From: Paraflavisolibacter caeni
Lineage (GTDB): Bacteria; Bacteroidota; Bacteroidia; Chitinophagales; Chitinophagaceae
NCBI RefSeq assembly: GCF_025628885.1
Contig: NZ_JAOTIF010000002.1
Span: 248,001 to 312,000 of the forward strand
Direction: 5' to 3'
DNA length: 64,000 nucleotides
Positions 1 through 64,000 of the stretch are shown in pieces; positions within the stretch are counted from its first letter, which is position 1; each line of letters starts with the position of its first letter. The notes under the pieces are model-generated. The model saw nothing but the letters and a program-made list of their open reading frames with translations, was not told where the DNA came from and searched no databases. The position numbers were made by a program, and so were the translations under genes.

Positions 1-1
1 T

Positions 2-775
2 TCATGAATATGATTGATGCAGTTCCTGTTTTTCTTTTTTACCAGGATAATTTATTAAAACAGCTCTATATTTCCCTTTGAATACAAACAGACTACCAGC
101 AGCAACACCGATAATTCTATATTTGCTGATTACTTTTCTAATATCTTCGACGTTACCTGCCCCTCCTAATATTGTTATTGGAACCTCAGTTGCATTACGG
201 ACGATGTCAATTAAAGTAAAATCATACCCTTCCATTTTACCATCTCTGTCAATAGAGTTGATCACAATTTCTCCAACGCCTATTTTGTCCAGTTTTTCAA
301 CAAAGTCCTTAACTTTTATACCCGTTGCTTTTTTCCCATTGTGTATATAGATTTCATATCCACCTAAAAATGATTTCTTTTTCACATCCAACACAACAAC
401 GACACTTTGAATACCTACTGCATCACCAATCCTTTTGATAAGATCAAAATCTTTAAACACGGCAGAGCTTAAGGCTACTTTTTCAGCTCCCAAACTGATT
501 ATTTTCTTTGCTTCCTCTACAGCTGATACACCACCACCATAACAAAATGGCATGCGACATTCTACAGCTAAGTTCTTGATTAAATTAAAATCGGGTCCAC
601 GCCCTTCTACAGAAGCATCAATATCTAATACGATCAATTCATCAACTTCTTTTTCGTTGAATATCTTAACTGCATTAATCGGATCACCCACATATTTGGG
701 ATCTTTAAATCCAACTGTTTTTACCAACCCTTTTTTATGAACTAATAAACAAGGAGTTATTCTGGATCTAAGCAT
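2..775 (-). CDS. hisF2: HisF2-like ammonia-channelling subunit of sugar amidotransferase
   Basis: This 257-aa protein has the HisF TIM-barrel fold signature: start MLRSRITPCL, the LDIDAS strand near residue 51, and GGG and GGAG phosphate-binding loops. HisF of histidine synthesis uses Asp11 and Asp130. Here residue 11 is Leu while Asp130 (in VVVVLDVK) is kept, so it probably does not make imidazole glycerol phosphate. With the adjacent HisH and WbpG homologues it fits the HisF2 role of delivering ammonia to an N-acetyl-sugar amidotransferase in LPS or capsule synthesis. Its ATG overlaps the end of hisH2 by 8 bases, so the genes are translationally coupled. It is the last polysaccharide gene visible before the window edge and appears complete. 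Confidence 0.88.
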   Translation of the reverse strand: MLRSRITPCLLVHKKGLVKTVGFKDPKYVGDPINAVKIFNEKEVDELIVLDIDASVEGRGPDFNLIKNLAVECRMPFCYGGGVSAVEEAKKIISLGAEKVALSSAVFKDFDLIKRIGDAVGIQSVVVVLDVKKKSFLGGYEIYIHNGKKATGIKVKDFVEKLDKIGVGEIVINSIDRDGKMEGYDFTLIDIVRNATEVPITILGGAGNVEDIRKVISKYRIIGVAAGSLFVFKGKYRAVLINYPGKKEKQELHQSYS

Positions 776-1388
776 TTAGATTTGCGAAGTTTTGTAATAG
801 TTTAACACCGTTATGATGGCTTTTCTCTGGATGAAACTGAACACCGTAAATATTATTGTTCTTTACGGAAGAAGCGAAGTTTTTGCCATAGTAGGTTTTC
901 GTTAGTATATCAGAATCTTCTACACATTCAAAATAATAACTGTGCAAAAAATAGAAACCTTCTTTAACATCTATTTCATCAAAAAGCAAATTGTTTTTAA
1001 CCAACTCTACTGAGTTCCAACCTAAATGAGGAATTTTGGGCTTTTCATGTATCAAAGTTTTATCTATTTTCTTTACTACCCCATTTATCCAACCCAAACC
1101 TGGTAAGGTTCCTTCCTCGCTGCTTTTTGCTAAGATCTGCATACCCACACAAATGCCCAATACTGGTACTTTATTTTTTAAAACTTCATGGTCCAACACA
1201 GATCTAAAACCTGATTTATCCAGCATTTCAATAGTTTCATCAAAAGCACCTACCCCTGGTAAAAGGATCTTTTGTGCCCCTATCACTTCTTTAGGAGTTT
1301 CAGCTACTTTAAAGGGAATTTTTAATCGTTCATAAATATTCCCGATGGCACTGATATTTCCTGAACCATAATTTATTATAGTAATCAT
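768..1388 (-). CDS. hisH2: HisH2-like glutaminase subunit
   Basis: This 206-aa class I glutamine amidotransferase has nucleophile Cys80 in GICVGMQ and His186/Glu188 in FHPEKS, so the catalytic triad is complete. It would hydrolyse glutamine and pass ammonia through the HisF2 barrel. Histidine-pathway HisH looks nearly the same; assignment to surface polysaccharide synthesis rests on its place between wbpG and hisF2 and on the altered HisF2 active site. The start overlaps the wbpG stop as ATGA. Length is normal for HisH. Confidence 0.88.
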   Translation of the reverse strand: MITIINYGSGNISAIGNIYERLKIPFKVAETPKEVIGAQKILLPGVGAFDETIEMLDKSGFRSVLDHEVLKNKVPVLGICVGMQILAKSSEEGTLPGLGWINGVVKKIDKTLIHEKPKIPHLGWNSVELVKNNLLFDEIDVKEGFYFLHSYYFECVEDSDILTKTYYGKNFASSVKNNNIYGVQFHPEKSHHNGVKLLQNFANLNA

Positions 1389-2521
1389 CGTTTAATTGAT
1401 CTTTCAATACCAAGATATTTAAGCACTTTTGCACCAAGTTTAAAAATCGATTCTTGATTTTTATAATCTTGGTAATATTTCTTTTCTGAATTAAAGTAGC
1501 CTCTTAATGTATCACTTGTTATACCTAGCTTGGTGGCCACGTAGTTAAATTCATCTTCAATGGTTTCCGGGTTGTATGCCGGCTTTTTAAGCTTTTCCAA
1601 AGCTTCTTCCCTAGTCATTTGCTTTGTTAAGATTAAACTTGAATATTGAACTTTCCGGGTATCAAAGCCAAAGCGTTCTGGAAGCCAATAACCTTCATAA
1701 AACTTAGTGAACCTAGATTCAAAGTGCTTTTGAGGATAAGGTTTCCATCCATAAGTATCGGCAAGAAGTTGCAAGGCTTCTTCCTTTATGTATGGCATAT
1801 AATTTAAAGGCTTCACTACTTGCACCCCTTTGATATATCTTAGATAGAATTTATGGCGAAAAATTGGGCTAAAAGGATATGTTTCCATTTTTACAGTTCC
1901 AAACTGGCGTATGATATCTTTTATCTGTGCCATATCTGTTCCATAATAAAGCCATTCCATTGGGTTTCTTACACACTCCGTTGATATATTCCCACCATTC
2001 AGGATATACTTAATTTTGTATTTATCGGCAAATTTGTAAAGTGTTGCGATAAAAGCATGATCCTGTGGGATATCTAAATGAGGAACACCTGATTTGAAAA
2101 AGGCTAATTGGAAATCCTTCATCTCTTCCCAATTAATAACTTCTGTATAAAGATCAAGGCCTAACTTTTCAACCATCACTTGGATATTGTTGACTGCCAA
2201 CTCAGAATTCCATCCTCCATCTACATGAAAAACCAAAGGCCGCAGCCCTAGCTGTGTAACTGCTAAATGCAACAAGTAAGAACTATCTACGCCACCACTC
2301 ATACCTAATATACAGTCGAAATCTTTGCCTTTACCTTCTTTTTTGATTTTTTCTACCACTGCATCCAATTCTTTTCTCCCTTTTTCATCAGTGTGCCAAT
2401 TGGATTTTACATTAGTGTAGAAATCATTACAATGGTCACAAACACCTTTATCATCAAAAACTATCTTTGAATCAGATGTGTCCATGACGCAGTTAGTACA
2501 TATTTGGTATTTATTTATCAT
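1385..2521 (-). CDS. wbpG: N-acetyl sugar amidotransferase (WbpG/PseA family)
   Basis: This 378-aa PP-loop ATPase has the motif GMSGGVDSS near residues 73-81. Two Cys pairs (Cys8/Cys11 and Cys28/Cys31) near the N-terminus could bind zinc. The family adenylates the N-acetyl oxygen of a nucleotide sugar and replaces it with ammonia, giving an acetamidino group; PseA and WbpG/LegA-type enzymes act on bacillosamine-, pseudaminate- or ManNAc3NAc-type sugars. Immediate neighbours hisH2 and hisF2 supply ammonia. The ATG overlaps the preceding glycosyltransferase stop as TAATG. The actual sugar cannot be read from the sequence: no wbpB/E/I or pse/leg genes are in the window. Confidence 0.87.
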   Translation of the reverse strand: MINKYQICTNCVMDTSDSKIVFDDKGVCDHCNDFYTNVKSNWHTDEKGRKELDAVVEKIKKEGKGKDFDCILGMSGGVDSSYLLHLAVTQLGLRPLVFHVDGGWNSELAVNNIQVMVEKLGLDLYTEVINWEEMKDFQLAFFKSGVPHLDIPQDHAFIATLYKFADKYKIKYILNGGNISTECVRNPMEWLYYGTDMAQIKDIIRQFGTVKMETYPFSPIFRHKFYLRYIKGVQVVKPLNYMPYIKEEALQLLADTYGWKPYPQKHFESRFTKFYEGYWLPERFGFDTRKVQYSSLILTKQMTREEALEKLKKPAYNPETIEDEFNYVATKLGITSDTLRGYFNSEKKYYQDYKNQESIFKLGAKVLKYLGIERSIKR

Positions 2522-3354
2522 TAAAATAATTTAATATGTTTTCTATATTCCTTATGTGATTGTTTTGAAAATTCCCATTTTAATTTCCCTGGCAATTTAT
2601 TCGTCGATGCATGCGTTAAATGAGTAACAGAAATTGATGGCTCATAAAATATTTTATATCCTTTTTCCAACAACTGTTTAGATAAAAAGAACTCTTCATA
2701 CATTAAAAAAGAAGGTGAGGATAATTCTTCAAATAAGTAAAAGAATTTTGGTGTCAAAATATAACATGCTCCATAACCCTGATAAATTTCTCCAGAAACT
2801 TCATATCTATCTTCATCTTTTCTTCGTGTAACCTTTTTCGTAATCTTGGCAAGCTTTAATATCATCATTGCAATCCAATAATTTGAATGATATATATCGT
2901 AAAAAAACTCTCTTGTTTTACTTATTTTCTCAATAACATGTGGATTTTGATGAACTCCGTCACTAGTTATAATATCAGGGGAAATGACCGGATATTTTAA
3001 AAAAAATTCCTTACTTTCAAATATCGAATTATAAAAGTTGGGCGGGAAAAGTAGATCATTATTCCCAACTACTATGCATTCTATTTCTGGGTGATTATCC
3101 CTTATATATCTAATTCCAATATTTAATCCTTTAAAATAACCAACATTTACTTTACTGTATATTATATCAACGTTTAATTTATTGCTCGCAAAAGTTTTTA
3201 ATATTTCAATATCTTTTTTTTCTGAGTTATTGTCTACAACAACAATTTGAATCCTTCCAGAAGTTGATTCTTCTTGTAAAGACTCGATTGCATTTATTGT
3301 ATAATGAGCATTATTAAAATTTGTAAAAACAAATCCAAGTTTATCTTTCAACAT
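2521..3354 (-). CDS. Glycosyltransferase family 2
   Basis: This 277-aa GT-A fold enzyme opens with a nucleotide-binding strand (FVFTNFNN) and VVVDNNS near residues 38-44. A GNNDLLFPP segment stands where the metal-binding DXD motif lies in this family. The C-terminal half (YEEFFLSKQLLEKGYKI) matches the acceptor-side pattern of O-antigen GT2 enzymes. It presumably adds one sugar to the lipid-linked repeat unit on the cytoplasmic face. Donor and acceptor are unknown. It lies 14 bases downstream of another GT2 gene and overlaps wbpG by one base. Confidence 0.85.
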   Translation of the reverse strand: MLKDKLGFVFTNFNNAHYTINAIESLQEESTSGRIQIVVVDNNSEKKDIEILKTFASNKLNVDIIYSKVNVGYFKGLNIGIRYIRDNHPEIECIVVGNNDLLFPPNFYNSIFESKEFFLKYPVISPDIITSDGVHQNPHVIEKISKTREFFYDIYHSNYWIAMMILKLAKITKKVTRRKDEDRYEVSGEIYQGYGACYILTPKFFYLFEELSSPSFLMYEEFFLSKQLLEKGYKIFYEPSISVTHLTHASTNKLPGKLKWEFSKQSHKEYRKHIKLF

Positions 3355-3368
3355 TAATTCAATATTTA

Positions 3369-4259
3369 TTATTGATTAGTATGCATTTTAATTGATTGAT
3401 AATTAAAGGCATCGAGAATACCTTCATAGCTTTTCTTTAGTTTCAACATTACATCTTTCTCAACCATGATAATTTTTAAAATTGAGAGTATATAGAAATA
3501 ATTACACTTTAAAACAAAATATGGCTCAATAAAAAAATAATCTTTTGTTAGCAAAATATGATTCCTCGACATATAGTATCTTCTAAAACTGTTATGATTC
3601 GAAGATGTTATTTTAAATCCAAGAAAAAATTTGATTAGTGGATTTCCAGCTTTATGTATCATGCCCGGTTTTTGGGAAATCAACAATTTATATCCATTCT
3701 TTTTTAATCTTAAAGAATATTCTAAATCAACATTATCGATGAAAAAATCTTCTCTGAATCCTCCAATATGAAAAAAAGACTGAAGACTAATCATACATCC
3801 CGATGTAATCAAATAATCTTTCTCTAAGTATAGTTTTTGATTAGAACCTTCGTTATAAGAATCCTGAATTGATGATGTATAATTGACTCCAATAGCTCCT
3901 ATTTTATCTTTATATAAATATGAATCATAAACTTCTTTTATTATACTAACTATATTATCAAAGGGGGTTGAGTCTTGATCAAAAGTTAGCACATAGTTTA
4001 CATCATGCTTTTTAGCTTCTATTACACCTTGGTTAAGTGCTTTTGCAATACCTAAATTCTGATTATTTTTTATAAGGGTTATTTTGTATTGCTTTTCAAT
4101 TAAATTAAGAATCTTCATTGACTTGTAGTCCGAAAAATTATCGACAATTATTATACTTTCAACTTGACTCTGGATAGTACTAACAAGATTAATTAAACCT
4201 TCGTCTGGGTTATGAGTAATAATAAGACTGGCAACATTAAACAATTCTGATTCTTTCAT
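3369..4259 (-). CDS. Glycosyltransferase family 2, rhamnosyltransferase-like
   Basis: This 296-aa protein begins SLIITHNPDEGL, has IIVDNFSD near residue 36 and the metal-binding segment LTFDQDSTPF near residue 92. The pattern FDQDS followed by GGFREDFFIDNVDLEYSLR is typical of rhamnosyltransferase-type GT2 enzymes of O-antigen loci. Rhamnose specificity is a guess from family resemblance; no rml genes are in the window. The upstream boundary is the transposase remnant at 4291-4548, so any promoter for this distal part of the cluster would lie in or next to that remnant. Confidence 0.83.
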   Translation of the reverse strand: MKESELFNVASLIITHNPDEGLINLVSTIQSQVESIIIVDNFSDYKSMKILNLIEKQYKITLIKNNQNLGIAKALNQGVIEAKKHDVNYVLTFDQDSTPFDNIVSIIKEVYDSYLYKDKIGAIGVNYTSSIQDSYNEGSNQKLYLEKDYLITSGCMISLQSFFHIGGFREDFFIDNVDLEYSLRLKKNGYKLLISQKPGMIHKAGNPLIKFFLGFKITSSNHNSFRRYYMSRNHILLTKDYFFIEPYFVLKCNYFYILSILKIIMVEKDVMLKLKKSYEGILDAFNYQSIKMHTNQ

Positions 4260-4290
4260 AATTAATTATATAGGATAACAATCGGGCAGT

Positions 4291-4548
4291 TTTACAAAGA
4301 TGCGCTGGTAGATAGAATTGCTTTTCAAACAACTCAAACTGAACTTTCCATTGAATTACTTTCCGGGTGACAAGGAAAATGCCAATAAAATACAGATTTA
4401 GTGCACCCTGACAGCCAACCTGCTGTTCACTATGATCAGCAGAAACTTGAAGCGTAAAATCTCCTTCTCTATCCTTCTAAGCTTTGCCTGCCAACATTTG
4501 TTTAGCCACAATAAACTCACGGACCAGATAAAAAAAGGAACACAGTGA
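4291..4548 (+). pseudogene. IS4-family transposase C-terminal remnant
   Basis: On the plus strand one frame (codon starts at 4291, 4294 and so on) reads like the tail of an IS4-type transposase: KMRW, then IELLFKQLKLNFPLNYFPGD, then CTLTANLLFTMISRNLKRK. The frame has TAG stops at 4309-4311, where relatives have Gln after the RW, and at 4399-4401, where relatives have Trp, and ends at TGA 4546-4548. The N-terminal and catalytic parts are missing. It fills most of the 434-base gap 4260-4693, in opposite orientation to the operon. The rest of the gap is AT-rich and I see no clear terminal repeats. Confidence 0.75.
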
Positions 4549-4693
4549 CGTAAAAAATACAGTGAAAACCCATCCTTCAACCTGCCTTTTTGATGACTAG
4601 TGGTTGGTTCCTCTAACAGGGAGTTGTAGCAGATAGAATCAAACCCTCATACCTATAAAATTCTATTTTGAAAATTTTACAGGATTGGAGTAA

Positions 4694-5719
4694 TTAATAA
4701 AGTAACAGTTTTGTATAAAAAACTGAAAAGCACAAATGTGCAAATCCTATAAATAAAATTAAAATGTTACCTAAAAACTTATTTCTAAATGTATAAAGTA
4801 TACAAGGAATTAAGACTATCTCAACAATTAACAATAATTCGCTGACTCTAGAACCAATTCCAGGAATTGAAGCAAAAGCAGAAAATAAAAATAGTGAGAT
4901 GAAATAAATTTTTATAAGAACAATTGCATAGGAGTTTCTTATATGAATTAATTCAATTTTCCTTAAAATATAATAACCTACAATGATTCTAGATAGGTAT
5001 ATGATATTAAATAAATTAATTTCATTATCATAAGTACTATATGATTCAAATTTGGCTTGAATTAAGTTTATCGGAATATAGTCTATAAAAAAAAATAAGT
5101 TGACATTGAAAAAATAAATAAAGTAGCCTGCGGGCACTAATAGAAAATAAAATTTCTTATTAATCTTTTCACCGTTTAGAAAATAAAGCAATAATATAAT
5201 TAATGCAGAAAAATGAAAAAAAACGGCTAATAATGAAAAACACAAAAAAGGTACTACTTTTTTTTCTTTAATTGGTTTAATACATAATAATAGTAACCCT
5301 GCGGCCACTCCGGCTCTTATTTGTGTCATTTCTAATGTTAAAAAAAAAACACAAAAATAAATTAACACTGAGTGCAACCTATATTGTGATAAAATGCTTA
5401 TTGAAAGATATTTAAAATAAACACCTAGTAATGCATATATTACAAATAAGAATACAACATTATTGAAAAGATGATCAACTAATTTTGCAATTAATATGAA
5501 GGAAGGTTCTACCCTTGAAAAGGAATAATTTATTACATCATTATAATATTCAATATAGCCGGTATAATCATTTGATATATTCTCGCTTCTAAAACCTGCG
5601 ATTAAAAAAAGTAACAGTCCTGAAAAAATAAAAAATCCATTTTGAAACTTTGATTTTCTAATCGAAATTGCGCCAATTAATAGGAGAAAAAATGAAAAGA
5701 CGAAAAATAAATAGATCAT
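4694..5719 (-). CDS. EpsG-family polysaccharide polymerase (Wzy-like)
   Basis: This 341-aa, very hydrophobic protein has about ten predicted membrane helices. After the first two helices it carries GFRSENISNDYTGYIEYY, the R-(x)n-D-Y-xx-Y pattern typical of EpsG/Wzy-like proteins (PF14897). It is the only polymerase candidate in the cluster, which otherwise has a Wzx flippase and a Wzz-like protein, so it probably polymerises lipid-linked repeats in the periplasm. It is very AT-rich (13 of 60 bases G/C in line 4921-4980), as is common for wzy genes. It lies 5 bases after the GT4 stop. Confidence 0.78.
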   Translation of the reverse strand: MIYLFFVFSFFLLLIGAISIRKSKFQNGFFIFSGLLLFLIAGFRSENISNDYTGYIEYYNDVINYSFSRVEPSFILIAKLVDHLFNNVVFLFVIYALLGVYFKYLSISILSQYRLHSVLIYFCVFFLTLEMTQIRAGVAAGLLLLCIKPIKEKKVVPFLCFSLLAVFFHFSALIILLLYFLNGEKINKKFYFLLVPAGYFIYFFNVNLFFFIDYIPINLIQAKFESYSTYDNEINLFNIIYLSRIIVGYYILRKIELIHIRNSYAIVLIKIYFISLFLFSAFASIPGIGSRVSELLLIVEIVLIPCILYTFRNKFLGNILILFIGFAHLCFSVFYTKLLLY

Positions 5720-5724
5720 AAAAT

Positions 5725-6819
5725 TTATTTTCCTTTACTATTTATTTTTTGTTGAAAACACTTTATCATTTTTAATGAAGAATTATACCAACTTAACTCT
5801 TTAGTATCATGTAACGCATTTTTTATTTTCTCATAATAGAAATCATCACAAATAACCATTTTTATCTTCATTGCTATATCACTTGGATCATTGATCTTTA
5901 CAATCCAGGCATTTTGATCATTAGCAGGGTAATATCCGGTAGTGATTACCGGTATTCCACACGCCATTGCCTCGATAACCGGATAGTGTACAGCACCTAT
6001 TTGAATCGTTGCCGGAGCAATCAGTATATCTAGTGACTTGTAAAAAGAAGCTAATTCAATATCATTTTTAGGATAAGTTGTAGATACACCTGGAATAGTT
6101 TTTAAATCTTCCTCTCCAAAAGCTACTTTAAGCTCAATATTTAAATTTTCCTTTTTTAATAGTTCAAATGCATCCAGTACATCATTTGTTCCTTTCCAGG
6201 CGGCCCGCCTCCCAATACACCCTATAGTAACCTTCTTATCCTTTAAACTAACTTTCCCAACTTTATTTGGGAAAAAAATATTAAAATCCATTGCAGGTAA
6301 TACATAATCTTTAGATTTAATGTATTTATAGTTTAAGTAAAAAGGCGCATTTACTATTCTAAAAAGGTCAAAAAAATAACTTAAAAAGGATAAAAAAGAT
6401 AAAATATAATTTTTAAAACCTCCCAAAACCAATTGTGATTCTACTTCATCTAATTGTATATAATAGGTTTTTAAGGATTTTAATTTACAAAAATATACTG
6501 GGTAAGTTGTATGAGATTGATTAGCTAATACAACATCAAATTCATACTTATTGAAAGAATTCAATCCTTTATAAAGTGAAAACAGATCTATAAAAAATTT
6601 AAGCTTATGTTTATTTTCATTTTTTAAATTTGTCAAACAAATCCCTTTTTTATCTACCCAAATAATTTTCGCATTTGTTGGATAATGTGGTAAATCGGTA
6701 TCACTAATAGATAAAAATGTGACCTGATGACCTAGTTCAATCCAAGTATTTGCTAGATTTGAAAGTACTCTATACCCTCCCTGTTTTCCAAACCCCAAAA
6801 CAGGTATTAATATTTTCAT
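5725..6819 (-). CDS. Glycosyltransferase family 4
   Basis: This 364-aa GT-B enzyme starts MKILIPVLGFGKQGGYRVL, a glycine-rich acceptor-domain loop. The C-terminal donor-binding domain contains TIGCIGRRAAWKGTND near residue 200 and the retaining-enzyme E-x7-E-type region HYPVIEAMACGIPVITTG near residue 280. It likely transfers a sugar to the growing repeat unit in the cytoplasm; sugar unknown. A 209-base AT-rich spacer (6820-7028) separates it from wzx. I see no convincing TAnnTTTG box there, but a secondary promoter is possible. Confidence 0.87.
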   Translation of the reverse strand: MKILIPVLGFGKQGGYRVLSNLANTWIELGHQVTFLSISDTDLPHYPTNAKIIWVDKKGICLTNLKNENKHKLKFFIDLFSLYKGLNSFNKYEFDVVLANQSHTTYPVYFCKLKSLKTYYIQLDEVESQLVLGGFKNYILSFLSFLSYFFDLFRIVNAPFYLNYKYIKSKDYVLPAMDFNIFFPNKVGKVSLKDKKVTIGCIGRRAAWKGTNDVLDAFELLKKENLNIELKVAFGEEDLKTIPGVSTTYPKNDIELASFYKSLDILIAPATIQIGAVHYPVIEAMACGIPVITTGYYPANDQNAWIVKINDPSDIAMKIKMVICDDFYYEKIKNALHDTKELSWYNSSLKMIKCFQQKINSKGK

Positions 6820-7028
6820 ATTTTGACTTTTTTACTCATAAGCATTAGTGTCCTGTTGTGGACAAATATTACTCATTGAAACCCTTGATTGTATTGTGTC
6901 ATAGCTAATTATTTGTATCACTATTTTTGAAAAAATGACCGCTAATCAACTGCTTCAGTAGATTCAATTACAATACTTAAAAAAATAAAATTATAACCAA
7001 TTGAAACTATTTTAATTATAGCAAAACG

Positions 7029-8318
7029 TTAGTGAAAAATTATCTTTTTAAATATCAGTCCCATTACTAAGAAATATATTAAATAGTTTAAACAATAAGC
7101 TTGTGTAATACCTACCAGTCCATTCATTCTAATAAAAAAGAAAGAAAAACAGACTAAAGAGGCTGAAAAAATTATTTCTGTTGCTATAAATGTTTTGGTC
7201 ATTGATTTGGCTATCATTAAGAAAGCCAGCAACCAACTTGCTATTTTAAAGAAATCCCCTAATAGTTGCCAAACAAACAAGTTTTCCATTGGATAAAAAT
7301 CCGGAGCAAAAAGCACTTTGATGATAAAGATTCTAAAAAAATAGATATGGGCAAAACCAACACAAAGAATTGGCAAAATCACTTTATACGCTTTGAAAAT
7401 TTCATGCCGCAACTCTAACTTATTTTTCAATTCCGACAAACGAGGTAAATAATATACTCCAAAAGATGAGGTAATTACCATTACATACATTCCCGATATT
7501 CTATTCATTGCTTCCCACCATCCTGCTTGTATTGGCGAAACAGTTGAAATAATATGTGCCCGTATGATAAGTTGAGAAACAGGAACAGTTACAGCCGTCA
7601 CAAATGTCATCAATGCATAATGAGTATATTTTTTTAGAATTGTCTTGTCAATTCTTTGTCTAAAATAATCAAGCTTTAGCCAAGGTAATCGACGCATCAT
7701 CCAAATAGTTATAAAAACCATAAAACTTTGAAAAGTTACTGCGCTTATTAATGCCCCTCGGAGTCCCCAAAAGTAAACTAAGCAAATTGTAAATCCCACA
7801 CCAACAAGAGCATTGATAATGTTTATACTCACAAATTTTTTTAACTCTTTAAACCCATTTAAAATAGATAGAAGAAAGCCATTTACAGCATAGAGGAATA
7901 CGGCTAAACCAAATAATATGAATAGATATCCATATTCATTAGAAAGCATTATCGTTTTGCTGAGAAAATCATGAAATATTATCATGAAAATTCCTGCTAA
8001 TAACGAACAATAAAGCGTAATCTTAAATGCAACCGAGAGATAAGATTTTATTTTTTCATCAGATTGCTTATTTTCTGCCACATACTTTGTGACACCACTA
8101 TTAATTCCCCCTGATGCAAAATTGTAAATAATAGTAGAAAAACTATTCAATTGACCTAGTAGTGCTATTCCTCCCGGACCAATAATTACAGATACAACTT
8201 TCACACTAATTAATCCAGTAAGCATCTTAACCAACGTAGATATTGAAGTAAGAGAAAATACCTTTACAATATCAGCTCTCCAAAATCTTTTACATAAATC
8301 AATGATTTTTTTTAGCAT
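7029..8318 (-). CDS. wzx: Polysaccharide flippase, WzxE-like
   Basis: This 429-aa MOP-superfamily protein has 12-14 hydrophobic segments. Its start ([20 protein letters not shown]) and the [14 protein letters not shown] segment near residue 47 match the WzxE/O-antigen translocase type common in Bacteroidota. It should flip undecaprenyl-linked repeat units across the inner membrane for the EpsG-like polymerase. It overlaps the aminotransferase stop by 7 bases, so it is in the same transcript as the sugar genes upstream. Confidence 0.87.
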
Positions 8319-9424
8319 AGCTTTTTATATAACCCTATCACTGCTATAATTTTTTCAATCTCATTATCACTCATCACTGGACTTATTGGCAAACTCAACA
8401 CCTCTTGATGTATTCTTTCAGCAATAGGCAAACTCATATAATTATACTCTTTATACGCTACTTGCTTATGTGGAGGAATAGGATAATGAATAACTGTTTG
8501 CACTTTATTATCTAATAAATACTGTTGGAAATGATCTCGATTTTTTACTCTTACAACAAAAAGATGAAATACGTGATCATTTCCCCCTGAGTAATAAGGT
8601 AACTGTACATTGGGATTCTTAATTTCACTTATGTAGCATTTAGCAATCTCCCTTCTTCTTTCATTATCTCTATCCAATCCTTTTAGTTTTTCATCTAATA
8701 TTGCAGCCTGCAATTCATCTAAACGACTATTAGGCCCTTTATATAGATTATGATATTTTTTATGTGATCCGTAATTAGCTATTGCTCTAATAGTAGAAGC
8801 TAATTCATCATTATTAGTAGTTATTGCACCGCCATCTCCAAGTGCTCCTAAATTTTTACCGGGATAAAAAGAATGTCCAGCAGCATCACATAAATTGCCG
8901 GATTTTTTACCATTATTGTGCAAAGCGCCGTGTGATTGTGCCGCATCTTCAATAACCAATAACCCATATTTTTGAGCAATGGCATTTATTGCTTCCATAT
9001 CACATAATTGCCCATATAAATGTACAGGCATAATAGCTTTCACTCTAGGGGTTATTGCTGCTTCTATTTTATTAGGATCAATATTATAAGTAATTTCATC
9101 AGGTTCTATGAGAACAGGTGTTAATCTATTTTCAGAAATAGCTATGATACTTGCAATATATGTATTCGACGGAACTAAAATTTCGTCCCCTTCTCTTAAT
9201 AAACCTAGTTCTTTATATGCACGTATAATTAGAATTAATGCATCTAATCCATTAGCTACGCCTATACAATGTTTACTTCCACAATAGGTCGCATAATTTT
9301 GCTCAAACTGTTTTACCGCTTCACCTTGTATATACCAACCGGAGTCAAATACACGGCTCATAGCCGATTTGATTGCAGTTTCGTATTGTTTATTTAATTT
9401 TAAAAGATCTAGAAATTTTATCAT
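8312..9424 (-). CDS. fdtB: DegT/DnrJ/EryC1/StrS sugar aminotransferase (FdtB/QdtB-like)
   Basis: This 370-aa PLP enzyme has Asp160 in [11 protein letters not shown] and the Schiff-base Lys190 in [16 protein letters not shown], plus the N-terminal [11 protein letters not shown] typical of the family. Directly behind FdtA-type isomerases and a hexapeptide acyltransferase, it best fits conversion of dTDP-3-keto-6-deoxyhexose to the 3-amino sugar (Fuc3N or Qui3N). The start overlaps the acyltransferase stop (ATGA). The symbol is by analogy; the exact sugar depends on the isomerase product. Confidence 0.82.
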
Positions 9425-9975
9425 TTTTTAAGAAGCTTTCCTTCAATTAAGCAATATTGTTGATTAGTTTTCTCATCCATCAAATGCATGTTTAGTAGTA
9501 CTCCTTCTTTTGTGATATAGCCCTTTTGTTTTGCAGGATTACCATACCATATGGTAAATGCCGGAATATTTTTTGTCACTACACTTCCTGCGCCAATTAA
9601 TGCGTGTTCACCAATAGTTATTCCGGCTACGATTGTAGCATTAGCTCCTATAGAAGCCCCAAATTTCACGATAGTCTTTGCGAAATGTTCCGGATAAATT
9701 TTAGAACGAGGGATTAAATCATTTGTAAATGTTACATTAGGTCCAACAAACACATTATTTTCTAACTGTACTCCATCCCAAATCTGTACACCTGATTTAA
9801 TGGTTACATTGTCGCCAATTACAACATCATTCTCTATCAATACATGGGCGCAAACATTACAATTATCTCCAATGACCGCTCCATCCAATATCACACAAAA
9901 CTGCCAAATCGTTGTTCCTGAGCCGATTTTAGAAGATTGTACATCCGCTAACGGGTGAACTTTGTAGTTTACCAT
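9421..9975 (-). CDS. Left-handed beta-helix sugar N-acyltransferase (FdtC/QdtC/WlbB-like)
   Basis: This 184-aa protein is built of hexapeptide repeats from about residue 15 to 150 ([42 protein letters not shown]). The end of the helix ([12 protein letters not shown]) is typical of nucleotide-sugar acetyltransferases such as QdtC and WbpD/WlbB. It likely acetylates the 3-amino group made by the adjacent aminotransferase. It overlaps the preceding isomerase gene by 47 bases, a long overlap; the start [12 protein letters not shown] fits the family and I see no better internal start. Confidence 0.82.
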
Positions 9976-10387
9976 AGTTTAAAAATTCATCATAATTTCT
10001 AATGTAATCTTCTTCATTATACTTGTGTGAAGCCAAAACCAAACAAATAGCTCCTGATGAAAAATTAATCTCTGAAGCCCATATTCCGGGTGGTATATAA
10101 AGTCCTATATAAGGACGATTTAATTGCACCAATCTTTTTGTTTTCCCATCATCCAATAACACCTCAAAAGCGCCACTCGCTGAAATCAAGAACTGATGAC
10201 ATGCCTTATGGGCATGTGCCCCACGAGACTCCCCTCCGGGGATATCATATAGATAAAATATCCTTTCTACTGCAAAAGGGATTTCTATATTATTATGTAC
10301 AGGAGTAATATTTCCAGCTCTGTTTTTGATTTTGGGTAACTCAATAATAGAGCAATCAAAGACAGTAATACTCTTACGATCTATCAT
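9929..10387 (-). CDS. fdtA: dTDP-4-keto-6-deoxyglucose 3,4-ketoisomerase, FdtA/QdtA type
   Basis: The cupin (WxcM-like) protein is best started at the ATG at 10387 ([10 protein letters not shown]), giving 152 aa; an upstream extension to 10459 lies inside the previous gene. The motif [11 protein letters not shown] keeps the two active-site histidines (HxH) of FdtA/QdtA. It should isomerise dTDP-4-keto-6-deoxyglucose to the 3-keto sugar. It is the second of two tandem paralogues and overlaps the first by 14 bases. Galacto (FdtA) or gluco (QdtA) stereochemistry cannot be decided here. Confidence 0.82.
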
Positions 10388-10790
10388 TGATTGTGTTTTT
10401 ATATTCATCAAACAGCCGCATATAATCGCTGTCATCATACATTGTAGATGCTGCAACAAAAGCTAAAGAATTGGTGGAAAAATTTTCCATATGCCTCCAA
10501 ATCATTGCAGGAATATATAGGCCACTGTAGGATCTATTAAGAGTGAACTTTTTTTCATCCATGCCGTCGTTCAATACTATATCAAAACTGCCGGACAAGG
10601 CCACAATTATTTCTTCCTGTTGTTTAAATGCATGACCTCCTCTTATTTCCCCTCCCGGCACATCATATATCCAATACACCCTATTTATTTCAAAAGGCAG
10701 ATGATTCCTACTTTCAAAAAAAGAAAGGTTACCACGTTCATCTAGTATTTTGGGTAATGAAATTAATTTTACTTTATTCAGAGAACTCAT
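10374..10790 (-). CDS. WxcM-like cupin, FdtA paralogue with altered active site
   Basis: This 138-aa cupin aligns along its whole length with the next gene: YWIYDVPGGEIRGGHAF here, [17 protein letters not shown] there, and RSYSGLYIPAMIW against [13 protein letters not shown]. The second histidine of the HAH motif is replaced by Phe (GGHAFKQQEE). It may act on another sugar, catalyse another isomerisation, or form a hetero-oligomer with its neighbour. It lies 9 bases downstream of the dehydrogenase gene. Confidence 0.72.
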   Translation of the reverse strand: MSSLNKVKLISLPKILDERGNLSFFESRNHLPFEINRVYWIYDVPGGEIRGGHAFKQQEEIIVALSGSFDIVLNDGMDEKKFTLNRSYSGLYIPAMIWRHMENFSTNSLAFVAASTMYDDSDYMRLFDEYKNTINDRS

Positions 10791-10799
10791 ATAATAATA

Positions 10800-12095
10800 T
10801 TACAATCTTCCGTCCGCAATACTCCGATCTAAAAACGACTTGGTATCAAATATCACAGTACCGTTGCCATTTTTAAGTTTCGAATAGTTAATGGACAGAA
10901 ATTCCTTATGTGATACAGCCAATACGATAGCATCATAATGCGTATTTATTTCATCAATTAATTTTATACCATATTCATGATGCACTTCTTCTTTGTCCGC
11001 ATGAGGATCATAAACATCTACAGTCACACCAAACTGCTCCAGTTCTCTGTGTATATCTATTACTCTTGAATTACGTATATCAGGGCAGTTTTCTTTGAAT
11101 GTTATCCCTAAAATAAGTGCTTTAGAAGCGTTTATTTTATGTCCCTTATTGATCAATAATTTTACCACTTTATTTGCCACAAACATTCCCATTGAATCGT
11201 TCACTCTTCTTCCTGAAAGAATTACTTGAGGGTGGTAGCCAACCGATTCCGCTTTATGTGCAAGGTAGTACGGATCAACGCCTATGCAGTGTCCGCCTAC
11301 TAAGCCTGGTTTATACTTCAAAAAATTCCATTTAGTACCTGCAGCTTCAATAACATCCGAAGTGTCAATACCAATGCGATCAAATATTAATGCCAACTCA
11401 TTCACAAATGAAATATTTATATCGCGTTGCGCATTTTCAATGGCTTTTGAAGCTTCTGCTACTTTGATATTTGCAGCTTTATGTGTACCTGCAGTAATAA
11501 TACTTTTGTATAAATCATCAACTATATCTGCAATTTCAGGAGTGGAACCTGAAGTGACTTTTTTGATTTTAGTCAAGGTATTTACTTTATCTCCAGGATT
11601 GATTCGCTCAGGTGAATAACCGCAATAAAAATCTTTATTGAATTGTAGTCCACTTACTTTTTCCAGTACAGGTACACATTCTTCTTCGGTACAACCCGGA
11701 TAAACTGTAGATTCGTAAATCACAATATCTTCTTGCTTCAATATGCTTCCAATCATCTCAGAAGCTTTACGTAAAGGTGTTAAATCGGGGGCTTTAAACT
11801 GATCAATCGGCGTGGGAACTGTTACTATAAAGACGTTGCATTGTCTTATATCTTCTATGTGAGATGAGAATTTTAATCCTGCACGGCCTGAATCGCAGAT
11901 AGAAAAATTCATTGCAACCTTCATCGCTTCTATGTCTGCTTCCATAGTACGGTCGCGACCTGACGATAGTTCTTCAACGCGATTTTTGTTTATATCAAAT
12001 CCAATGACGGGGTATTTTTTGCCGAATTCAATAGCAAGAGGAAGGCCTACGTAGCCGAGGCCGATGATTGCAATACGTTGTTGTTCTATTTTCAA
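10800..12095 (-). CDS. tviB: UDP-N-acetylhexosamine 6-dehydrogenase (WbpO/TviB type)
   Basis: This 431-aa UDP-sugar dehydrogenase has the NAD-binding Rossmann motif [12 protein letters not shown] at residues 10-21, SPERINPGD near 161, and catalytic Cys270 in [15 protein letters not shown]. WbpO/TviB relatives oxidise C6 of UDP-GalNAc or UDP-GlcNAc to the uronic acid; WbpA-type activity is the alternative. It supplies an acidic sugar to the repeat unit. It is the first sugar-synthesis gene after the export genes wza and wzz, from which a 152-base gap separates it. Confidence 0.85.
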
Positions 12096-12123
12096 GTGGT
12101 AAAGATTTAATACTAAGGACTAA

Positions 12124-12258
12124 TTAATTAGCAGCAAACTGGTATTTTGATTTAACAGTTCCAATGGCAACAACCTTTACATTTCCCTTGGCCTCCTGTG
12201 CCATCAACGCATAACCTTGCAAAGGCAACTGCACTTTTACCTGCGCATCACTCTGTTG
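12124..12258 (-). pseudogene. Orphan reading frame between Wzz-like gene and dehydrogenase
   Basis: In the gap after the Wzz-like gene, one minus-strand frame stays open for about 44 codons and ends at TAA 12124-12126. It contains VQLPLQGYALMAQEAKGN and then VKVVAIGTVKSKYQF, which looks like real protein rather than chance. It has no own start or ribosome site and overlaps the last codons of the Wzz-like gene in another frame. It could be the 3' stump of a deleted gene or a frameshifted tail. I do not recognise the family. Confidence 0.35.
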
Positions 12259-13318
12259 TTTGAGCTGAGGCTATTATTTTTAGATAATATAAAATTGCTA
12301 AAAAGCTAATAACAATGAAGTTGGTAAAAAATAAGGATATAATAATGATCAAAAACAATCCTTTCTTATTGTCATCAAGTGTCAAATCTGGTTTGTCCAA
12401 CACTTGTATAATTGGTGTTTGTTGAGCTAGTATCATTTTAGAGGCTTCCAGATTTTTTGTAACCTCTGTATATAAAGTGGCGATAACTGTTTTATCGCGG
12501 GAGGCAATTTCAACCGGAACTCTTGCAGTTGTTATTCCAGGATTGGCATCTAAAGGTTGCACAGCGGCAGCTACATAAGATTTGTTGTTCAATAACGCGA
12601 GTAAAGAATCTGAACGTCGTTGCATACGATTGATGTTAACCAGGGCTGTCCCAGTTTTAATGTTCAGGTACATTTTACTGGCTTCATCAACTAGTCGTTC
12701 GGCCATGAGCCTAGCGAAGCAATCATTTTCTGCAGTAACCTGAACTTTAATGATGGTACCCTTTTTATTGAATCTATCTGCAGAGAGATTTTTTTTGATT
12801 ATTGTTTTGTATATAACATTGAGAACGCTATCTTGAACAGGGCTCATTGATAAATTGGCATTTTTAAAATTTATTGCAGCGAGTTGAGGATCCTTTTCCC
12901 ACTTCTTTTTCCTTCCTGTAAAATCAAGATAAAGGTCTGCTAAGGTTAAACTATCAGATCCATGATTTTCTATTTTGCTCAATAGGACCAGAGTTACTAC
13001 TTTTTTTGATTTAAGAATATCTAAGATATTATCTCCGGCAAATATGCTCCCGCCTCCACTTAAGCCTCCAATGTCAATTCCAAATTGAGATGCAAGTCCA
13101 CTAAGCCCCGCCATGCCGCTTTGCTTTTCTTCTAACACAAATGTGCACGCAGCTTCATACTTCGGCTTTTGTATATAAAAATATACGATTCCTAAACCGG
13201 CACCAACACAAGAGAAAAGTAAAACCAACCACCATTTGCTCAATAGATAATTGATAAAGGTTCTAACACCATTTAGAATATCAACAAGTGTATATTCTGC
13301 TACTTCAGTTGATTCCAT
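12248..13318 (-). CDS. Wzz-like chain-length determinant protein
   Basis: This 356-aa inner-membrane protein has a helix at about 30-52 (KWWLVLLFSCVGAGLGIVYF) and a second at about 318-345, flanking a periplasmic part with coiled-coil potential. The sequence YEAACTFVLEE after the first helix is the standard Wzz_N entry. No C-terminal tyrosine kinase domain is present. It should set chain length together with the polymerase and the Wza-like exporter. A 208-base gap without a gene (13319-13526) separates it from the exporter. Confidence 0.83.
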   Translation of the reverse strand: MESTEVAEYTLVDILNGVRTFINYLLSKWWLVLLFSCVGAGLGIVYFYIQKPKYEAACTFVLEEKQSGMAGLSGLASQFGIDIGGLSGGGSIFAGDNILDILKSKKVVTLVLLSKIENHGSDSLTLADLYLDFTGRKKKWEKDPQLAAINFKNANLSMSPVQDSVLNVIYKTIIKKNLSADRFNKKGTIIKVQVTAENDCFARLMAERLVDEASKMYLNIKTGTALVNINRMQRRSDSLLALLNNKSYVAAAVQPLDANPGITTARVPVEIASRDKTVIATLYTEVTKNLEASKMILAQQTPIIQVLDKPDLTLDDNKKGLFLIIIISLFFTNFIVISFLAILYYLKIIASAQTTE

Positions 13319-13526
13319 AATAAAAGCAGTTTTTCAAGAATGTTGCTTCTGAAAAAGCACGGCTTCGCCACCTCAGTCACACAAAGCTTTTTTGACAGAG
13401 CAAAGAAATTAGTTATGTTTTCTGATAAGCATATTGCTAACTAAGGCTAAATACTTATCAGTTTATTAAATGTGTACTCTAAATGCTTAACGAATCCAGT
13501 CTAACTTTTCACTATGAACTTAACTA

Positions 13527-15944
13527 CTACTTCACAATCAACGCAGCCGCTGTTATCAACGCTGTTATTGCCGATATAAATATCCCCGCCTTTGCTGCAT
13601 CTAGGCCAGTCTTCTTCGGCTTCTCAGGAACATAAATGCTCGACCCTGGATATATCTTCGGATAATTATTGATAACACCCAACGTCTTTCTAATCTTCGC
13701 CGAACTTCCATTCGCATAAATCACAAAAGCCCTGTTCCTTTTCGCCAACTGGGTCACACCCCCCGCATCTGATATATAATCATTCATCTTCTTGCCCTTC
13801 TCATACATAATATCCAAAGGCTTAAACACCTCTCCATTAACGCTTACTGTATTATTAATACGCGGAATGATCAATTCATCTCCTTCTTCTAGTGTGATGT
13901 CATCCGCACTTCCCGGATGCTTCAAAATGTAATTCAAGTCAATAGCGACATCTGAAGTAGTCTTATTAACTCCCTCAGCCTTTACTTTTGAAGTATCTTT
14001 CACTGCCGCCATGAACAGTCGCTTAACTTCTGCTGTATCCACAACACCTTTCTTTAAACGTATCAACTTCGCCCCATTCACATTAGCTGTATACAACAAT
14101 CCACCAGCACGGCTAATCAATGAACTCAACCGCTCCTCACGACTCTGAAGGGTATAAACAGCTGGCATCAAGACTTCACCGCTGATCTTTACACTGATTT
14201 GTTTCTGGTAATAGGGGTCCTCCTTGATGGTCACAATATCAAACGGCATTAATACCAGGTCTGTAGAAGTGCCCGAAAGATCTTTATTGCCATCCAGGCG
14301 GATGATTTCAACAATATTGCTGCCTGCTTTATTTACTTCTACATCTCTTTTCCGCCGGGAAATTTCAATGCCCATACCTGTGGCATTATCTGCAAAGCCT
14401 TCAGCTTTGAAGATGAGCGATTTTAAAGAGAGACCATCTTCATAACGGAATATTCCAGGTCTGCGTACCGCACCATTAATAGTTATCGTAGCTGTGTCTT
14501 TCAGATCAAAGATCGAAGCAATGTGTACACTATCTTCTTTTTGAAGCTGCAGGCCACTTTCATTGCCAGCTATGATCGGTTTTAAATCAACAGCTATATA
14601 TTCTTTGGAAAGATCCTGACGGGTGCGTACTACCAGTGCCCTGCCGGTAAAAACATCTTCCTTTAGACCTTGTGCTTTAAGAATAAGATTGCTCAGGGTC
14701 ATGCCATTTTCCAGTGCATAGGCTCCTGGTTTGAAAACAGCACCTTTGATTATTACTCTGTTCTGATAGCGGTTGATCACTGAATCAATAAAGAATTCAT
14801 CGCCATTCATTGGTTTGAAAGCATGAAGCGAGTCTCCTGCAACATCGATTACTTTACGTTCAAAGTCTGCGATCCTGTTACCTGTGATCCTGCCCCTGAA
14901 TGCTTTGCTTTTAAAACCGCCGGCATACTGCAAAGCCTCTTCAAGACTTTCATTTTTACGCAATTCAAATATGCCAGGTCGGTTTAGTTCTCCATTTAAA
15001 GTAACTAGCATATCAGCAAATGGAACCCTGATCACATCATTATCTTCCAGCCTCAGGTTGCTCCTTTGGTCGCCTTTTACCAGGAAATCATATAAGTCAG
15101 CTTTCTGGATTACTTTGTTATTTCTGATCAATTCAATATTTCTGAAGGAACCATTTTCTGCAGGGCCCCCACTTACATACAAAGCGTTAAAGAGCGTTGC
15201 TAAAGAGGGTAGGGTATAAGTACCAGGCCTGTTGATGGCACCGATCAAAATCACGCGGATACTGCGGATATTTCCTAGAGTCAACTGGAGTTTGGTCTGT
15301 CCGCTGTTCAGGGCAGGGTAGAATTTTACCAATCTGCTTTTAAACACTGCTGTAGCTGCTTCTACAGACAATCCATTGACGTTGATAACACCTGCATACT
15401 TTACGTTCACAGATCCATCTGGTGAAACCTTCAGGTTTTGTTGTGAAAGGTTCATACCATATATATTCAGGATCAATTCATCATCAGGTCCAATAATATA
15501 ATTCTTTGGAGTAGGCATGCGCAGGTCTGGCTCAAAAGTGAGGTTGGTATTGGAGAAAAGTTCCGAACCGAAGATCCTTGAACGCTTTTTGATACTTTCT
15601 AAAGACTCATATTGAATATCAGTTTTAGGAGCTGTTCTTTTACTGGCAAAATTGACTGATTCATCCTTAACTGACGCGCCAGGTATTTCTGAAGTGCCTA
15701 CAAATTGTTGTATCCTGACCTTCAATTCTTCCATTTCTGAAGAGGGAAATCCGCGTTTCAGCAACTCTGTTTCCAGTTCCTGCGGTGTCATTCCTGACGC
15801 TTTTGCCTGATTGATATATTGTTTTAACTGACTATCAGAAATTTGTGCCGCTTTGACCATGCTGAGGTCGGAAGGTAATTGTGCAGACACACTAATGCAG
15901 GAAATGCATAGAAGCAGGAAAAAGAAACCTCTAAAAAATCTCAT
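13527..15944 (-). CDS. SLBB-domain polysaccharide export protein (Wza-like)
   Basis: This 805-aa protein begins with a signal peptide (MRFFRGFFFLLLCISCISVSA). A polysaccharide-export domain lies near residues 145-225 (YIIGPDDELILNIYGM, SPDGSVNVKYAGVINVNG). Several SLBB repeats follow, each marked by a phrase like GAINRPGTY, GELNRPGIF, GAVFKPGAY, GAVRRPGIF and GEVLMPAVY. A C-terminal helix closes it. This long multi-SLBB form is usual in Bacteroidota. It would form the periplasmic/outer-membrane export channel and is the first gene of the operon, behind the promoter at 16063-16070. Confidence 0.88.
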   Translation of the reverse strand: MRFFRGFFFLLLCISCISVSAQLPSDLSMVKAAQISDSQLKQYINQAKASGMTPQELETELLKRGFPSSEMEELKVRIQQFVGTSEIPGASVKDESVNFASKRTAPKTDIQYESLESIKKRSRIFGSELFSNTNLTFEPDLRMPTPKNYIIGPDDELILNIYGMNLSQQNLKVSPDGSVNVKYAGVINVNGLSVEAATAVFKSRLVKFYPALNSGQTKLQLTLGNIRSIRVILIGAINRPGTYTLPSLATLFNALYVSGGPAENGSFRNIELIRNNKVIQKADLYDFLVKGDQRSNLRLEDNDVIRVPFADMLVTLNGELNRPGIFELRKNESLEEALQYAGGFKSKAFRGRITGNRIADFERKVIDVAGDSLHAFKPMNGDEFFIDSVINRYQNRVIIKGAVFKPGAYALENGMTLSNLILKAQGLKEDVFTGRALVVRTRQDLSKEYIAVDLKPIIAGNESGLQLQKEDSVHIASIFDLKDTATITINGAVRRPGIFRYEDGLSLKSLIFKAEGFADNATGMGIEISRRKRDVEVNKAGSNIVEIIRLDGNKDLSGTSTDLVLMPFDIVTIKEDPYYQKQISVKISGEVLMPAVYTLQSREERLSSLISRAGGLLYTANVNGAKLIRLKKGVVDTAEVKRLFMAAVKDTSKVKAEGVNKTTSDVAIDLNYILKHPGSADDITLEEGDELIIPRINNTVSVNGEVFKPLDIMYEKGKKMNDYISDAGGVTQLAKRNRAFVIYANGSSAKIRKTLGVINNYPKIYPGSSIYVPEKPKKTGLDAAKAGIFISAITALITAAALIVK

Positions 15945-16023
15945 AACGTTATTGAATTTGGTTCTTCATGTTCATGCAGGTCAACGGATAAAAGATTTTT
16001 CGCATAACCATGATCACTCTTTA

Positions 16024-16055
16024 CTTAAAGAAATATTGATGAGTATTTCTTTAAG
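16024..16055. promoter_or_regulatory. Perfect 12-bp hairpin in polysaccharide operon leader
   Basis: Arms CTTAAAGAAATA (16024-16035) and TATTTCTTTAAG (16044-16055) are perfectly complementary around an 8-base loop. The hairpin lies immediately downstream of the minus-strand promoter box at 16063-16070, so it would form at the very 5' end of the mRNA. It has no T-run of a terminator. It may protect the mRNA 5' end or be a protein-binding site. The rest of the 460-base gap 15945-16404 holds only this, the promoter box and the fabG terminator. Confidence 0.6.
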
Positions 16056-16062
16056 ATGGTTG

Positions 16063-16070
16063 CAAAGGTA
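16063..16070 (-). promoter_or_regulatory. Promoter -7 box of the polysaccharide operon
   Basis: The minus strand reads TACCTTTG, an exact match to the Bacteroidota TAnnTTTG box, with a TTTT -33-like element 17 bases further upstream. The predicted start near 16056 leaves a leader of about 110 bases before the Wza-like gene. Confidence 0.65.
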
Positions 16071-16353
16071 TAGGTTACTCTTAATATAAAAGTGCCCCGT
16101 TTGCGAAAAAAGATGCTGATAAGTGTAAATACTTGCCAGGTTTGTATACTGCTAAAAAAAATGTATTTCGTCTATTTATGCTAGTTATCAAATACTTATA
16201 TATGATCAGTAATTTGCTGGTAATGCTGTGTAGATGAATTATATAGTTCTTTTAACAGAATGATGAACATAAGTTTTGTCAATACCCTTAACCGTTAGTA
16301 AAACAATTATTTAAGGATAGTAAGTGTATTTGCTTATTGTGTTATACGAAAAA

Positions 16354-16381
16354 GACCTGGTAGGCGGGGTGCCTCCAGGTC
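16354..16381 (-). terminator. Intrinsic terminator downstream of fabG
   Basis: GACCTGG and CCAGGTC arms with an inner AGGC/GCCT stem form a strong hairpin. On the minus strand it is followed by TTTTT, so it terminates fabG transcripts. Confidence 0.75.
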
Positions 16382-16404
16382 TGATAATAAAAGAATTATA
16401 GAAA

Positions 16405-17160
16405 TTACATATACAGCCCGCCATCCGTACTGATCACCTGTCCGGTAACGTAAGCACTCATATTAGAGGCAAGGAAAAGAGTTACGTTGGCAATATCTTC
16501 TGCAGTACCGAATCTTCCCAAAGGAATACCCGCTTTGTATTTATCCGCTTGTTCTCCATCTTTTAAATAGGAGGTCATATCTGTTTCTACAAATCCGGGA
16601 GCAATCACATTGCAGCGAATGTTACGGCTGCCCAGTTCTTTCGCTACTGACTTGGAGAAACCAATGATGCCTGCTTTAGAGGCTGCATAGCTCGACTGAC
16701 CTGCATTTCCCATCAAACCAATAATAGAGCTCATATTAATAATACTGCCGCTCTTGGCTTTCATCATGGGCCTGATCACCTGTTTGGTCATGTTGAAGAT
16801 GCTTTTCAGGTTCACCTCCATTATTTCATCCCATTGTTCTGGACTCATTCGTAGCAACAGGTTGTCTTTTGAAATACCTGCATTGTTGACACAAACGTCT
16901 ACACCGCCAAATTCTTTGACTACGTCGTTAACAAGTGTTTCGCACTCATTAAAATTAGCAGCATTACTACGGTAAGCTTTTGCCTTTACGCCAAAGCCTT
17001 TTAATTTTTCTTCGAGGGCTGCAGCTCTTTCTGCACTGCCTTCACTTACATAAGTAAACGCCACATGAGCGCCTTGCTCGGCAAATTTCAAGGCAATGCC
17101 TTCTCCAATTCCGCGGGCTGCGCCGGTAATAATACAAACTTTATTTTCTAAAAGCTTCAT
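16405..17160 (-). CDS. fabG: 3-oxoacyl-[ACP] reductase
   Basis: This 251-aa short-chain dehydrogenase has GAARGIGEG (residues 13-21) for NADPH, NNAG at 92-95, and the catalytic set Asn117, Ser145, Tyr158 and Lys162 (SSYAASK). Length and the C-terminal VTGQVISTDGGLYM match FabG of fatty acid synthesis. It stands alone with its own TAnnTTTG box and terminator, not in a fab operon. A related SDR with another substrate cannot be excluded, but identity along the whole length favours FabG. Confidence 0.9.
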   Translation of the reverse strand: MKLLENKVCIITGAARGIGEGIALKFAEQGAHVAFTYVSEGSAERAAALEEKLKGFGVKAKAYRSNAANFNECETLVNDVVKEFGGVDVCVNNAGISKDNLLLRMSPEQWDEIMEVNLKSIFNMTKQVIRPMMKAKSGSIINMSSIIGLMGNAGQSSYAASKAGIIGFSKSVAKELGSRNIRCNVIAPGFVETDMTSYLKDGEQADKYKAGIPLGRFGTAEDIANVTLFLASNMSAYVTGQVISTDGGLYM

Positions 17161-17180
17161 GAAGTCGGTTTTTTGGAGGG

Positions 17181-17188
17181 CAAATGTA
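17181..17188 (-). promoter_or_regulatory. Promoter -7 box for fabG
   Basis: The minus strand reads TACATTTG, ending 20 bases before the fabG ATG. Confidence 0.5.
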
Positions 17189-17242
17189 ATCCTATTGAAT
17201 GAGTTTGCGAGCGCTCAATCATCTTCTCTCCTCACTCGTCAT

Positions 17243-18766
17243 TCACCTCACCTCCTCAGCCATCACAAACCTCTTGATCTCTTCCAGCGTCTGCCTTTCA
17301 TTGGACAAGCGGGGCACTTTATGCTGTCCTCCTAGCTTTCCCTTGCTGCTAAGCCAGTTATTAAAAATGCCTTTAGGCACTGCTTGCACCACTGGGAGGC
17401 GCAGGGCTATGTCTTTATGGCGTTTGGCTTCATAGTCGCTGTTGATGCTCTTTAAGGCAGAATCCAATTCATGAACAAACTGCTCCAGGCTTTCCGGCTC
17501 TTTTTCAAATTCGATCAGCCATTCATGGGCGCCATTACCATTTTCTGAAAAGAAAATTGGTGCAGCCGTATAATCATTAACGATGGCCCCGGTTTTCTGG
17601 CAGGCTGCTGAAATAGCCTGGTCTGAATTATCAACAATCAATTCTTCACCAAATGCATTAATGAAATGCTTGAGTCGCCCGGAAACTTTAATTCGGAATG
17701 GATTCAATGTAACAAATTGAATAGTGTCGCCTACCAGGTAGCGCCACAATCCGCCATTAGTTGTAATAACAAGTGCATAATTCTTCCCTGCTTCCACCTC
17801 ATTCAGTTGCAGGGTTTGGGGTGATTCTTTGCCCCATTCATCTATGGGTAAAAACTCGTAAAAGATTCCATGATCACACATCAGTAGCATCCCCTCTTTG
17901 CCCACATCATCCTGCCCGGCAAAAAAACCTTCAGAAGCATTGTACATTTCCTGGTAGTTAATGGGGGCACCAATCAGATTTTCAAACTGCTTCCGGTAGG
18001 GAATAAAACTTACGCCACCATGCAGGTACAATTCCAGGTTGGGCCATACTTCCTTGATCGTGGTCTTCCCTGTAATCTCAAGTATCCGCTTTAGGAGCAC
18101 GATCAGCCAGGTCGGAACGCCCGCCATGGAAGTTACGTTTTCCTGGATGGTAGATTGGGCTAGGGCTTCAATCTTGCTCTCCCATTCATCCATCAGGGCA
18201 ATAGAAAGATCTGGCGTGCGCAGCCAGTGGCCATAAAAAGGAGAGTTTTGCAGTATTATGGCGCTTAGGTCGCCATAATGAATTTCTTCGTGCAACTGGT
18301 TGATCTGGTGACTGCCGCCAATCACCAGCGATTTCCCAGTAAGCAAATCGCTCTCCGGGTGTGTTGCGTAATAGAACGCTAAAACGTCTTTTGCTGCCTT
18401 AAAATGATTATCCTGCAGGCTTTCCTGGCTAACAGGAATGAATTTGCTTTTATCTGAAGTAGTGCCGCTGCTTTTGGCAAACCACTCTACTGGCGTATTC
18501 CACAATACATTTTCTTCGCCCTTCATCATGCGTTCGATATAAGGCTTAAGATCATCATACTCGTGGATAGGCACAACTTTCTTAAAATCAGCCAGCGATT
18601 GTATTTCCGAAAACCTGTGGCGGCGGCCAAAATCAGTATATTGGCCGGCAGACAGTAAATCTTGCCATACAACAAGTTGGTTGGCAGCAGCATCGTTGAT
18701 CCATTGGTCTATAGACCACAGTCGCATCCGGGCAAAGCTAGATATGGCGGGACTTAATAATTTCAT
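17243..18766 (-). CDS. GH3-family acyl acid-amido synthetase
   Basis: This 507-aa member of the GH3 auxin-responsive promoter family (ANL-type adenylating fold) shows the ATP motif KSSGTTSDKSKFIPVS near residue 113, YNASEGFFAGQ near 277 and the hinge region HFINAFGEELIVDN near 378. Plant GH3 enzymes couple auxin or jasmonate to amino acids through an acyl-adenylate. The role of bacterial homologues is unsettled. It has no secretion signal, so it acts in the cytoplasm. It lies 51 bases downstream of lptB and may be cotranscribed with it. Confidence 0.85.
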   Translation of the reverse strand: MKLLSPAISSFARMRLWSIDQWINDAAANQLVVWQDLLSAGQYTDFGRRHRFSEIQSLADFKKVVPIHEYDDLKPYIERMMKGEENVLWNTPVEWFAKSSGTTSDKSKFIPVSQESLQDNHFKAAKDVLAFYYATHPESDLLTGKSLVIGGSHQINQLHEEIHYGDLSAIILQNSPFYGHWLRTPDLSIALMDEWESKIEALAQSTIQENVTSMAGVPTWLIVLLKRILEITGKTTIKEVWPNLELYLHGGVSFIPYRKQFENLIGAPINYQEMYNASEGFFAGQDDVGKEGMLLMCDHGIFYEFLPIDEWGKESPQTLQLNEVEAGKNYALVITTNGGLWRYLVGDTIQFVTLNPFRIKVSGRLKHFINAFGEELIVDNSDQAISAACQKTGAIVNDYTAAPIFFSENGNGAHEWLIEFEKEPESLEQFVHELDSALKSINSDYEAKRHKDIALRLPVVQAVPKGIFNNWLSSKGKLGGQHKVPRLSNERQTLEEIKRFVMAEEVR

Positions 18767-18817
18767 CTGTGATTGGCAAGATAAAGAGAACTGGGGAAAT
18801 AACCAGCCCTCAAAAAA

Positions 18818-19600
18818 TCACAGATTATTAGTCATAGAATTAGGATTCACTTCTTCCAGCAGGTAGTCTTTTCTCTTCAGTTCAAAGTTCCGACCCAGGT
18901 ACAGCCTTTTCACCTGTTCATCCACAGCCAGTTCCTCGGCAGTTCCATGGCGGAAGATCTTTCCTTCAATAAGCAGGTATGCCCTGTCGCAGATAGAAAG
19001 AGTTTCTGTTACGTTGTGGTCGGTGATTAATATACCTATGTTTTTAAACTTTAATTTGGCAACAATTGTTTGGATATCCTCTACCGCGATGGGGTCAATA
19101 CCTGCAAAGGGCTCATCCAGCAATATAAATTTAGGGTCAACAGCAAGTGCGCGGGCAATCTCAGTACGTCTTCTTTCTCCTCCGCTCAGCACATCGCCCG
19201 GACTTTTGCGCACATGGTGCAGGCGAAACTCGTCCAGCAAGCTTTCTAGTTTTTCCTTTTGTTCCTTTTTGGTGAGCTTAGTCATTTCCAGCACTGCTGA
19301 AATATTGTCCTCAACACTAAGTTTCCTGAAAATAGAAGCTTCCTGCGGCAGGTAACCAATGCCCATTTGCGCCCGCTTATACATTGCGAGTGGCGTAATA
19401 TTCTGGTCGTCCAGGAAAACATCGCCCTCATCCGGTTTGATCAGCCCAACCACCATATAAAAGGTAGTGGTCTTTCCCGCTCCGTTCGGTCCCAGCAGAC
19501 CCACGATTTCGCCCTGCTTTACATCTACAGATACATGGTTCACAACGGTGCGGTTGCCATAGCGCTTCACCAGGTTGGATGTATGAATGGTCGTACTCAA
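18818..19600 (-). CDS. lptB: LPS export ABC transporter ATP-binding protein
   Basis: This 260-aa ATPase has Walker [11 protein letters not shown] near 37-46, the signature LSGGERRR, Walker [14 protein letters not shown] and the H-loop ITDHN. The sequence [21 protein letters not shown] is the LptB hallmark. It powers extraction of LPS from the inner membrane with LptF/LptG, which are not in this window. The first codon used is the ATG behind a TAnnTTTG box. It is about 15 residues longer at the C-terminus than E. coli LptB. Confidence 0.93.
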
Positions 19601-19615
19601 TCAAAAAAGTTTGGG

Positions 19616-19623
19616 CAAAATTA
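19616..19623 (-). promoter_or_regulatory. Promoter -7 box for lptB
   Basis: The minus strand reads TAATTTTG, 15 bases before the lptB ATG. Confidence 0.5.
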
Positions 19624-19715
19624 AGTGAAATGGTCTGTGCAGCATTTAGATGATACATATGCTTTTGTATTTAGTTAACAGAGTTTGTCTTCTTCCTCTT
19701 TATATGCTAACTCCT

Positions 19716-19723
19716 TACCTTTG
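19716..19723 (+). promoter_or_regulatory. Promoter -7 box for metF
   Basis: TACCTTTG ends 9 bases before the ATG at 19733. The position rules out the in-frame ATG-like start at 19685, which would be upstream of the transcript. Confidence 0.6.
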
Positions 19724-19732
19724 CCCCCGTTT

Positions 19733-20692
19733 ATGAAAGTAATTGACCACATTAACCAGGCGGCCGGTAATAGCACGCTGATTTCATTTGAAATTCTTCC
19801 GCCCCTGAAAGGAAAAAGCATTAATGCACTCTGGGAACATTTAGATCCGTTGGTGGAGTTTAAGCCGGTGTATATTAATGTTACCTACCACCGCAGTGAA
19901 AGCATGTTCAAGAAAAAGCAGGATGGAAGCTTTGAAAAAGTTGAAGTGCGTAAGCGTCCGGGTACAGTTGGCATTTGTGCGGCCATTCAAAACCGCTATA
20001 AAGTTGATGCTGTGGCTCACCTCATTTGTGGAGGCTTTAGCAAGCAGGAGACTGAAGATGCCTTAATTGACCTGAACTTCCTGGGTGTTGATAATGTGCT
20101 GGCGCTCCGCGGCGATGCTCCTAAAAACGAAAGTTCCTTCGAGCCAGAGCCAGGTGGTCATAAATATGCTATTGAATTGTTGCAACAGATAAGTAATATG
20201 AATAATGGTATTTATCTGGAAGAAGACTTGAAGAATGCTGTGAAAACCAACTTTTGCATCGGTGTAGCCGGCTACCCGGAAAAACATTTCGAATCGCCCA
20301 ACATGCAGACAGACCTCTACCACCTGAAGCTAAAAGTTGAATCAGGAGCTGATTACGTGGTAACCCAATTATTCTATGATAATAAAAAGTATTTTGAATA
20401 CGTGGCAGCCTGCCGTAGTTATGGCATCAACATCCCGATCATACCAGGCTTAAAACCAATCACCTCTAAAAAGCAGTTGACGGTTATTCCCCGCACATTC
20501 CATGTGGATATACCGGAAGAATTATCTAGTGAAATTTTAAGGTGTAAAACTGATGCAGATGTGGAAATAGTGGGTGCAGAATGGCTGTTGCAACAGTCCA
20601 AAGAGTTAAAAGCTGCCGGTGTACCCGTATTACACTACTATACACTGGGCAAACCACACGTGATTGCGAATGTGGTGAAGGAGCTGGTTTAA
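19733..20692 (+). CDS. metF: 5,10-methylenetetrahydrofolate reductase
   Basis: This 319-aa flavoprotein TIM barrel begins MKVIDHINQA, with ISFEILPP holding the catalytic Glu. ALRGD near residue 120 and TQLFYDN near 205 are the FAD/folate-binding segments of MetF. It makes 5-methyl-THF for methionine synthesis. The start was set at 19733 because the promoter box lies between it and an earlier in-frame start. It converges on the isomerase gene across a shared terminator. Confidence 0.94.
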   Translation: MKVIDHINQAAGNSTLISFEILPPLKGKSINALWEHLDPLVEFKPVYINVTYHRSESMFKKKQDGSFEKVEVRKRPGTVGICAAIQNRYKVDAVAHLICGGFSKQETEDALIDLNFLGVDNVLALRGDAPKNESSFEPEPGGHKYAIELLQQISNMNNGIYLEEDLKNAVKTNFCIGVAGYPEKHFESPNMQTDLYHLKLKVESGADYVVTQLFYDNKKYFEYVAACRSYGINIPIIPGLKPITSKKQLTVIPRTFHVDIPEELSSEILRCKTDADVEIVGAEWLLQQSKELKAAGVPVLHYYTLGKPHVIANVVKELV

Positions 20693-20728
20693 CACCCCCA
20701 ACCCCTAAAGGGGAGGCCTGGGCTGCGG
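20693..20728 (+). repeat. Palindromic intergenic repeat, copy A
   Basis: One base after the metF stop begins CACCCCCAACCCCTAAAG, with the CCCCT..AGGGG core at 20702-20713 and a GC-rich tail. It is nearly the reverse complement of copy B at 20835-20870, and resembles copy C inside rlmD. Confidence 0.7.
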
Positions 20729-20765
20729 AGCCTTAATTGTATATTCTTAGCTGTATATTATTTAA

Positions 20766-20807
20766 TTAAGAAAGCCCTCAACTTTTCAAAGTTGAGGGCT
20801 TTCTTAA
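20766..20807. terminator. Bidirectional terminator between metF and the PPIase gene
   Basis: A perfect inverted repeat has arms of about 20 bases, GAAAGCCCTCAACTTT pairing with AAAGTTGAGGGCTTTC, with A-runs and T-runs on both sides. It should stop both convergent genes. Confidence 0.88.
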
Positions 20808-20834
20808 TAGATATTTTAAAGCTAAGGCTTTGCC

Positions 20835-20870
20835 GCGCTGCCCTCCCCTTTAGGGGCCGGGGGTGAGCTG
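20835..20870 (-). repeat. Palindromic intergenic repeat, copy B
   Basis: The minus strand reads CTCACCCCCGGCCCCTAAAG. The TAA inside the core (20850-20852) is the stop codon of the peptidyl-prolyl isomerase gene, and the repeat also encodes its last residues (LTPGP). Confidence 0.7.
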
Positions 20871-22766
20871 GGCTTGCGCGTACTTCTTCACCGGATACTT
20901 CTTCTTCAATTCCTCTACCCACTTCTTTTCCAATTCAATTCCATAATCATTGATCACGGAGCCGCGGGCTTCCGCAAAAGTGCGTTGAACCGGTTGCATA
21001 TTAACCTGTATAATATAAGCAAAGGCCGTTGTATTATCTGATTTGTTGATCTGCGGTTGTGTAAAGGTTTTATTCGTTGATGCATTGGTAATCCCGGGAA
21101 TGCTGCTCCACTCAAACCTTGCGGAATCTGCTGTCACCTTTTCGTTGTACTGTTCTACGATCTCACGCCATTTGCCAGGAGATTTTTTCAATTGAGCCAG
21201 CACCTGCTGTGCGGTGGTTGCATCGCCAGCATAGAAAACGATGGCGTCTGCACTTTTTTTCCAGATATATTGGTCTTTATGTTGCAGGTAATAGTTCTGA
21301 AGAGCGACCGTATCATTTTGAGCTGGACCCCATACTTCTTTTTGCATGATCTCGAAAAACAAATTGCCTTCCCTGAATTCTGTCAATTGACTGCGGAATT
21401 CAGGATTGAAAGTTTCCAGGTTGTCCTTGTAATACTCCAGGGCAGTGTATTGCATGAATTCATCCCATAACTGTTCAAATGGTTTGCTGGTACCATCAAT
21501 TTTAAAGCGATTGTTGCGGGCGTAAGTAATCCAATCGTCAACAGTGGTGGTTTTGTTGCCTAGCTGGAACAATGGTGTAGTGGCTTTAATTTGGAATTGA
21601 GTGCCACTTGTTTGACTATCCAGCGCCTGGCTGGTGTAAGCCTTCAATTCATTTTGTTGATAAGGGGAAATTTTATAGCCTGCTTTTTGTAAAACGGTCT
21701 TGACCAGGTCTGCCTGCGTTGTGTTGATCCGTTCATCCTGCTGTACTTTTTCTCTCAGCTGTTGCATCGCTTCTACATTGTTACGGTCTTTATTTACAGG
21801 CAGCCTATCCATGCGCTTTATAATATGGTATCCATGCGCAGTTGCAAATGGTTTACTAATAGCGCTGTCTTTTGACAGGGCAAAAGCTGTGGCTTCAAAA
21901 ACAGGGTCATACTGTCCTACACCAAATTCAGGAAATCTGCCTTCGGTCTGGGCCGAAATAGGGTCGGCGCTGAATTGGGCTGCCAACTTGCCAAAATCAT
22001 CACCTTTAAGCAGCCGGTTGTATAGTGAATCTGCTAGCTTTTTGGTTTCTTGTTTCGAAGCAGCATCTGCTCCGGGCGGAAAAGCCAGGAGGACTTGTGC
22101 AGCTCTCATTCTTCCTAGTGCTTTCCTTTCTCCGGCATTCTTAAAAATGTGGTAGCCTGCTTTTGACCTGTAAATTGGAGAAATCTTGCCTGGAGGTGTA
22201 GCATAGGCCAGGTTTTCCAATTCGTAGGGCAGGCTGAAAACAGTAATAAATCCCAGGTCTCCGCTATTTGATGCAGCTGAAGGATCTCCGGAATATTGTT
22301 TCGCAATAGTGGCAAATGGGACACCTTTTTGTAACTGTTGATAAGCCTGCATTGCCTTTTGATAGGTTGATGCTGTATCTCCGCCAGTTACAGGAATAAA
22401 AATGTGCATGAGGTGAATATCTTTCTGGGAACGGTCAAATGCTTCATTCACCAGTTTGTTCATGCTTTTCGGATCATTCAGATAGTTGGGCAGAATTTGT
22501 GCCCGCAGGTTTTGCATTTCTGAGACAATATTCGGCAGCGTGTCATAGCCCCTTGCTTTGGCTTCCTTGATTTTTAATCGTGCAGTAATATAAAGGTCAA
22601 GGTATTCCTGCATAGCCTTAGGGTTTTTGCCGGCAGAATTGTTTTTTTCGTATGCCTGTAGAAAGTCTTGTACGGAAACAGAATCGTTGCCATAAGTAAA
22701 CAAGGTTTGCGAAGAAGCTTGCAAACCCAGGGCAATAGCAACAGCTAGTATTGATTGACGGATCAC
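20850..22766 (-). CDS. Periplasmic peptidyl-prolyl isomerase, two PpiC/parvulin domains
   Basis: This 638-aa SurA/PpiD-like protein has a signal peptide (MIRQSILAVAIALGLQASSQ), an N-terminal SurA-like helical part, a first parvulin domain near residues 118-215 (HLMHIFIPV, GDLGFI, GYHIFK) and a second near 220-320 (RMRAAQVLLAF, GYHIIKR). It likely folds outer-membrane or exported proteins. The start is GTG. The last residues and the stop come from repeat copy B, so the native C-terminus has probably been replaced. Confidence 0.85.
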   Translation of the reverse strand: MIRQSILAVAIALGLQASSQTLFTYGNDSVSVQDFLQAYEKNNSAGKNPKAMQEYLDLYITARLKIKEAKARGYDTLPNIVSEMQNLRAQILPNYLNDPKSMNKLVNEAFDRSQKDIHLMHIFIPVTGGDTASTYQKAMQAYQQLQKGVPFATIAKQYSGDPSAASNSGDLGFITVFSLPYELENLAYATPPGKISPIYRSKAGYHIFKNAGERKALGRMRAAQVLLAFPPGADAASKQETKKLADSLYNRLLKGDDFGKLAAQFSADPISAQTEGRFPEFGVGQYDPVFEATAFALSKDSAISKPFATAHGYHIIKRMDRLPVNKDRNNVEAMQQLREKVQQDERINTTQADLVKTVLQKAGYKISPYQQNELKAYTSQALDSQTSGTQFQIKATTPLFQLGNKTTTVDDWITYARNNRFKIDGTSKPFEQLWDEFMQYTALEYYKDNLETFNPEFRSQLTEFREGNLFFEIMQKEVWGPAQNDTVALQNYYLQHKDQYIWKKSADAIVFYAGDATTAQQVLAQLKKSPGKWREIVEQYNEKVTADSARFEWSSIPGITNASTNKTFTQPQINKSDNTTAFAYIIQVNMQPVQRTFAEARGSVINDYGIELEKKWVEELKKKYPVKKYAQAQLTPGP

Positions 22767-22904
22767 GGGTGAACGGTTTTAAAGCGTATAAATTAAATGT
22801 GATAGTTAGTTAATATGAATGTATGCAAAAATGAAATATCTCTCATCCTTTTCCTTCTATTCGTCATTCAAACTTGTCAGCCTCTTGCGGATTCGAATAA
22901 TTCA

Positions 22905-24332
22905 TCATTTCATCGCGTTCTGCTTCCAATGTTCCAGGATCTCATCTACCTGCGTATCTGAAAGCTTTTTCGCAATAATATTTTTATTTTTATCCAATAG
23001 GTACAAGGTTGGGAAACTTTGTACGTCAAATAATTGAGAGTAGCCTGGAATGCCCGCTTCTATCCGCTTCTTTTCTGCTTCTTTGGAATAATAAACATGT
23101 ACCCAATTTCCCAGTTTATGTTCGCTGATAAACTTCAGCCAGTCTTCTTTTTTACCATCAGTTTCTTTCGCCATGCCAAACATTTTGATGCCCTGTGCTT
23201 TCCATTTCAAATTGTAAAGGCTGTCAAGTTTTGGCAGGGTTTCTTTACAATGACTGCATGTCGGATCCCAGATAGTCAATAAAATATAGGGAGCCTCTAC
23301 ATCGTAAAGTGATATGGTTTTTCCTTCAGGGTTGGGTAGTTCAATGTTTGCAGCAGGTTTGCCAGTCAGGTTGGCCATCAGGCTGTAAGCACGGTCAGTA
23401 ATGAGTTTTTTACCTTTTTCATTCAACCATGAATAATTCTTTTGTGAATAGTATTTTTCAAATAAGTGGACAAACACCGCATCTTCCCACATGTACTTTT
23501 GGTTCAGGAACCGGTTTGTGAATTTCAGCAGCAGGAACTTTTGCATCTCTTCATTAATGCTGGCAAATGACATCATATAGTCTATTTCCTTAATCACAGA
23601 ATCTGCGACAGGGTAAACCAATTGTTCAAAATACTTATCAATCCTGCTTTCAAAAAAAGGCGTACGGGCAAGACGCTCATCATAGAAGTTTACACCATCC
23701 CAATAATGATTCTTGAAGTAGTGATAAGCAAAAAGAGAGTCCCCGGTAGGTTGGTTTTTGGGCACCTCTGGTTCCTTCATAGCCTTTAGCAACACGGCCA
23801 GGATACCATCAGGCTCTTTGGCAATAATATCGTTTCGGTATTTTTTTAGCGTTTCATTCATGCTGGCGATCAGAGAGTTGATCTTTAGTGAATCAGCTTC
23901 AGAAGCACCACTTCTCTGCTTTTGCAAAGCATCCATTTGGCTTCCATATTTCATCATATAGTCCTGGTAAGCCATAAATGCTGTATTCTCCGGCGAATTT
24001 AGAAAGCTGCGCTTGTTAATGTTGACGGTATCGGCAACAACAGAAAATTTCTGATTCTTGTCTACCAGGAGTTCAAAATTATGTGTTCGGTCTGGATACC
24101 CGATCAGGTAAATACCCCCGCCTAACTTCTTAGGACCTTTAAAAGTTGCTTCGCTTTTTTCATTTAATAAAACAGAGTCAACTATGGGTAATTGCTTGCC
24201 ATAATAGTGTCCAAGGTAAATGTATTGGTTTTTGAAGGGCTTCAAAGTGACTTTGATTTCATGGCCATTAGGGGCCTGGGCAAAAACACAACTAGCCAAA
24301 AAGCAGGAGAGTAGGGTAGCGTACAGCTTCAT
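22905..24332 (-). CDS. TlpA-like thiol-disulfide protein with DUF4369 N-terminus
   Basis: This 475-aa exported protein has a signal peptide (MKLYATLLSCFLASCVFA), an N-terminal DUF4369-type beta domain (VTLKPFKNQYIYLGHYYG), a helical middle (DUF5106-like) and a C-terminal thioredoxin fold. The active site is CSHC at 359-362 with cis-proline in SFPT. Such proteins reduce disulfides in the periplasm or at the outer membrane; the substrate is unknown. It has its own TAnnTTTG box and is divergent from rlmD. Confidence 0.85.
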   Translation of the reverse strand: MKLYATLLSCFLASCVFAQAPNGHEIKVTLKPFKNQYIYLGHYYGKQLPIVDSVLLNEKSEATFKGPKKLGGGIYLIGYPDRTHNFELLVDKNQKFSVVADTVNINKRSFLNSPENTAFMAYQDYMMKYGSQMDALQKQRSGASEADSLKINSLIASMNETLKKYRNDIIAKEPDGILAVLLKAMKEPEVPKNQPTGDSLFAYHYFKNHYWDGVNFYDERLARTPFFESRIDKYFEQLVYPVADSVIKEIDYMMSFASINEEMQKFLLLKFTNRFLNQKYMWEDAVFVHLFEKYYSQKNYSWLNEKGKKLITDRAYSLMANLTGKPAANIELPNPEGKTISLYDVEAPYILLTIWDPTCSHCKETLPKLDSLYNLKWKAQGIKMFGMAKETDGKKEDWLKFISEHKLGNWVHVYYSKEAEKKRIEAGIPGYSQLFDVQSFPTLYLLDKNKNIIAKKLSDTQVDEILEHWKQNAMK

Positions 24333-24346
24333 AGATGTATGTGGTT

Positions 24347-24354
24347 CAAAAGTA
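24347..24354 (-). promoter_or_regulatory. Promoter -7 box for the TlpA-like gene
   Basis: The minus strand reads TACTTTTG, 14 bases before the ATG at 24332. Confidence 0.55.
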
Positions 24355-24436
24355 AATATAAAAGAAATGTGTTGTTCCTCTGGTTAAAGAGTTGTAAACA
24401 CTTTTAGGTTAAAGATGCCTCCATTGGTAAAGGACG

Positions 24437-24444
24437 TACTTTTG
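24437..24444 (+). promoter_or_regulatory. Promoter -7 box for rlmD
   Basis: TACTTTTG ends 5 bases before the GTG at 24450. If the GTG is the true start the mRNA would be leaderless or nearly so. Confidence 0.5.
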
Positions 24445-24449
24445 ACGCC

Positions 24450-25898
24450 GTGAGAAAAAAGAAGAACATAGTATTAGAAAACTTATTGGTAGAGGACTAT
24501 GCCGCAGAAGGCAAGTCCCTGGCCCGGAAAGACGGGAAAGTTATATTTATTGAAGGTGCCGTTCCTGGCGATGTCATCAATGTGCGCCTGGGCAAAAGCA
24601 AAAAAGACTGGGCCGAAGGGTACCCCCTGCAGTTCCTTTCGTATTCTAAAGAGCGGGTAACACCTTTTTGCCAGCACTTTGGTGTATGTGGAGGCTGCCA
24701 GTGGCAAATGCTCCCTTACGATAAGCAGTTGCAATACAAGCACAAACAAGTTTATGACAACCTTACCCGGATCGGTAAAATCGCCCTGCCAGAGTTTTAT
24801 CCAATCGCCGGCGCAGCAGAAACCAAATACTACCGCAACAAACTGGAATATACCTTCAGTACGAAGGAGTACACAGAAGACAAGCCTCACCCCCGGCCCC
24901 TACAGGGGCTTTCGGATCAGGAAGGCTTGCGCGCTGATGCTTCCGCCTCAGGCGGACTGGGGGTTTTGGGCTTCCACGCCAAAGGTTTCTTCGACAAAGT
25001 TGTAGCCATTGAAAAGTGCTGGCTCCAGGCTGAGCCAACCAATGACCTCCGCAACGCCATTCGTGATTTTGCCCGTGAGAACAATCTTAGCTTTTACAAC
25101 ATCCGTGAGCATCAGGGGTTACTCCGCACCATGCAGGTGCGCCTGTGCACTACCGGCGAAATAATGGTAAACATTGTGTTTGGTGAGGAAAAGAAAATAA
25201 AGCAGGTGCTCCAATTTGTAGAAAAAGAATTCCCTCAGATCACTACCCTGCTTTATACGATCAACTTAAAGAAAAATGATTCCCTGCACGACCTGGAACC
25301 TGTTGTATATAAAGGGAAGGGGTATGTCATTGAAAAACTGGAAGACTTTCAGTTTAAAATTGGTCCTAAATCGTTTTTCCAGACAAATACCAAACAAGGT
25401 GAAAAGTTATATCAGATAACAAGAGAATTCGCAGAACTTGATGGCACTCAAACTTTGTACGATTTATATTGCGGCACTGGCAGCATTGGAATATTTTGCA
25501 GCCGCAACGCCAAAAAGATCATTGGGGTCGAAGTAATCGATGCCGCAGTTCAGGATGCAAGGGAAAATGCAGCGCTGAATGGTATTGACCAGGCCGCTTT
25601 CTTTACCGGCGATGTTATTGATGTGTGTAATGATGACTTTTTTGCGCATCACGGTCGGCCTGATGTAATTATCACCGATCCGCCCCGTGCCGGTATGCAC
25701 GAAAAACTGGTAAAGAAGATTTTGGAAATGGAAGCGCCTACCGTAGTCTATGTGAGTTGCAACCCGGCCACACAGGCAAGAGACCTGGCTTTGCTGGATG
25801 AAAAATATGAAGTAACAAAAGTTCAGCCTGTGGATATGTTTCCGCACACCCACCACATTGAAAACGTGGCGCAATTAAAATTAAGAAGGAAGATTTAA
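24450..25898 (+). CDS. rlmD: 23S rRNA m5U methyltransferase, RlmD/RumA type
   Basis: This 482-aa TrmA-family enzyme has an N-terminal TRAM domain (residues 5-65), an iron-sulfur cluster motif CQHFGVCGGCQWQ with a fourth Cys in IEKCWLQ, SAM motif LYCGTGSIGIFC near 340, and the catalytic Cys in YVSCNPATQARD. It methylates a uridine in rRNA (U1939 in E. coli); RlmC-type specificity is possible. The start is GTG. Residues about 146-173 (from KPHPRPLQG to GLGVLGF) are encoded by a palindromic repeat inserted in frame between conserved segments. Confidence 0.9.
   Translation: MRKKKNIVLENLLVEDYAAEGKSLARKDGKVIFIEGAVPGDVINVRLGKSKKDWAEGYPLQFLSYSKERVTPFCQHFGVCGGCQWQMLPYDKQLQYKHKQVYDNLTRIGKIALPEFYPIAGAAETKYYRNKLEYTFSTKEYTEDKPHPRPLQGLSDQEGLRADASASGGLGVLGFHAKGFFDKVVAIEKCWLQAEPTNDLRNAIRDFARENNLSFYNIREHQGLLRTMQVRLCTTGEIMVNIVFGEEKKIKQVLQFVEKEFPQITTLLYTINLKKNDSLHDLEPVVYKGKGYVIEKLEDFQFKIGPKSFFQTNTKQGEKLYQITREFAELDGTQTLYDLYCGTGSIGIFCSRNAKKIIGVEVIDAAVQDARENAALNGIDQAAFFTGDVIDVCNDDFFAHHGRPDVIITDPPRAGMHEKLVKKILEMEAPTVVYVSCNPATQARDLALLDEKYEVTKVQPVDMFPHTHHIENVAQLKLRRKI
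24882..24973 (+). repeat. Palindromic repeat element inserted in frame in rlmD, copy C
   Basis: About 92 bases bounded by AAGCCTCACCCCC and GGGGGTTTTGGGCTT, which pair as imperfect terminal inverted repeats. Inside are the CCCCT..AGGGG core (24897-24908) and a second perfect hairpin TCCGCCT/AGGCGGA (24942-24956). It resembles copies A and B near 20700-20870. The reading frame passes through without a stop. Confidence 0.7.
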
Positions 25899-25901
25899 CA
25901 T

Positions 25902-26582
25902 ATGAACGATTTTAAATACAGACCGGATAGCTTTCCGCCAATCGTAAAAAACCTGATTATTATTAATGTTTTGGTGTATATAGCTCAATTGACTATCAAT
26001 GGGCTTACGGAAAAAATTATGTTGTACCCGGTAATGTTTCCGCAGTTTGAACCTTACCAGATAGCCACTCATATGTTTGCGCATGCACCTAATTCTTTCT
26101 TCCATATCTTGTTCAACATGTTTGGTTTGTGGATGTTTGGAAGGATTTTGGAGAATGTTTGGGGTGGCAAGCGTTTTTTATTATTTTACTTACTGTGTGG
26201 TGTTGGCGCAGCTGCCTGTCATATCCTGGTGCAGTACTTCAGTTTCGAGCAATGGCAACAGGCAATGGCAGCAGGCGATGAATTAAGAGCCGCCCGGTTT
26301 GAGCAATCTTTAGGACCTGTATTGGGAGCATCAGGAGCAGTGATGGGAATTTTGGCCGCGTTTGCCTACCTGTTTCCAAACACGGAACTTTATATTATGT
26401 TCATACCCGTTCCGGTAAAAGCCAAATGGGCTGTACTGGGACTTGTGGGAATTGATTTGTTTTTTGGCCTGGCTAGCTTCGGTAACGACAATATTGCTCG
26501 CTTCGCACATTTGGGTGGAGCTTTGACGGGATTTTTAATTGTTTTATTTTGGAACCGTAAAAACCGCCGGAGATTTTATTAA
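25902..26582 (+). CDS. Rhomboid family intramembrane serine protease (first of two)
   Basis: This 226-aa protein has six predicted membrane helices. The catalytic Ser lies in LGASGAVMG near residue 147 and the catalytic His in RFAHLGGALTG near 205; HMFAHAPNSFFHILFNM supplies the conserved HxxxN-type segment. It cleaves membrane proteins within or near the bilayer; substrates are unknown. It follows rlmD after 3 bases and precedes a second rhomboid, so the three genes are likely one transcript. Confidence 0.9.
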   Translation: MNDFKYRPDSFPPIVKNLIIINVLVYIAQLTINGLTEKIMLYPVMFPQFEPYQIATHMFAHAPNSFFHILFNMFGLWMFGRILENVWGGKRFLLFYLLCGVGAAACHILVQYFSFEQWQQAMAAGDELRAARFEQSLGPVLGASGAVMGILAAFAYLFPNTELYIMFIPVPVKAKWAVLGLVGIDLFFGLASFGNDNIARFAHLGGALTGFLIVLFWNRKNRRRFY

Positions 26583-26620
26583 CATCTTATCAATGGAAGA
26601 TTGTAAATTTATTGTGTAAC

Positions 26621-27550
26621 ATGAGGTACTATCGAGAACAAAACAGAAGTAGGCTAACCGTGGGTCAGGACGGTAACTCATTGGTTATGCTGATAGCCAT
26701 TCACCTTGTGGTGTTTGTGCTGCTGGCTTTTATTAAGGTCATTTACTATTTCAGCTACGGAAGGGATGGACTGGGGGTATACCACAACCAGGTACTGGAT
26801 TTGATTACACTTCCTGCAAGTCTGTCAGTTTTGGTCAGGCAACCGTGGACGTTAATTACCCACTTCTTTGTTCATGACAACGTATGGCACATCATTGCTA
26901 ATATGCTTTGGTTGTGGGCTTTTGGATATATTCTGCAAGACCTGGCTGGCAGCCGCAAGCTCGTTCCTGTTTTCGTTTATGGCGCATTGGCAGGTGCATT
27001 GGCCTATATTCTTGCATTCAACATTATACCGCCACTTCATGATGCCATGGGCAATTCAAGGGCCTTGGGAGCTTCTGCCGGAGTGATGGCCATTGCAATT
27101 GCTACTACAACACTTTCTCCTGGTTACCGCATATTCCCAATGATTAATGGGGGCATACCGCTATGGGTAATTACAATGATCTTTGTGATTATTGATCTGG
27201 CTACCATTCCATACAACAACCCGGGTGGGCATGTAGCTCATTTAGCCGGCGCGGGCATGGGTTTTCTGTTCGTTGTCCTGATGCGTAAGGGGTATGACGG
27301 TAGCAATTGGATGAATGCTTTCTTCGACTGGGTGAATAATCTCTTCAATCCCGATATACCTAAAAAAGGCCGCGATGTGAAGACCACCCTCTTTTATAAG
27401 AGTAATGTACCTCCATACAAAAAGAAAGTAAGCATAACTCAGCAAAAAATAGACGATATCCTGGATAAGATCAATCAAAAAGGATATCACTCTCTTTCTG
27501 AAGACGAAAAGGAGGTGCTCCGCCGCGCCGCAAGCAAAGACGAGATCTAA
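26621..27550 (+). CDS. Rhomboid family intramembrane serine protease (second of two)
   Basis: The start at ATG 26621 gives 309 aa. The catalytic Ser is in LGASAGVMAI and the His in GHVAHLAGAGMG; HFFVHDNVWHIIANMLWLW carries the conserved His/Asn segment. Unlike the first rhomboid it has a soluble C-terminal tail of about 75 residues, ending in a helical stretch (QQKIDDILDKINQKGYHSL) often seen in Bacteroidota rhomboids. A terminator follows at 27575-27630. Confidence 0.9.
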   Translation: MRYYREQNRSRLTVGQDGNSLVMLIAIHLVVFVLLAFIKVIYYFSYGRDGLGVYHNQVLDLITLPASLSVLVRQPWTLITHFFVHDNVWHIIANMLWLWAFGYILQDLAGSRKLVPVFVYGALAGALAYILAFNIIPPLHDAMGNSRALGASAGVMAIAIATTTLSPGYRIFPMINGGIPLWVITMIFVIIDLATIPYNNPGGHVAHLAGAGMGFLFVVLMRKGYDGSNWMNAFFDWVNNLFNPDIPKKGRDVKTTLFYKSNVPPYKKKVSITQQKIDDILDKINQKGYHSLSEDEKEVLRRAASKDEI

Positions 27551-27574
27551 AATAAATCGTTAAGTTGATTGCTC

Positions 27575-27630
27575 AAGGTTCAGAGTTCATTATCAGCCAG
27601 GTTGCTTGATCATGAACTCTGAACTTTTTT
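27575..27630 (+). terminator. Intrinsic terminator after the rhomboid operon
   Basis: GTTCAGAGTTCAT (27578-27590) pairs with ATGAACTCTGAAC (27612-27624), followed by TTTTTT. Confidence 0.8.
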
Positions 27631-27745
27631 ATGATAAGTAGTTCCGCTGCACTCTGGTCTATAAACTCCCGGCATTGGACTATGAACTTTAAACGCTCAA
27701 CTCTTCAGGTTTGGAACTTTGAGCTCATCATGATAAATTGCACTA

Positions 27746-28909
27746 ATGGCAGGAAATTTTGCTTCACTGGCAAAAAAGGTTTTTATTTTTTTGAATCTAC
27801 TGGCAGCATTCGTATTCCTGATTGCCTGCTATGGACCCTATCTGAATCCGCAATCCTGGTGGTTTCTGCTATTCCTTGGATTAAGTTTCCCTCTTCTGTT
27901 TTTAGTTATAATTTTCTTCATCTTCTTCTGGATACTTATTTCACCCCGTTATATTTTCATTTCTATAGCGGCCTTGCTCCTGGGATGGAAAGGCGTATCG
28001 GTATTTTTAGCTGTCCGGCCTATTCCTGATTTCAATACAGAAAAACCTAAAGACGTACTAAGGGTGGTGCACTGGAATGTAGCCCGGTTTGTAGAATGGA
28101 GACGCAATAATAATAAAGGAAGCCAGACAAGGCTAAGAATGATGGATCTCATACAACGCCAGAATGCTGATGTGCTTTGCTTTTCTGAATTTTATCATTC
28201 TACTGATTCCGAATATTATGACAACCTGAACTATGTAATGAAAGACCTCGGCTATCCCTACTTCCATTTTTCCTGGGATGATGATGGGGGGCGCCAATGG
28301 GTGGGGCAGGCTATTTTTTCCCGTTATCCAATCATAGATTCCGGGATAGTCCGGTTTCCTAAACCCGGCATTCAGGAAAGCCTCATCTACGCCGATGTTG
28401 TGTTTCATAGAGATACCCTGCGCTTTTATACCATGCACCTGCAATCGGTTCAGTTCAAGAAACGGGATTATGAGAACATTGAAAAAATAAAGCACCGCGA
28501 CGATAGCATATTTGAAAGCTCCAGGGGCATTCTTTCGAAATTGAAACGCGCTACTATTATCCGGGCTCACCAGGCAGACATGGTAAAGAGTGCATTGAAC
28601 AGCAGTCCTTATCCATCCATCGTGACGGGTGATTTTAATGACGTCCCTAATTCTTACACTTACTATACCATCAGCGACAACTTACAGGATGCTTTCCTGA
28701 AAAAGAGTTTTGGCGTTGGCCGCACTTTTTCCGGTATTTCGCCAACGCTTCGCATCGACTATATCCTGGCAGCCAAAAGCCTCTCCGTGCTCCAATTCGA
28801 CCGGCATGTGCGCAAATACTCCGACCATTACATGCTGGTAGCCGACTTAAAAGTCAATCCCCCCGCCCCAAAAGAGAAAATTATACCTGCTCCAAAAAAG
28901 AAAAATTGA
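27746..28909 (+). CDS. Endonuclease/exonuclease/phosphatase family protein, membrane-anchored
   Basis: This 387-aa protein has three N-terminal hydrophobic helices (residues 10-90) and then an EEP domain: VVHWNVARF, LCFSEFYH, VTGDFNDVP and YSDHYMLV carry the Asn, Glu, Asp/Asn and Asp-His residues of the fold. The catalytic domain is probably periplasmic. The substrate could be a phospholipid, nucleic acid or phosphoinositide-like compound and cannot be told. It ends in a Pro/Lys-rich tail. It sits between two terminators and is probably transcribed alone. Confidence 0.83.
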   Translation: MAGNFASLAKKVFIFLNLLAAFVFLIACYGPYLNPQSWWFLLFLGLSFPLLFLVIIFFIFFWILISPRYIFISIAALLLGWKGVSVFLAVRPIPDFNTEKPKDVLRVVHWNVARFVEWRRNNNKGSQTRLRMMDLIQRQNADVLCFSEFYHSTDSEYYDNLNYVMKDLGYPYFHFSWDDDGGRQWVGQAIFSRYPIIDSGIVRFPKPGIQESLIYADVVFHRDTLRFYTMHLQSVQFKKRDYENIEKIKHRDDSIFESSRGILSKLKRATIIRAHQADMVKSALNSSPYPSIVTGDFNDVPNSYTYYTISDNLQDAFLKKSFGVGRTFSGISPTLRIDYILAAKSLSVLQFDRHVRKYSDHYMLVADLKVNPPAPKEKIIPAPKKKN

Positions 28910-29033
28910 AATGGGGCCTAATTTTAGCCGGCATCTTTCTCAACTATATTCATCTCACAATTCAAGAATTTTCTATTCCACATTTTCCATTCTTTCTTGT
29001 TTAAAGCTCATTCATCATGTCCTATTCACCGCC

Positions 29034-29068
29034 AAACTACAAACTTCAAACTCTAAACTTCAATCTCC
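29034..29068. repeat. 7-bp-period tandem array before cysS
   Basis: Five consecutive 7-base units such as AAACTAC (29034), AAACTTC (29041) and AATCTCC (29062). The array ends just upstream of the cysS promoter region. Confidence 0.6.
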
Positions 29069-29086
29069 TTTCTTTACTTTGCACTT

Positions 29087-30595
29087 ATGAGCACATTGAA
29101 AGTTTACAATTCTTACAGTAGAGAAAAAGAAGAATTTGTTTCCCTTGTTCCTGGTCACGTGGGTATGTATGTGTGCGGACCCACAGTAAGCGGAGAGAGC
29201 CATCTGGGCCATGCCCGTCCATATGTAACGTTTGATGTAATTTACCGCTACTTGATGCACCTGGGGTATAAGGTGCGTTATGTGCGCAATATCACTGATG
29301 CCGGTCATTTTGAAGAAGAAGGTCGTGAAGCTGAAGATAAGATTTCGAAAAAGGCCGTTATTGAAAAGTTGGAACCCATGGAAATGGTGCAGAAATATAC
29401 CAACCTGTTCCACTGGGCCATGCAGCAGTTCAACTGCTTGCCGCCTTCTATTGAGCCGACCGCAACCGGCCATATTGTTGAACAAATAGGAATGATTGAA
29501 GAAATTATCAAAGCCGGTTTTGCTTACGAAGTGAAGGGAAGCGTATACTTTGATGTGAAGAAATATGCGGAAAGCCACGATTATGGAAAGTTGAGCGGAA
29601 GGATCGTGGAAGACCTCCTCACCACTACCAGGGAACTGGAAGGTCAGGATGAAAAACAGAATAAAACAGATTTTGCATTATGGAAAGCTGCTCCACCCCA
29701 GCACATCATGCGGTGGAAAAGTCCTTGGGGCGAAGGCTTCCCAGGTTGGCATATTGAGTGCTCCGCTATGAGTACCAAGTATCTGGGTAAGCAGTTCGAT
29801 ATACATGGTGGAGGCATGGACCTGCTTTTCCCGCACCATGAGAGTGAGATCGCTCAGAGCACTATTTGTAACCACGTAGCTCCTGTACGTTATTGGATCC
29901 ACAACAACATGATCACCATCAACGGCCGGAAAATGGGCAAGAGCTACAATAATGTGATCAAGCTTACGGAACTGTTCAGCGGGGATCACCCTATACTGGA
30001 AAAGGCTTATTCGCCCATGACTGTACGGTTCTTCATCCTGCAAACGCACTACCGCAGTACGCTTGATTTTAGTAATGAAGCACTGCAGGCAGCGGAAAAA
30101 GGCTTGAAGCGTTTAATGGAAGCTTATGAATGGTTGAAAGAATTGCCGGTTAGCCAGCTGCCTGTTTCAGGTGACGGTCAGCAAACGGATAATGAACTGG
30201 ATGAACGTTGCGCTAAACTCATTGGAGAGTTGGATGAATTCATGAACGATGATTTCAATACAGCTAAAGTATTGGCCAATATCTTCGAGCTGGTGCCGGT
30301 CATCAATACTATTAAAGATAAAAATGTCTCTGGTGGAGGATTGTCTGTAGAAACTTTAAAGTTACTGCAAAGCCAGATGAAACTGTATGTAGAAGATATC
30401 CTCGGCTTGAAAGGTGAAACCGCTGCAGAAGGAGATAAGCTGAAAAGTGTAATGGATGTCTTGATTTCTATCCGCAAAGAAGCCCGCGCCAGGAAAGACT
30501 GGGCTACTTCCGATAAGATCCGTAATCAGTTAGCTGAAGCAGGCATTTTGCTGAAAGATGAAAAAGACGGCAACATTAGCTGGACAGTGAAATAG
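29087..30595 (+). CDS. cysS: Cysteinyl-tRNA synthetase
   Basis: This 502-aa class I synthetase has [17 protein letters not shown] (HIGH motif as HLGH, with the first zinc Cys), [23 protein letters not shown] with zinc His residues, and KMGKSYNN in place of KMSKS. It charges tRNA-Cys. A degenerate -7 box (TTACTTTG) lies just before the ATG. It is followed by a strong bidirectional terminator shared with mnmD. Confidence 0.96.
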
Positions 30596-30628
30596 CTTAG
30601 CTGGTTTGGTATGGCCTGATGAAGTTTG

Positions 30629-30667
30629 CGCCCCAAAATAGACACTTTAGTGCCTTTGGGGCGTTTT
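30629..30667. terminator. Bidirectional terminator between cysS and mnmD
   Basis: CGCCCCAAA and TTTGGGGCG flank an inner CACT/AGTG stem, with a T-run after it on the plus strand. The hairpin overlaps the last codons of mnmD. Confidence 0.8.
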
Positions 30668-31330
30668 CACAGCTCTCACAATCTCTCTCTTTCCAGGCGG
30701 CCCGGCCAATTTAGTGACCACAAACCCCGCCGCCTGCATGGCCCTGCGTACACTCCCTTTAGAGCAGTACGTCACTAACACTCCTCCTTCAACCATTATA
30801 TCAAACAGCTTTCTAAACACATCCTCTGTCCATAACTCTGGTTGCGCTGATGGTGCGAAGGCGTCGAAATATACAAGGTGAAAGGATTCCTGTGCAGTGA
30901 AACTTAATATATCTGTTTGTTCCTTGCGCAGGGTAAAATATTTATTGATGGTATGATCTACTCCCCATGGACAATGATGCAATCGCTCAAAAAGATCCTG
31001 CTGCCCTAAAACAAGTTGATAGTTCAATGAATTGGCTTCTACTACGGAAAGCGGGTATTTCTCAACTGCCGTGTAGTAAATGTGTGCTTTTCTCTTTTCT
31101 CCTTCAATCGCAGTTAAAAATGCATTGAGTCCGGTACCAAATCCCATTTCAAAAATCCGCAACTGAGTTTTCTGCTGCTCAGGTTGACTCAATAAGTACA
31201 CCAACCCGGTTTCAATAAATACGTGCATGGACTCCTGAATAGCTCCATGATGAGAATGGTAGGTAACATTCATTTCCGGTATTGCCACTGTATGCGAACC
31301 ATCTTTTGTAACTATGATCTCTCTTTTCAT
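30647..31330 (-). CDS. mnmD: tRNA 5-methylaminomethyl-2-thiouridine methyltransferase
   Basis: The start at ATG 31330 (MKREIIVTKDG) gives 227 aa; the longer frame begins with TTG. It is a stand-alone MnmC methyltransferase domain (DUF752): SAM-binding FEMGFGTGLNAFL near residue 60, YYTAVEKYPL, and the catalytic-type VYFDAFAPSAQPELW near 155. It completes wobble uridine mnm5 modification. The FAD-dependent MnmC1 half is absent, the normal state in Bacteroidota. Confidence 0.88.
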   Translation of the reverse strand: MKREIIVTKDGSHTVAIPEMNVTYHSHHGAIQESMHVFIETGLVYLLSQPEQQKTQLRIFEMGFGTGLNAFLTAIEGEKRKAHIYYTAVEKYPLSVVEANSLNYQLVLGQQDLFERLHHCPWGVDHTINKYFTLRKEQTDILSFTAQESFHLVYFDAFAPSAQPELWTEDVFRKLFDIMVEGGVLVTYCSKGSVRRAMQAAGFVVTKLAGPPGKREIVRAVKTPQRH

Positions 31331-31455
31331 CAACCAATTCAATTAAATAATCCCTCATGCAAACTTCCAAATAATCCCTCATAATTTACTTTTTAACCAT
31401 TAATCCTGATCCTTTTCATTGCTGGCTCTAACTTGGCATTTCGTACTTTTATCCC

Positions 31456-32067
31456 ATGCACTACATCGCCCACCTTTCGAAAGACAAAAAGTTGAAAAAG
31501 CTGATCGATACACAAGAACCTCAGCAATTGAGTTTCCATCACAACATTTGCCTTCGGCTATGTGCTTCCATTATGAGTCAGCAGTTAAGTACCAAGGTGG
31601 CCCAGGTGATTTATAGGCGTTTTCTTGAATTATACGGCGGTAAAGAACCTACCCCTCAGCAAATTGTTGATACGCCTCTGGAAACTCTTCGAGGTATAGG
31701 ACTTTCCAATGCCAAAGCCGCTTATGTGCAAAATGTCGCCCGGTTTGCTTTAGAACACAACCTGGACGATAAGAAACTGGAAAGCTTGGAAAATGAAGAA
31801 ATCATAAGCCTCCTCACTCAGATCAAAGGGGTAGGCAAATGGACTGTGGAAATGCTGCTGATGTTTACCTTAGGCAGGGAAGACATTTTTTCTATAGACG
31901 ACTATGGTATTCAAACAGCGATGAAAAAAGTTTACAAGCTTGATGATACCAATAAAAAAGAATTCCGCCAGCAGCTTTTGAAAATATCCGGCAAATGGGC
32001 GCCCTTTAGAACCTACGCCTGTCTGCACCTATGGTTATGGAAGGATAATGCTCCTGTGAGCGGATAG
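31456..32067 (+). CDS. DNA-3-methyladenine glycosylase II, HhH-GPD family
   Basis: This 203-aa protein has helix-hairpin-helix LLTQIKGVGKWTVEMLLMF near residue 117 and the catalytic Asp in IFSIDDYGIQ near 140. It lacks the FeS Cys cluster of Nth/MutY, fitting the AlkA/MPG-like branch that excises alkylated bases. It is alone in its transcript. Its 3' side runs into the 11-bp tandem array at 32150-32303. Confidence 0.87.
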   Translation: MHYIAHLSKDKKLKKLIDTQEPQQLSFHHNICLRLCASIMSQQLSTKVAQVIYRRFLELYGGKEPTPQQIVDTPLETLRGIGLSNAKAAYVQNVARFALEHNLDDKKLESLENEEIISLLTQIKGVGKWTVEMLLMFTLGREDIFSIDDYGIQTAMKKVYKLDDTNKKEFRQQLLKISGKWAPFRTYACLHLWLWKDNAPVSG

Positions 32068-32149
32068 TGTCATCGTTGCCACAAACACCCAATTTTAAAT
32101 GCTGCATTTTCCTTTTTCTCCCCGATCTATAGGGAAATTCGAAAGAGCT

Positions 32150-32303
32150 CTTATAGTAATCTTATAGAAAACTTACAGTAAAGTTATAGTAATCTTATAG
32201 TAAAGTTATAGTAAACATCCTCCGTACATACTCCCTAGCTACTCCATATATAGTCCGTATCTACTCCGTACCTAAGGCGTATCTAAGCCATATCTGCTCT
32301 ATC
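32150..32303. repeat. Degenerate tandem array with strict 11-bp period
   Basis: Fourteen consecutive 11-base units without phase loss, for example CTTATAGTAAT (32150), GTTATAGTAAA (32205), TCTACTCCGTA (32260) and TCTAAGCCATA (32282). Units grade from an AT-rich to a TCCGTA-ending type. With the heptad array at 32333 this fills the 302-base gap between the glycosylase and hemW; no gene is seen here. Confidence 0.75.
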
Positions 32304-32332
32304 AGCATGGTATTGATTACCTCAACATCCCT

Positions 32333-32367
32333 AAATCCCAAATCCGAAATCCGAAATCCCATAGCCC
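32333..32367. repeat. 7-bp-period tandem array at the hemW 3' end
   Basis: Five 7-base units: AAATCCC (32333), AAATCCG (32340 and 32347), AAATCCC (32354) and ATAGCCC (32361). It ends 2 bases from the hemW stop. Confidence 0.65.
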
Positions 32368-32369
32368 CT

Positions 32370-33497
32370 CTATACAAAAAACAGCTCCGCTGCAATCCCA
32401 TCAGCCAGTAACATTCCATCCTCTGTAAGGCTAACATGAGTCTCTTTCCTGGTAATCAACCCGTTATCAGCATATGGCTTTAGTCTTTCTTCCACAAAAG
32501 CAGCCTTTTCTCTCCCCCAATGCCTGGCAAGCCTATCCAGGTCCATGCCTTCCAATGTACGAAGGGAGATCATTATATATTCATTTAACTGCTGGTTAGG
32601 GGTAAGTATTTCTGTTTCATTGGCTAGTTCTGATTTATTGATAGCCTCAATATAGCTCATATTATTCGCCACATTCCACTGACGACTGTTGCCATTGAAA
32701 GAATGCGCCGAAGGACCAACCCCCAAATACTTTTCACCTCTCCAGTAAGACGAATTATGCCGGCTGCGACAACCGGGCAGGGCAAAGTTGGATACTTCGT
32801 AATGCTCATATCCCTTTTCTTTCAGCCACTGCATGAGCAATTGAAAGTGCCTGGCCTGTTTATCCGGATCAACATCTTCCTTCTTATGCTGCCTGATTTG
32901 CTTATGCAAAGGCGTTTTTTCTTCTACAGTCAGCGCATAGCAGGAGAGATGCGGGATATTGTAGCCATTTGCAGTCTCAACATTTTGCTTCCAGCGCTCG
33001 TCTGAAAGTAGGGGAGAACCATAAATGAGATCGATATTAAGATTATGAAAACCAGCCTTCTGGCTTTCTTCAATGCATTGAAATGCCTGGTCAGCATTAT
33101 GGGCCCGGTTCATCCAGCGCAGGTCATCCTCAAAAAAGGACTGTATGCCTATGCTCAACCGGTTGATTCCCTGGCTCTTCCAGCCATCTAGCATTTCTTT
33201 GGAAATATTGTCCGGGTTTGCCTCCAGGGTTATTTCCGCTTCCGGCAATACAGCAAATGTTGAATGTACCTGGTTAAGAATATGTTGGCAATCCTCAATA
33301 GACAATAAACTCGGCGTTCCGCCCCCGAAATAAATGGTAGATAATGGCTCACCCTCTAAATAGTCTTTCTGCAGCTCAATTTCTTTGATCAAGGCCTGAA
33401 CAAATTCATTCTTATACCGCAAAGATGTGGTAAAATGAAAATTGCAATAAGCGCATGCCTGCCTGCAAAAAGGGATATGCAAATAAATTCCAGCCAA
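32370..33497 (-). CDS. hemW: Heme chaperone HemW (radical SAM)
   Basis: This 375-aa protein has the radical SAM motif CRQACAYCNF near residues 11-20, YFGGGTPSLL for SAM binding and a C-terminal HemW domain. HemW, CxxxCxxC-x-F type, inserts heme into respiratory enzymes; older annotation calls it oxygen-independent coproporphyrinogen oxidase. True HemN has additional N-terminal residues that are missing here. It is divergent from the Omp85-type gene. Confidence 0.88.
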   Translation of the reverse strand: MAGIYLHIPFCRQACAYCNFHFTTSLRYKNEFVQALIKEIELQKDYLEGEPLSTIYFGGGTPSLLSIEDCQHILNQVHSTFAVLPEAEITLEANPDNISKEMLDGWKSQGINRLSIGIQSFFEDDLRWMNRAHNADQAFQCIEESQKAGFHNLNIDLIYGSPLLSDERWKQNVETANGYNIPHLSCYALTVEEKTPLHKQIRQHKKEDVDPDKQARHFQLLMQWLKEKGYEHYEVSNFALPGCRSRHNSSYWRGEKYLGVGPSAHSFNGNSRQWNVANNMSYIEAINKSELANETEILTPNQQLNEYIMISLRTLEGMDLDRLARHWGREKAAFVEERLKPYADNGLITRKETHVSLTEDGMLLADGIAAELFFV

Positions 33498-33563
33498 TTT
33501 CGTTGTATAATTTGTGATTGTAAAACGTAAGAAATCTTATATTCTTATTAAAATTTGTACCTA

Positions 33564-33571
33564 TAACTTCG
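33564..33571 (+). promoter_or_regulatory. Promoter -7-like box for the Omp85-type gene
   Basis: TAACTTCG, one base off TAnnTTTG, lies 23 bases before the ATG at 33595. Confidence 0.35.
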
Positions 33572-33594
33572 CACCACGTTACTTACTATAATTG

Positions 33595-35364
33595 ATGCCG
33601 CACTCGAACTACCTGCTTTGCTGCTTTTTCCTGCTTTTGTCCCTATGGGCTAAAGCTCAACCTTATTCGGTACACTACCGTGGAGCAGATTCAGTAATTT
33701 CAGAGCGACTTCAATTAACACGCAAATTTACTTCCCGTCCCGAAGCCGAATCTTACCTTAACAATCTGCCAACGCTTTTACAGGCCAAAGGTTACATTGC
33801 CTCCTCTGTAGACAACATAAGCTATGATTCTGTTCACGCAGAGGTGCAGCTATACCTGGGAGAGCGATTCCAATGGGCCAGGATATCCACCAAGTCAAAA
33901 GACGAAGATTTTTTACAGGCTATACACTGGCCTGCCCGTTCTTTTTCCAATAATGGTTTTGACTTCCCGGCCTTCCAGGCATGGCAGGAAAAGCTGATGA
34001 ACTACATGGAGGAAAGTGGTTATCCATTTGCCCGGATTTATCTGGATAGTATTTCCATTCAGGGAAATGATGTGGCCGCCCTTTTGCAGATTGACCGTGG
34101 CCCCCTTTATATGATTGACAGCATCCGCATCAACGGTAATGTTAAGATCAGTAAGGAGTTTCTGGAACATTATCTGGAAATTCCCCGGAAAAGCATTTAC
34201 AATAAAAAGAAGCTGCAGGCCATCAGTCAAAGATTAAAGCAGCTAACTTATATAGAAGAAGTACGCCCATCTACGGTGACTATGCTGAGTACAGGCTCTA
34301 TCCTCGATCTGTATCTAAAACCTAAGAAAAGCAGCCAGCTAAACGTACTGGCTGGTTTTATGCCCAATAGCAATCCGAATGAAACGAAGCGGTTTCTGAT
34401 TACAGGCGAGGCTAATGTTTTGTTGCGTAATTCGTTAGGTGCCGGAGAAACTATCGGTCTCAACTGGCAGCAATTACAGGCAAAATCGCCGCGGCTGAAC
34501 CTGCTTTACGATCATCCTTTTGTTTTTAATTCCCCTGTCGGATTCAATTTTACGTTCGATATGTATCGTAAGGACAGTACTTTTCTGAACTTGAACATGC
34601 AGGTGGGGGGCAATTATATGGTCAGTGCCACTCAGTCGGCCTCTGTATTTCTTCAGAAGCGCCAAAGTATATTAAGTGCAATAGATACTACTTTGATCAA
34701 GCAAAGTAAGCGGTTACCGCAGCAGGCAGATGTAAGCTCTAATAACCTGGGAGTCGCGTTCCTTGTCAATACCACCAATTATCGTTTTAACCCGCTAAAA
34801 GGAGCAGAGTTTTACCTTTCTGCTGCAGCTGGTATCAAAAAGATCAAAAAGAATAATCAAATCCTTGAACTTAAGGATCCCTCATTCAATTATGAAAGTC
34901 TTTATGATACAGCAAAGTTGAAGACACACCAGGTGCGGGTCATTGCTTCAGCGGCAAAGTATTTTCCAGTAGGCAGGCAAAGCGCCCTTAAAACAGGTAT
35001 TAATGCCGGTGTTTTTCAGAGTGGTAATTATTTCCTGAACGAACTTTTCCAGGTTGGGGGATATAAATTGCTCCGTGGCTTTACTGAGGAAAGCGAATAC
35101 CTGGCACAATATGCAATCGGCACATTGGAATATCGCTACCTCATTGGCCTTAACTCTAACTTCTTTGGTTTTATAGATGGCGGTTGGGGACGAAACCCTT
35201 TACAGGAACAAAAGAATCATTCTTATATAGGAACCGGTCTGGGCATGGCATTTGAAACCAAGGCCGGTATTTTCAATCTTGTCTGGGCTATAGGCAAGCG
35301 TAACGATACTGAACTAAACCTTCGCCAATCAAAGGTTCACCTGGGCTTCGTAAACTACTTTTAG
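33595..35364 (+). CDS. Omp85/BamA-TamA superfamily outer membrane protein
   Basis: This 589-aa protein has a signal peptide (NYLLCCFFLLLSLWAKAQ), one or two POTRA-like domains (about residues 90-240, IDSIRINGNVKISKEFL) and a 16-strand-type barrel. GGYKLLRGFTEES near 480 is the conserved (V/L)RGF loop motif, and the chain ends in FVNYF, an outer-membrane C-terminal signature. It is too short for BamA, so a TamA-like or lineage-specific role in protein or lipid insertion is more likely. Confidence 0.83.
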   Translation: MPHSNYLLCCFFLLLSLWAKAQPYSVHYRGADSVISERLQLTRKFTSRPEAESYLNNLPTLLQAKGYIASSVDNISYDSVHAEVQLYLGERFQWARISTKSKDEDFLQAIHWPARSFSNNGFDFPAFQAWQEKLMNYMEESGYPFARIYLDSISIQGNDVAALLQIDRGPLYMIDSIRINGNVKISKEFLEHYLEIPRKSIYNKKKLQAISQRLKQLTYIEEVRPSTVTMLSTGSILDLYLKPKKSSQLNVLAGFMPNSNPNETKRFLITGEANVLLRNSLGAGETIGLNWQQLQAKSPRLNLLYDHPFVFNSPVGFNFTFDMYRKDSTFLNLNMQVGGNYMVSATQSASVFLQKRQSILSAIDTTLIKQSKRLPQQADVSSNNLGVAFLVNTTNYRFNPLKGAEFYLSAAAGIKKIKKNNQILELKDPSFNYESLYDTAKLKTHQVRVIASAAKYFPVGRQSALKTGINAGVFQSGNYFLNELFQVGGYKLLRGFTEESEYLAQYAIGTLEYRYLIGLNSNFFGFIDGGWGRNPLQEQKNHSYIGTGLGMAFETKAGIFNLVWAIGKRNDTELNLRQSKVHLGFVNYF

Positions 35365-35374
35365 CCACCGCTTC

Positions 35375-35486
35375 AAATCTCCAACTTCCGACCTCAAATC
35401 TCAAAATCCCCTCTACCATCTATTATCCATCATCTGTCATCCCCATTCGTCATTCGTCAATCGAATCATTCGTCATTCCAATCGTT
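35375..35486. repeat. Long degenerate array with 7-bp period
   Basis: About sixteen consecutive 7-base units, such as AAATCTC (35375 and 35396), CATCTAT (35417), ATTCGTC (35445 and 35452) and TCATTCC (35473). It fills the gap between the Omp85-type gene and the DUF4271 gene. Confidence 0.65.
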
Positions 35487-35494
35487 CCCCTGCT

Positions 35495-35502
35495 TATCTT
35501 CG
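35495..35502 (+). promoter_or_regulatory. Promoter -7-like box for the DUF4271 gene
   Basis: TATCTTCG, one base off the consensus, starts 9 bases after the heptad array and ends 21 bases before GTG 35524. Confidence 0.35.
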
Positions 35503-35523
35503 TGCCCAACTCTGGTTTTGTTT

Positions 35524-36474
35524 GTGAAATATATTTTAATAGTAATTTTCAGCTTTTCGATAAGTTTTGGTTTCGGACAGTCTACTGACAGCTTAAGAGT
35601 AAAGGCAGACAGCGTATTGACAGCAGATACTGTAAAAAAAGATACAGTTGCTGTTAAGATTGATTCTGCAGCTATCAGGGCTGCAATGCTTTCTGATTCT
35701 TTATACAAGCTTGCCCAACACAGGTTCTATAGATTGGTCGATACTACTGTTTACAGCCACAATCCTTTTTTCTCCTTCAAAAACCCTGAGAAGCAGATAA
35801 GTGAAAAGAAAATATGGAGAGGAAAAGAAGCGCTATTCTATTCTATTCTTTTAGTATTGATCATATTTGCTTTGGTCAAAAACATGTTTCCTCGCTACCT
35901 GGACGATATCTTCCGGATATTCTTCCGTACATCAATGAAACAACGGCAGATTAGAGAGCAAATGATGAATACTCCTTTGGCATCATTGCTCTATAACCTG
36001 ATTTTCCTTTTGGCAGGAAGCCTATTTGTTACATTACTATTCCAGCATTATAGGCTAGGAACATATTTTAATTTCTGGCTATTATTGCTATATGGCTTGG
36101 CTGGTCTGGCAATAATTTATGCCGGGAAATTCATCACCCTGAAGATCTTTGGCTGGATGCTTAATATTTCCGACGCTACAGACATATACATTTTTATCGT
36201 CTTTACTGCAAATAAAGTAGCGGGTGTTTTGATATTGCCATTCATTATCGGGCTGGCTTTTACTGATGGGATTCTGTACACCGCCCTATTTACCGTAAGC
36301 CTGATTATGGTAGGTTCCCTGTTTCTTTACCGTTTTTACCTTTCATTCGTTTCGGTTCATAAATTAATACAAATTAACATTTTCCATTTCCTGATATACT
36401 TGTGTGCTTTTGAAATTGCGCCTCTTTTACTGATTAACAAACTCTTGTTAGCGTTTTTCGCTGAATCTCATTAA
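35524..36474 (+). CDS. DUF4271 domain membrane protein
   Basis: A signal or first helix (VKYILIVIFSFSISFGF) is followed by a Ser/Asp-rich periplasmic part and six or so membrane helices in the C-terminal 200 residues, matching DUF4271, a Bacteroidota-specific family. Start could be TTG 35518 or GTG 35524. It directly precedes hemD, an arrangement I have seen recurrently in this phylum, but no function is established. The hemD promoter box overlaps its stop codon. Confidence 0.75.
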   Translation: MKYILIVIFSFSISFGFGQSTDSLRVKADSVLTADTVKKDTVAVKIDSAAIRAAMLSDSLYKLAQHRFYRLVDTTVYSHNPFFSFKNPEKQISEKKIWRGKEALFYSILLVLIIFALVKNMFPRYLDDIFRIFFRTSMKQRQIREQMMNTPLASLLYNLIFLLAGSLFVTLLFQHYRLGTYFNFWLLLLYGLAGLAIIYAGKFITLKIFGWMLNISDATDIYIFIVFTANKVAGVLILPFIIGLAFTDGILYTALFTVSLIMVGSLFLYRFYLSFVSVHKLIQINIFHFLIYLCAFEIAPLLLINKLLLAFFAESH

Positions 36475-36479
36475 CTTTG
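36472..36479 (+). promoter_or_regulatory. Promoter -7 box for hemD
   Basis: TAACTTTG overlaps the TAA stop of the DUF4271 gene and lies 23 bases before the hemD ATG. Confidence 0.5.
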
Positions 36480-36502
36480 CGGCAACTTTTTAGCCGAACC
36501 AT

Positions 36503-37297
36503 ATGGTAAAAAACGGAGTTAATAAGGCCTCTGCCGATAGCAAAACTAAAATATTGATTACGCAGCCAAGGCCTGAGAGCGACAAATCTCCTTATTTCGA
36601 ACTTAGCAGGAAGTATGATGTGGAATTAGATTTCCACCCTTTCATACGTCTGGATGGTATTCCTGCAAAAGAATTCAGAAAACAAAAGATTGATATTCAA
36701 AGCCATACAGCGGTAATTTTTACCAGCAGGAATGCTATTGACCATTTTTTTCGTCTCTGTGAAGAAATGAAGATTAGTGTATCTCAGGAAACAAAATACT
36801 TCTGCATCACGGAAGCCGTTGCTCTTTACCTGCAAAAGTTCATTTTGTATAGGAAGCGTAAAGTGTTCTATGGGGCTGATGGTACCAATAAGAGCCTTTT
36901 TGACGTAATCAATAAGCATAAAGGAGCAGAAAAATTCCTCTATGTTTGTTCTGAGAACCAGCAGGACAATGAAATTACTGGTTGGCTGAAAGCGAACAAT
37001 TGCGACTTTTCGCTGGCATTCATGTATCGTACTGTCAGCAATGATGTAAAGGAGATATTATCCCAAAACGCCTATAATGTGATTTGCTTTTTTACACCTA
37101 GTGGGGTAAAAAGTCTCTTTGATAATATTCCTGGTTTTGAGCAAAATGGAATGATCATTGGTGCTTTTGGCAGCAATACCTCAAAAGCTGTAGAAGATGC
37201 TGGTCTCACTTTAAGCATTAAAGCTCCTCAACCCCAGACTCCTTCAATGGTTGCTGCACTGGATCAGTTCCTGGCAGCCACAATAAAGAAGAAATAG
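36503..37297 (+). CDS. hemD: Uroporphyrinogen-III synthase
   Basis: This 264-aa protein has two alternating lobes. ILITQPRPESDKSPYF opens lobe one, IFTSRNAIDHFF lies near residue 72, and FFTPSGVKSLFDNIPG near 195 is the second conserved binding segment. HemD sequences diverge strongly, but these three segments in order are typical. It makes uroporphyrinogen III in the heme pathway. A terminator follows at 37321. Confidence 0.85.
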   Translation: MVKNGVNKASADSKTKILITQPRPESDKSPYFELSRKYDVELDFHPFIRLDGIPAKEFRKQKIDIQSHTAVIFTSRNAIDHFFRLCEEMKISVSQETKYFCITEAVALYLQKFILYRKRKVFYGADGTNKSLFDVINKHKGAEKFLYVCSENQQDNEITGWLKANNCDFSLAFMYRTVSNDVKEILSQNAYNVICFFTPSGVKSLFDNIPGFEQNGMIIGAFGSNTSKAVEDAGLTLSIKAPQPQTPSMVAALDQFLAATIKKK

Positions 37298-37320
37298 TTT
37301 TACATATCTCAGAAAAATTA

Positions 37321-37369
37321 AAACCCGGCAGGTGAAGGCTCATTTAATAGCTACCCTTCCGGGTTTTTT
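37321..37369 (+). terminator. Intrinsic terminator after hemD
   Basis: AAACCCGG pairs with CCGGGTTT, followed by a T-run. Confidence 0.75.
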
Positions 37370-37495
37370 CATCAATACTTTCCCTTAGTTAACCACCCTA
37401 ACTTCTCATTAAAACTCATTATTAATTTGTTTCATTCTTTGATCATTCGCCGCATAGTACGATTATTGTAATACCAAAACTCAAGAATCTTAGTT

Positions 37496-39526
37496 ATGTC
37501 GCCCTTTATCAATCGGTTAGCTAAAGAAACTAGCCCTTATTTATTGCAGCACGCCCACAATCCGGTGGATTGGTACCCCTGGGGAGAGGAAGCGTTTGCT
37601 AAAGCGCAAAGTGAAGACAAACCTATTCTTGTGAGTATTGGATATGCAGCTTGTCATTGGTGTCATGTAATGGAGAGAGAAAGCTTTGAAAACCCTGATG
37701 TCGCAGCAATTATGAATGAACATTTCGTAAACATAAAAGTGGACAGGGAGGAACGGCCAGATGTAGATCATATCTATATGGATGCCGTCCAAGCTATGAC
37801 CGGTAGCGGTGGTTGGCCCCTTAATGCTTTTTTGACACCAGATGGTAAACCTTTTTATGGTGGCACCTATTTTCCTCCCCAAAGGGCATTTAACCGTGCT
37901 TCCTGGACAGAGGTTTTGCAGGCGATCGTAAAAAGTTATACAGAAAAAAGAGATGAAATAGTAGAACAGGCTGAGAACCTGACAGACCATCTTGAAAGAT
38001 CTAATTCTTTCGGTATTGAAACGCCCGCTGATAATGTAAGTAAGGAACTGGTGGATACAGCGTTTCAAAACATCATGAAGAATGCTGATAAGGTATGGGG
38101 TGGCTTTGGAAGAGCACCTAAGTTCCCTCAGACTTTTGTGATTCAGTTTTTATTGCGCTATGCGCAGTTGACAGGTAATCAGGAGGCCAAGGAGCAAGCA
38201 CTTCTTAGTTTAGATAAGATGATGCAGGGCGGTATCTACGATCACGTTGGGGGTGGTTTTGCCAGATATTCTACAGATACTGAATGGCTGGTACCTCATT
38301 TTGAAAAAATGCTGTATGATAACGCCTTATTGATTTCTTCTTTATCAGAGGCTTACCAGGCAACAAAAGAGGAAAAATATAAAGAAGTCATTGATGAAAC
38401 GCTCCGGTTTATTGAAAGTGATTTGATGCATGTTGACGGAGGTTTTTTCAGTGCATTGGATGCAGATAGTGAAGGGGAGGAAGGAAAGTTTTACGTATGG
38501 GACTATGAAGAAGTAAGAGCTATAGTTGGAGAAAATGCAGATATCTTTTGCCAGTATTTCAATATCAAAAAAGAAGGGAATTGGGAAGGGAAAAACATTC
38601 TACATACTTCTTTAGCTATTGAAGACTTTGCCAGTCAAAACAGATTGAGTCCGGCAGCCCTGCGCGTAATCATTTCTGATGGTAAAAGAAAGCTGTTGGA
38701 GGCGAGAAGTAATCGTATCAAGCCTTTATTGGATGATAAGGTGATTTTAAGCTGGAATGCCCTGGTGAATCGGGCTTATTCAAAGGCATATGCAGCTACG
38801 GGTAATGTTCATTACAGGGAAGTAGCTGAAAGGAACATGCAGTTCTTGCTCAATGCTTTTACCAATGGAAGTGAGTGGTGGCATACGTGGAAAAATGGTC
38901 AGGCGAAACATCCTGCTTTTCTAGACGATTTTGCTACCCTGATAGCAGCTTTGATTGAGCTTGCTCAGGTGACAGCGGATTACAAATGGCTAAGACTGGG
39001 AGAGACCCTGTCCGAAGAGGTAATGAAGCAGTTTGCAGATACTGAATCCGCTTTCTTTTTTTACACCAATGTGACACAAAAAGATGTCCTGTTGCGTAAA
39101 AAAGAGCTTTATGACGGAGCAGTTCCATCAGGAAATTCACTAATGGCTTGCAATCTTTATTATTTATCATTATTTTTCGATAAACCAGAATGGAGGAAAA
39201 GGGCTGAGACTATGGTTTTATCCCTTTGTGATGTAGTTGTAAAATATCCTACATCCTTCGGTGTTTGGTTGTCGGATTTATTCGAAATAATTTATGGCAT
39301 TAATGAGATTGCAGTTGTAGGCCCAGGATATAATGAAAGTCTGAAAGAGCTATTATCTGTTTACATCCCTCATAAAGTGCTTATGGCTGCAGGAACAGCT
39401 GACAGCTCCCTGCCTTTGTTGAAAGACAAATCAGGAGATGGGTTACAGATTTACTTATGCAAGGGCTATGTATGCCAGCAGCCAGTGAAAACCATAGAGG
39501 CACTCAGAAGTTTGATGCAGGTGTGA
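37496..39526 (+). CDS. Thioredoxin-domain protein, DUF255/YyaL (SPATA20) family
   Basis: This 676-aa protein opens [21 protein letters not shown], the family hallmark, followed by the thioredoxin-like [15 protein letters not shown] with a CHWC site near residue 53. The remaining 500 residues form an (alpha/alpha)6-type barrel as in N-acylglucosamine 2-epimerase relatives ([13 protein letters not shown]-like segment near 250). No signal peptide is present. The biochemical function of the family is unknown. Confidence 0.88.
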
Positions 39527-39637
39527 ATTATTTTGGTAAAAATGCAATAAATAAGGAAAACAGCCGTTTCAATTGTTAAGTCTAAATAACCGGAACTTAA
39601 AATGATAAGAAATCAATTCAGCTTAGGATCAAAATCA

Positions 39638-39645
39638 TATATTTG
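39638..39645 (+). promoter_or_regulatory. Promoter -7 box of the gldKLMN operon
   Basis: TATATTTG ends 16 bases before ATG 39662, placing the transcript start downstream of the earlier in-frame start at 39602. Confidence 0.6.
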
Positions 39646-39661
39646 CTCAATACCCCTACGT

Positions 39662-40957
39662 ATGAAAATGAGAAACCGTCTGGCAATAATTGCCCTTGCA
39701 GCAATATCATTAACTAGCTGCGGTTCATTAGGAAAAAAGGAAAAAGGGACTACATTTGTCGGTAACGGTCAGTTAGTCGGTGTTGCTCCTGGTTCAAAAT
39801 ATGTATTACCCAAGCCGCCCGGCATGGTATACATTCCTCAAGGAACCTTCCACATGGGACCCAGCGATGAAGACCCCTCTTATGCATTTAGTGCACGTAA
39901 CCGTTCTGTTTCCATCAGTGGCTTTTGGATGGACGCTACAGAAATCACAAATAATGAATATCGTCAGTTTACCCAATGGGTGCGCGACTCCATAGCTGCT
40001 AAGAAGCTGGGCTATGTGAAAAGCAGTTCTGATGGTATTGAGTATGTGGATTGGGCAAAAATGCAAAAGTTAAAATGGAATGATCCTAAAGTTGTTGAAC
40101 AGTTAGGTCAGACAGACCTGGTGCTTTCTCCGGAAGACCGCATTTTTGGCAAAAAAGAAATTGATGCCTCTAAGCTGATCTATCATTCAGAAACCTTCGA
40201 TCTGAAAGAAGCCGCAAAAAGAGAAAATGCCGGAAAACCACGCTCTCAGTTTATTGTTAAATCTGATGTAAAGATCTATCCTGATACTTTGGTTTGGATC
40301 AGAGACTTTGCTTACTCTTACAATGAACCGATGACCAAAAGATACTTCTCTCACCCCGCTTTCGGAAACTACCCTGTTGTAGGTGTGAACTGGAAACAAG
40401 CTACAGCTTTCTGCGAGTGGAGAACACACTATTTAAACTCATGGCTTGAAAGCAAAGGCCGCGTTCAGGAGTCCGACTTTCGTCTGCCTACTGAAGCTCA
40501 ATGGGAATACGCTGCACGTGGAGGCCGTTCACAATCTATGTTTCCTTGGGGTAATTATTACCTGAGAAATAAAAAAGGATGCTTGCTGGCTAACTTTAAA
40601 CCTGGCCGTGGTAATTATCCTGAAGATGGTGGTTTCTACACTGTGCGTGCTGATGCTTATTGGCCAAACGACTTTGGTTTGTATTGCATGTCCGGTAATG
40701 TAGCAGAATGGACTTCATCCATTTATTATGAAGGATCTTATACTTTCCAGCATGATATGAACCCAGATGTTCGTTGGAATGCCAAGGATACTGATCCTCC
40801 AAAAATGAAGCGTAAGGTTCTGCGTGGCGGAAGTTGGAAAGATGTAGGTTATTATCTTCAAACTGGAACTCGTACTTATGAGTACCAGGATTCTACAAAA
40901 TCCTATATAGGTTTCCGTTCAGTAATTGATTTACCAGCACAGGCTACAAGAAAATAA
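39662..40957 (+). CDS. gldK: Gliding motility/T9SS lipoprotein GldK
   Basis: The start at 39662 gives 431 aa with a lipoprotein signal (IIALAAISLTSC). The rest is a formylglycine-generating-enzyme-like (FGE-sulfatase) domain: FHMGPSDEDPS, FWMDATEITNNEYRQF, FRLPTEAQWEYAARGG and VLRGGSWKD. GldK forms a periplasmic ring with GldN at the outer membrane in the type IX secretion system. The order gldK-gldL-gldM-gldN confirms identity. The longer frame from 39602 is rejected because of the promoter box. Confidence 0.93.
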   Translation: MKMRNRLAIIALAAISLTSCGSLGKKEKGTTFVGNGQLVGVAPGSKYVLPKPPGMVYIPQGTFHMGPSDEDPSYAFSARNRSVSISGFWMDATEITNNEYRQFTQWVRDSIAAKKLGYVKSSSDGIEYVDWAKMQKLKWNDPKVVEQLGQTDLVLSPEDRIFGKKEIDASKLIYHSETFDLKEAAKRENAGKPRSQFIVKSDVKIYPDTLVWIRDFAYSYNEPMTKRYFSHPAFGNYPVVGVNWKQATAFCEWRTHYLNSWLESKGRVQESDFRLPTEAQWEYAARGGRSQSMFPWGNYYLRNKKGCLLANFKPGRGNYPEDGGFYTVRADAYWPNDFGLYCMSGNVAEWTSSIYYEGSYTFQHDMNPDVRWNAKDTDPPKMKRKVLRGGSWKDVGYYLQTGTRTYEYQDSTKSYIGFRSVIDLPAQATRK

Positions 40958-41063
40958 GTTTTTAATTCTTTCGTTATAACTGCAAGAGACAATCTGCATA
41001 TGGTTGTCTCCTGCCTATACTTTAAAATTTTTAACCGACAATCCTTTTAAAATCTCGTTTTTT

Positions 41064-41840
41064 ATGGCAGCAGCTATTCCTCCTAAAGTAAGTAAGTATG
41101 TTGATGTAGCCGTTTCGTTTGGTGCATCATTAGTAATTTGGGGCGCTTTAAGAAAAATTACCCACGCTCCTGATGCAGAGCTCTGGCTTTGGATCGGTTT
41201 ATCAACAGAAGCAATAATATTTGCATTGTATGGTGTTCTGTATATTATTTATCCTGCCGTTAAAGATTCATCTCACAGTGAAGAGGTTCTTGTAGATGCT
41301 ACACCCGGAGGCCGTGTATTGGGAAGTATGGAAAAAGCTATGCTGGAAGCTGATATCACTCCTGCCAACCTGAATAGGCTGGGTGAAGGTTTCAAAAAGC
41401 TGAACACTACAATTAGCAACATGACTGATATTTCAGATGTTGTTGCTGCTACTGGTGATTATACAAAAAGAACCAGGGAAGTGACCACGGCTTTGTCTCA
41501 GGTTAAAGATGCATACATCAATGCTGCAAACTCTGTTGGTGCTTTCAATGCAGCTTCCGATGGCGCTCGTCTTTTCCACGACCAGATCCAAGTATTAACT
41601 AAGAATCTTTCTTCCTTGAATACGATCTACGAACTGGAATTGCAGGAAAGCAATAACCACCTGAAAACCCTGAACCAGTTTTATGGCAAGCTGGCTGAAA
41701 CATCTTCTGTTATGAATGGTACAGCTCAGGATGCTAAACGCGTACAGGAGCAGGTATCTTCTTTAGCAAACAACCTCAGCCGCCTGAACAATATTTATGG
41801 CAATATGCTGACTGCAATGCAGGGAAGTAATGGTAAGTAA
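41064..41840 (+). CDS. gldL: T9SS inner-membrane motor protein GldL
   Basis: The start at ATG 41064 (MAAAIPPKVSKYVDVAVSF) gives 258 aa; the longer frame begins with TTG. Two membrane helices lie near residues 12-32 and 40-62 (LWLWIGLSTEAIIFALYGVL), with the conserved Glu in the second helix as expected for a proton-driven motor. The C-terminal cytoplasmic part is helical and coiled-coil-like. It pairs with GldM to power gliding and type IX secretion. Confidence 0.93.
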   Translation: MAAAIPPKVSKYVDVAVSFGASLVIWGALRKITHAPDAELWLWIGLSTEAIIFALYGVLYIIYPAVKDSSHSEEVLVDATPGGRVLGSMEKAMLEADITPANLNRLGEGFKKLNTTISNMTDISDVVAATGDYTKRTREVTTALSQVKDAYINAANSVGAFNAASDGARLFHDQIQVLTKNLSSLNTIYELELQESNNHLKTLNQFYGKLAETSSVMNGTAQDAKRVQEQVSSLANNLSRLNNIYGNMLTAMQGSNGK

Positions 41841-41845
41841 AGTAT

Positions 41846-41873
41846 AAAATCTAAAATCCTAAATCGTAAAATA
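41846..41873. repeat. Short 7-bp-period repeat between gldL and gldM
   Basis: Four 7-base units of the AAAATCT/AAAATCC/TAAATCG type lie in the 37-base gldL-gldM spacer, so the array is within an operon. Confidence 0.45.
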
Positions 41874-41877
41874 GATT

Positions 41878-43410
41878 ATGGCACTACCTAAAGAGCCACG
41901 ACAGAAGATGATCAACCTGATGTATCTGGTGTTAACAGCCTTGTTAGCATTGAATGTATCAGCGGAGATCTTGAATGCCTTTAAAACTGTTGATAATAGC
42001 TTAACCTCGACTAACAAAACTATTAATGCTTCTACCGGCGCCATAATGAAATCATTACTGGCTAAAACATCGGAAGCCGAAACAGCAGAGAAAGCAAAAA
42101 TTTGGTATAGCAAAGCTGACCAGGCTCAGAAGCTGACAACCCAAATGTTTAGTGATATTCAGGTTTTGAAAGACAGGATATTAAAGGAGGCAGATTTTGA
42201 TCCAGCAAGAAAAGGTGATTCAACTTTCAAACAAGATAACCTGGATATTGCGACACGCATTATGGTTGAGCAAGGTGAGGGAAAGAAACTCTACCAAAAA
42301 CTAGCAGAATATCGTAAAAACTTGTTGGCAATTGATCCGCTTATTGGTAAACAGCTCGCAAATGATTTGCAAATCAATCTTGGAATGCCTGCAGTTCAGG
42401 ATAAAAGCAATAGAACCTGGGAAGGCGCTTACTTCCGTATGGTTCCAACTGTAGCAGCAATTACAATTTTGAGCAAATTCCAAAACGATGTAAAAACTTC
42501 AGAAAATAAAGTTGTTGCATTCTGTCATCAGCAAGTTGGACAGGTTGAAGTTCGCTTTGACCAGTTTGCTCCAATTGTTGGCCAAAGTTCAAATTATCTG
42601 ATGCCTGGTCAGGAAATAGAAATAACTGCAGGTGTTGGTGCTTTCAACTCACAAGCTCAGCCCGCCATTTCAATTGGTGGTAGTGCTGCGCAAGTTCAAG
42701 GTGGTGTTGCAAAAATGAAACTTGCCGCAGGCGGTATAGGTAACCATTCCATTCCTGTAAGGATTTCTTACATTGATCAAGATGGCCAGAGAAAGACAAT
42801 TGAAGAGTCTGTTGAATACACAGTAGGACAAGCAAATGCTTCGATTGCCTTGGATAAAATGAACGTACTGTATATTAATGTGGACAACCCTTTAACAATC
42901 GCAGCCAGTGGTGGTGGTGATGATAAAGTACAGGTATCTATTAGTGGCGGTGGTGGTTCTATAACAAAAATTGGCCCTGGTAAATACAATGCACGAGTAA
43001 CTTCTGTAAGTGACGATTGCCGCATTACAGTTTCTGTTGACGGAAAAGTAGCTGGCGCATCCCAGTTCCGTGTTCGCACAATTCCAGATCCTGTTGCTAC
43101 AGTTGGGGGGCTTCCCAGCGGTGATAACGTTTCCGCCGGTGCCTTTAAAGCGCAATCTGGTGTGGCTGCCTGGATCAAGGACTTTCCCTTCGATTTAAAA
43201 TACACTGTTACTAGTTTTACACTTACTGCAGATACTGATGATGGTGATATCGTTGAGGCCCCATGTACTGGAAATACCTGGAGCCCAAGTGCCCAGAATG
43301 TCATTAAAGGTTTGAAAGCGGGTAGGTTGGTTACTATTGATAATATCCGCGCAGTAGGTCAGGATGGTAGAAGCAGAAAATTACCTTCATTAGTATATTA
43401 TATTAAATAA
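41878..43410 (+). CDS. gldM: T9SS motor/periplasmic shaft protein GldM
   Basis: This 510-aa protein begins MALPKEPRQKMINLMYLVL and has a single N-terminal membrane helix (residues 12-33, LVLTALLALNVSAEIL). The long periplasmic part forms D1-D4 domains (Ig-like segments such as GQSSNYLMPGQEIEITAG). GldM spans the periplasm and links GldL with the GldK/GldN ring. Length and start match known GldM. Confidence 0.94.
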   Translation: MALPKEPRQKMINLMYLVLTALLALNVSAEILNAFKTVDNSLTSTNKTINASTGAIMKSLLAKTSEAETAEKAKIWYSKADQAQKLTTQMFSDIQVLKDRILKEADFDPARKGDSTFKQDNLDIATRIMVEQGEGKKLYQKLAEYRKNLLAIDPLIGKQLANDLQINLGMPAVQDKSNRTWEGAYFRMVPTVAAITILSKFQNDVKTSENKVVAFCHQQVGQVEVRFDQFAPIVGQSSNYLMPGQEIEITAGVGAFNSQAQPAISIGGSAAQVQGGVAKMKLAAGGIGNHSIPVRISYIDQDGQRKTIEESVEYTVGQANASIALDKMNVLYINVDNPLTIAASGGGDDKVQVSISGGGGSITKIGPGKYNARVTSVSDDCRITVSVDGKVAGASQFRVRTIPDPVATVGGLPSGDNVSAGAFKAQSGVAAWIKDFPFDLKYTVTSFTLTADTDDGDIVEAPCTGNTWSPSAQNVIKGLKAGRLVTIDNIRAVGQDGRSRKLPSLVYYIK

Positions 43411-43413
43411 GCA

Positions 43414-44448
43414 ATGATGAGAAGTCGTGTTATAAAATGTAGCTTGTTGGTTTTAAGTATGAGTTTGCTTTTTGCAAATGCTGATGCACAACGTACAAGC
43501 CGTAAAAGGGCTGCAGCGGCAAATACTCAGCAGCAACCTGGCCAGCAGGTTCAACAACAAAACAACAATACAGGACAGCCTTCCGGATACAATCCTTATG
43601 GTAACATTCCTATCAGGGTTGATTCATCTTCTATGGGTTATAATGATTCTGTCATTAAGAAATCCATGCGTCCTGATGCGGCTTTCGATAAAAGCTTCAT
43701 TAACGAAAGAACGCCTTTACCTTATGAGCACCTGCGTTGGGATGACGCCTTGTTTGCTGAAAAGGTATGGAGAGAAGTCGATCTTAGGGAAAAGATGAAT
43801 ATGCCGTTCCGTTACCAGGCTGAAGATGATAATGGTGACCAACGCTTCATTTCTATCCTGTTAAGAGCTGTTAGAAGTGGTGAAGTCACTACCTTCTCTG
43901 ATGATCGCTTCACAACTCCTTTGGATTCAGCAGGCGTTAGTGGTATCACTGCAGGCGGACCAGCGGATACTGTTGCTGTAAGAGATGTTAATGATCCTAA
44001 TAAGATTGTTGAATACCGGGTAACTCAATCCAGTTTTGATCCTAATTCTGTAATGAAATTCAGAATCAAGGAAGAATGGGTATTTGACCGTGAAGCGAGC
44101 CGTATGTTCGTTCGTATCCTGGGTATTGCGCCTTTGAAAACTTCTTATCTGCCTAATGGACAGGAGAGGGGAAGTTCGGTTATGTTTTGGGTTTACTACC
44201 CTGACTTGAGACCCATTCTGGCTAAGTATGAGGTATACAATCCGAAGAATATGGGTATGGGTCGTATGACATGGGAAGAATTATTTGAAAGCCGCATGTT
44301 CAGCAGCTATATCATTAAATCAACTCTGGATAATCCATTTAACAGGACTGTTCGCCAGGCAATTAAAGATCCTATCCTTGCATTGCTGGAAGGTGATAAT
44401 ATCAAGGAACGTATCTTCAATTATGAGCAAGACCTTTGGTCTTACTAA
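43414..44448 (+). CDS. gldN: T9SS ring protein GldN
   Basis: This 344-aa protein has a signal peptide ending near LFANADAQ, followed by a Gln/Asn-rich linker (residues 30-60). The conserved body carries DDALFAEKVWREVDLREKMN and VKEEWVFDRE-like segments typical of GldN/PorN. It begins 3 bases after the gldM stop (ATG at 43414 or 43417). A textbook terminator follows. Core T9SS channel genes (sprA/sov, porV, gldJ) are not in the window. Confidence 0.93.
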   Translation: MMRSRVIKCSLLVLSMSLLFANADAQRTSRKRAAAANTQQQPGQQVQQQNNNTGQPSGYNPYGNIPIRVDSSSMGYNDSVIKKSMRPDAAFDKSFINERTPLPYEHLRWDDALFAEKVWREVDLREKMNMPFRYQAEDDNGDQRFISILLRAVRSGEVTTFSDDRFTTPLDSAGVSGITAGGPADTVAVRDVNDPNKIVEYRVTQSSFDPNSVMKFRIKEEWVFDREASRMFVRILGIAPLKTSYLPNGQERGSSVMFWVYYPDLRPILAKYEVYNPKNMGMGRMTWEELFESRMFSSYIIKSTLDNPFNRTVRQAIKDPILALLEGDNIKERIFNYEQDLWSY

Positions 44449-44470
44449 TGTTGGTTACATAAAAAACTTA

Positions 44471-44496
44471 AATCCCGCTTCGGCGGGATTTTTTTA
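44471..44496 (+). terminator. Intrinsic terminator of gldKLMN
   Basis: AATCCCGC-TTCG-GCGGGATT, a UUCG-capped 8-bp stem, followed by TTTTTTT. Confidence 0.93.
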
Positions 44497-44603
44497 TTTC
44501 ATATGAAGAAATATTTCTAAAAAGGTTAAACACATCTGTAAAAGTTCAACAAATTTCCCCTATTTTTACCTTGGTTTTTCATAGGATATTGGATTTTAAA
44601 AAC

Positions 44604-44639
44604 GGGGCTGGATTTTAATCCTGGCCCCTTATTTTTTTT
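44604..44639. terminator. Possible second terminator between gldN and uvrC
   Basis: GGGGCTGGATT and AATCCTGGCCCC form an imperfect hairpin with a T-run on the plus side and a five-T run on the minus side. The remainder of the 317-base gap 44449-44765 shows no gene. Confidence 0.5.
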
Positions 44640-44765
44640 AGAGCTTTCATTTATTCTACCTGTTACACAATTACCTTACTTATAACCGTTTGCCTCACTT
44701 ACCATATTCGTATGATCATCTAATTTCTTTTGGCTCTTTTATTCATGTTCTTTATGGTAAATGCT

Positions 44766-46577
44766 TTATTGCTCTTTATCATTAGAAAAGTAATCCTTCA
44801 CAACCTTGGCTTTTGCTTGCCCGATGATACTTGCAATTTCTTCCAAAGGCTTTTCCCTGATGTTCTTGACAGACCGGAAGGCCTTTAACAGCTGATTAGC
44901 TGTACTTTTTCCTATGCCTTTGATATCTTCCAATTCATTCCTGAAAGTTCCTTTGCTTCGCTTGTTTTGGTGGAATGTCAACCCATAGCGGTGTACTTCG
45001 TCGCGGATGCGCCTGATCATTTTATGACTTTCTGCATCATATGGAAGCTTGAGCGATTCTTTGTCACCCACGAAAAAAATCTCTTCTTCATTTTTAGCAA
45101 GACCAATTAATGTCATGGTGCCAGATAAGCCCAGTTCTTCAATGGCTTCCTGTGCAGCTCCTAATTGCCCTTTACCGCCATCGATGATCACCAGTTGAGG
45201 GAAAGGTGATTTTTCTTCATACAGGCGCTTATAACGTCTGTAAACGGCCTCCTTCATGGATGCAAAGTCATTGATGCCCTGTACGGTTTTGATATTAAAA
45301 CATCGGTAATCCTTTTTACTGGGTTCGCCGTTCTTAAAACAAACCATAGCAGAAACAGGGTAACTCCCCTGGAAGTTAGAGTTGTCAAAGCACTCTATGT
45401 GCACAGGGAGCTCAGATAATTGCAGGTCGTCTTGTATTTGCTGTAATACGAACGTCTTATCAGTTCCTTTAGCGGTAAGTCTTAATCGTTCTTTATTCTT
45501 GATCTCATTGATGAAGTAATTGACATTTGTTTCTGAAAGTTCAAGTAGTTTTTTCTTGTCACCACCCTTTGGAACAGTCACTGTTACGTCGGGCTCATTA
45601 TACTCAATTTCAAAGGGAACAACAATCTCTTTGGCCTCACTATCATAAGTGCTTCGGATCTGTGCTATCGCATGCGCTAATATTTCTTCGTCCGTCTCGT
45701 CTAGTTGCGCTTCAATCTTTACTGTTTTTGTTTGGATAATGGCTCCATTTACAACCATTAAAAAGTTGAGGTAGGCAGTATCATCATCTTTCTGGAAAGC
45801 AAAAACATCCAGGTTTCTCAGAGTCGTACTTACTACAACAGAACGTGCCTGGTAGTTCTCCAGATAATTGATCTTCTTTAGTACCTGTTCGGCTTTTTCA
45901 AACTCCAATCCCTCGGCATGATGTTTCATTTCTTGTTTAAAATGCTGAATAACAGGTCCGAGATTTCCTTTGAGGAAGTTTTTAACCTGGCTGATATTTT
46001 CATTGTAGTCATCCAGTGACTGGTGCGCTTCACAAGGGCCTTTACAATTGCCCAGATGGTATTCAAGGCAAACCTTGAACTTACCTTTTTCAATATTCTT
46101 TTCAGTCAGGTTCAGGGGGCAAGTACGAAGTGGGATGGTCTGTTTGATGAAATTCAGAAGGTCCCTTACCTTACCCACTGAGGTATATGGCCCAAAATAC
46201 TGAGATCCATCTTCAATTTTTTGACGAGTCAAGAAAACACGGGGGAAGGGCTCATTTTTGATGACAATATATGGATAGGTCTTGTCGTCTTTTAAATTGA
46301 TATTAAAAAGGGGCTGGAACTGCTTTATTAAAGAGTTTTCCAGAAGGAAAGCATCCTGTTCTGAATGCACTATGGTAAATTCAATCCTATGTATTCTCTT
46401 TACCAGCTCATGTGTTTTATAGCTGGAGAGGTTTTTCAGAAAATAAGAGCTAACTCTTTTGCGAATATTTTTTGCTTTACCAACATACAACAAATTATTA
46501 CCGGTATCGAAATATTTATAAATGCCCGGCAGGTTTGGTAATGTAGGTGCAATAATTTGAAATTCAGATTGGGTCAT
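44766..46577 (-). CDS. uvrC: Excinuclease ABC subunit C
   Basis: The start at ATG 46577 (MTQSEFQIIAP) gives 603 aa; an 18-residue extension overlaps the upstream gene and is unlikely. The N-terminal GIY-YIG nuclease reads GIYKYFDTGNNLLYVGKA. A UVR motif is seen at LEFEKAEQVLKKINYLENY, the RNase H-like nuclease contains CFDNSNFQG and VIDGGKGQL, and C-terminal HhH motifs (LEDIKGIGKSTANQLLKAF) close it. It makes both incisions in nucleotide excision repair. Confidence 0.95.
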   Translation of the reverse strand: MTQSEFQIIAPTLPNLPGIYKYFDTGNNLLYVGKAKNIRKRVSSYFLKNLSSYKTHELVKRIHRIEFTIVHSEQDAFLLENSLIKQFQPLFNINLKDDKTYPYIVIKNEPFPRVFLTRQKIEDGSQYFGPYTSVGKVRDLLNFIKQTIPLRTCPLNLTEKNIEKGKFKVCLEYHLGNCKGPCEAHQSLDDYNENISQVKNFLKGNLGPVIQHFKQEMKHHAEGLEFEKAEQVLKKINYLENYQARSVVVSTTLRNLDVFAFQKDDDTAYLNFLMVVNGAIIQTKTVKIEAQLDETDEEILAHAIAQIRSTYDSEAKEIVVPFEIEYNEPDVTVTVPKGGDKKKLLELSETNVNYFINEIKNKERLRLTAKGTDKTFVLQQIQDDLQLSELPVHIECFDNSNFQGSYPVSAMVCFKNGEPSKKDYRCFNIKTVQGINDFASMKEAVYRRYKRLYEEKSPFPQLVIIDGGKGQLGAAQEAIEELGLSGTMTLIGLAKNEEEIFFVGDKESLKLPYDAESHKMIRRIRDEVHRYGLTFHQNKRSKGTFRNELEDIKGIGKSTANQLLKAFRSVKNIREKPLEEIASIIGQAKAKVVKDYFSNDKEQ

Positions 46578-46603
46578 GATTAGCAATAAGATGAATGGAG
46601 CAA

Positions 46604-47185
46604 TTATTCTGCCGGAGCGAATTGGCGCCATGAAACCTGTAGTGTTTTCAGACGCTCTGGTTGTTCTGGTTTTGAGATGCTGGTAATTATCTGGAAACTC
46701 TTATCCATTTGCCAGAACATTTTTTTATGAACGACGCTGTCTCCTTTATCATCCACCCAGTCTATGTAAATGGTTTCTACCTTACTGCTATCGCCGCTAG
46801 GCGATATGGTAATGTCCTGGCGTTGTATTCCACCATCTACTTTTTTAGGAGAGTAGCTTAACACTACCCGGTTTATGGCATCATCATATAATTTAGTTTC
46901 TGTGTATTCATCCTTTAAATCATCTGATGATAAATCCGGTATTGAAAAAAAGTCTCTGGCATAGGTCTTAAATTCTTCTCTCTTGATATAGGCTGTATCA
47001 GAGTGGCCATTTTCATTTTGTACCTTAATGATCTGGTAGAAAGAAGTATCTATATGGGCAACCTGGCTTTTTAAAAAGGAAAGAACAGGGAAAAATTCGT
47101 TGGGCTCTTCTCCTTCTTTTTGTTTTGATTTACATGAATATAAAAGGGCACAGCATAGCAAAGAGGTAAAAATCAATTTATTCAT
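46604..47185 (-). CDS. Hypothetical lipoprotein
   Basis: This 193-aa protein has a lipoprotein signal MNKLIFTSLLCCALLYSCKS with a Cys at residue 18. The mature part is acidic and predicted beta-rich, with repeated short strands. I do not recognise a domain. It is 26 bases upstream of uvrC and probably cotranscribed with it. A degenerate box TAATTTTA precedes it. Confidence 0.7.
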   Translation of the reverse strand: MNKLIFTSLLCCALLYSCKSKQKEGEEPNEFFPVLSFLKSQVAHIDTSFYQIIKVQNENGHSDTAYIKREEFKTYARDFFSIPDLSSDDLKDEYTETKLYDDAINRVVLSYSPKKVDGGIQRQDITISPSGDSSKVETIYIDWVDDKGDSVVHKKMFWQMDKSFQIITSISKPEQPERLKTLQVSWRQFAPAE

Positions 47186-47260
47186 GCGCTAAAATTAGCA
47201 CAGACGAGAGAAATGATGAATAATTTGACTGATGAATGATTCAAATGGCGAAGAAGCATG

Positions 47261-47283
47261 AAAAAGCCCCGCAGCAAGCGGGG
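47261..47283 (-). terminator. Terminator after the sigma/anti-sigma pair
   Basis: CCCCGC and GCGGGG form a GC-rich stem; on the minus strand it is followed by TTTTT. Confidence 0.85.
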
Positions 47284-47307
47284 ACTGTAAAGCAATTAGC
47301 CAGGATG

Positions 47308-48657
47308 TTAGTGGTTATTGAGTGTGACGCCAACTTTTAAACCGAAGTCAAAAAGATTTTCTTTAACCGGATACTTGCTGACAAAGCTGGAAAGTAGTTG
47401 GTAGCGCACCTGCGGCCCCACCTGCCAACTTGTTTTGCCAGATGAATAAGATACAAAAGTTTCCAGGTTAGTGTTTATATTCCAGCGGCGGATGAGCCAG
47501 GGCAGCTCTGCATAATTTTTATAGTCATTGGTGATTAAATATGCCCTGTCGCCAATGATGTAAGTAGGTTGCAGGCTTGAAGCAACCCCAACATGCATCT
47601 TGTTGGTACCTGTCAGCTTCACTTCAACTCCTAAAGGAACTGATGCCTGGAAGTAGTAGTTCTTTAGCCAGTTGGTTTTGCCACCGTTAAAGTTGCGGTA
47701 ATTGGAAATGGTATTGATCAAATCAACCCGATAGCCATTATTGAGTGCGATCGTGGCAACTTCTGGTGTGTAATTAAATGCTTTGATGTCATAGCGGCTG
47801 ACATTGAATTGAAAACCTGCCCTAAGTTTTGCGATTGGCGAAATTGTGTATTTAGACATAACGCCTAGTTCAAAGCCTATATTCGGCTTATGTGTAACTG
47901 CATTATTCACGTCATATAGCCCAAGGTAGTTGAAGGCTAAAGAAGGTGGCGTCGATGCCTGTACAAATGATTTATTCTCAGAAAGCTTGCGATAACTAAT
48001 ATTAGGGCTGAAAAAGATTTGCCACTGTAATTTTTCTTCTCTCGTGTTGATTTTTGCAATTGCTTCTTCTGCTTTTGCAGAATCTAATTGAACAGGAATA
48101 TCCTTAATATTTTTACTATACTCATTCAATGGAAAATTATTGGTTAATCCTTTGCTGCTCTGCAAAGCAATCAATTCGTTCATGGCCCCGGTCATCCTGT
48201 TGAATGGTACCAGATCTTCCTGCATGAAGGTCAAAAGACTTTGCCTTTCTTCAATGGTTCTGTCGGAAAATATAGGTTGAACAGTTAATAAAGGAATTTC
48301 CTTGCTGCCTTTATTAGATTTGAATGATTGAATAGAAGTTTGTTGTTTGTATTTCTTCAGATAGGTTGGGGTTGTAGATGCAATTCTGTGGTGGGGTAAT
48401 ACAGAAGGAATCATTTTGGATGGGCTTGATACTTCGTGGTTTTCAGCAGTTGTGGTATTAAATTCATTCCATACAAAATAACCACCAGCAGAAATTGTCA
48501 GAATTAATGAGGCAACAAAAGCAATCAGTCTTCTGCGCCGTTTATTGACGTCTCTTGAAATGTTTTTCCAGACGGCAGAAGAAGGATACATCCGGACCTG
48601 GTCAGCATTTTGTTGTAAAAAACGCTCAAAATCATCATGTTTTATCTTTCTCTGCAT
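47308..48657 (-). CDS. Putative dual-membrane anti-sigma factor with outer-membrane barrel
   Basis: This 449-aa protein combines a cytoplasmic N-terminus (residues 1-42, with FLQQNADQVRMYPSSAVWKNI), one inner-membrane helix (residues 43-64, LIAFVASLILTISAGGYFVW), a long low-order periplasmic stretch (about 65-210) and a beta-barrel-like C-terminus (about 210-449, alternating aromatic strands). I recall that this architecture next to an ECF sigma gene matches the dual membrane-spanning anti-sigma (Dma) proteins described in Bacteroides thetaiotaomicron. It would hold the upstream sigma factor and sense the outer membrane. Spacing to the sigma gene is 25 bases. Confidence 0.72.
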   Translation of the reverse strand: MQRKIKHDDFERFLQQNADQVRMYPSSAVWKNISRDVNKRRRRLIAFVASLILTISAGGYFVWNEFNTTTAENHEVSSPSKMIPSVLPHHRIASTTPTYLKKYKQQTSIQSFKSNKGSKEIPLLTVQPIFSDRTIEERQSLLTFMQEDLVPFNRMTGAMNELIALQSSKGLTNNFPLNEYSKNIKDIPVQLDSAKAEEAIAKINTREEKLQWQIFFSPNISYRKLSENKSFVQASTPPSLAFNYLGLYDVNNAVTHKPNIGFELGVMSKYTISPIAKLRAGFQFNVSRYDIKAFNYTPEVATIALNNGYRVDLINTISNYRNFNGGKTNWLKNYYFQASVPLGVEVKLTGTNKMHVGVASSLQPTYIIGDRAYLITNDYKNYAELPWLIRRWNINTNLETFVSYSSGKTSWQVGPQVRYQLLSSFVSKYPVKENLFDFGLKVGVTLNNH

Positions 48658-48682
48658 AATCAGTCAACTATTTTAGGGTTCA

Positions 48683-49258
48683 TTATTCGCCCCCTGATGC
48701 AAGCAAATAGATTTGTCTTGGTTTTTGCAGGATGTTCTTTTTGATCAGTATATCTTCCAACATTGCTTTTGCTCTTGTATATTGGCTTCTGCTGGTACTT
48801 TCTTCTATATCTAGCAAATCGCTGATCTCTTTGTGCGAAAATCCCTCAATAGCATATAAGTTTAATACAGTTCGGTAGCCGATGGGCAACAGTCTGATGC
48901 ATTCAACTACCTGTTTAGCCTGAAGTATGGAAGGAATGGTATCCTCTCTTATTTGCAGGCTGTTTGCATGGATCAGGTCAACACTTTCCTTAAACTTTTT
49001 GTTTTTTTTCAGGTTATTAATGCAGGTATGTATGATAATCCTTCTAATCCATCCCTCGAATGCTCCCTGGCTTTTGAAAGTGTGAATTTGTGAAAACACT
49101 TTGATGAAGCCTTCTTGAAGCATATCTTCTGCATCCTCCCGATTATGAGCATACCGGTAGCAAACTGCCAGCATTTTACCACTGTATTTTTCGTACAATG
49201 ATTTCTGGGCTTTAGCGCTGTTCTTCAAACAACCTTGTAAAATGGCTTCCTCGGTCAT
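48683..49258 (-). CDS. ECF RNA polymerase sigma factor
   Basis: This 191-aa sigma-70-type protein has region 2 at DAEDMLQEGFIKVFSQIHTF (residues 42-61) and region 4 helix-turn-helix at GYRTVLNLYAIEGFSHKEIS (about 128-147). The group is probably the Bacteroidota ECF21-type, judged by its partner. The partner gene directly downstream encodes the anti-sigma/beta-barrel fusion. Its regulon is unknown; its own promoter may contain its recognition sequence. Confidence 0.88.
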   Translation of the reverse strand: MTEEAILQGCLKNSAKAQKSLYEKYSGKMLAVCYRYAHNREDAEDMLQEGFIKVFSQIHTFKSQGAFEGWIRRIIIHTCINNLKKNKKFKESVDLIHANSLQIREDTIPSILQAKQVVECIRLLPIGYRTVLNLYAIEGFSHKEISDLLDIEESTSRSQYTRAKAMLEDILIKKNILQKPRQIYLLASGGE

Positions 49259-49460
49259 ATGGTTTCCGAATGGTTGCCTGTAAGTTAAGACATTTTTTAA
49301 AGTAAAAAGCTGCGTAAGTAAGAAAAAAAGTGTATAGGAGGAGGTTAGTTTGGGACATCCAAAAGGGAAAAGAAAATTAAAAGGTGCTGTATCAAAAGTA
49401 AATTGAAGGCGTTATGCATTGCATCAATGGAAATTGATTCCATCACCAACCTGAATAATA

Positions 49461-49492
49461 AGAGGCTGTATCATACATTTGATACAGCCTCT
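49461..49492 (-). terminator. Terminator of gpmI
   Basis: AGAGGCTGTATCA pairs perfectly with TGATACAGCCTCT across a 6-base loop, 18 bases beyond the gpmI stop. Confidence 0.8.
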
Positions 49493-49510
49493 GCTTAAAG
49501 TTGAAAACCA

Positions 49511-51040
49511 TTAATCAAAATCAACCAACACATCACCAGTCATTTCTGCAGGGATAGGCAGATTCATCATGGTTAAAATAGTTGGAGCTATATCACCGAG
49601 TTTTCCTTGTTTTATTTTTCCTTCCCAATTGCCATCAATGATAAAGAAGGGTACCAGGTTCAGAGTGTGAGCTGTATTAGGTGTGCCGTCTGGATTTATC
49701 ATATAATCTGCGTTACCATGGTCTGCAGTCAGGAAAACAGTGTAGTTGTTTTTCAAAGCAGCGTTGACTACTCTTTCCACGCATTTATCAACAGTTTCAA
49801 CTGCTTTTATAGCTGCTTCAAATACACCGGTATGACCAACCATGTCGGCATTAGCATAGTTCAGGCAAATAAAGTCAGCAGAGCCGGCTTCAATTTCCGG
49901 AATAATAGCGTCTGTCAATTCAATAGCGCTCATTTCAGGTTTTAAGTCGTAGGTGGCCACTTTAGGTGAAGGAACCAGGATACGTTTTTCACCTTCGAAG
50001 GTCTTTTCACGGCCGCCACTGAAGAAGAAAGTAACGTGCGGGTACTTTTCTGTTTCTGCAATGCGGATCTGTTTTTTGCCATTCATTTCCAGAACTTCAC
50101 CCAAGGTTTTATTCAGGTTATCGTTTTCAAAAATGACGTGTACATTTTCAAAAGTAGAATCGTATTCAGTCATCGTAGTATAATACAATGGCAACTTGCT
50201 CATTCCGTAATCCGGATAGTCTGTCTGAGACAGGACCTTAGTGATTTCGCGGCAACGGTCGGTGCGGAAATTGAAGCAAAGAACTGCATCATCGGCCTGA
50301 ATAGTTGCAACTGGCTTGCCACCTTCTTCTATCACGGTCGGTTTAATAAACTCATCTGTTACACCTTGGGCATAAGCTTGTTGTACAGCTTCAACGCCAG
50401 AGGAAGCTTTTTCCCCGATGCCTTTTACCATGGCATTATAGGCCAGTTGGACACGCTCCCAGCGGTTATCGCGATCCATAGCATAATAGCGTCCATCTAC
50501 AGTAGCTATTTTACCAGTGCTTTGAGCCATATGTGCTTGCAGTTCTTCCATGAAGGCCAGCCCGCTTTTCGGATCGCAGTCGCGGCCATCTGTAAAGGCA
50601 TGTACAAACACTTCAGTCAAACCTTTTGCCTTGCAAACGTCCAGAAGAGCTTTGAGGTGATTGATGTGGGAGTGAACTCCTCCATTACTTACCAAGCCAA
50701 TCAGGTGTAAAGCTTTTTTATTTTCCAGAGCGTAGTTGATGGTATCCTGCAGGGTTTTATTCTGAGCCAATTCGCCTTCACGGACCGCTACATTAATGCG
50801 TTGCAGTTCCTGGTAAACTATTCGGCCGGCGCCAAGGTTCAGGTGACCTACTTCTGAGTTACCCATTTGTCCTTCTGGGAGGCCAACGGCTTCGCCGCAG
50901 GTGGTCAAAGTGGTGTTTGGAAAGCGGGAATATAAGGATTGTACAAAGGGAACATTGGCATTTTGGATGGCATCAGAAGTTTTTACACTACCTAAACCCC
51001 AACCATCCATGATCACGAGGATGACTTTACGGTCTTGCAT
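49511..51040 (-). CDS. gpmI: 2,3-bisphosphoglycerate-independent phosphoglycerate mutase
   Basis: The start at ATG 51040 (MQDRKVILVIMDGWG) gives 509 aa. Metal-binding Asp is in VIMDGWG, the catalytic Ser in GQMGNSEVGHLN, and metal ligands in NYANADMVGHTG and FLTADHGNAD. It interconverts 3- and 2-phosphoglycerate. The longer frame from 51085 is rejected because the TAnnTTTG box at 51083-51090 lies there. Confidence 0.95.
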   Translation of the reverse strand: MQDRKVILVIMDGWGLGSVKTSDAIQNANVPFVQSLYSRFPNTTLTTCGEAVGLPEGQMGNSEVGHLNLGAGRIVYQELQRINVAVREGELAQNKTLQDTINYALENKKALHLIGLVSNGGVHSHINHLKALLDVCKAKGLTEVFVHAFTDGRDCDPKSGLAFMEELQAHMAQSTGKIATVDGRYYAMDRDNRWERVQLAYNAMVKGIGEKASSGVEAVQQAYAQGVTDEFIKPTVIEEGGKPVATIQADDAVLCFNFRTDRCREITKVLSQTDYPDYGMSKLPLYYTTMTEYDSTFENVHVIFENDNLNKTLGEVLEMNGKKQIRIAETEKYPHVTFFFSGGREKTFEGEKRILVPSPKVATYDLKPEMSAIELTDAIIPEIEAGSADFICLNYANADMVGHTGVFEAAIKAVETVDKCVERVVNAALKNNYTVFLTADHGNADYMINPDGTPNTAHTLNLVPFFIIDGNWEGKIKQGKLGDIAPTILTMMNLPIPAEMTGDVLVDFD

Positions 51041-51082
51041 TTTATTAGAATTGAAGAAATTACAAATTTTGTTTAGAGGCTG

Positions 51083-51090
51083 CAAATCTA
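51083..51090 (-). promoter_or_regulatory. Promoter -7 box for gpmI
   Basis: The minus strand reads TAGATTTG, 42 bases before the ATG at 51040. Confidence 0.5.
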
Positions 51091-51187
51091 TGAAAACGTA
51101 AAGGTTTTGTTTAAATTACGCCCAATTCGTACCAAACTCATCTGCATGGCACACTTTTCGATCCCTGCAGGCCGACAAACATAATGT

Positions 51188-51568
51188 ATGCAAAAATTAT
51201 TTGCCCTGACCACGATCAGCTTTTTATTTCTTTTAACCGCATTTACACCTATAAGGGGAATAGATGAAGTGGTAAATGCATTGCGGAAGGGGGATGCCAC
51301 TGAAATTTCCAAGTACATTGATGATAATGTAGAAATTTCGTTGCCTGGCAAAAGTGATACCTACAGCAAGGCCCAGGCTGTGATGATCCTCAAGGATTTC
51401 TTTTCCAATAACGGAGTCACTGGTTTTGAATTGAAACATAAAGGGGAGAATAATGGCAACCAGTATTGTATTGGTACGCTGCTTACGCAATCTGGTAATT
51501 ACCGCACGACCGTTTATATGAAAACGATCAATGGGAGGCAGTTGGTACGGGAGCTTCGGTTCCAGTAG
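51188..51568 (+). CDS. DUF4783 domain exported protein
   Basis: This 126-aa protein has a signal peptide (MQKLFALTTISFLFLLTAF) and a small NTF2-like fold (IDEVVNALRKGDATEISKYI, GQYCIGTLLTQSG-like strand region). It matches DUF4783, restricted to Bacteroidota and often encoded just before nadC, as here. Function is unknown. Confidence 0.75.
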   Translation: MQKLFALTTISFLFLLTAFTPIRGIDEVVNALRKGDATEISKYIDDNVEISLPGKSDTYSKAQAVMILKDFFSNNGVTGFELKHKGENNGNQYCIGTLLTQSGNYRTTVYMKTINGRQLVRELRFQ

Positions 51569-51609
51569 CCGCGGAATGCCTAGATTAAGTAGGATAAAAA
51601 GAAATTGAA

Positions 51610-51634
51610 GGCCGCTCAACCGAGTGGCCTTTTT
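51610..51634 (+). terminator. Terminator after the DUF4783 gene
   Basis: GGCCGCTC pairs imperfectly with GAGTGGCC, followed by TTTTT. Confidence 0.75.
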
Positions 51635-51693
51635 CGTGAAGGGATTTTCGAATCTGAATCTGAGGATGGTGGGAATGACGATTGGGGTATTGA

Positions 51694-51735
51694 GGTTTGG
51701 AGTTGGAAGTTTGGAGTTTGAAGTTGAGAGTTGGG
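51694..51735. repeat. 7-bp-period tandem array
   Basis: Six 7-base units such as AGTTGGA (51701), AGTTTGG (51708) and AGTTGAG (51722). It is the reverse-complement type of the AAACTTC units before cysS. Confidence 0.65.
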
Positions 51736-51864
51736 GGGCAAAACTTGGAGGATGGGGGTTGGTTTTGTACCTTTAGACTCAGCTCCACCTTACTCCGTTC
51801 AAAGCATTGAAGGCGTTCTGCCTGTAGGTTGTTTTCCCCTTATTTAGGAGCATTTGCTCAATTC

Positions 51865-52018
51865 AGGTCGAAGCATAGTCGAAGGATGGTCGAAGGATGA
51901 TCGAAGGATGGTCGAAGTAGCCTAGGCTTAGGTACGGCTGATGTATACCTAAAGTACGCCTATGATACGGCTTAGCTATGGAGTAGGTAGGGAGTAATTA
52001 TGGTTCAGATATGGGTTA
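51865..52018. repeat. Second degenerate array with 11-bp period
   Basis: Fourteen consecutive 11-base units: TAGTCGAAGGA (51876), TGGTCGAAGGA (51887), GGTACGGCTGA (51931), GATACGGCTTA (51964) and GGTAGGGAGTA (51986). In reverse complement the later units match the TACTCCGTA-type of the array at 32150. The gap 51569-52247 holds this array, the heptad array and a terminator, and no gene. Confidence 0.75.
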
Positions 52019-52252
52019 AGAAAAGGGAGGGGGGCAAATTCTGTTTCGTGCACTAAGTATACTTGAAGTGTGCTTCAGCTATACACCATCCCTACTTAAG
52101 GTATGCTCTGCCGAAGGAAGATATATTGTAAAGCATGGACTTTAAAGGAACTACGTATTATTTTTCTGTTGTTTGTAAAGAGGGCAGCAGTTCAAAATAC
52201 ACAGTCTTATAAAAAAGACGATCTATACTAAATAATCCTGCACGTCCATGGT

Positions 52253-52260
52253 TAATTTTG
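52253..52260 (+). promoter_or_regulatory. Promoter -7 box for nadC
   Basis: TAATTTTG ends 5 bases before ATG 52266, giving a nearly leaderless mRNA; the earlier ATG at 52248 lies upstream of the transcript. Confidence 0.55.
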
Positions 52261-52265
52261 GTGTT

Positions 52266-53126
52266 ATGAAGAATTTTGAAGAACAATTGCGCAAATTAGT
52301 TGATGCTGCTTTGCTGGAAGATGTTGGTGATGGCGATCATTCGACGCTCTGCTGCATTCCGGCAGATGCAAAGGGAAAAGCTGTATTGAAAATTAAACAG
52401 GAAGGTATACTGGCGGGTGTAGATGTTGCAGAAAAGATATTTCGTTTTAGAACGCCTGCCGTTGAGTTTATACGGCATAAAGCTGATGGCGAAATCATGG
52501 AAGCTGGTGAGACAGCTTTTGAGGTAGATGCATTTGTGCACACTATACTGCAGTGCGAGCGCCTGGTGTTGAACTGTATGCAGCGCATGAGTGGTATTGC
52601 CACACTGACCAGGGAATATACAGATAAACTGAAGGGTTATAAAACCCGATTGCTGGATACACGGAAGACTACACCAAATTTTCGATTACTTGAAAAAGAG
52701 GCGGTAAGGATCGGAGGAGGTGTCAATCACCGTTTTGGTCTTTATGATATGATCATGCTGAAGGATAATCATATTGATTACTGTGGGGGCATAGAAGAGG
52801 CCATCAACCGGGCACATGATTATGTGCAACGCTACCGCCCGGATCTGAAAATAGAAGTGGAAACCCGCTCTCTTGAAGATGTCAACAAAGTTGCTACCAT
52901 GGCAAGAGGAAAGGTGTTTCGTATTATGCTTGATAACTTTACTCCGGAACAAATCAAAGAAACGATACACATCATTGGTGAAGATTTTGAAACGGAAGCC
53001 AGTGGTGGGATCAACTTACAAAATATTGAAGCGTATGCTGCAACTGGTGTTGATTATGTGAGTGTGGGCGGCTTGATTCACCAGGCGAAGAGTGTGGATT
53101 TGAGTTTGAAGGCAGTGGTGGTTTGA
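52266..53126 (+). CDS. nadC: Nicotinate-nucleotide pyrophosphorylase (carboxylating)
   Basis: The start at 52266 gives 286 aa. NadC features are LLEDVGDGDHST near residue 12, LNCMQRMSGIAT, LLDTRKTTPNFRLLEKEAVRIGGG, MLKDNHI, and the PRPP-binding EASGGINLQNI. It converts quinolinate to nicotinate mononucleotide. It is followed by the SUI1-type gene; nadE, the last NAD step, is about 5.5 kb downstream. Confidence 0.95.
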   Translation: MKNFEEQLRKLVDAALLEDVGDGDHSTLCCIPADAKGKAVLKIKQEGILAGVDVAEKIFRFRTPAVEFIRHKADGEIMEAGETAFEVDAFVHTILQCERLVLNCMQRMSGIATLTREYTDKLKGYKTRLLDTRKTTPNFRLLEKEAVRIGGGVNHRFGLYDMIMLKDNHIDYCGGIEEAINRAHDYVQRYRPDLKIEVETRSLEDVNKVATMARGKVFRIMLDNFTPEQIKETIHIIGEDFETEASGGINLQNIEAYAATGVDYVSVGGLIHQAKSVDLSLKAVVV

Positions 53127-53188
53127 TAGAGAAGGGCAATGGAAAATATTAAGTTTGTAATTTCAAATTAGAATTTGAAAACTGATGT

Positions 53189-53533
53189 ATGAGCAAGAAA
53201 AACAAAAGCGATAAATTCGGATTTGTATATAGTACTGATCCAAACTTTCAATTTGAAGGTGAAGAGCAGGAGCGTCAGGATACTTTGCCTCCACAACAGC
53301 AAAAGCTGAAGGTAAAGCTGGAAACAAAGCACAGAGGAGGCAAGACTGTTACTTTGATAGATGGATTTGTTGGACAGGAAGAAGACCTGGAAGATTTGGG
53401 TAAGAAATTAAAGAACTTTTGCGGTACTGGTGGTTCGGCTAAAGATGGTGAGGTTATTATCCAAGGTGACCAGCGAGAGAAGGTGATGCAGTGGTTGTTG
53501 AAAAATGGGTATAAGAATGCGAAAAAGGTTTAG
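53189..53533 (+). CDS. SUI1/eIF1-like translation factor (YciH family)
   Basis: This 114-aa protein has an acidic N-terminal half (residues 1-45) and a SUI1 fold: VKLETKHRGGKTVTLIDGF, KNFCGTGGSAKDGEVIIQG. YciH-like proteins bind the small ribosomal subunit and may check initiation. Size and the GTGGSAK segment are typical. A terminator follows. Confidence 0.87.
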   Translation: MSKKNKSDKFGFVYSTDPNFQFEGEEQERQDTLPPQQQKLKVKLETKHRGGKTVTLIDGFVGQEEDLEDLGKKLKNFCGTGGSAKDGEVIIQGDQREKVMQWLLKNGYKNAKKV

Positions 53534-53557
53534 GCACCAGAAAGTATCGCAGATTTT

Positions 53558-53600
53558 ATATAAAAAGGCTGACCAGTAACACTGCGTCAGCCTTTTTATA
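53558..53600 (+). terminator. Terminator after the SUI1-type gene
   Basis: AAAAAGGCTGAC pairs with GTCAGCCTTTTT. The remainder of the gap up to 53866 has only the icd terminator; a 79-aa frame at 53610-53849 looks like chance. Confidence 0.85.
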
Positions 53601-53815
53601 TAATGCTATTTGCTAATCAATTTTAGGCGTGTTTTGTTTCATCTTTTCGAGCACTTTTTCATATTAATTAGCGGAGAAATTTCTTTTTTTCGTCAAATCG
53701 ATGGTTTTAATTTCCATTTCTATTGCATTTATTCGCGAAAGGAATTAACAAAAAAAAAGAGCGTATGTACATGTAAGTTAGTTTGGGTTTTAAAGATAGG
53801 ATATTACCAAAAAAA

Positions 53816-53840
53816 CAGGAGCAGTTGGAAACTGCTCCTG
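53816..53840 (-). terminator. Terminator of icd
   Basis: CAGGAGCAGT pairs with ACTGCTCCTG; the minus strand continues in a seven-T run. Confidence 0.85.
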
Positions 53841-53866
53841 TTTATGTAAAATTTAGAATATGAAAT

Positions 53867-55318
53867 TTATTGACCTTGTGCTAAGCTGTAAGCTTTCTTG
53901 TCGTTCCACATATTCAGGAGTTCGAAGGAAGCTATTTTGAATTCAGCACAAAGGGTCACATAAAGACCAATGATATCCAACTGGGTTAAGGCCTGTTCGC
54001 TCAAGCCTTCAAAACGAACGTTGTAAAGGTTTACCAGGTTGGTATAACGGGAACCAGTAGGCCAAACTTGTGTACCACGGTTGCTGATGTTGATCAATCT
54101 GAACTTAGTACCGCCATGGTGTACACATCTTTGAGCAATCACTTCAGGTTGTTCACTACTTTCGATGAACATATCAACACCTGCAATTTTTTCCTGCTGC
54201 ATTTCGGTGGAAACCATCATTGGATTTTTTTCCAGTTTAAATACTGTAGGAGTTATTTTTTTGTTGGGCAGGACTTCTTTAGCTCCCATTTGTGGCGTTT
54301 TTCCGAAGTTGCTGATGATAGCGTCTGCAAACTCAGTTGTATTCAAAGCAGGTTTGCTACGGTCTCCAAAATCGCCGGTGCGAACGCCCTGCTCGAGGGT
54401 GTAAAGCAGTGCATTTTCAATTATAGCGGCGTTTTCCATCAAGCCGAGGTGGCGCAGCATGGCAATACCACTTAACAGTAATGCAGTTGGGTTGGCAATG
54501 TTTCTGCCTGCTATGTCGGGAGCTGTGCCATGCACTGCCTCGAAAATGGAAATATGGTCGCCAATATTTGCAGAAGGTGCAAAGCCCAGTCCGCCAACGA
54601 GACCAGCGCAGAGGTCGGAGATAATATCACCTTGTAAGTTGGTCAGTACTACTACATCAAACTCGTCAGGGCTAACGACCAGTTTCATTGCCAGATCATC
54701 TACGATTTTGTCATCAGCTTTCAGTTCGGGATATTCTTTAGCTACTTCATAGAAGCAATCCAGGAACAATCCATCTGTAAGCTTCATAATGTTGGCCTTG
54801 TGCCCGCAAGTAATGCGCCGGGCGTTCTTTTTCCTGGCCATTTCAAATGCGTACCTGATCACCTGCATACTTCCGGGGCGGGTAATAAAGCGGCGACTAA
54901 GAGCAACGTCATGGGTAAGCATGTGTTCAATGCCACCATAAGTGTCTTCAATGTTTTCTCGTACGATCGTAAGGTCAATGGGTATGGCTGCCTTGGAAAA
55001 AACTGTATCTACTCCGTGAAGGCTTTGAAACACACGTTTATTTGCATATGTATTCCATGTTTTGCGTGCAGTAACGTTGACGCTTTTTACACCTTTACCT
55101 TTTGGAGTTTCCATCGGGCCCTTAAATAAAATACCCAATTCTTCAATAGTACGTTGCGCCTCGGGTGTCATCCCGTTTGAGAAGCCTTTGTCGAATACCC
55201 ATTTCCCCATTTCCACAAATTCATACTTCAGGTCTATCTTATTGGCATCGAATACTTTAAGTACTGCATCCATGATTTCTGGACCTATTCCATCACCTTT
55301 TGCAACAGCTATTTTCAT
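53867..55318 (-). CDS. icd: NADP-dependent isocitrate dehydrogenase
   Basis: The start at ATG 55318 (MKIAVAKGDGIGPEIM) gives 483 aa. RENIEDTYGGIEHM, the lysine/aspartate sites in NLQGDIISDLCAGLVGG and the cofactor loop FEAVHGTAPDIAG define the beta-decarboxylating family. The C-terminal extension of about 140 residues is the Thermus-like type. It runs the TCA-cycle step to 2-oxoglutarate. A longer frame from 55474 is rejected because of the promoter box; homoisocitrate or isopropylmalate activity is unlikely. Confidence 0.9.
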   Translation of the reverse strand: MKIAVAKGDGIGPEIMDAVLKVFDANKIDLKYEFVEMGKWVFDKGFSNGMTPEAQRTIEELGILFKGPMETPKGKGVKSVNVTARKTWNTYANKRVFQSLHGVDTVFSKAAIPIDLTIVRENIEDTYGGIEHMLTHDVALSRRFITRPGSMQVIRYAFEMARKKNARRITCGHKANIMKLTDGLFLDCFYEVAKEYPELKADDKIVDDLAMKLVVSPDEFDVVVLTNLQGDIISDLCAGLVGGLGFAPSANIGDHISIFEAVHGTAPDIAGRNIANPTALLLSGIAMLRHLGLMENAAIIENALLYTLEQGVRTGDFGDRSKPALNTTEFADAIISNFGKTPQMGAKEVLPNKKITPTVFKLEKNPMMVSTEMQQEKIAGVDMFIESSEQPEVIAQRCVHHGGTKFRLINISNRGTQVWPTGSRYTNLVNLYNVRFEGLSEQALTQLDIIGLYVTLCAEFKIASFELLNMWNDKKAYSLAQGQ

Positions 55319-55340
55319 ATTTGGTATATTTTTTTCGTAA

Positions 55341-55348
55341 CAAAAATA
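55341..55348 (-). promoter_or_regulatory. Promoter -7 box for icd
   Basis: The minus strand reads TATTTTTG, 22 bases before the icd ATG at 55318. Confidence 0.5.
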
Positions 55349-55417
55349 GAGCGTTTGAAGTACGAAAGACTTGTATCGGAACTCAAACAGATTATTTTTA
55401 CCACAAAAGATTGTGTT

Positions 55418-55804
55418 ATGATAAGCAAGATATCGGAAGGTGTACAAGTTAGTGTGGAAACTTTTTACCAGCAAGATTATTCCAATCCCATGTTATCAGA
55501 GTACATGTTTGCATACCGGATAACAATTGAAAACCACAACCATTTTCCAGTGAAACTGCACAGCAGGCACTGGTATATTTTTGACAGCAATGGTGAATTC
55601 AGAGAAGTAGAAGGAGAGGGTGTAGTAGGCGTGCAACCTGTGATCAATAGTGGCGAAAACTATCAATATGTAAGTGGTTGCAACCTGAAAAGTGAGATGG
55701 GACGTATGTATGGAACCTATGCGATGGAAAACCTGGAGACCAAGGAGGTATTTGAGGTTAATATCCCGGCGTTTGAGATGATAACGCCGTTCAAATACAA
55801 CTAG
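55418..55804 (+). CDS. apaG: ApaG (Co2+/Mg2+ efflux protein family)
   Basis: The start at ATG 55418 (MISKISEGVQVSVETFY) gives 128 aa. The single ApaG fold reads YRITIENHNHFPVKLHSRHW, GEGVVGVQPVINSGENYQYVSG and FEMITPF. Its biochemical role is unsettled; it is named from Salmonella cobalt phenotypes. It is divergent from icd. The longer frame from 55355 starts with TTG and is probably wrong. Confidence 0.9.
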   Translation: MISKISEGVQVSVETFYQQDYSNPMLSEYMFAYRITIENHNHFPVKLHSRHWYIFDSNGEFREVEGEGVVGVQPVINSGENYQYVSGCNLKSEMGRMYGTYAMENLETKEVFEVNIPAFEMITPFKYN

Positions 55805-55840
55805 AAAAAGGAAGTTTAAGGTGGAAATGGCAGGTGCTTA

Positions 55841-55882
55841 GTGAGGTGATGGATGATGATTGAATGAGTGATGAATAATGCC
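55841..55882. repeat. 7-bp-period tandem array after apaG
   Basis: Six 7-base units such as GATGGAT (55848), GATGATT (55855) and GAATGAG (55862). Confidence 0.5.
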
Positions 55883-56031
55883 ATGGCTGGAATTATTTGC
55901 TTTTCGTTTAATAGATAAAGACTATAGTATTATAGATAATATCTATTCTATTGTAAGTGTTTGATATTCAGTGTGTATTGTTGATAATTGTTCCTGTTTT
56001 TTTCAGTTTTGAATTCCTTAACAAATTATTC

Positions 56032-56047
56032 GTTTAATCGATTAAAC
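56032..56047. promoter_or_regulatory. LacI-type palindromic operator candidate
   Basis: GTTTAATCGATTAAAC is a perfect 16-bp palindrome with the central CG of LacI-family sites. It covers the -33 region of the promoter at 56055, so a bound repressor would block initiation. Confidence 0.5.
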
Positions 56048-56054
56048 ATTTATA

Positions 56055-56062
56055 TATCTTTG
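56055..56062 (+). promoter_or_regulatory. Promoter -7 box upstream of pfkA
   Basis: TATCTTTG with a -33-like TTTA 18 bases upstream, inside the palindrome. The predicted transcript starts near 56068. Confidence 0.6.
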
Positions 56063-56068
56063 TACTGT

Positions 56069-56198
56069 AATCGAGATTACAATAACGAAGATCAATACTA
56101 ACCAGGGCCTGATGGCAAGAGTTAGTTCAATATATTTTAAGAGTTTTCATATGGCAAGCAATCGTTAGACGCCCTTTGTTTCTACAAGGGGCTTTTTT
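56069..56198 (+). ncRNA. Candidate small RNA or attenuated pfkA leader
   Basis: From the promoter at 56055 a transcript would run 130 bases to a terminator: GCCCTTTGT (56171-56179) pairs with ACAAGGGGC (56184-56192), followed by TTTTTT. AGGGC at 56104-56108 could instead pair with GCCCT of the terminator arm, and ATGGCAAG occurs at 56112 and 56151. No family is recognised. A further 207 bases without a clear gene separate it from the pfkA ATG at 56406. Confidence 0.45.
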
Positions 56199-56279
56199 GT
56201 ATTTGATAACCTGTGAGATGATAGATCAATAAACAATTATTAATTACTATTGCGAGTGGGGTATTGTAGAACGTCATAG

Positions 56280-57386
<1,107 letters not shown>

Positions 57387-57423
57387 AGATTGATAGAGGT
57401 TCCTAAACGTCTGGATAAATCAT

Positions 57424-57509
57424 AATTGATTATTCATTATTGATTATTGGCTCAATGCAGGATTAGCTGTAATTTTTGAGGCTTCATCATCAATAATGAA
57501 TAATCAATT
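57424..57509. repeat. Perfect 21-bp inverted repeat between pfkA and gldB
   Basis: Arms at 57424-57444 and 57489-57509 are exactly complementary around a 44-base loop. Both arms are themselves built of 7-base units (AATTGAT, TATTCAT and TATTGAT). It may terminate both convergent genes, or be two inverted heptad arrays. Confidence 0.6.
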
Positions 57510-57531
57510 TTGTTTTACACGCATTCATTGC

Positions 57532-58536
57532 CTATTTGGGTCTGTACTTCGCTCCTTCTAAAATTGTTTTGGGTTCTGCCTGCAATATTTGCTGCAGAGA
57601 CAGGTCTTTATTCTTACCAGCATATTGCTGTACAATGCGCCAGCCAACCCACTGACCAATATTGCCAGGCGATGCCTCGGACATACCTTGTGTAAAAGGT
57701 GCTTCTCCCAGGTAGGTTTGGATTGTCGCTGGTTCTATTGTGTACAGGTTTTCATTTTTTACAATATAGCCCCAGATATTTCCTTCATTTTCTTCTACCC
57801 AATCCAGTTGCCGTTTTGTATAACCTGTTTTCACGCTATCAGGTGCATCGGGTAAGAATTTGTCCAGCAAATACCAGCTTTTTCCTTTTTCGATCATTTG
57901 CTCAATGAACGGTTTACCAGCAGACTTGTCCGGATATATATCATCGGCGATTGCTTTCATGCAATTGGCTGTAATATATTCTTTATCAAACCGGCGGGAA
58001 ATGTAAGCCGGATATAATTGCTGAACAGCAGGATCCTGGTAGACAGAAAATGTTTTGCCTCCATACTGTTGCAGTCCAATGCCGAGGTATTCAGGAGCCA
58101 GTACCGCACCGGGCGCATCTAGCGTGCCTATGAAAGTAATGACTTTTGGAAGGTGGTATTGTGGATAATAATACTTTACATACCTGAAGTTGTTTTCAAG
58201 GTCTTCCCCCAGCCAGTCAAGGTCTTTATATTTCTTTTGGAGGGAATCGTAAATGCCTTTGTAGCTTGAGATCACCTGGCGAATAATGGGAAAGTTGGCT
58301 GTATCCATTGGGTTGATCAGTAAAACGTTTTGGAAAAAAACAGGATAAAAGCGAGGAAAAGCATTGCGCAAGCCAGCCATGCCCTTTGCCAGATTGTTTG
58401 TATCAAGTGTGAAAAAGCTTTTCTCAAAACGTTCTATTTCGACATCCGTTTTAATGTTAGAAACATCAGGCTTATTTTTTCCAGAGTTGCACGACGAAAA
58501 CAGTATAATAATTGCAATAATCAAACATCTTGTCAT
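57532..58536 (-). CDS. gldB: Gliding motility lipoprotein GldB
   Basis: This 334-aa protein has a lipoprotein signal (MTRCLIIAIIILFSSC) and GldB-type segments: DVEIERFEKSFF, PKVITFIG, YLGIGLQQYGG and, near the C-terminus, SPGNIGQWVGWRIVQQY. GldB is required for gliding in Flavobacterium johnsoniae; its molecular role is unsettled. gldB and nadE are neighbours in other Bacteroidota too, which supports the call. gldC is not between them here. Confidence 0.87.
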   Translation of the reverse strand: MTRCLIIAIIILFSSCNSGKNKPDVSNIKTDVEIERFEKSFFTLDTNNLAKGMAGLRNAFPRFYPVFFQNVLLINPMDTANFPIIRQVISSYKGIYDSLQKKYKDLDWLGEDLENNFRYVKYYYPQYHLPKVITFIGTLDAPGAVLAPEYLGIGLQQYGGKTFSVYQDPAVQQLYPAYISRRFDKEYITANCMKAIADDIYPDKSAGKPFIEQMIEKGKSWYLLDKFLPDAPDSVKTGYTKRQLDWVEENEGNIWGYIVKNENLYTIEPATIQTYLGEAPFTQGMSEASPGNIGQWVGWRIVQQYAGKNKDLSLQQILQAEPKTILEGAKYRPK

Positions 58537-58617
58537 AGACCGGTAAACGATAGAATTAGTGATTTATTACTGAACTTTGAGCCGCAAACGTACGATTAAC
58601 AAATTAACCAGCAGTCC

Positions 58618-60507
58618 ATGAAGATTTACATAGCGCAGCAGAATTATCATATTGGGAATTTTGAAGATAATACCCGGAAGATAATAGAAGGCATACAGAA
58701 TGCAAAAGAAGCAGGTGCAGACCTTGTGATGTTTTCTGAACTCTGCATATGCGGTTATCCGCCCCGTGATTTTTTGGAGTTCAATGATTTTATTCAGAAG
58801 AGCTACGAAAGTATTGATACTATCAAGGAACATGCAGATGAAATCGGAGTATTAGTGGGCAGTCCTGCACGCAATCCAAGGAGAGAAGGAAAAGACCTGT
58901 TCAATGCTGTTTTCTTTCTGCACGAGAAAAAAATAAAAGGGGAGGTGCACAAGACACTGCTTCCTACCTACGATGTGTTTGATGAGAACAGGTATTTTGA
59001 ACCTGCTTTCGATTGGAGTGTGATTGAGCTGAAAGGCAAAAGGCTGGCAGTTACTATCTGTGAAGATATCTGGAATATGGGTGATAACCCTTTGTACAGG
59101 ATCACACCGATGGAAGAACTGATTGGTCAAAAGCCGGATGTAATGCTTAATCTATCTGCATCGCCTTACAACTATGCACAAGATGTGGTACGTAAAAGTA
59201 TTGTAGGTGCACATGTGCATAAATACCATTTGCCAATGCTTTACTGCAACACTGTTGGATCACAAACTGAAATTGTTTTTGATGGTGGCAGTCTTGTGTA
59301 TAATAACAAAGGGGAGTTGGTAAAAGAATTAAAATACTTTGAAGAAGATTATGCGCTTATTGATTTGAATGAGCTCACTGTTGCTGATAATGGTGATGAT
59401 GGCCGTAGTGGAGGTAATAGTAATGTCAGTTCTCCAAAGGAACCCATCTACAATACAGCTACCAGTTTTTCAGCCAATGAAAAGCAGCAATTAGCAACAG
59501 TAGCTTCCCTACCCAATGGAGAAGACCAGGGATTATCTCAAACCAGTGAAGCTCCAGATACAAGGCAAACTTCTGCAGGCACAGCAAGTGTGAGTGAGCA
59601 AGTATTCTATTCCGCTACTGAGGTAGGTAAAGGCATGGATACTTTGGAGTACCTGATGAATGAAAAGAATATAGGAGAAATTCATAAAGCGCTTCTCTTG
59701 GGTATTCGTGATTACTTCAAAAAAATGGGATTCTCCAAGGCTATATTAGGAGCAAGCGGAGGTATCGATAGTGCAGTGGTTCAAGCATTAGCAGTGGAAG
59801 CATTAGGAAAAGAGAATGTACGGGTGTTGCTCATGCCATCAGAGTTTTCTTCCGATCATTCTGTTACCGATGCGGAGGAGTTAAGCCGCAACCTTAATAA
59901 TGCGTACGATATCGTACCGATCAAAGGAGTTTATGATGGGTTTCTGTCTACATTGAAACCTATTTTCAAAGATCTGCCTTTCAGTGTGGCTGAAGAAAAT
60001 CTACAAAGCCGAACGAGAGGTAACCTGCTGATGTCTGTAGCCAATAAGTTTGGCTATATTTTACTGAACACATCCAATAAAAGTGAACTGGCAACGGGTT
60101 ATGGAACACTGTATGGCGATATGGCCGGTGGCCTGAGTGTACTGGGCGATCTCTATAAAATGCAGGTGTTTGCCCTGGCCAGATATATTAATAGAAATGT
60201 AGAGATCATACCGGAAAATATTATCACCAAAGCACCTTCAGCAGAACTGAGGCCTAATCAGAAGGACAGTGACAGTCTGCCTGATTATCCAATTCTTGAC
60301 AGGGTGTTGTATCAATATATTGAATTACGCCAAGGGCCAAGAGAGATCATTGCACAAGGGTATGATGCTGCTTTGGTCGCAAGGATATTAAAACTGGTAA
60401 ATATGAATGAGTACAAGCGCAACCAGTTTTGCCCAATCATCAGGGTTAGCTGCAAAGCATTTGGCGTAGGCAGAAGGTTGCCTATTGTGGCAAAGTATCT
60501 TTCATGA
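58618..60507 (+). CDS. nadE: Glutamine-dependent NAD+ synthetase
   Basis: This 629-aa protein has an N-terminal nitrilase-type glutaminase (Glu in MFSELCICGYPP, Lys in VHKTLLPTYD, Cys in VTICEDIWN) and a C-terminal synthetase with the PP-loop GASGGIDSAVV near residue 380. It amidates deamido-NAD. Between them, residues about 260-345 are Ser/Thr/Gly-rich and low-complexity (DGRSGGNSNVSS, SEAPDTRQTSAGTASVSE), longer than I expect for the usual linker. Confidence 0.94.
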   Translation: MKIYIAQQNYHIGNFEDNTRKIIEGIQNAKEAGADLVMFSELCICGYPPRDFLEFNDFIQKSYESIDTIKEHADEIGVLVGSPARNPRREGKDLFNAVFFLHEKKIKGEVHKTLLPTYDVFDENRYFEPAFDWSVIELKGKRLAVTICEDIWNMGDNPLYRITPMEELIGQKPDVMLNLSASPYNYAQDVVRKSIVGAHVHKYHLPMLYCNTVGSQTEIVFDGGSLVYNNKGELVKELKYFEEDYALIDLNELTVADNGDDGRSGGNSNVSSPKEPIYNTATSFSANEKQQLATVASLPNGEDQGLSQTSEAPDTRQTSAGTASVSEQVFYSATEVGKGMDTLEYLMNEKNIGEIHKALLLGIRDYFKKMGFSKAILGASGGIDSAVVQALAVEALGKENVRVLLMPSEFSSDHSVTDAEELSRNLNNAYDIVPIKGVYDGFLSTLKPIFKDLPFSVAEENLQSRTRGNLLMSVANKFGYILLNTSNKSELATGYGTLYGDMAGGLSVLGDLYKMQVFALARYINRNVEIIPENIITKAPSAELRPNQKDSDSLPDYPILDRVLYQYIELRQGPREIIAQGYDAALVARILKLVNMNEYKRNQFCPIIRVSCKAFGVGRRLPIVAKYLS

Positions 60508-60659
60508 TGATAAATGATAATGGGAGCATTTAGAAAATTTTAAGAAATTGTACTAATTCTTTCATTATATATAGCAAATAGCGTTTGAATTTTCGGATAC
60601 GGCAGAGTATTTGCTAAGGGAAGGGCGATTTAAACAGGATTTCACCAGATAACCTTGCG

Positions 60660-60720
60660 AACGAATGAATGCATAAAAAAATAGCGGCTCAAGGGCACGC
60701 TTTTTATGTATTCATTCGTT
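60660..60720. terminator. Long hairpin between nadE and moxR
   Basis: Arms of 20 bases (60660-60679 and 60701-60720) pair with one G-T wobble. The inner AGCGGC/GC.CGCT stem followed by TTTTT is a plausible terminator of nadE read-through. A second short inverted repeat (AGCAAATA/TATTTGCT) lies at 60573-60615. Confidence 0.55.
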
Positions 60721-60762
60721 TTGCTAGTATCCTAGTAAACTTTTATATAATTAACCTAAAAA

Positions 60763-61770
60763 ATGGTTCAGACAAAAACGGCAGAAGACATCAGGCATTT
60801 AAATGAAAGAATTGGTCATGCAAGCAGGTTTATAGATGCACTTCGCGACGAAGTAGGTAAGGTTATCATTGGGCAGTCATACATGCTTGACCGCCTGCTC
60901 ATCGGGATGCTTAGTAATGGCCACGTTCTACTGGAGGGGGTTCCCGGCCTGGCTAAAACACTGACCATCCGCTCTCTTTCCCTGGCGATACATGCTAAAT
61001 TCAGCCGGGTTCAATTTACCCCCGACTTATTGCCCGCCGATGTTATTGGTACAATGATCTACAACCAGCAGCGCAATGAGTTTGTTGTGCGAAAGGGGCC
61101 CATTTTTGCCAACTTTGTTCTTGCTGATGAGATCAACCGTGCGCCCGCTAAAGTTCAAAGTGCGTTACTTGAGGCGATGCAGGAGCGCCAGATCACAATT
61201 GGTGATACCACTTACAAGCTGGATGAGCCTTTCCTTGTATTGGCTACACAAAACCCGCTGGAACAGGAGGGGACATATCCCCTGCCAGAAGCACAGGTAG
61301 ACCGCTTTTTGATGAAGGTTGTGGTAGGTTATCCTTCACGGGCTGAAGAACAATTGATCATTCGCCAGAATGTGCAGGGATTAACCTTGCCTCCTATTCA
61401 TCCTGTGGTTTCTATACAGGAGGTGCTGGCTGCCCGTCAAATGGTAAGAGAAGTTTATATGGACGAAAAGGTGGAGCAATATATTCTCGATATTGTTTTT
61501 GCTACCCGCAACCCTGAACAATATAAACTTGAAAAGTTGAAGCCTTTAATCTCTTATGGTTCATCTCCAAGGGGTAGTATTAACCTGGCGTTAGCATCCA
61601 AGGCTGTAGCGTTTATGAATAGGAGGGGCTATGTGATTCCTGAGGATGTGCGCAGCATCTGTGCTGATGTATTGCGGCATCGCTTAGGGCTTACTTACGA
61701 AGCAGAAGCGGAGAATATTACGGCTGATAATGTTGTGGAGCAGGTGTTGCAGAAGGTGAATATGCCGTGA
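60763..61770 (+). CDS. MoxR-family AAA+ ATPase
   Basis: This 335-aa ATPase has Walker A GVPGLAKT near residue 54, Walker B FVLADEINRAPAK near 120, and the AAA_lid_2 tail. GLAKT with Ala instead of Gly-Lys spacing is normal for MoxR. With the following DUF58 and BatA-type genes it forms the usual MoxR/Bat module, thought to mature or assemble surface or metal-binding proteins. Confidence 0.93.
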   Translation: MVQTKTAEDIRHLNERIGHASRFIDALRDEVGKVIIGQSYMLDRLLIGMLSNGHVLLEGVPGLAKTLTIRSLSLAIHAKFSRVQFTPDLLPADVIGTMIYNQQRNEFVVRKGPIFANFVLADEINRAPAKVQSALLEAMQERQITIGDTTYKLDEPFLVLATQNPLEQEGTYPLPEAQVDRFLMKVVVGYPSRAEEQLIIRQNVQGLTLPPIHPVVSIQEVLAARQMVREVYMDEKVEQYILDIVFATRNPEQYKLEKLKPLISYGSSPRGSINLALASKAVAFMNRRGYVIPEDVRSICADVLRHRLGLTYEAEAENITADNVVEQVLQKVNMP

Positions 61771-61831
61771 TGGAGTTACAATTGGCAAAAGGTTATAAGC
61801 AGTAGCAGAAGGCTACCTTCCGTAAATAAAT

Positions 61832-62722
61832 ATGAAAACTAATCCAGGGGTGTTAACTACAACGGAAATATTAAAGAAGGTTCGGGAGTTGGAAATCAAG
61901 AGCAAGCATTTGGCGAGTGATTTGTTTTCCGGCGAATATCATAGTGCGTTTAAGGGAAAGGGTATGTCGTTTCGCGAGGTGAGGGAATATTATCCTGGTG
62001 ATGATATAAGGTTTATAGACTGGAATGTTTCGGCCCGTTTCAATCATCCTTTCAGCAAGGTGTTTGAAGAAGAACGTGAGCTGACAGTAATGTTGCTTAT
62101 TGATGTTAGTGCAAGTTCCTTGGTGGGCACAGTTGGTTCTACTAAGAAAGTGATCAACACTGAAATTGCTGCGGTGTTGGCCTTTGCTGCCGTGAACAAT
62201 GGTGATAAAGTAGGTGCTATTTTATACAGCAATAAGATCGAAAAGTACATTCCACCTAAAAAGGGAAAGCAGCATGCCTTATATCTTATGAGGGTGTTGC
62301 TGGGTATGTCCTCAGAAAAGAAGTCTACGGCGTTGAAACCTGCTTTGCAGTATTTTACCAACACCAACCGTCAAAAGAGTATAGCCTTTATATTGAGTGA
62401 CCTGGTAGATACTGACTACAGTGATGCATTACGTGTAGCCGGCAGCAGGCATGACGTGATTGGGCTAAAGATCTATGATCGTATGGACATGCATTTGCCT
62501 GACATTGGTATGTTGAGGGTAGAAGATTCAGAAACTGGTGCGCAACAATGGGTGGATACCGGGAACAAACTGGTGCGGTATCAGTACGAGCAGGAGTTTT
62601 TCAGGTTGACAGCAAATGCCAATGATGTTTTTAAAAAGGCAGGAAGCGATTTGTTGCATATTCGCACCGATGAAGATTATATCAAAGTGCTCAGAAGATT
62701 TTTTATCAGCAGAAACAGGTGA
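61832..62722 (+). CDS. DUF58 domain protein, VWA-like
   Basis: This 296-aa protein has the DUF58 hallmark MSFREVREYYPGDDIRFIDW near residues 46-65 and a von Willebrand A-like fold with MIDAS-like LLIDVSAS near 89. It is the standard partner of MoxR. It has no membrane segment. Eight bases separate it from the next gene's ATG. Confidence 0.9.
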   Translation: MKTNPGVLTTTEILKKVRELEIKSKHLASDLFSGEYHSAFKGKGMSFREVREYYPGDDIRFIDWNVSARFNHPFSKVFEEERELTVMLLIDVSASSLVGTVGSTKKVINTEIAAVLAFAAVNNGDKVGAILYSNKIEKYIPPKKGKQHALYLMRVLLGMSSEKKSTALKPALQYFTNTNRQKSIAFILSDLVDTDYSDALRVAGSRHDVIGLKIYDRMDMHLPDIGMLRVEDSETGAQQWVDTGNKLVRYQYEQEFFRLTANANDVFKKAGSDLLHIRTDEDYIKVLRRFFISRNR

Positions 62723-62729
62723 GCGTAAG

Positions 62730-63617
62730 ATGAACAGATATTTACTTTTTATACTACTTCTATCCACTACCCATTCTTTTTCACAACGGATCGCTGTTGC
62801 TGCAACTGCGAGTGATCAAAATATTCTTATAGGAGAGCCGTTTCAACTTACCCTGGGGATTTCGGCGCCTGGAAATCAAAAGATAGATTGGTTTGATATT
62901 AAAGAATTACCGCATTTTGAGATCCTGAGCCGGTCTAAGATCGACTCCCAGGTTAATGGCAATAAAAAGATGCTGGTTCAGACTTTGACACTTACCAGCT
63001 GGGATTCCGGTCGCTGGCAGTTACCTAGTTTTTCAGTTCCCAGTTCTAATAAAACAAAGCCGATTGCTGTTGAAGTGTCATTTTCCAACTTTGATCCCAA
63101 GCAGCCTTACCATGACGTAAAGGATATTTTGGAAGTGAATCGCCCAGGACAGATGAAATGGTATTGGTATTTAGTGGGATTGTTGCTGCTGGCCGGTTTG
63201 TTCTTCCTCCTGTTTCCAGGTAAAAAGAAGAAGAAAGAGGAAGTTTTGAGTGATAGGGCGTATAAAAAAGCGCTTACCCAGTTAGAAGCATTGAGAAAAA
63301 AGAATATTGCCGAACAGGATGCCAAGTTGTTTTATTCGGAATTGATCCAGATTTTCCGGGAATATCTGCATCGCCGTATGAACATTCAGTCTTTTTCCAA
63401 GACTACAGAGGATCTCGGCAGGCAGCTCGGGCAATTGCAAATGCCCCAAATTGAGTACCAGCAATTACTGGAAGTATTGCAGCTCAGTGACTTTGTAAAG
63501 TTTGCACGCTACAAGCCTTCTGAACAGGAGCATGTTACCTCCTATGAAGTCATCAAGAAAAGCATCGTTTCCATTGAAAATATAAAGACAGAAGAGAAAC
63601 ATAAAGAAGTGGTTTAA
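62730..63617 (+). CDS. BatD-like exported protein of the Bat operon
   Basis: The start at ATG 62730 (MNRYLLFILLLS) gives 295 aa; a longer frame lies inside the DUF58 gene. It has a signal peptide, an extracytoplasmic beta domain (DQNILIGEPFQLTLGI), a membrane helix near residues 144-160 (YWYLVGLLLLAGLFFLLF) and a cytoplasmic helical tail. Its position between DUF58 and BatA genes suggests a BatD- or DUF4381-type role; I cannot name it more precisely. Confidence 0.7.
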   Translation: MNRYLLFILLLSTTHSFSQRIAVAATASDQNILIGEPFQLTLGISAPGNQKIDWFDIKELPHFEILSRSKIDSQVNGNKKMLVQTLTLTSWDSGRWQLPSFSVPSSNKTKPIAVEVSFSNFDPKQPYHDVKDILEVNRPGQMKWYWYLVGLLLLAGLFFLLFPGKKKKKEEVLSDRAYKKALTQLEALRKKNIAEQDAKLFYSELIQIFREYLHRRMNIQSFSKTTEDLGRQLGQLQMPQIEYQQLLEVLQLSDFVKFARYKPSEQEHVTSYEVIKKSIVSIENIKTEEKHKEVV

Positions 63618-63621
63618 AGTA

Positions 63622-64000
63622 ATGATTAATTGGTTTCAACATATAGAGTTTGCTAATGTTTGGGTATTGCCTTTCCTGCTGATGCTGCCTGTGATAGCCT
63701 GGATGCACTATAGGATGCTGCGTTCGCTGAAGTCAGCTTTTACGGTAACTACAACGACTGCTTTCAAGCAAAAGACTTACAAGAGCTATTTAGTTCACTT
63801 GCCTTTTGGGTTACGGCTGCTTGCTGCAGGTTGCATTATTGTTGCCATTGCCCGTCCGCAAATCAAGAATGTGCAAAGACAGACCAAAGGTGAAGGGATC
63901 GACATTGTTTTGAGCATTGATGTTAGTGGTAGTATGCTTTCGAAAGACTTTTATCCCAACCGACTGGAAGTTGCCAAGGAAATGGCAGCAGAATTTGTGC
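63622..64000 (+). CDS. batA: BatA-type VWA-domain membrane protein (partial)
   Basis: The gene starts at ATG 63622, 5 bases after the previous stop, and runs open to the end of the window (126 codons). It begins MINWFQHIEFANVWVLPFLL with an N-terminal membrane helix, a second near residue 64 and the von Willebrand MIDAS motif DIVLSIDVSGSML near residues 95-107. This is the BatA/BatB-like start of the aerotolerance operon; the C-terminus is cut off. Confidence 0.88.
   Translation, partial: MINWFQHIEFANVWVLPFLLMLPVIAWMHYRMLRSLKSAFTVTTTTAFKQKTYKSYLVHLPFGLRLLAAGCIIVAIARPQIKNVQRQTKGEGIDIVLSIDVSGSMLSKDFYPNRLEVAKEMAAEFV

Follow-up and report, generated by a model that had tools for sequence, protein, structure and literature searches.

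Within the window, a 64,000-nucleotide stretch of the Paraflavisolibacter caeni genome, we identify an ECF sigma factor gene followed by a gene for a partner of the Dma type, and we confirm that this pairing is real and not a product of chance. As judged from its sequence and from a structural model, the pair would work like the Dma and Reo anti-sigma factors of Bacteroides and Phocaeicola, whose architecture it reproduces: a cytoplasmic segment, a single membrane helix, a disordered linker and a beta-barrel in one chain, encoded next to the sigma factor. Gut bacteria are already known to have this two-membrane anti-sigma design, of which the pair described here is a well-supported further case. 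It extends the Dma design to a family beyond the gut Bacteroidales, represented by no fewer than 34 further ortholog loci. The predicted autoregulatory promoter can be put to the test and, with natural relatives of fused, split and multi-segment form, opens the way to direct tests of the need for the tether and of the barrel signal.

A conserved gene pair of a sigma factor and a predicted anti-sigma factor

The two open reading frames lie on the minus strand, 25 bases apart, and their ends fall exactly where the original prediction had placed them (Table 1). The sigma factor matches Pfam families Sigma70_r2 (E 3.7e-18) and Sigma70_r4_2 (E 1.3e-13). Its 449-residue partner gave no Pfam match at E <= 1, whether to FecR, TonB-receptor or any other domain. 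The genome as a whole comprises 7.0 Mb in 89 contigs.

Table 1. Positions of the gene pair and associated features in the window
Feature	Coordinates	Strand	Basis
Lipoprotein-like ORF, 193 aa	46604..47185	-	Adjoins uvrC in 13/13 wide loci; 22-45% identical
Terminator-like hairpin directly after anti-sigma gene	47267..47283	-	Hairpin scan; similar hairpins by eye in several ortholog gaps
Candidate anti-sigma factor of Dma type, 449 aa	47308..48657	-	AF2 model, fold match, 34 orthologs at 30-44% identity
Outer-membrane beta-barrel (predicted), residues 208-449, probably 10 strands	47311..48036	-	AF2 model, fold match
Disordered periplasmic tether (predicted), residues 63-207	48037..48471	-	No structure in AF2 model, pLDDT < 50 over 70-188; low column identity
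Inner-membrane helix (predicted), residues 44-62	48472..48528	-	Hydropathy peak, helix in model; RRRR N-terminal to helix
Predicted sigma-binding cytoplasmic segment, residues 1-43	48529..48657	-	Conserved; motif FExFL..AD..RMxPSxxVWxxI; binding putative
ECF sigma factor (das-like), 191 aa	48683..49258	-	Pfam Sigma70_r2/r4_2; ortholog identity 71-81% (34 loci)
Promoter GCAGC-N16-TGTCTTA of sigma gene (predicted)	49286..49313	-	34/35 upstream regions; 27 bases before start codon
Terminator-like hairpin between gpmI and sigma gene	49461..49492	-	Hairpin scan; weak alone

At E <= 0.001, matches to the anti-sigma protein were found in 44/98 genomes, namely 44/59 of the same family and 0/39 of other families of the order; none of the matches listed contains an internal stop. 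A sigma gene lies 20-73 bases upstream of the anti-sigma gene in each of the 36 ortholog loci examined. These comprise the window's own locus and one genome represented twice (L004/L031), which leaves 34 others, all with the sigma gene directly upstream. The six orthologs in the genome contig collection all come from records titled Bacteroidetes, Bacteroidota or Chitinophagaceae bacterium.

Predicted domain architecture of the anti-sigma factor

An AlphaFold2 model built on an alignment of 35 orthologs (A1) has helices at residues 7-20 and 27-68, the second of which includes a hydrophobic stretch that starts at residue 44, just after RRRR. The hydropathy maximum also falls at residue 44 (mean 2.1 over 19 residues, locus L040). 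Beta-strands run from residue 210 to 446, with a pLDDT of at least 88 in most ten-residue blocks, falling to 66-71 at residues 231-250; we count about 10 strands, read by eye from the DSSP line. For the whole chain, the mean pLDDT is 74.4 and the pTM 0.56. In VIA-align searches of the PDB, the top match is an integrative model of OmpA (Z 15.5, 169 residues, rmsd 2.8), followed by an OmpA structure (14.8), PagL (13.9), NspA (13.8), OmpW (13.4) and OprF (13.3), and Foldseek and VIA-align alike group the domain with these proteins (Z 13.3-15.5). The C-terminal domain is thus confidently predicted to be an OmpA-like barrel, which would insert into the outer membrane, and residues 1-43 would bind the sigma factor. 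The order of domains claimed in the original prediction is supported by both the model and the fold match, and a C-terminus devoid of a barrel, the outcome named there as fatal to the idea, is excluded by the model. A reading of the helix as a signal peptide is disfavoured solely by the conserved 43-residue segment that precedes it.

Conservation along the chain follows the predicted domains. Across residues 1-30, of which W30 is invariant, mean column identity is 0.60-0.66; it drops to about 0.2 in the greater part of the linker and is 0.40-0.80 in the barrel, where it reaches 0.70-0.80 at residues 361-390 and 406-435. Many orthologs have a short IESV.N segment directly before the barrel; the window protein lacks it. 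Linker length in the 35 orthologs ranges from 108 to 196 residues, with a median of 145. The tether is free in sequence and bounded below in length. An unfolded chain has a contour of 0.36 nm per residue, so that even the shortest linker would extend to at least ~39 nm. The periplasm is 20-30 nm wide, and the tether should therefore normally be slack. It is too long and too variable to serve as a fine distance gauge.

Predicted promoter of the sigma gene and candidate targets

The motif GCAGC-N16-TGTCTWA precedes the sigma gene in 34/35 upstream regions, the window's included; the spacing is N16 in 33 of them and N17 in one, and L029 lacks the motif. This conservation points to autoregulation of the sigma operon, which we accordingly predict. 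As judged by eye, many orthologs also conserve the short 5′ leader that follows the promoter (49259-49285, minus strand; ACAGGCAACC). In 18 genomes searched for the pattern, it occurs at the sigma gene in all 18, with 15 other matches compared with 5 for a reversed-pattern control. A sequence model of the promoter, R1, ranked the sigma promoter as the best match in 9/9 genomes, and it was the only one of the 150 candidates scored per genome to fall below E 0.08; since R1 was trained on sigma-promoter sites, only the gap to the next matches is informative.

Related promoters are evident in more distant pairs. In 36 of these, GCARY combined with a TGTCTAA-like box (<= 2 mismatches) peaks at spacings of 16 and 17, with 4 and 9 regions, respectively, versus 0-3 for any other spacing in the range 6-30; by hand count, 14/36 have a box pair at spacing 15-17 and 22/36 have none. 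GCAGC and CGTCTAA, at a spacing of 16, lie upstream of the Bacteroides finegoldii das2 counterpart (L121) and of the das2-like genes of L148 and L155. At another B. finegoldii locus, L120, the promoter is GCAGT-N16-CATTTAT, four mismatches from TGTCTAA. Within the window genome, the box of L058 is two mismatches from the window's, and those of L057 and L059 differ more. Because a motif recognized by B. fragilis EcfO has already been published (Ndamukong 2013, as stated in PMC7366714), we make no claim that the present motif is entirely new. BtModulome (PMC12596196) names Das1-Dma1, with no motif given for it in the part examined.

We also looked at the neighbours of other occurrences of the motif. 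Sixty family genomes gave 61 pattern matches, of which 15 are sigma promoters by position and 4 more proved to be so, leaving 42; the addition of 5 further non-sigma matches from the 18-genome set brought the total to 47, with five matches of that set left out (one in G016, one in G006 and three in G012). A script reported 5 TonB-dependent-receptor neighbours among 51, from which we dropped L186, with the motif inside the receptor ORF, and to which we added L067 by eye, its receptor ORF being cut by the contig. On this count, a TonB-dependent receptor gene lies downstream of the exact motif in 5/47 cases (L055, L063, L064, L067 and L220) versus 0/36 at spacing 12, a difference with a one-sided p of about 0.05, calculated by hand. 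Compared like for like, in the 60 genomes to which the control was applied as well, the figures are 3/42 (L055, L067 and L220) versus 0/36, which is not significant (p about 0.15). We regard receptor genes as targets, partly hand-curated and not significant, as a lead only. That the sigma factor has a regulon of its own is an unproven suggestion: in the pattern search and with R1, only the promoter of the sigma gene itself stands out, and these two approaches and the neighbour test establish no target beyond the operon. L055 lies in the window genome.

Placement of the sigma factor among Das-type sigmas

A tree of 56 sigma factors, built by a quick method and with long outgroup branches, brings the window clade together (support 99, starred) and places Das1-like, Das2-like and window sigmas in one starred group of 50 rows (96). 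Six of the seven other ECF sigmas of the window genome that were included fall outside this group; the seventh, L047, falls inside. A 25-row node that unites the window sigma with five Bacteroidales sigmas has a support of only 83, and the Das1-like sigmas are kin to the Das2-like ones. On this quick tree the window sigma appears to group with Das-type sigmas, and its membership of ECF21 is putative.

Named comparators were found by tblastn in the plasmid collection. In L121, the order sigma - barrel - DUF4943 - DUF4858 - nitronate monooxygenase is that of the dma2 operon; L120 has a NigD-like neighbour and is presumably of the Dma1/Reo type; L119 belongs to Parabacteroides distasonis and L123 to Phocaeicola massiliensis. 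Sigma identity to the window protein is 44.6% for L119, 38.0% for L120 and 35.3% for L121. An hhalign comparison of the window family with the Dma-like proteins of these four Bacteroidales loci aligned 61 N-terminal columns (E 1.7e-5, probability only 78.5) and returned no alignment of the barrels. The record that holds L121 (NZ_OY725915.1) and its sister records are labelled as plasmids and carry housekeeping genes, among them queC and nadC; they may be misassigned pieces of chromosome.

Fused, split and tandem forms in the wider group

Profile A1 matches at E 0.001 in 72/247 genomes of the class, mostly over the N-terminus. Genomes G128 and G165 carry das2-like pairs yet are absent from these 72. 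Among 29 loci drawn from the class (L068-L096, including five of the window's family), 28 contain the sigma gene (L082 does not) and 27 have a long ORF after it (L075 does not). In a set of 34 pairs, the part of the partner that follows the helix is at least 260 residues long in 26 and shorter in 8, one of which (L093) is cut by the contig. The window genome itself encodes three more pairs of a sigma factor and a long partner, L057, L058 and L059; the PF13568 barrel scores above the cut-off in L058 and L059 and just under it in L057.

Other relatives are split. In L056 (window genome, C12:324200-330500), L103, L104, L105 and L106, a barrel-less anti-sigma of 235-263 residues is followed by a separate signal-peptide-like protein. 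A PF13568 scan covered the first separate protein of four of these five loci, that of L106 being cut off and left out, and found the family above the cut-off in L103, L104 and L105 and not in L056. By eye, no barrel gene adjoins two further short anti-sigma genes in the window genome, L060 and L045. The split relatives, which lack a fused barrel, show that such systems can do without a covalent tether.

In some relatives, the predicted sigma-binding motif repeats about every 31 residues before the membrane helix. Pattern matching finds four tandem copies in L079, three in L083 and two in L077; L081 has one copy by pattern and a second by eye. Such tandem segments could hold several sigma molecules, or bind one more tightly. 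We raise, tentatively, the broader possibility that one sigma group is served by a modular switch across the Bacteroidia, in which the barrel may be fused or separate, the sigma-binding segment repeated two to four times and the autoregulatory promoter often of a common GCARC-N16/17 type. The tether would then be one solution among several, and the state of the barrel, not the tether, would be what counts.

Gene neighbourhood

In 13/13 wide loci the genes run sigma - anti-sigma - lipoprotein-like gene - uvrC, and a gpmI-like gene is within reach in 12 of the 13; in L108, extra ORFs intervene and gpmI is not in reach. We regard the pair as a long-established locus of the chromosome that is not mobile, and the conserved succession of the anti-sigma and lipoprotein-like genes as synteny with uvrC. 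The lipoprotein-like protein matches no family above cut-off, and none of the NigD family. Its gene probably shares a transcript with uvrC, not with the pair. Membership in the pair's operon was considered and rejected, as a terminator-like hairpin lies between, with similar ones seen by eye in several relatives. Each hairpin is weak evidence alone, because the scan found 4 terminator-like sites in the stretch and 2.5 +/- 1.8 in shuffled sequences. Rfam yielded no match over positions 44000-53500.

A DUF4783-like gene (51188-51568, plus strand) and nadC (52248-53126, plus strand) lie near the window pair, and DUF4783 and nadC are also found near the das2-type pairs L121, L148 and L155. We inspected 40 other nadC loci, out of 127 genomes with nadC, and a sigma factor with a long partner is present beside nadC in only two (L148 and L155, from one family); at the nadC locus of L181, there is a sigma-like fragment far off and the partner is absent. 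The shared place is thus probably a coincidence. Orthology with Das2 on the basis of gene neighbourhood was rejected, given these 2/40 loci and the mutual kinship of Das1-like and Das2-like sigmas.

Discussion

Starting from the gene pair, domain order, barrel fold and promoter conservation, all of which were computed directly, we consider it probable that these two genes form a self-reinforcing switch of the Dma type that responds to the state of the envelope. The cytoplasmic segment of ~43 residues would hold the ECF sigma factor at the inner membrane; the single helix would cross that membrane and the long, loose tether the periplasm, and the chain would end in the outer membrane as a small barrel. 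Disturbance of this barrel, or a failure to assemble it, whether through membrane damage, blocked assembly or a bound ligand, would lead to inactivation of the inhibitor, probably by proteolysis. The freed sigma factor would then transcribe its own two-gene operon from GCAGC-N16-TGTCTWA, in positive feedback, and putatively further envelope genes as well.

Work on related systems bears on the nature of the presumed signal. PMC9308784 reports that the toxin BcpT induces Phocaeicola vulgatus M0N98_03760-61 (EcfO-Reo), with the sigma gene up 33-fold, and that many of the BcpT-induced genes are induced by the BamA inhibitor bacteroidetocin A as well. PMC13114119 proposes that EcfO-Reo senses outer-membrane stress. 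This behaviour favours barrel state or assembly over distance as the signal. A special case of our preferred explanation is that the barrel has no ligand and is simply a client of the BAM machinery, its presence in unassembled form in the periplasm triggering loss of the anti-sigma. The overlap with the bacteroidetocin A response speaks for such surveillance, and the AF2 model and OmpA-type fold match are compatible with it; the barrel, with conservation of 0.70-0.80 against ~0.2 in the linker, seems better conserved than a passive client needs to be, and we regard this special case as possible but rather unlikely.

It is also possible that the chain is cut after export, giving a separate inner-membrane anti-sigma and a free outer-membrane barrel that signal by contact. 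Some anti-sigma factors of the FecR type cleave themselves, the same sigma group includes barrel-less anti-sigmas followed by a signal-peptide-like protein, and the IESV.N segment, though missing from the window protein, sits just before the barrel in many orthologs. All 35 aligned orthologs are nevertheless fused, with a tether of at least 108 residues and low column identity over most of its length, and L060 and L045 have no evident barrel partner, so that we think cleavage unlikely. The original prediction saw envelope distance as a signal, such that membranes moving apart would pull on the tether and free the sigma factor. A length floor of 108 residues does suit a part that spans the periplasm; yet the contour of even the shortest linker exceeds the usual periplasmic width, and lengths vary nearly two-fold among orthologs, which makes a distance or tension sensor very improbable. 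That a barrel protein and a sigma factor are merely neighbours, with no functional link, is scarcely credible. Binding of the anti-sigma to the sigma factor is putative; the pairing, however, recurs in all 34 other ortholog loci, in 28 of the 29 loci L068-L096 and in named Bacteroidales, and the partners have in common an N-terminal motif that is in tandem in some relatives.

The switch of the Dma type that we favour agrees with what PMC13088901 describes: Dma proteins consist of an N-terminal anti-sigma domain, a helix, a disordered tether and a C-terminal barrel, are encoded beside an ECF21 sigma, occur only in Bacteroidota, and release Das1 or Das2 when Dma1 or Dma2 is lost. The likeness to Dma proteins noted in the original prediction is borne out by this description, by the AF2 model and fold match, by the N-terminal hhalign result and by the sigma tree. 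With Dma2-Das2 of B. thetaiotaomicron (BT_1558-BT_1559; PMC13088901), the window pair shares the domain order and the adjacent ECF sigma, and L121, ordered as BT_1559-BT_1555, has the window's -35 element, 16-base spacing and GTCTAA core. The das2 operon differs in having DUF4943, DUF4858 and nitronate monooxygenase genes downstream, where the window has a terminator-like hairpin, and the das2-counterpart sigma is only 35% identical. The domain order is likewise that of Dma1-Das1 or EcfO-Reo (PMC9308784 and PMC13114119), for which autoinduction is reported; for the window, an autoregulatory promoter is predicted. Unlike the window, with TGTCTTA, L120 has CATTTAT as its downstream box, and its NigD-like protein gives no BLAST match to the window's lipoprotein-like protein. 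The best-ranked literature matches include no report of such a pair outside the Bacteroidales, and the parts of PMC8999054 and PMC12045153 considered hold nothing bearing on its novelty.

The two-membrane arrangement also invites comparison with other forms of signalling to ECF sigmas. In cell-surface signalling of the FecR type, an outer-membrane barrel controls an ECF sigma factor through an inner-membrane anti-sigma, much as the window pair would do. In that system, a TonB-dependent receptor supplies the barrel as a separate protein; here it is small and fused to the anti-sigma. The split relatives L103-L105 share the sigma group and the N-terminal motif of the window pair; their PF13568 barrel is encoded by the next gene, so that two polypeptides take the place of one.
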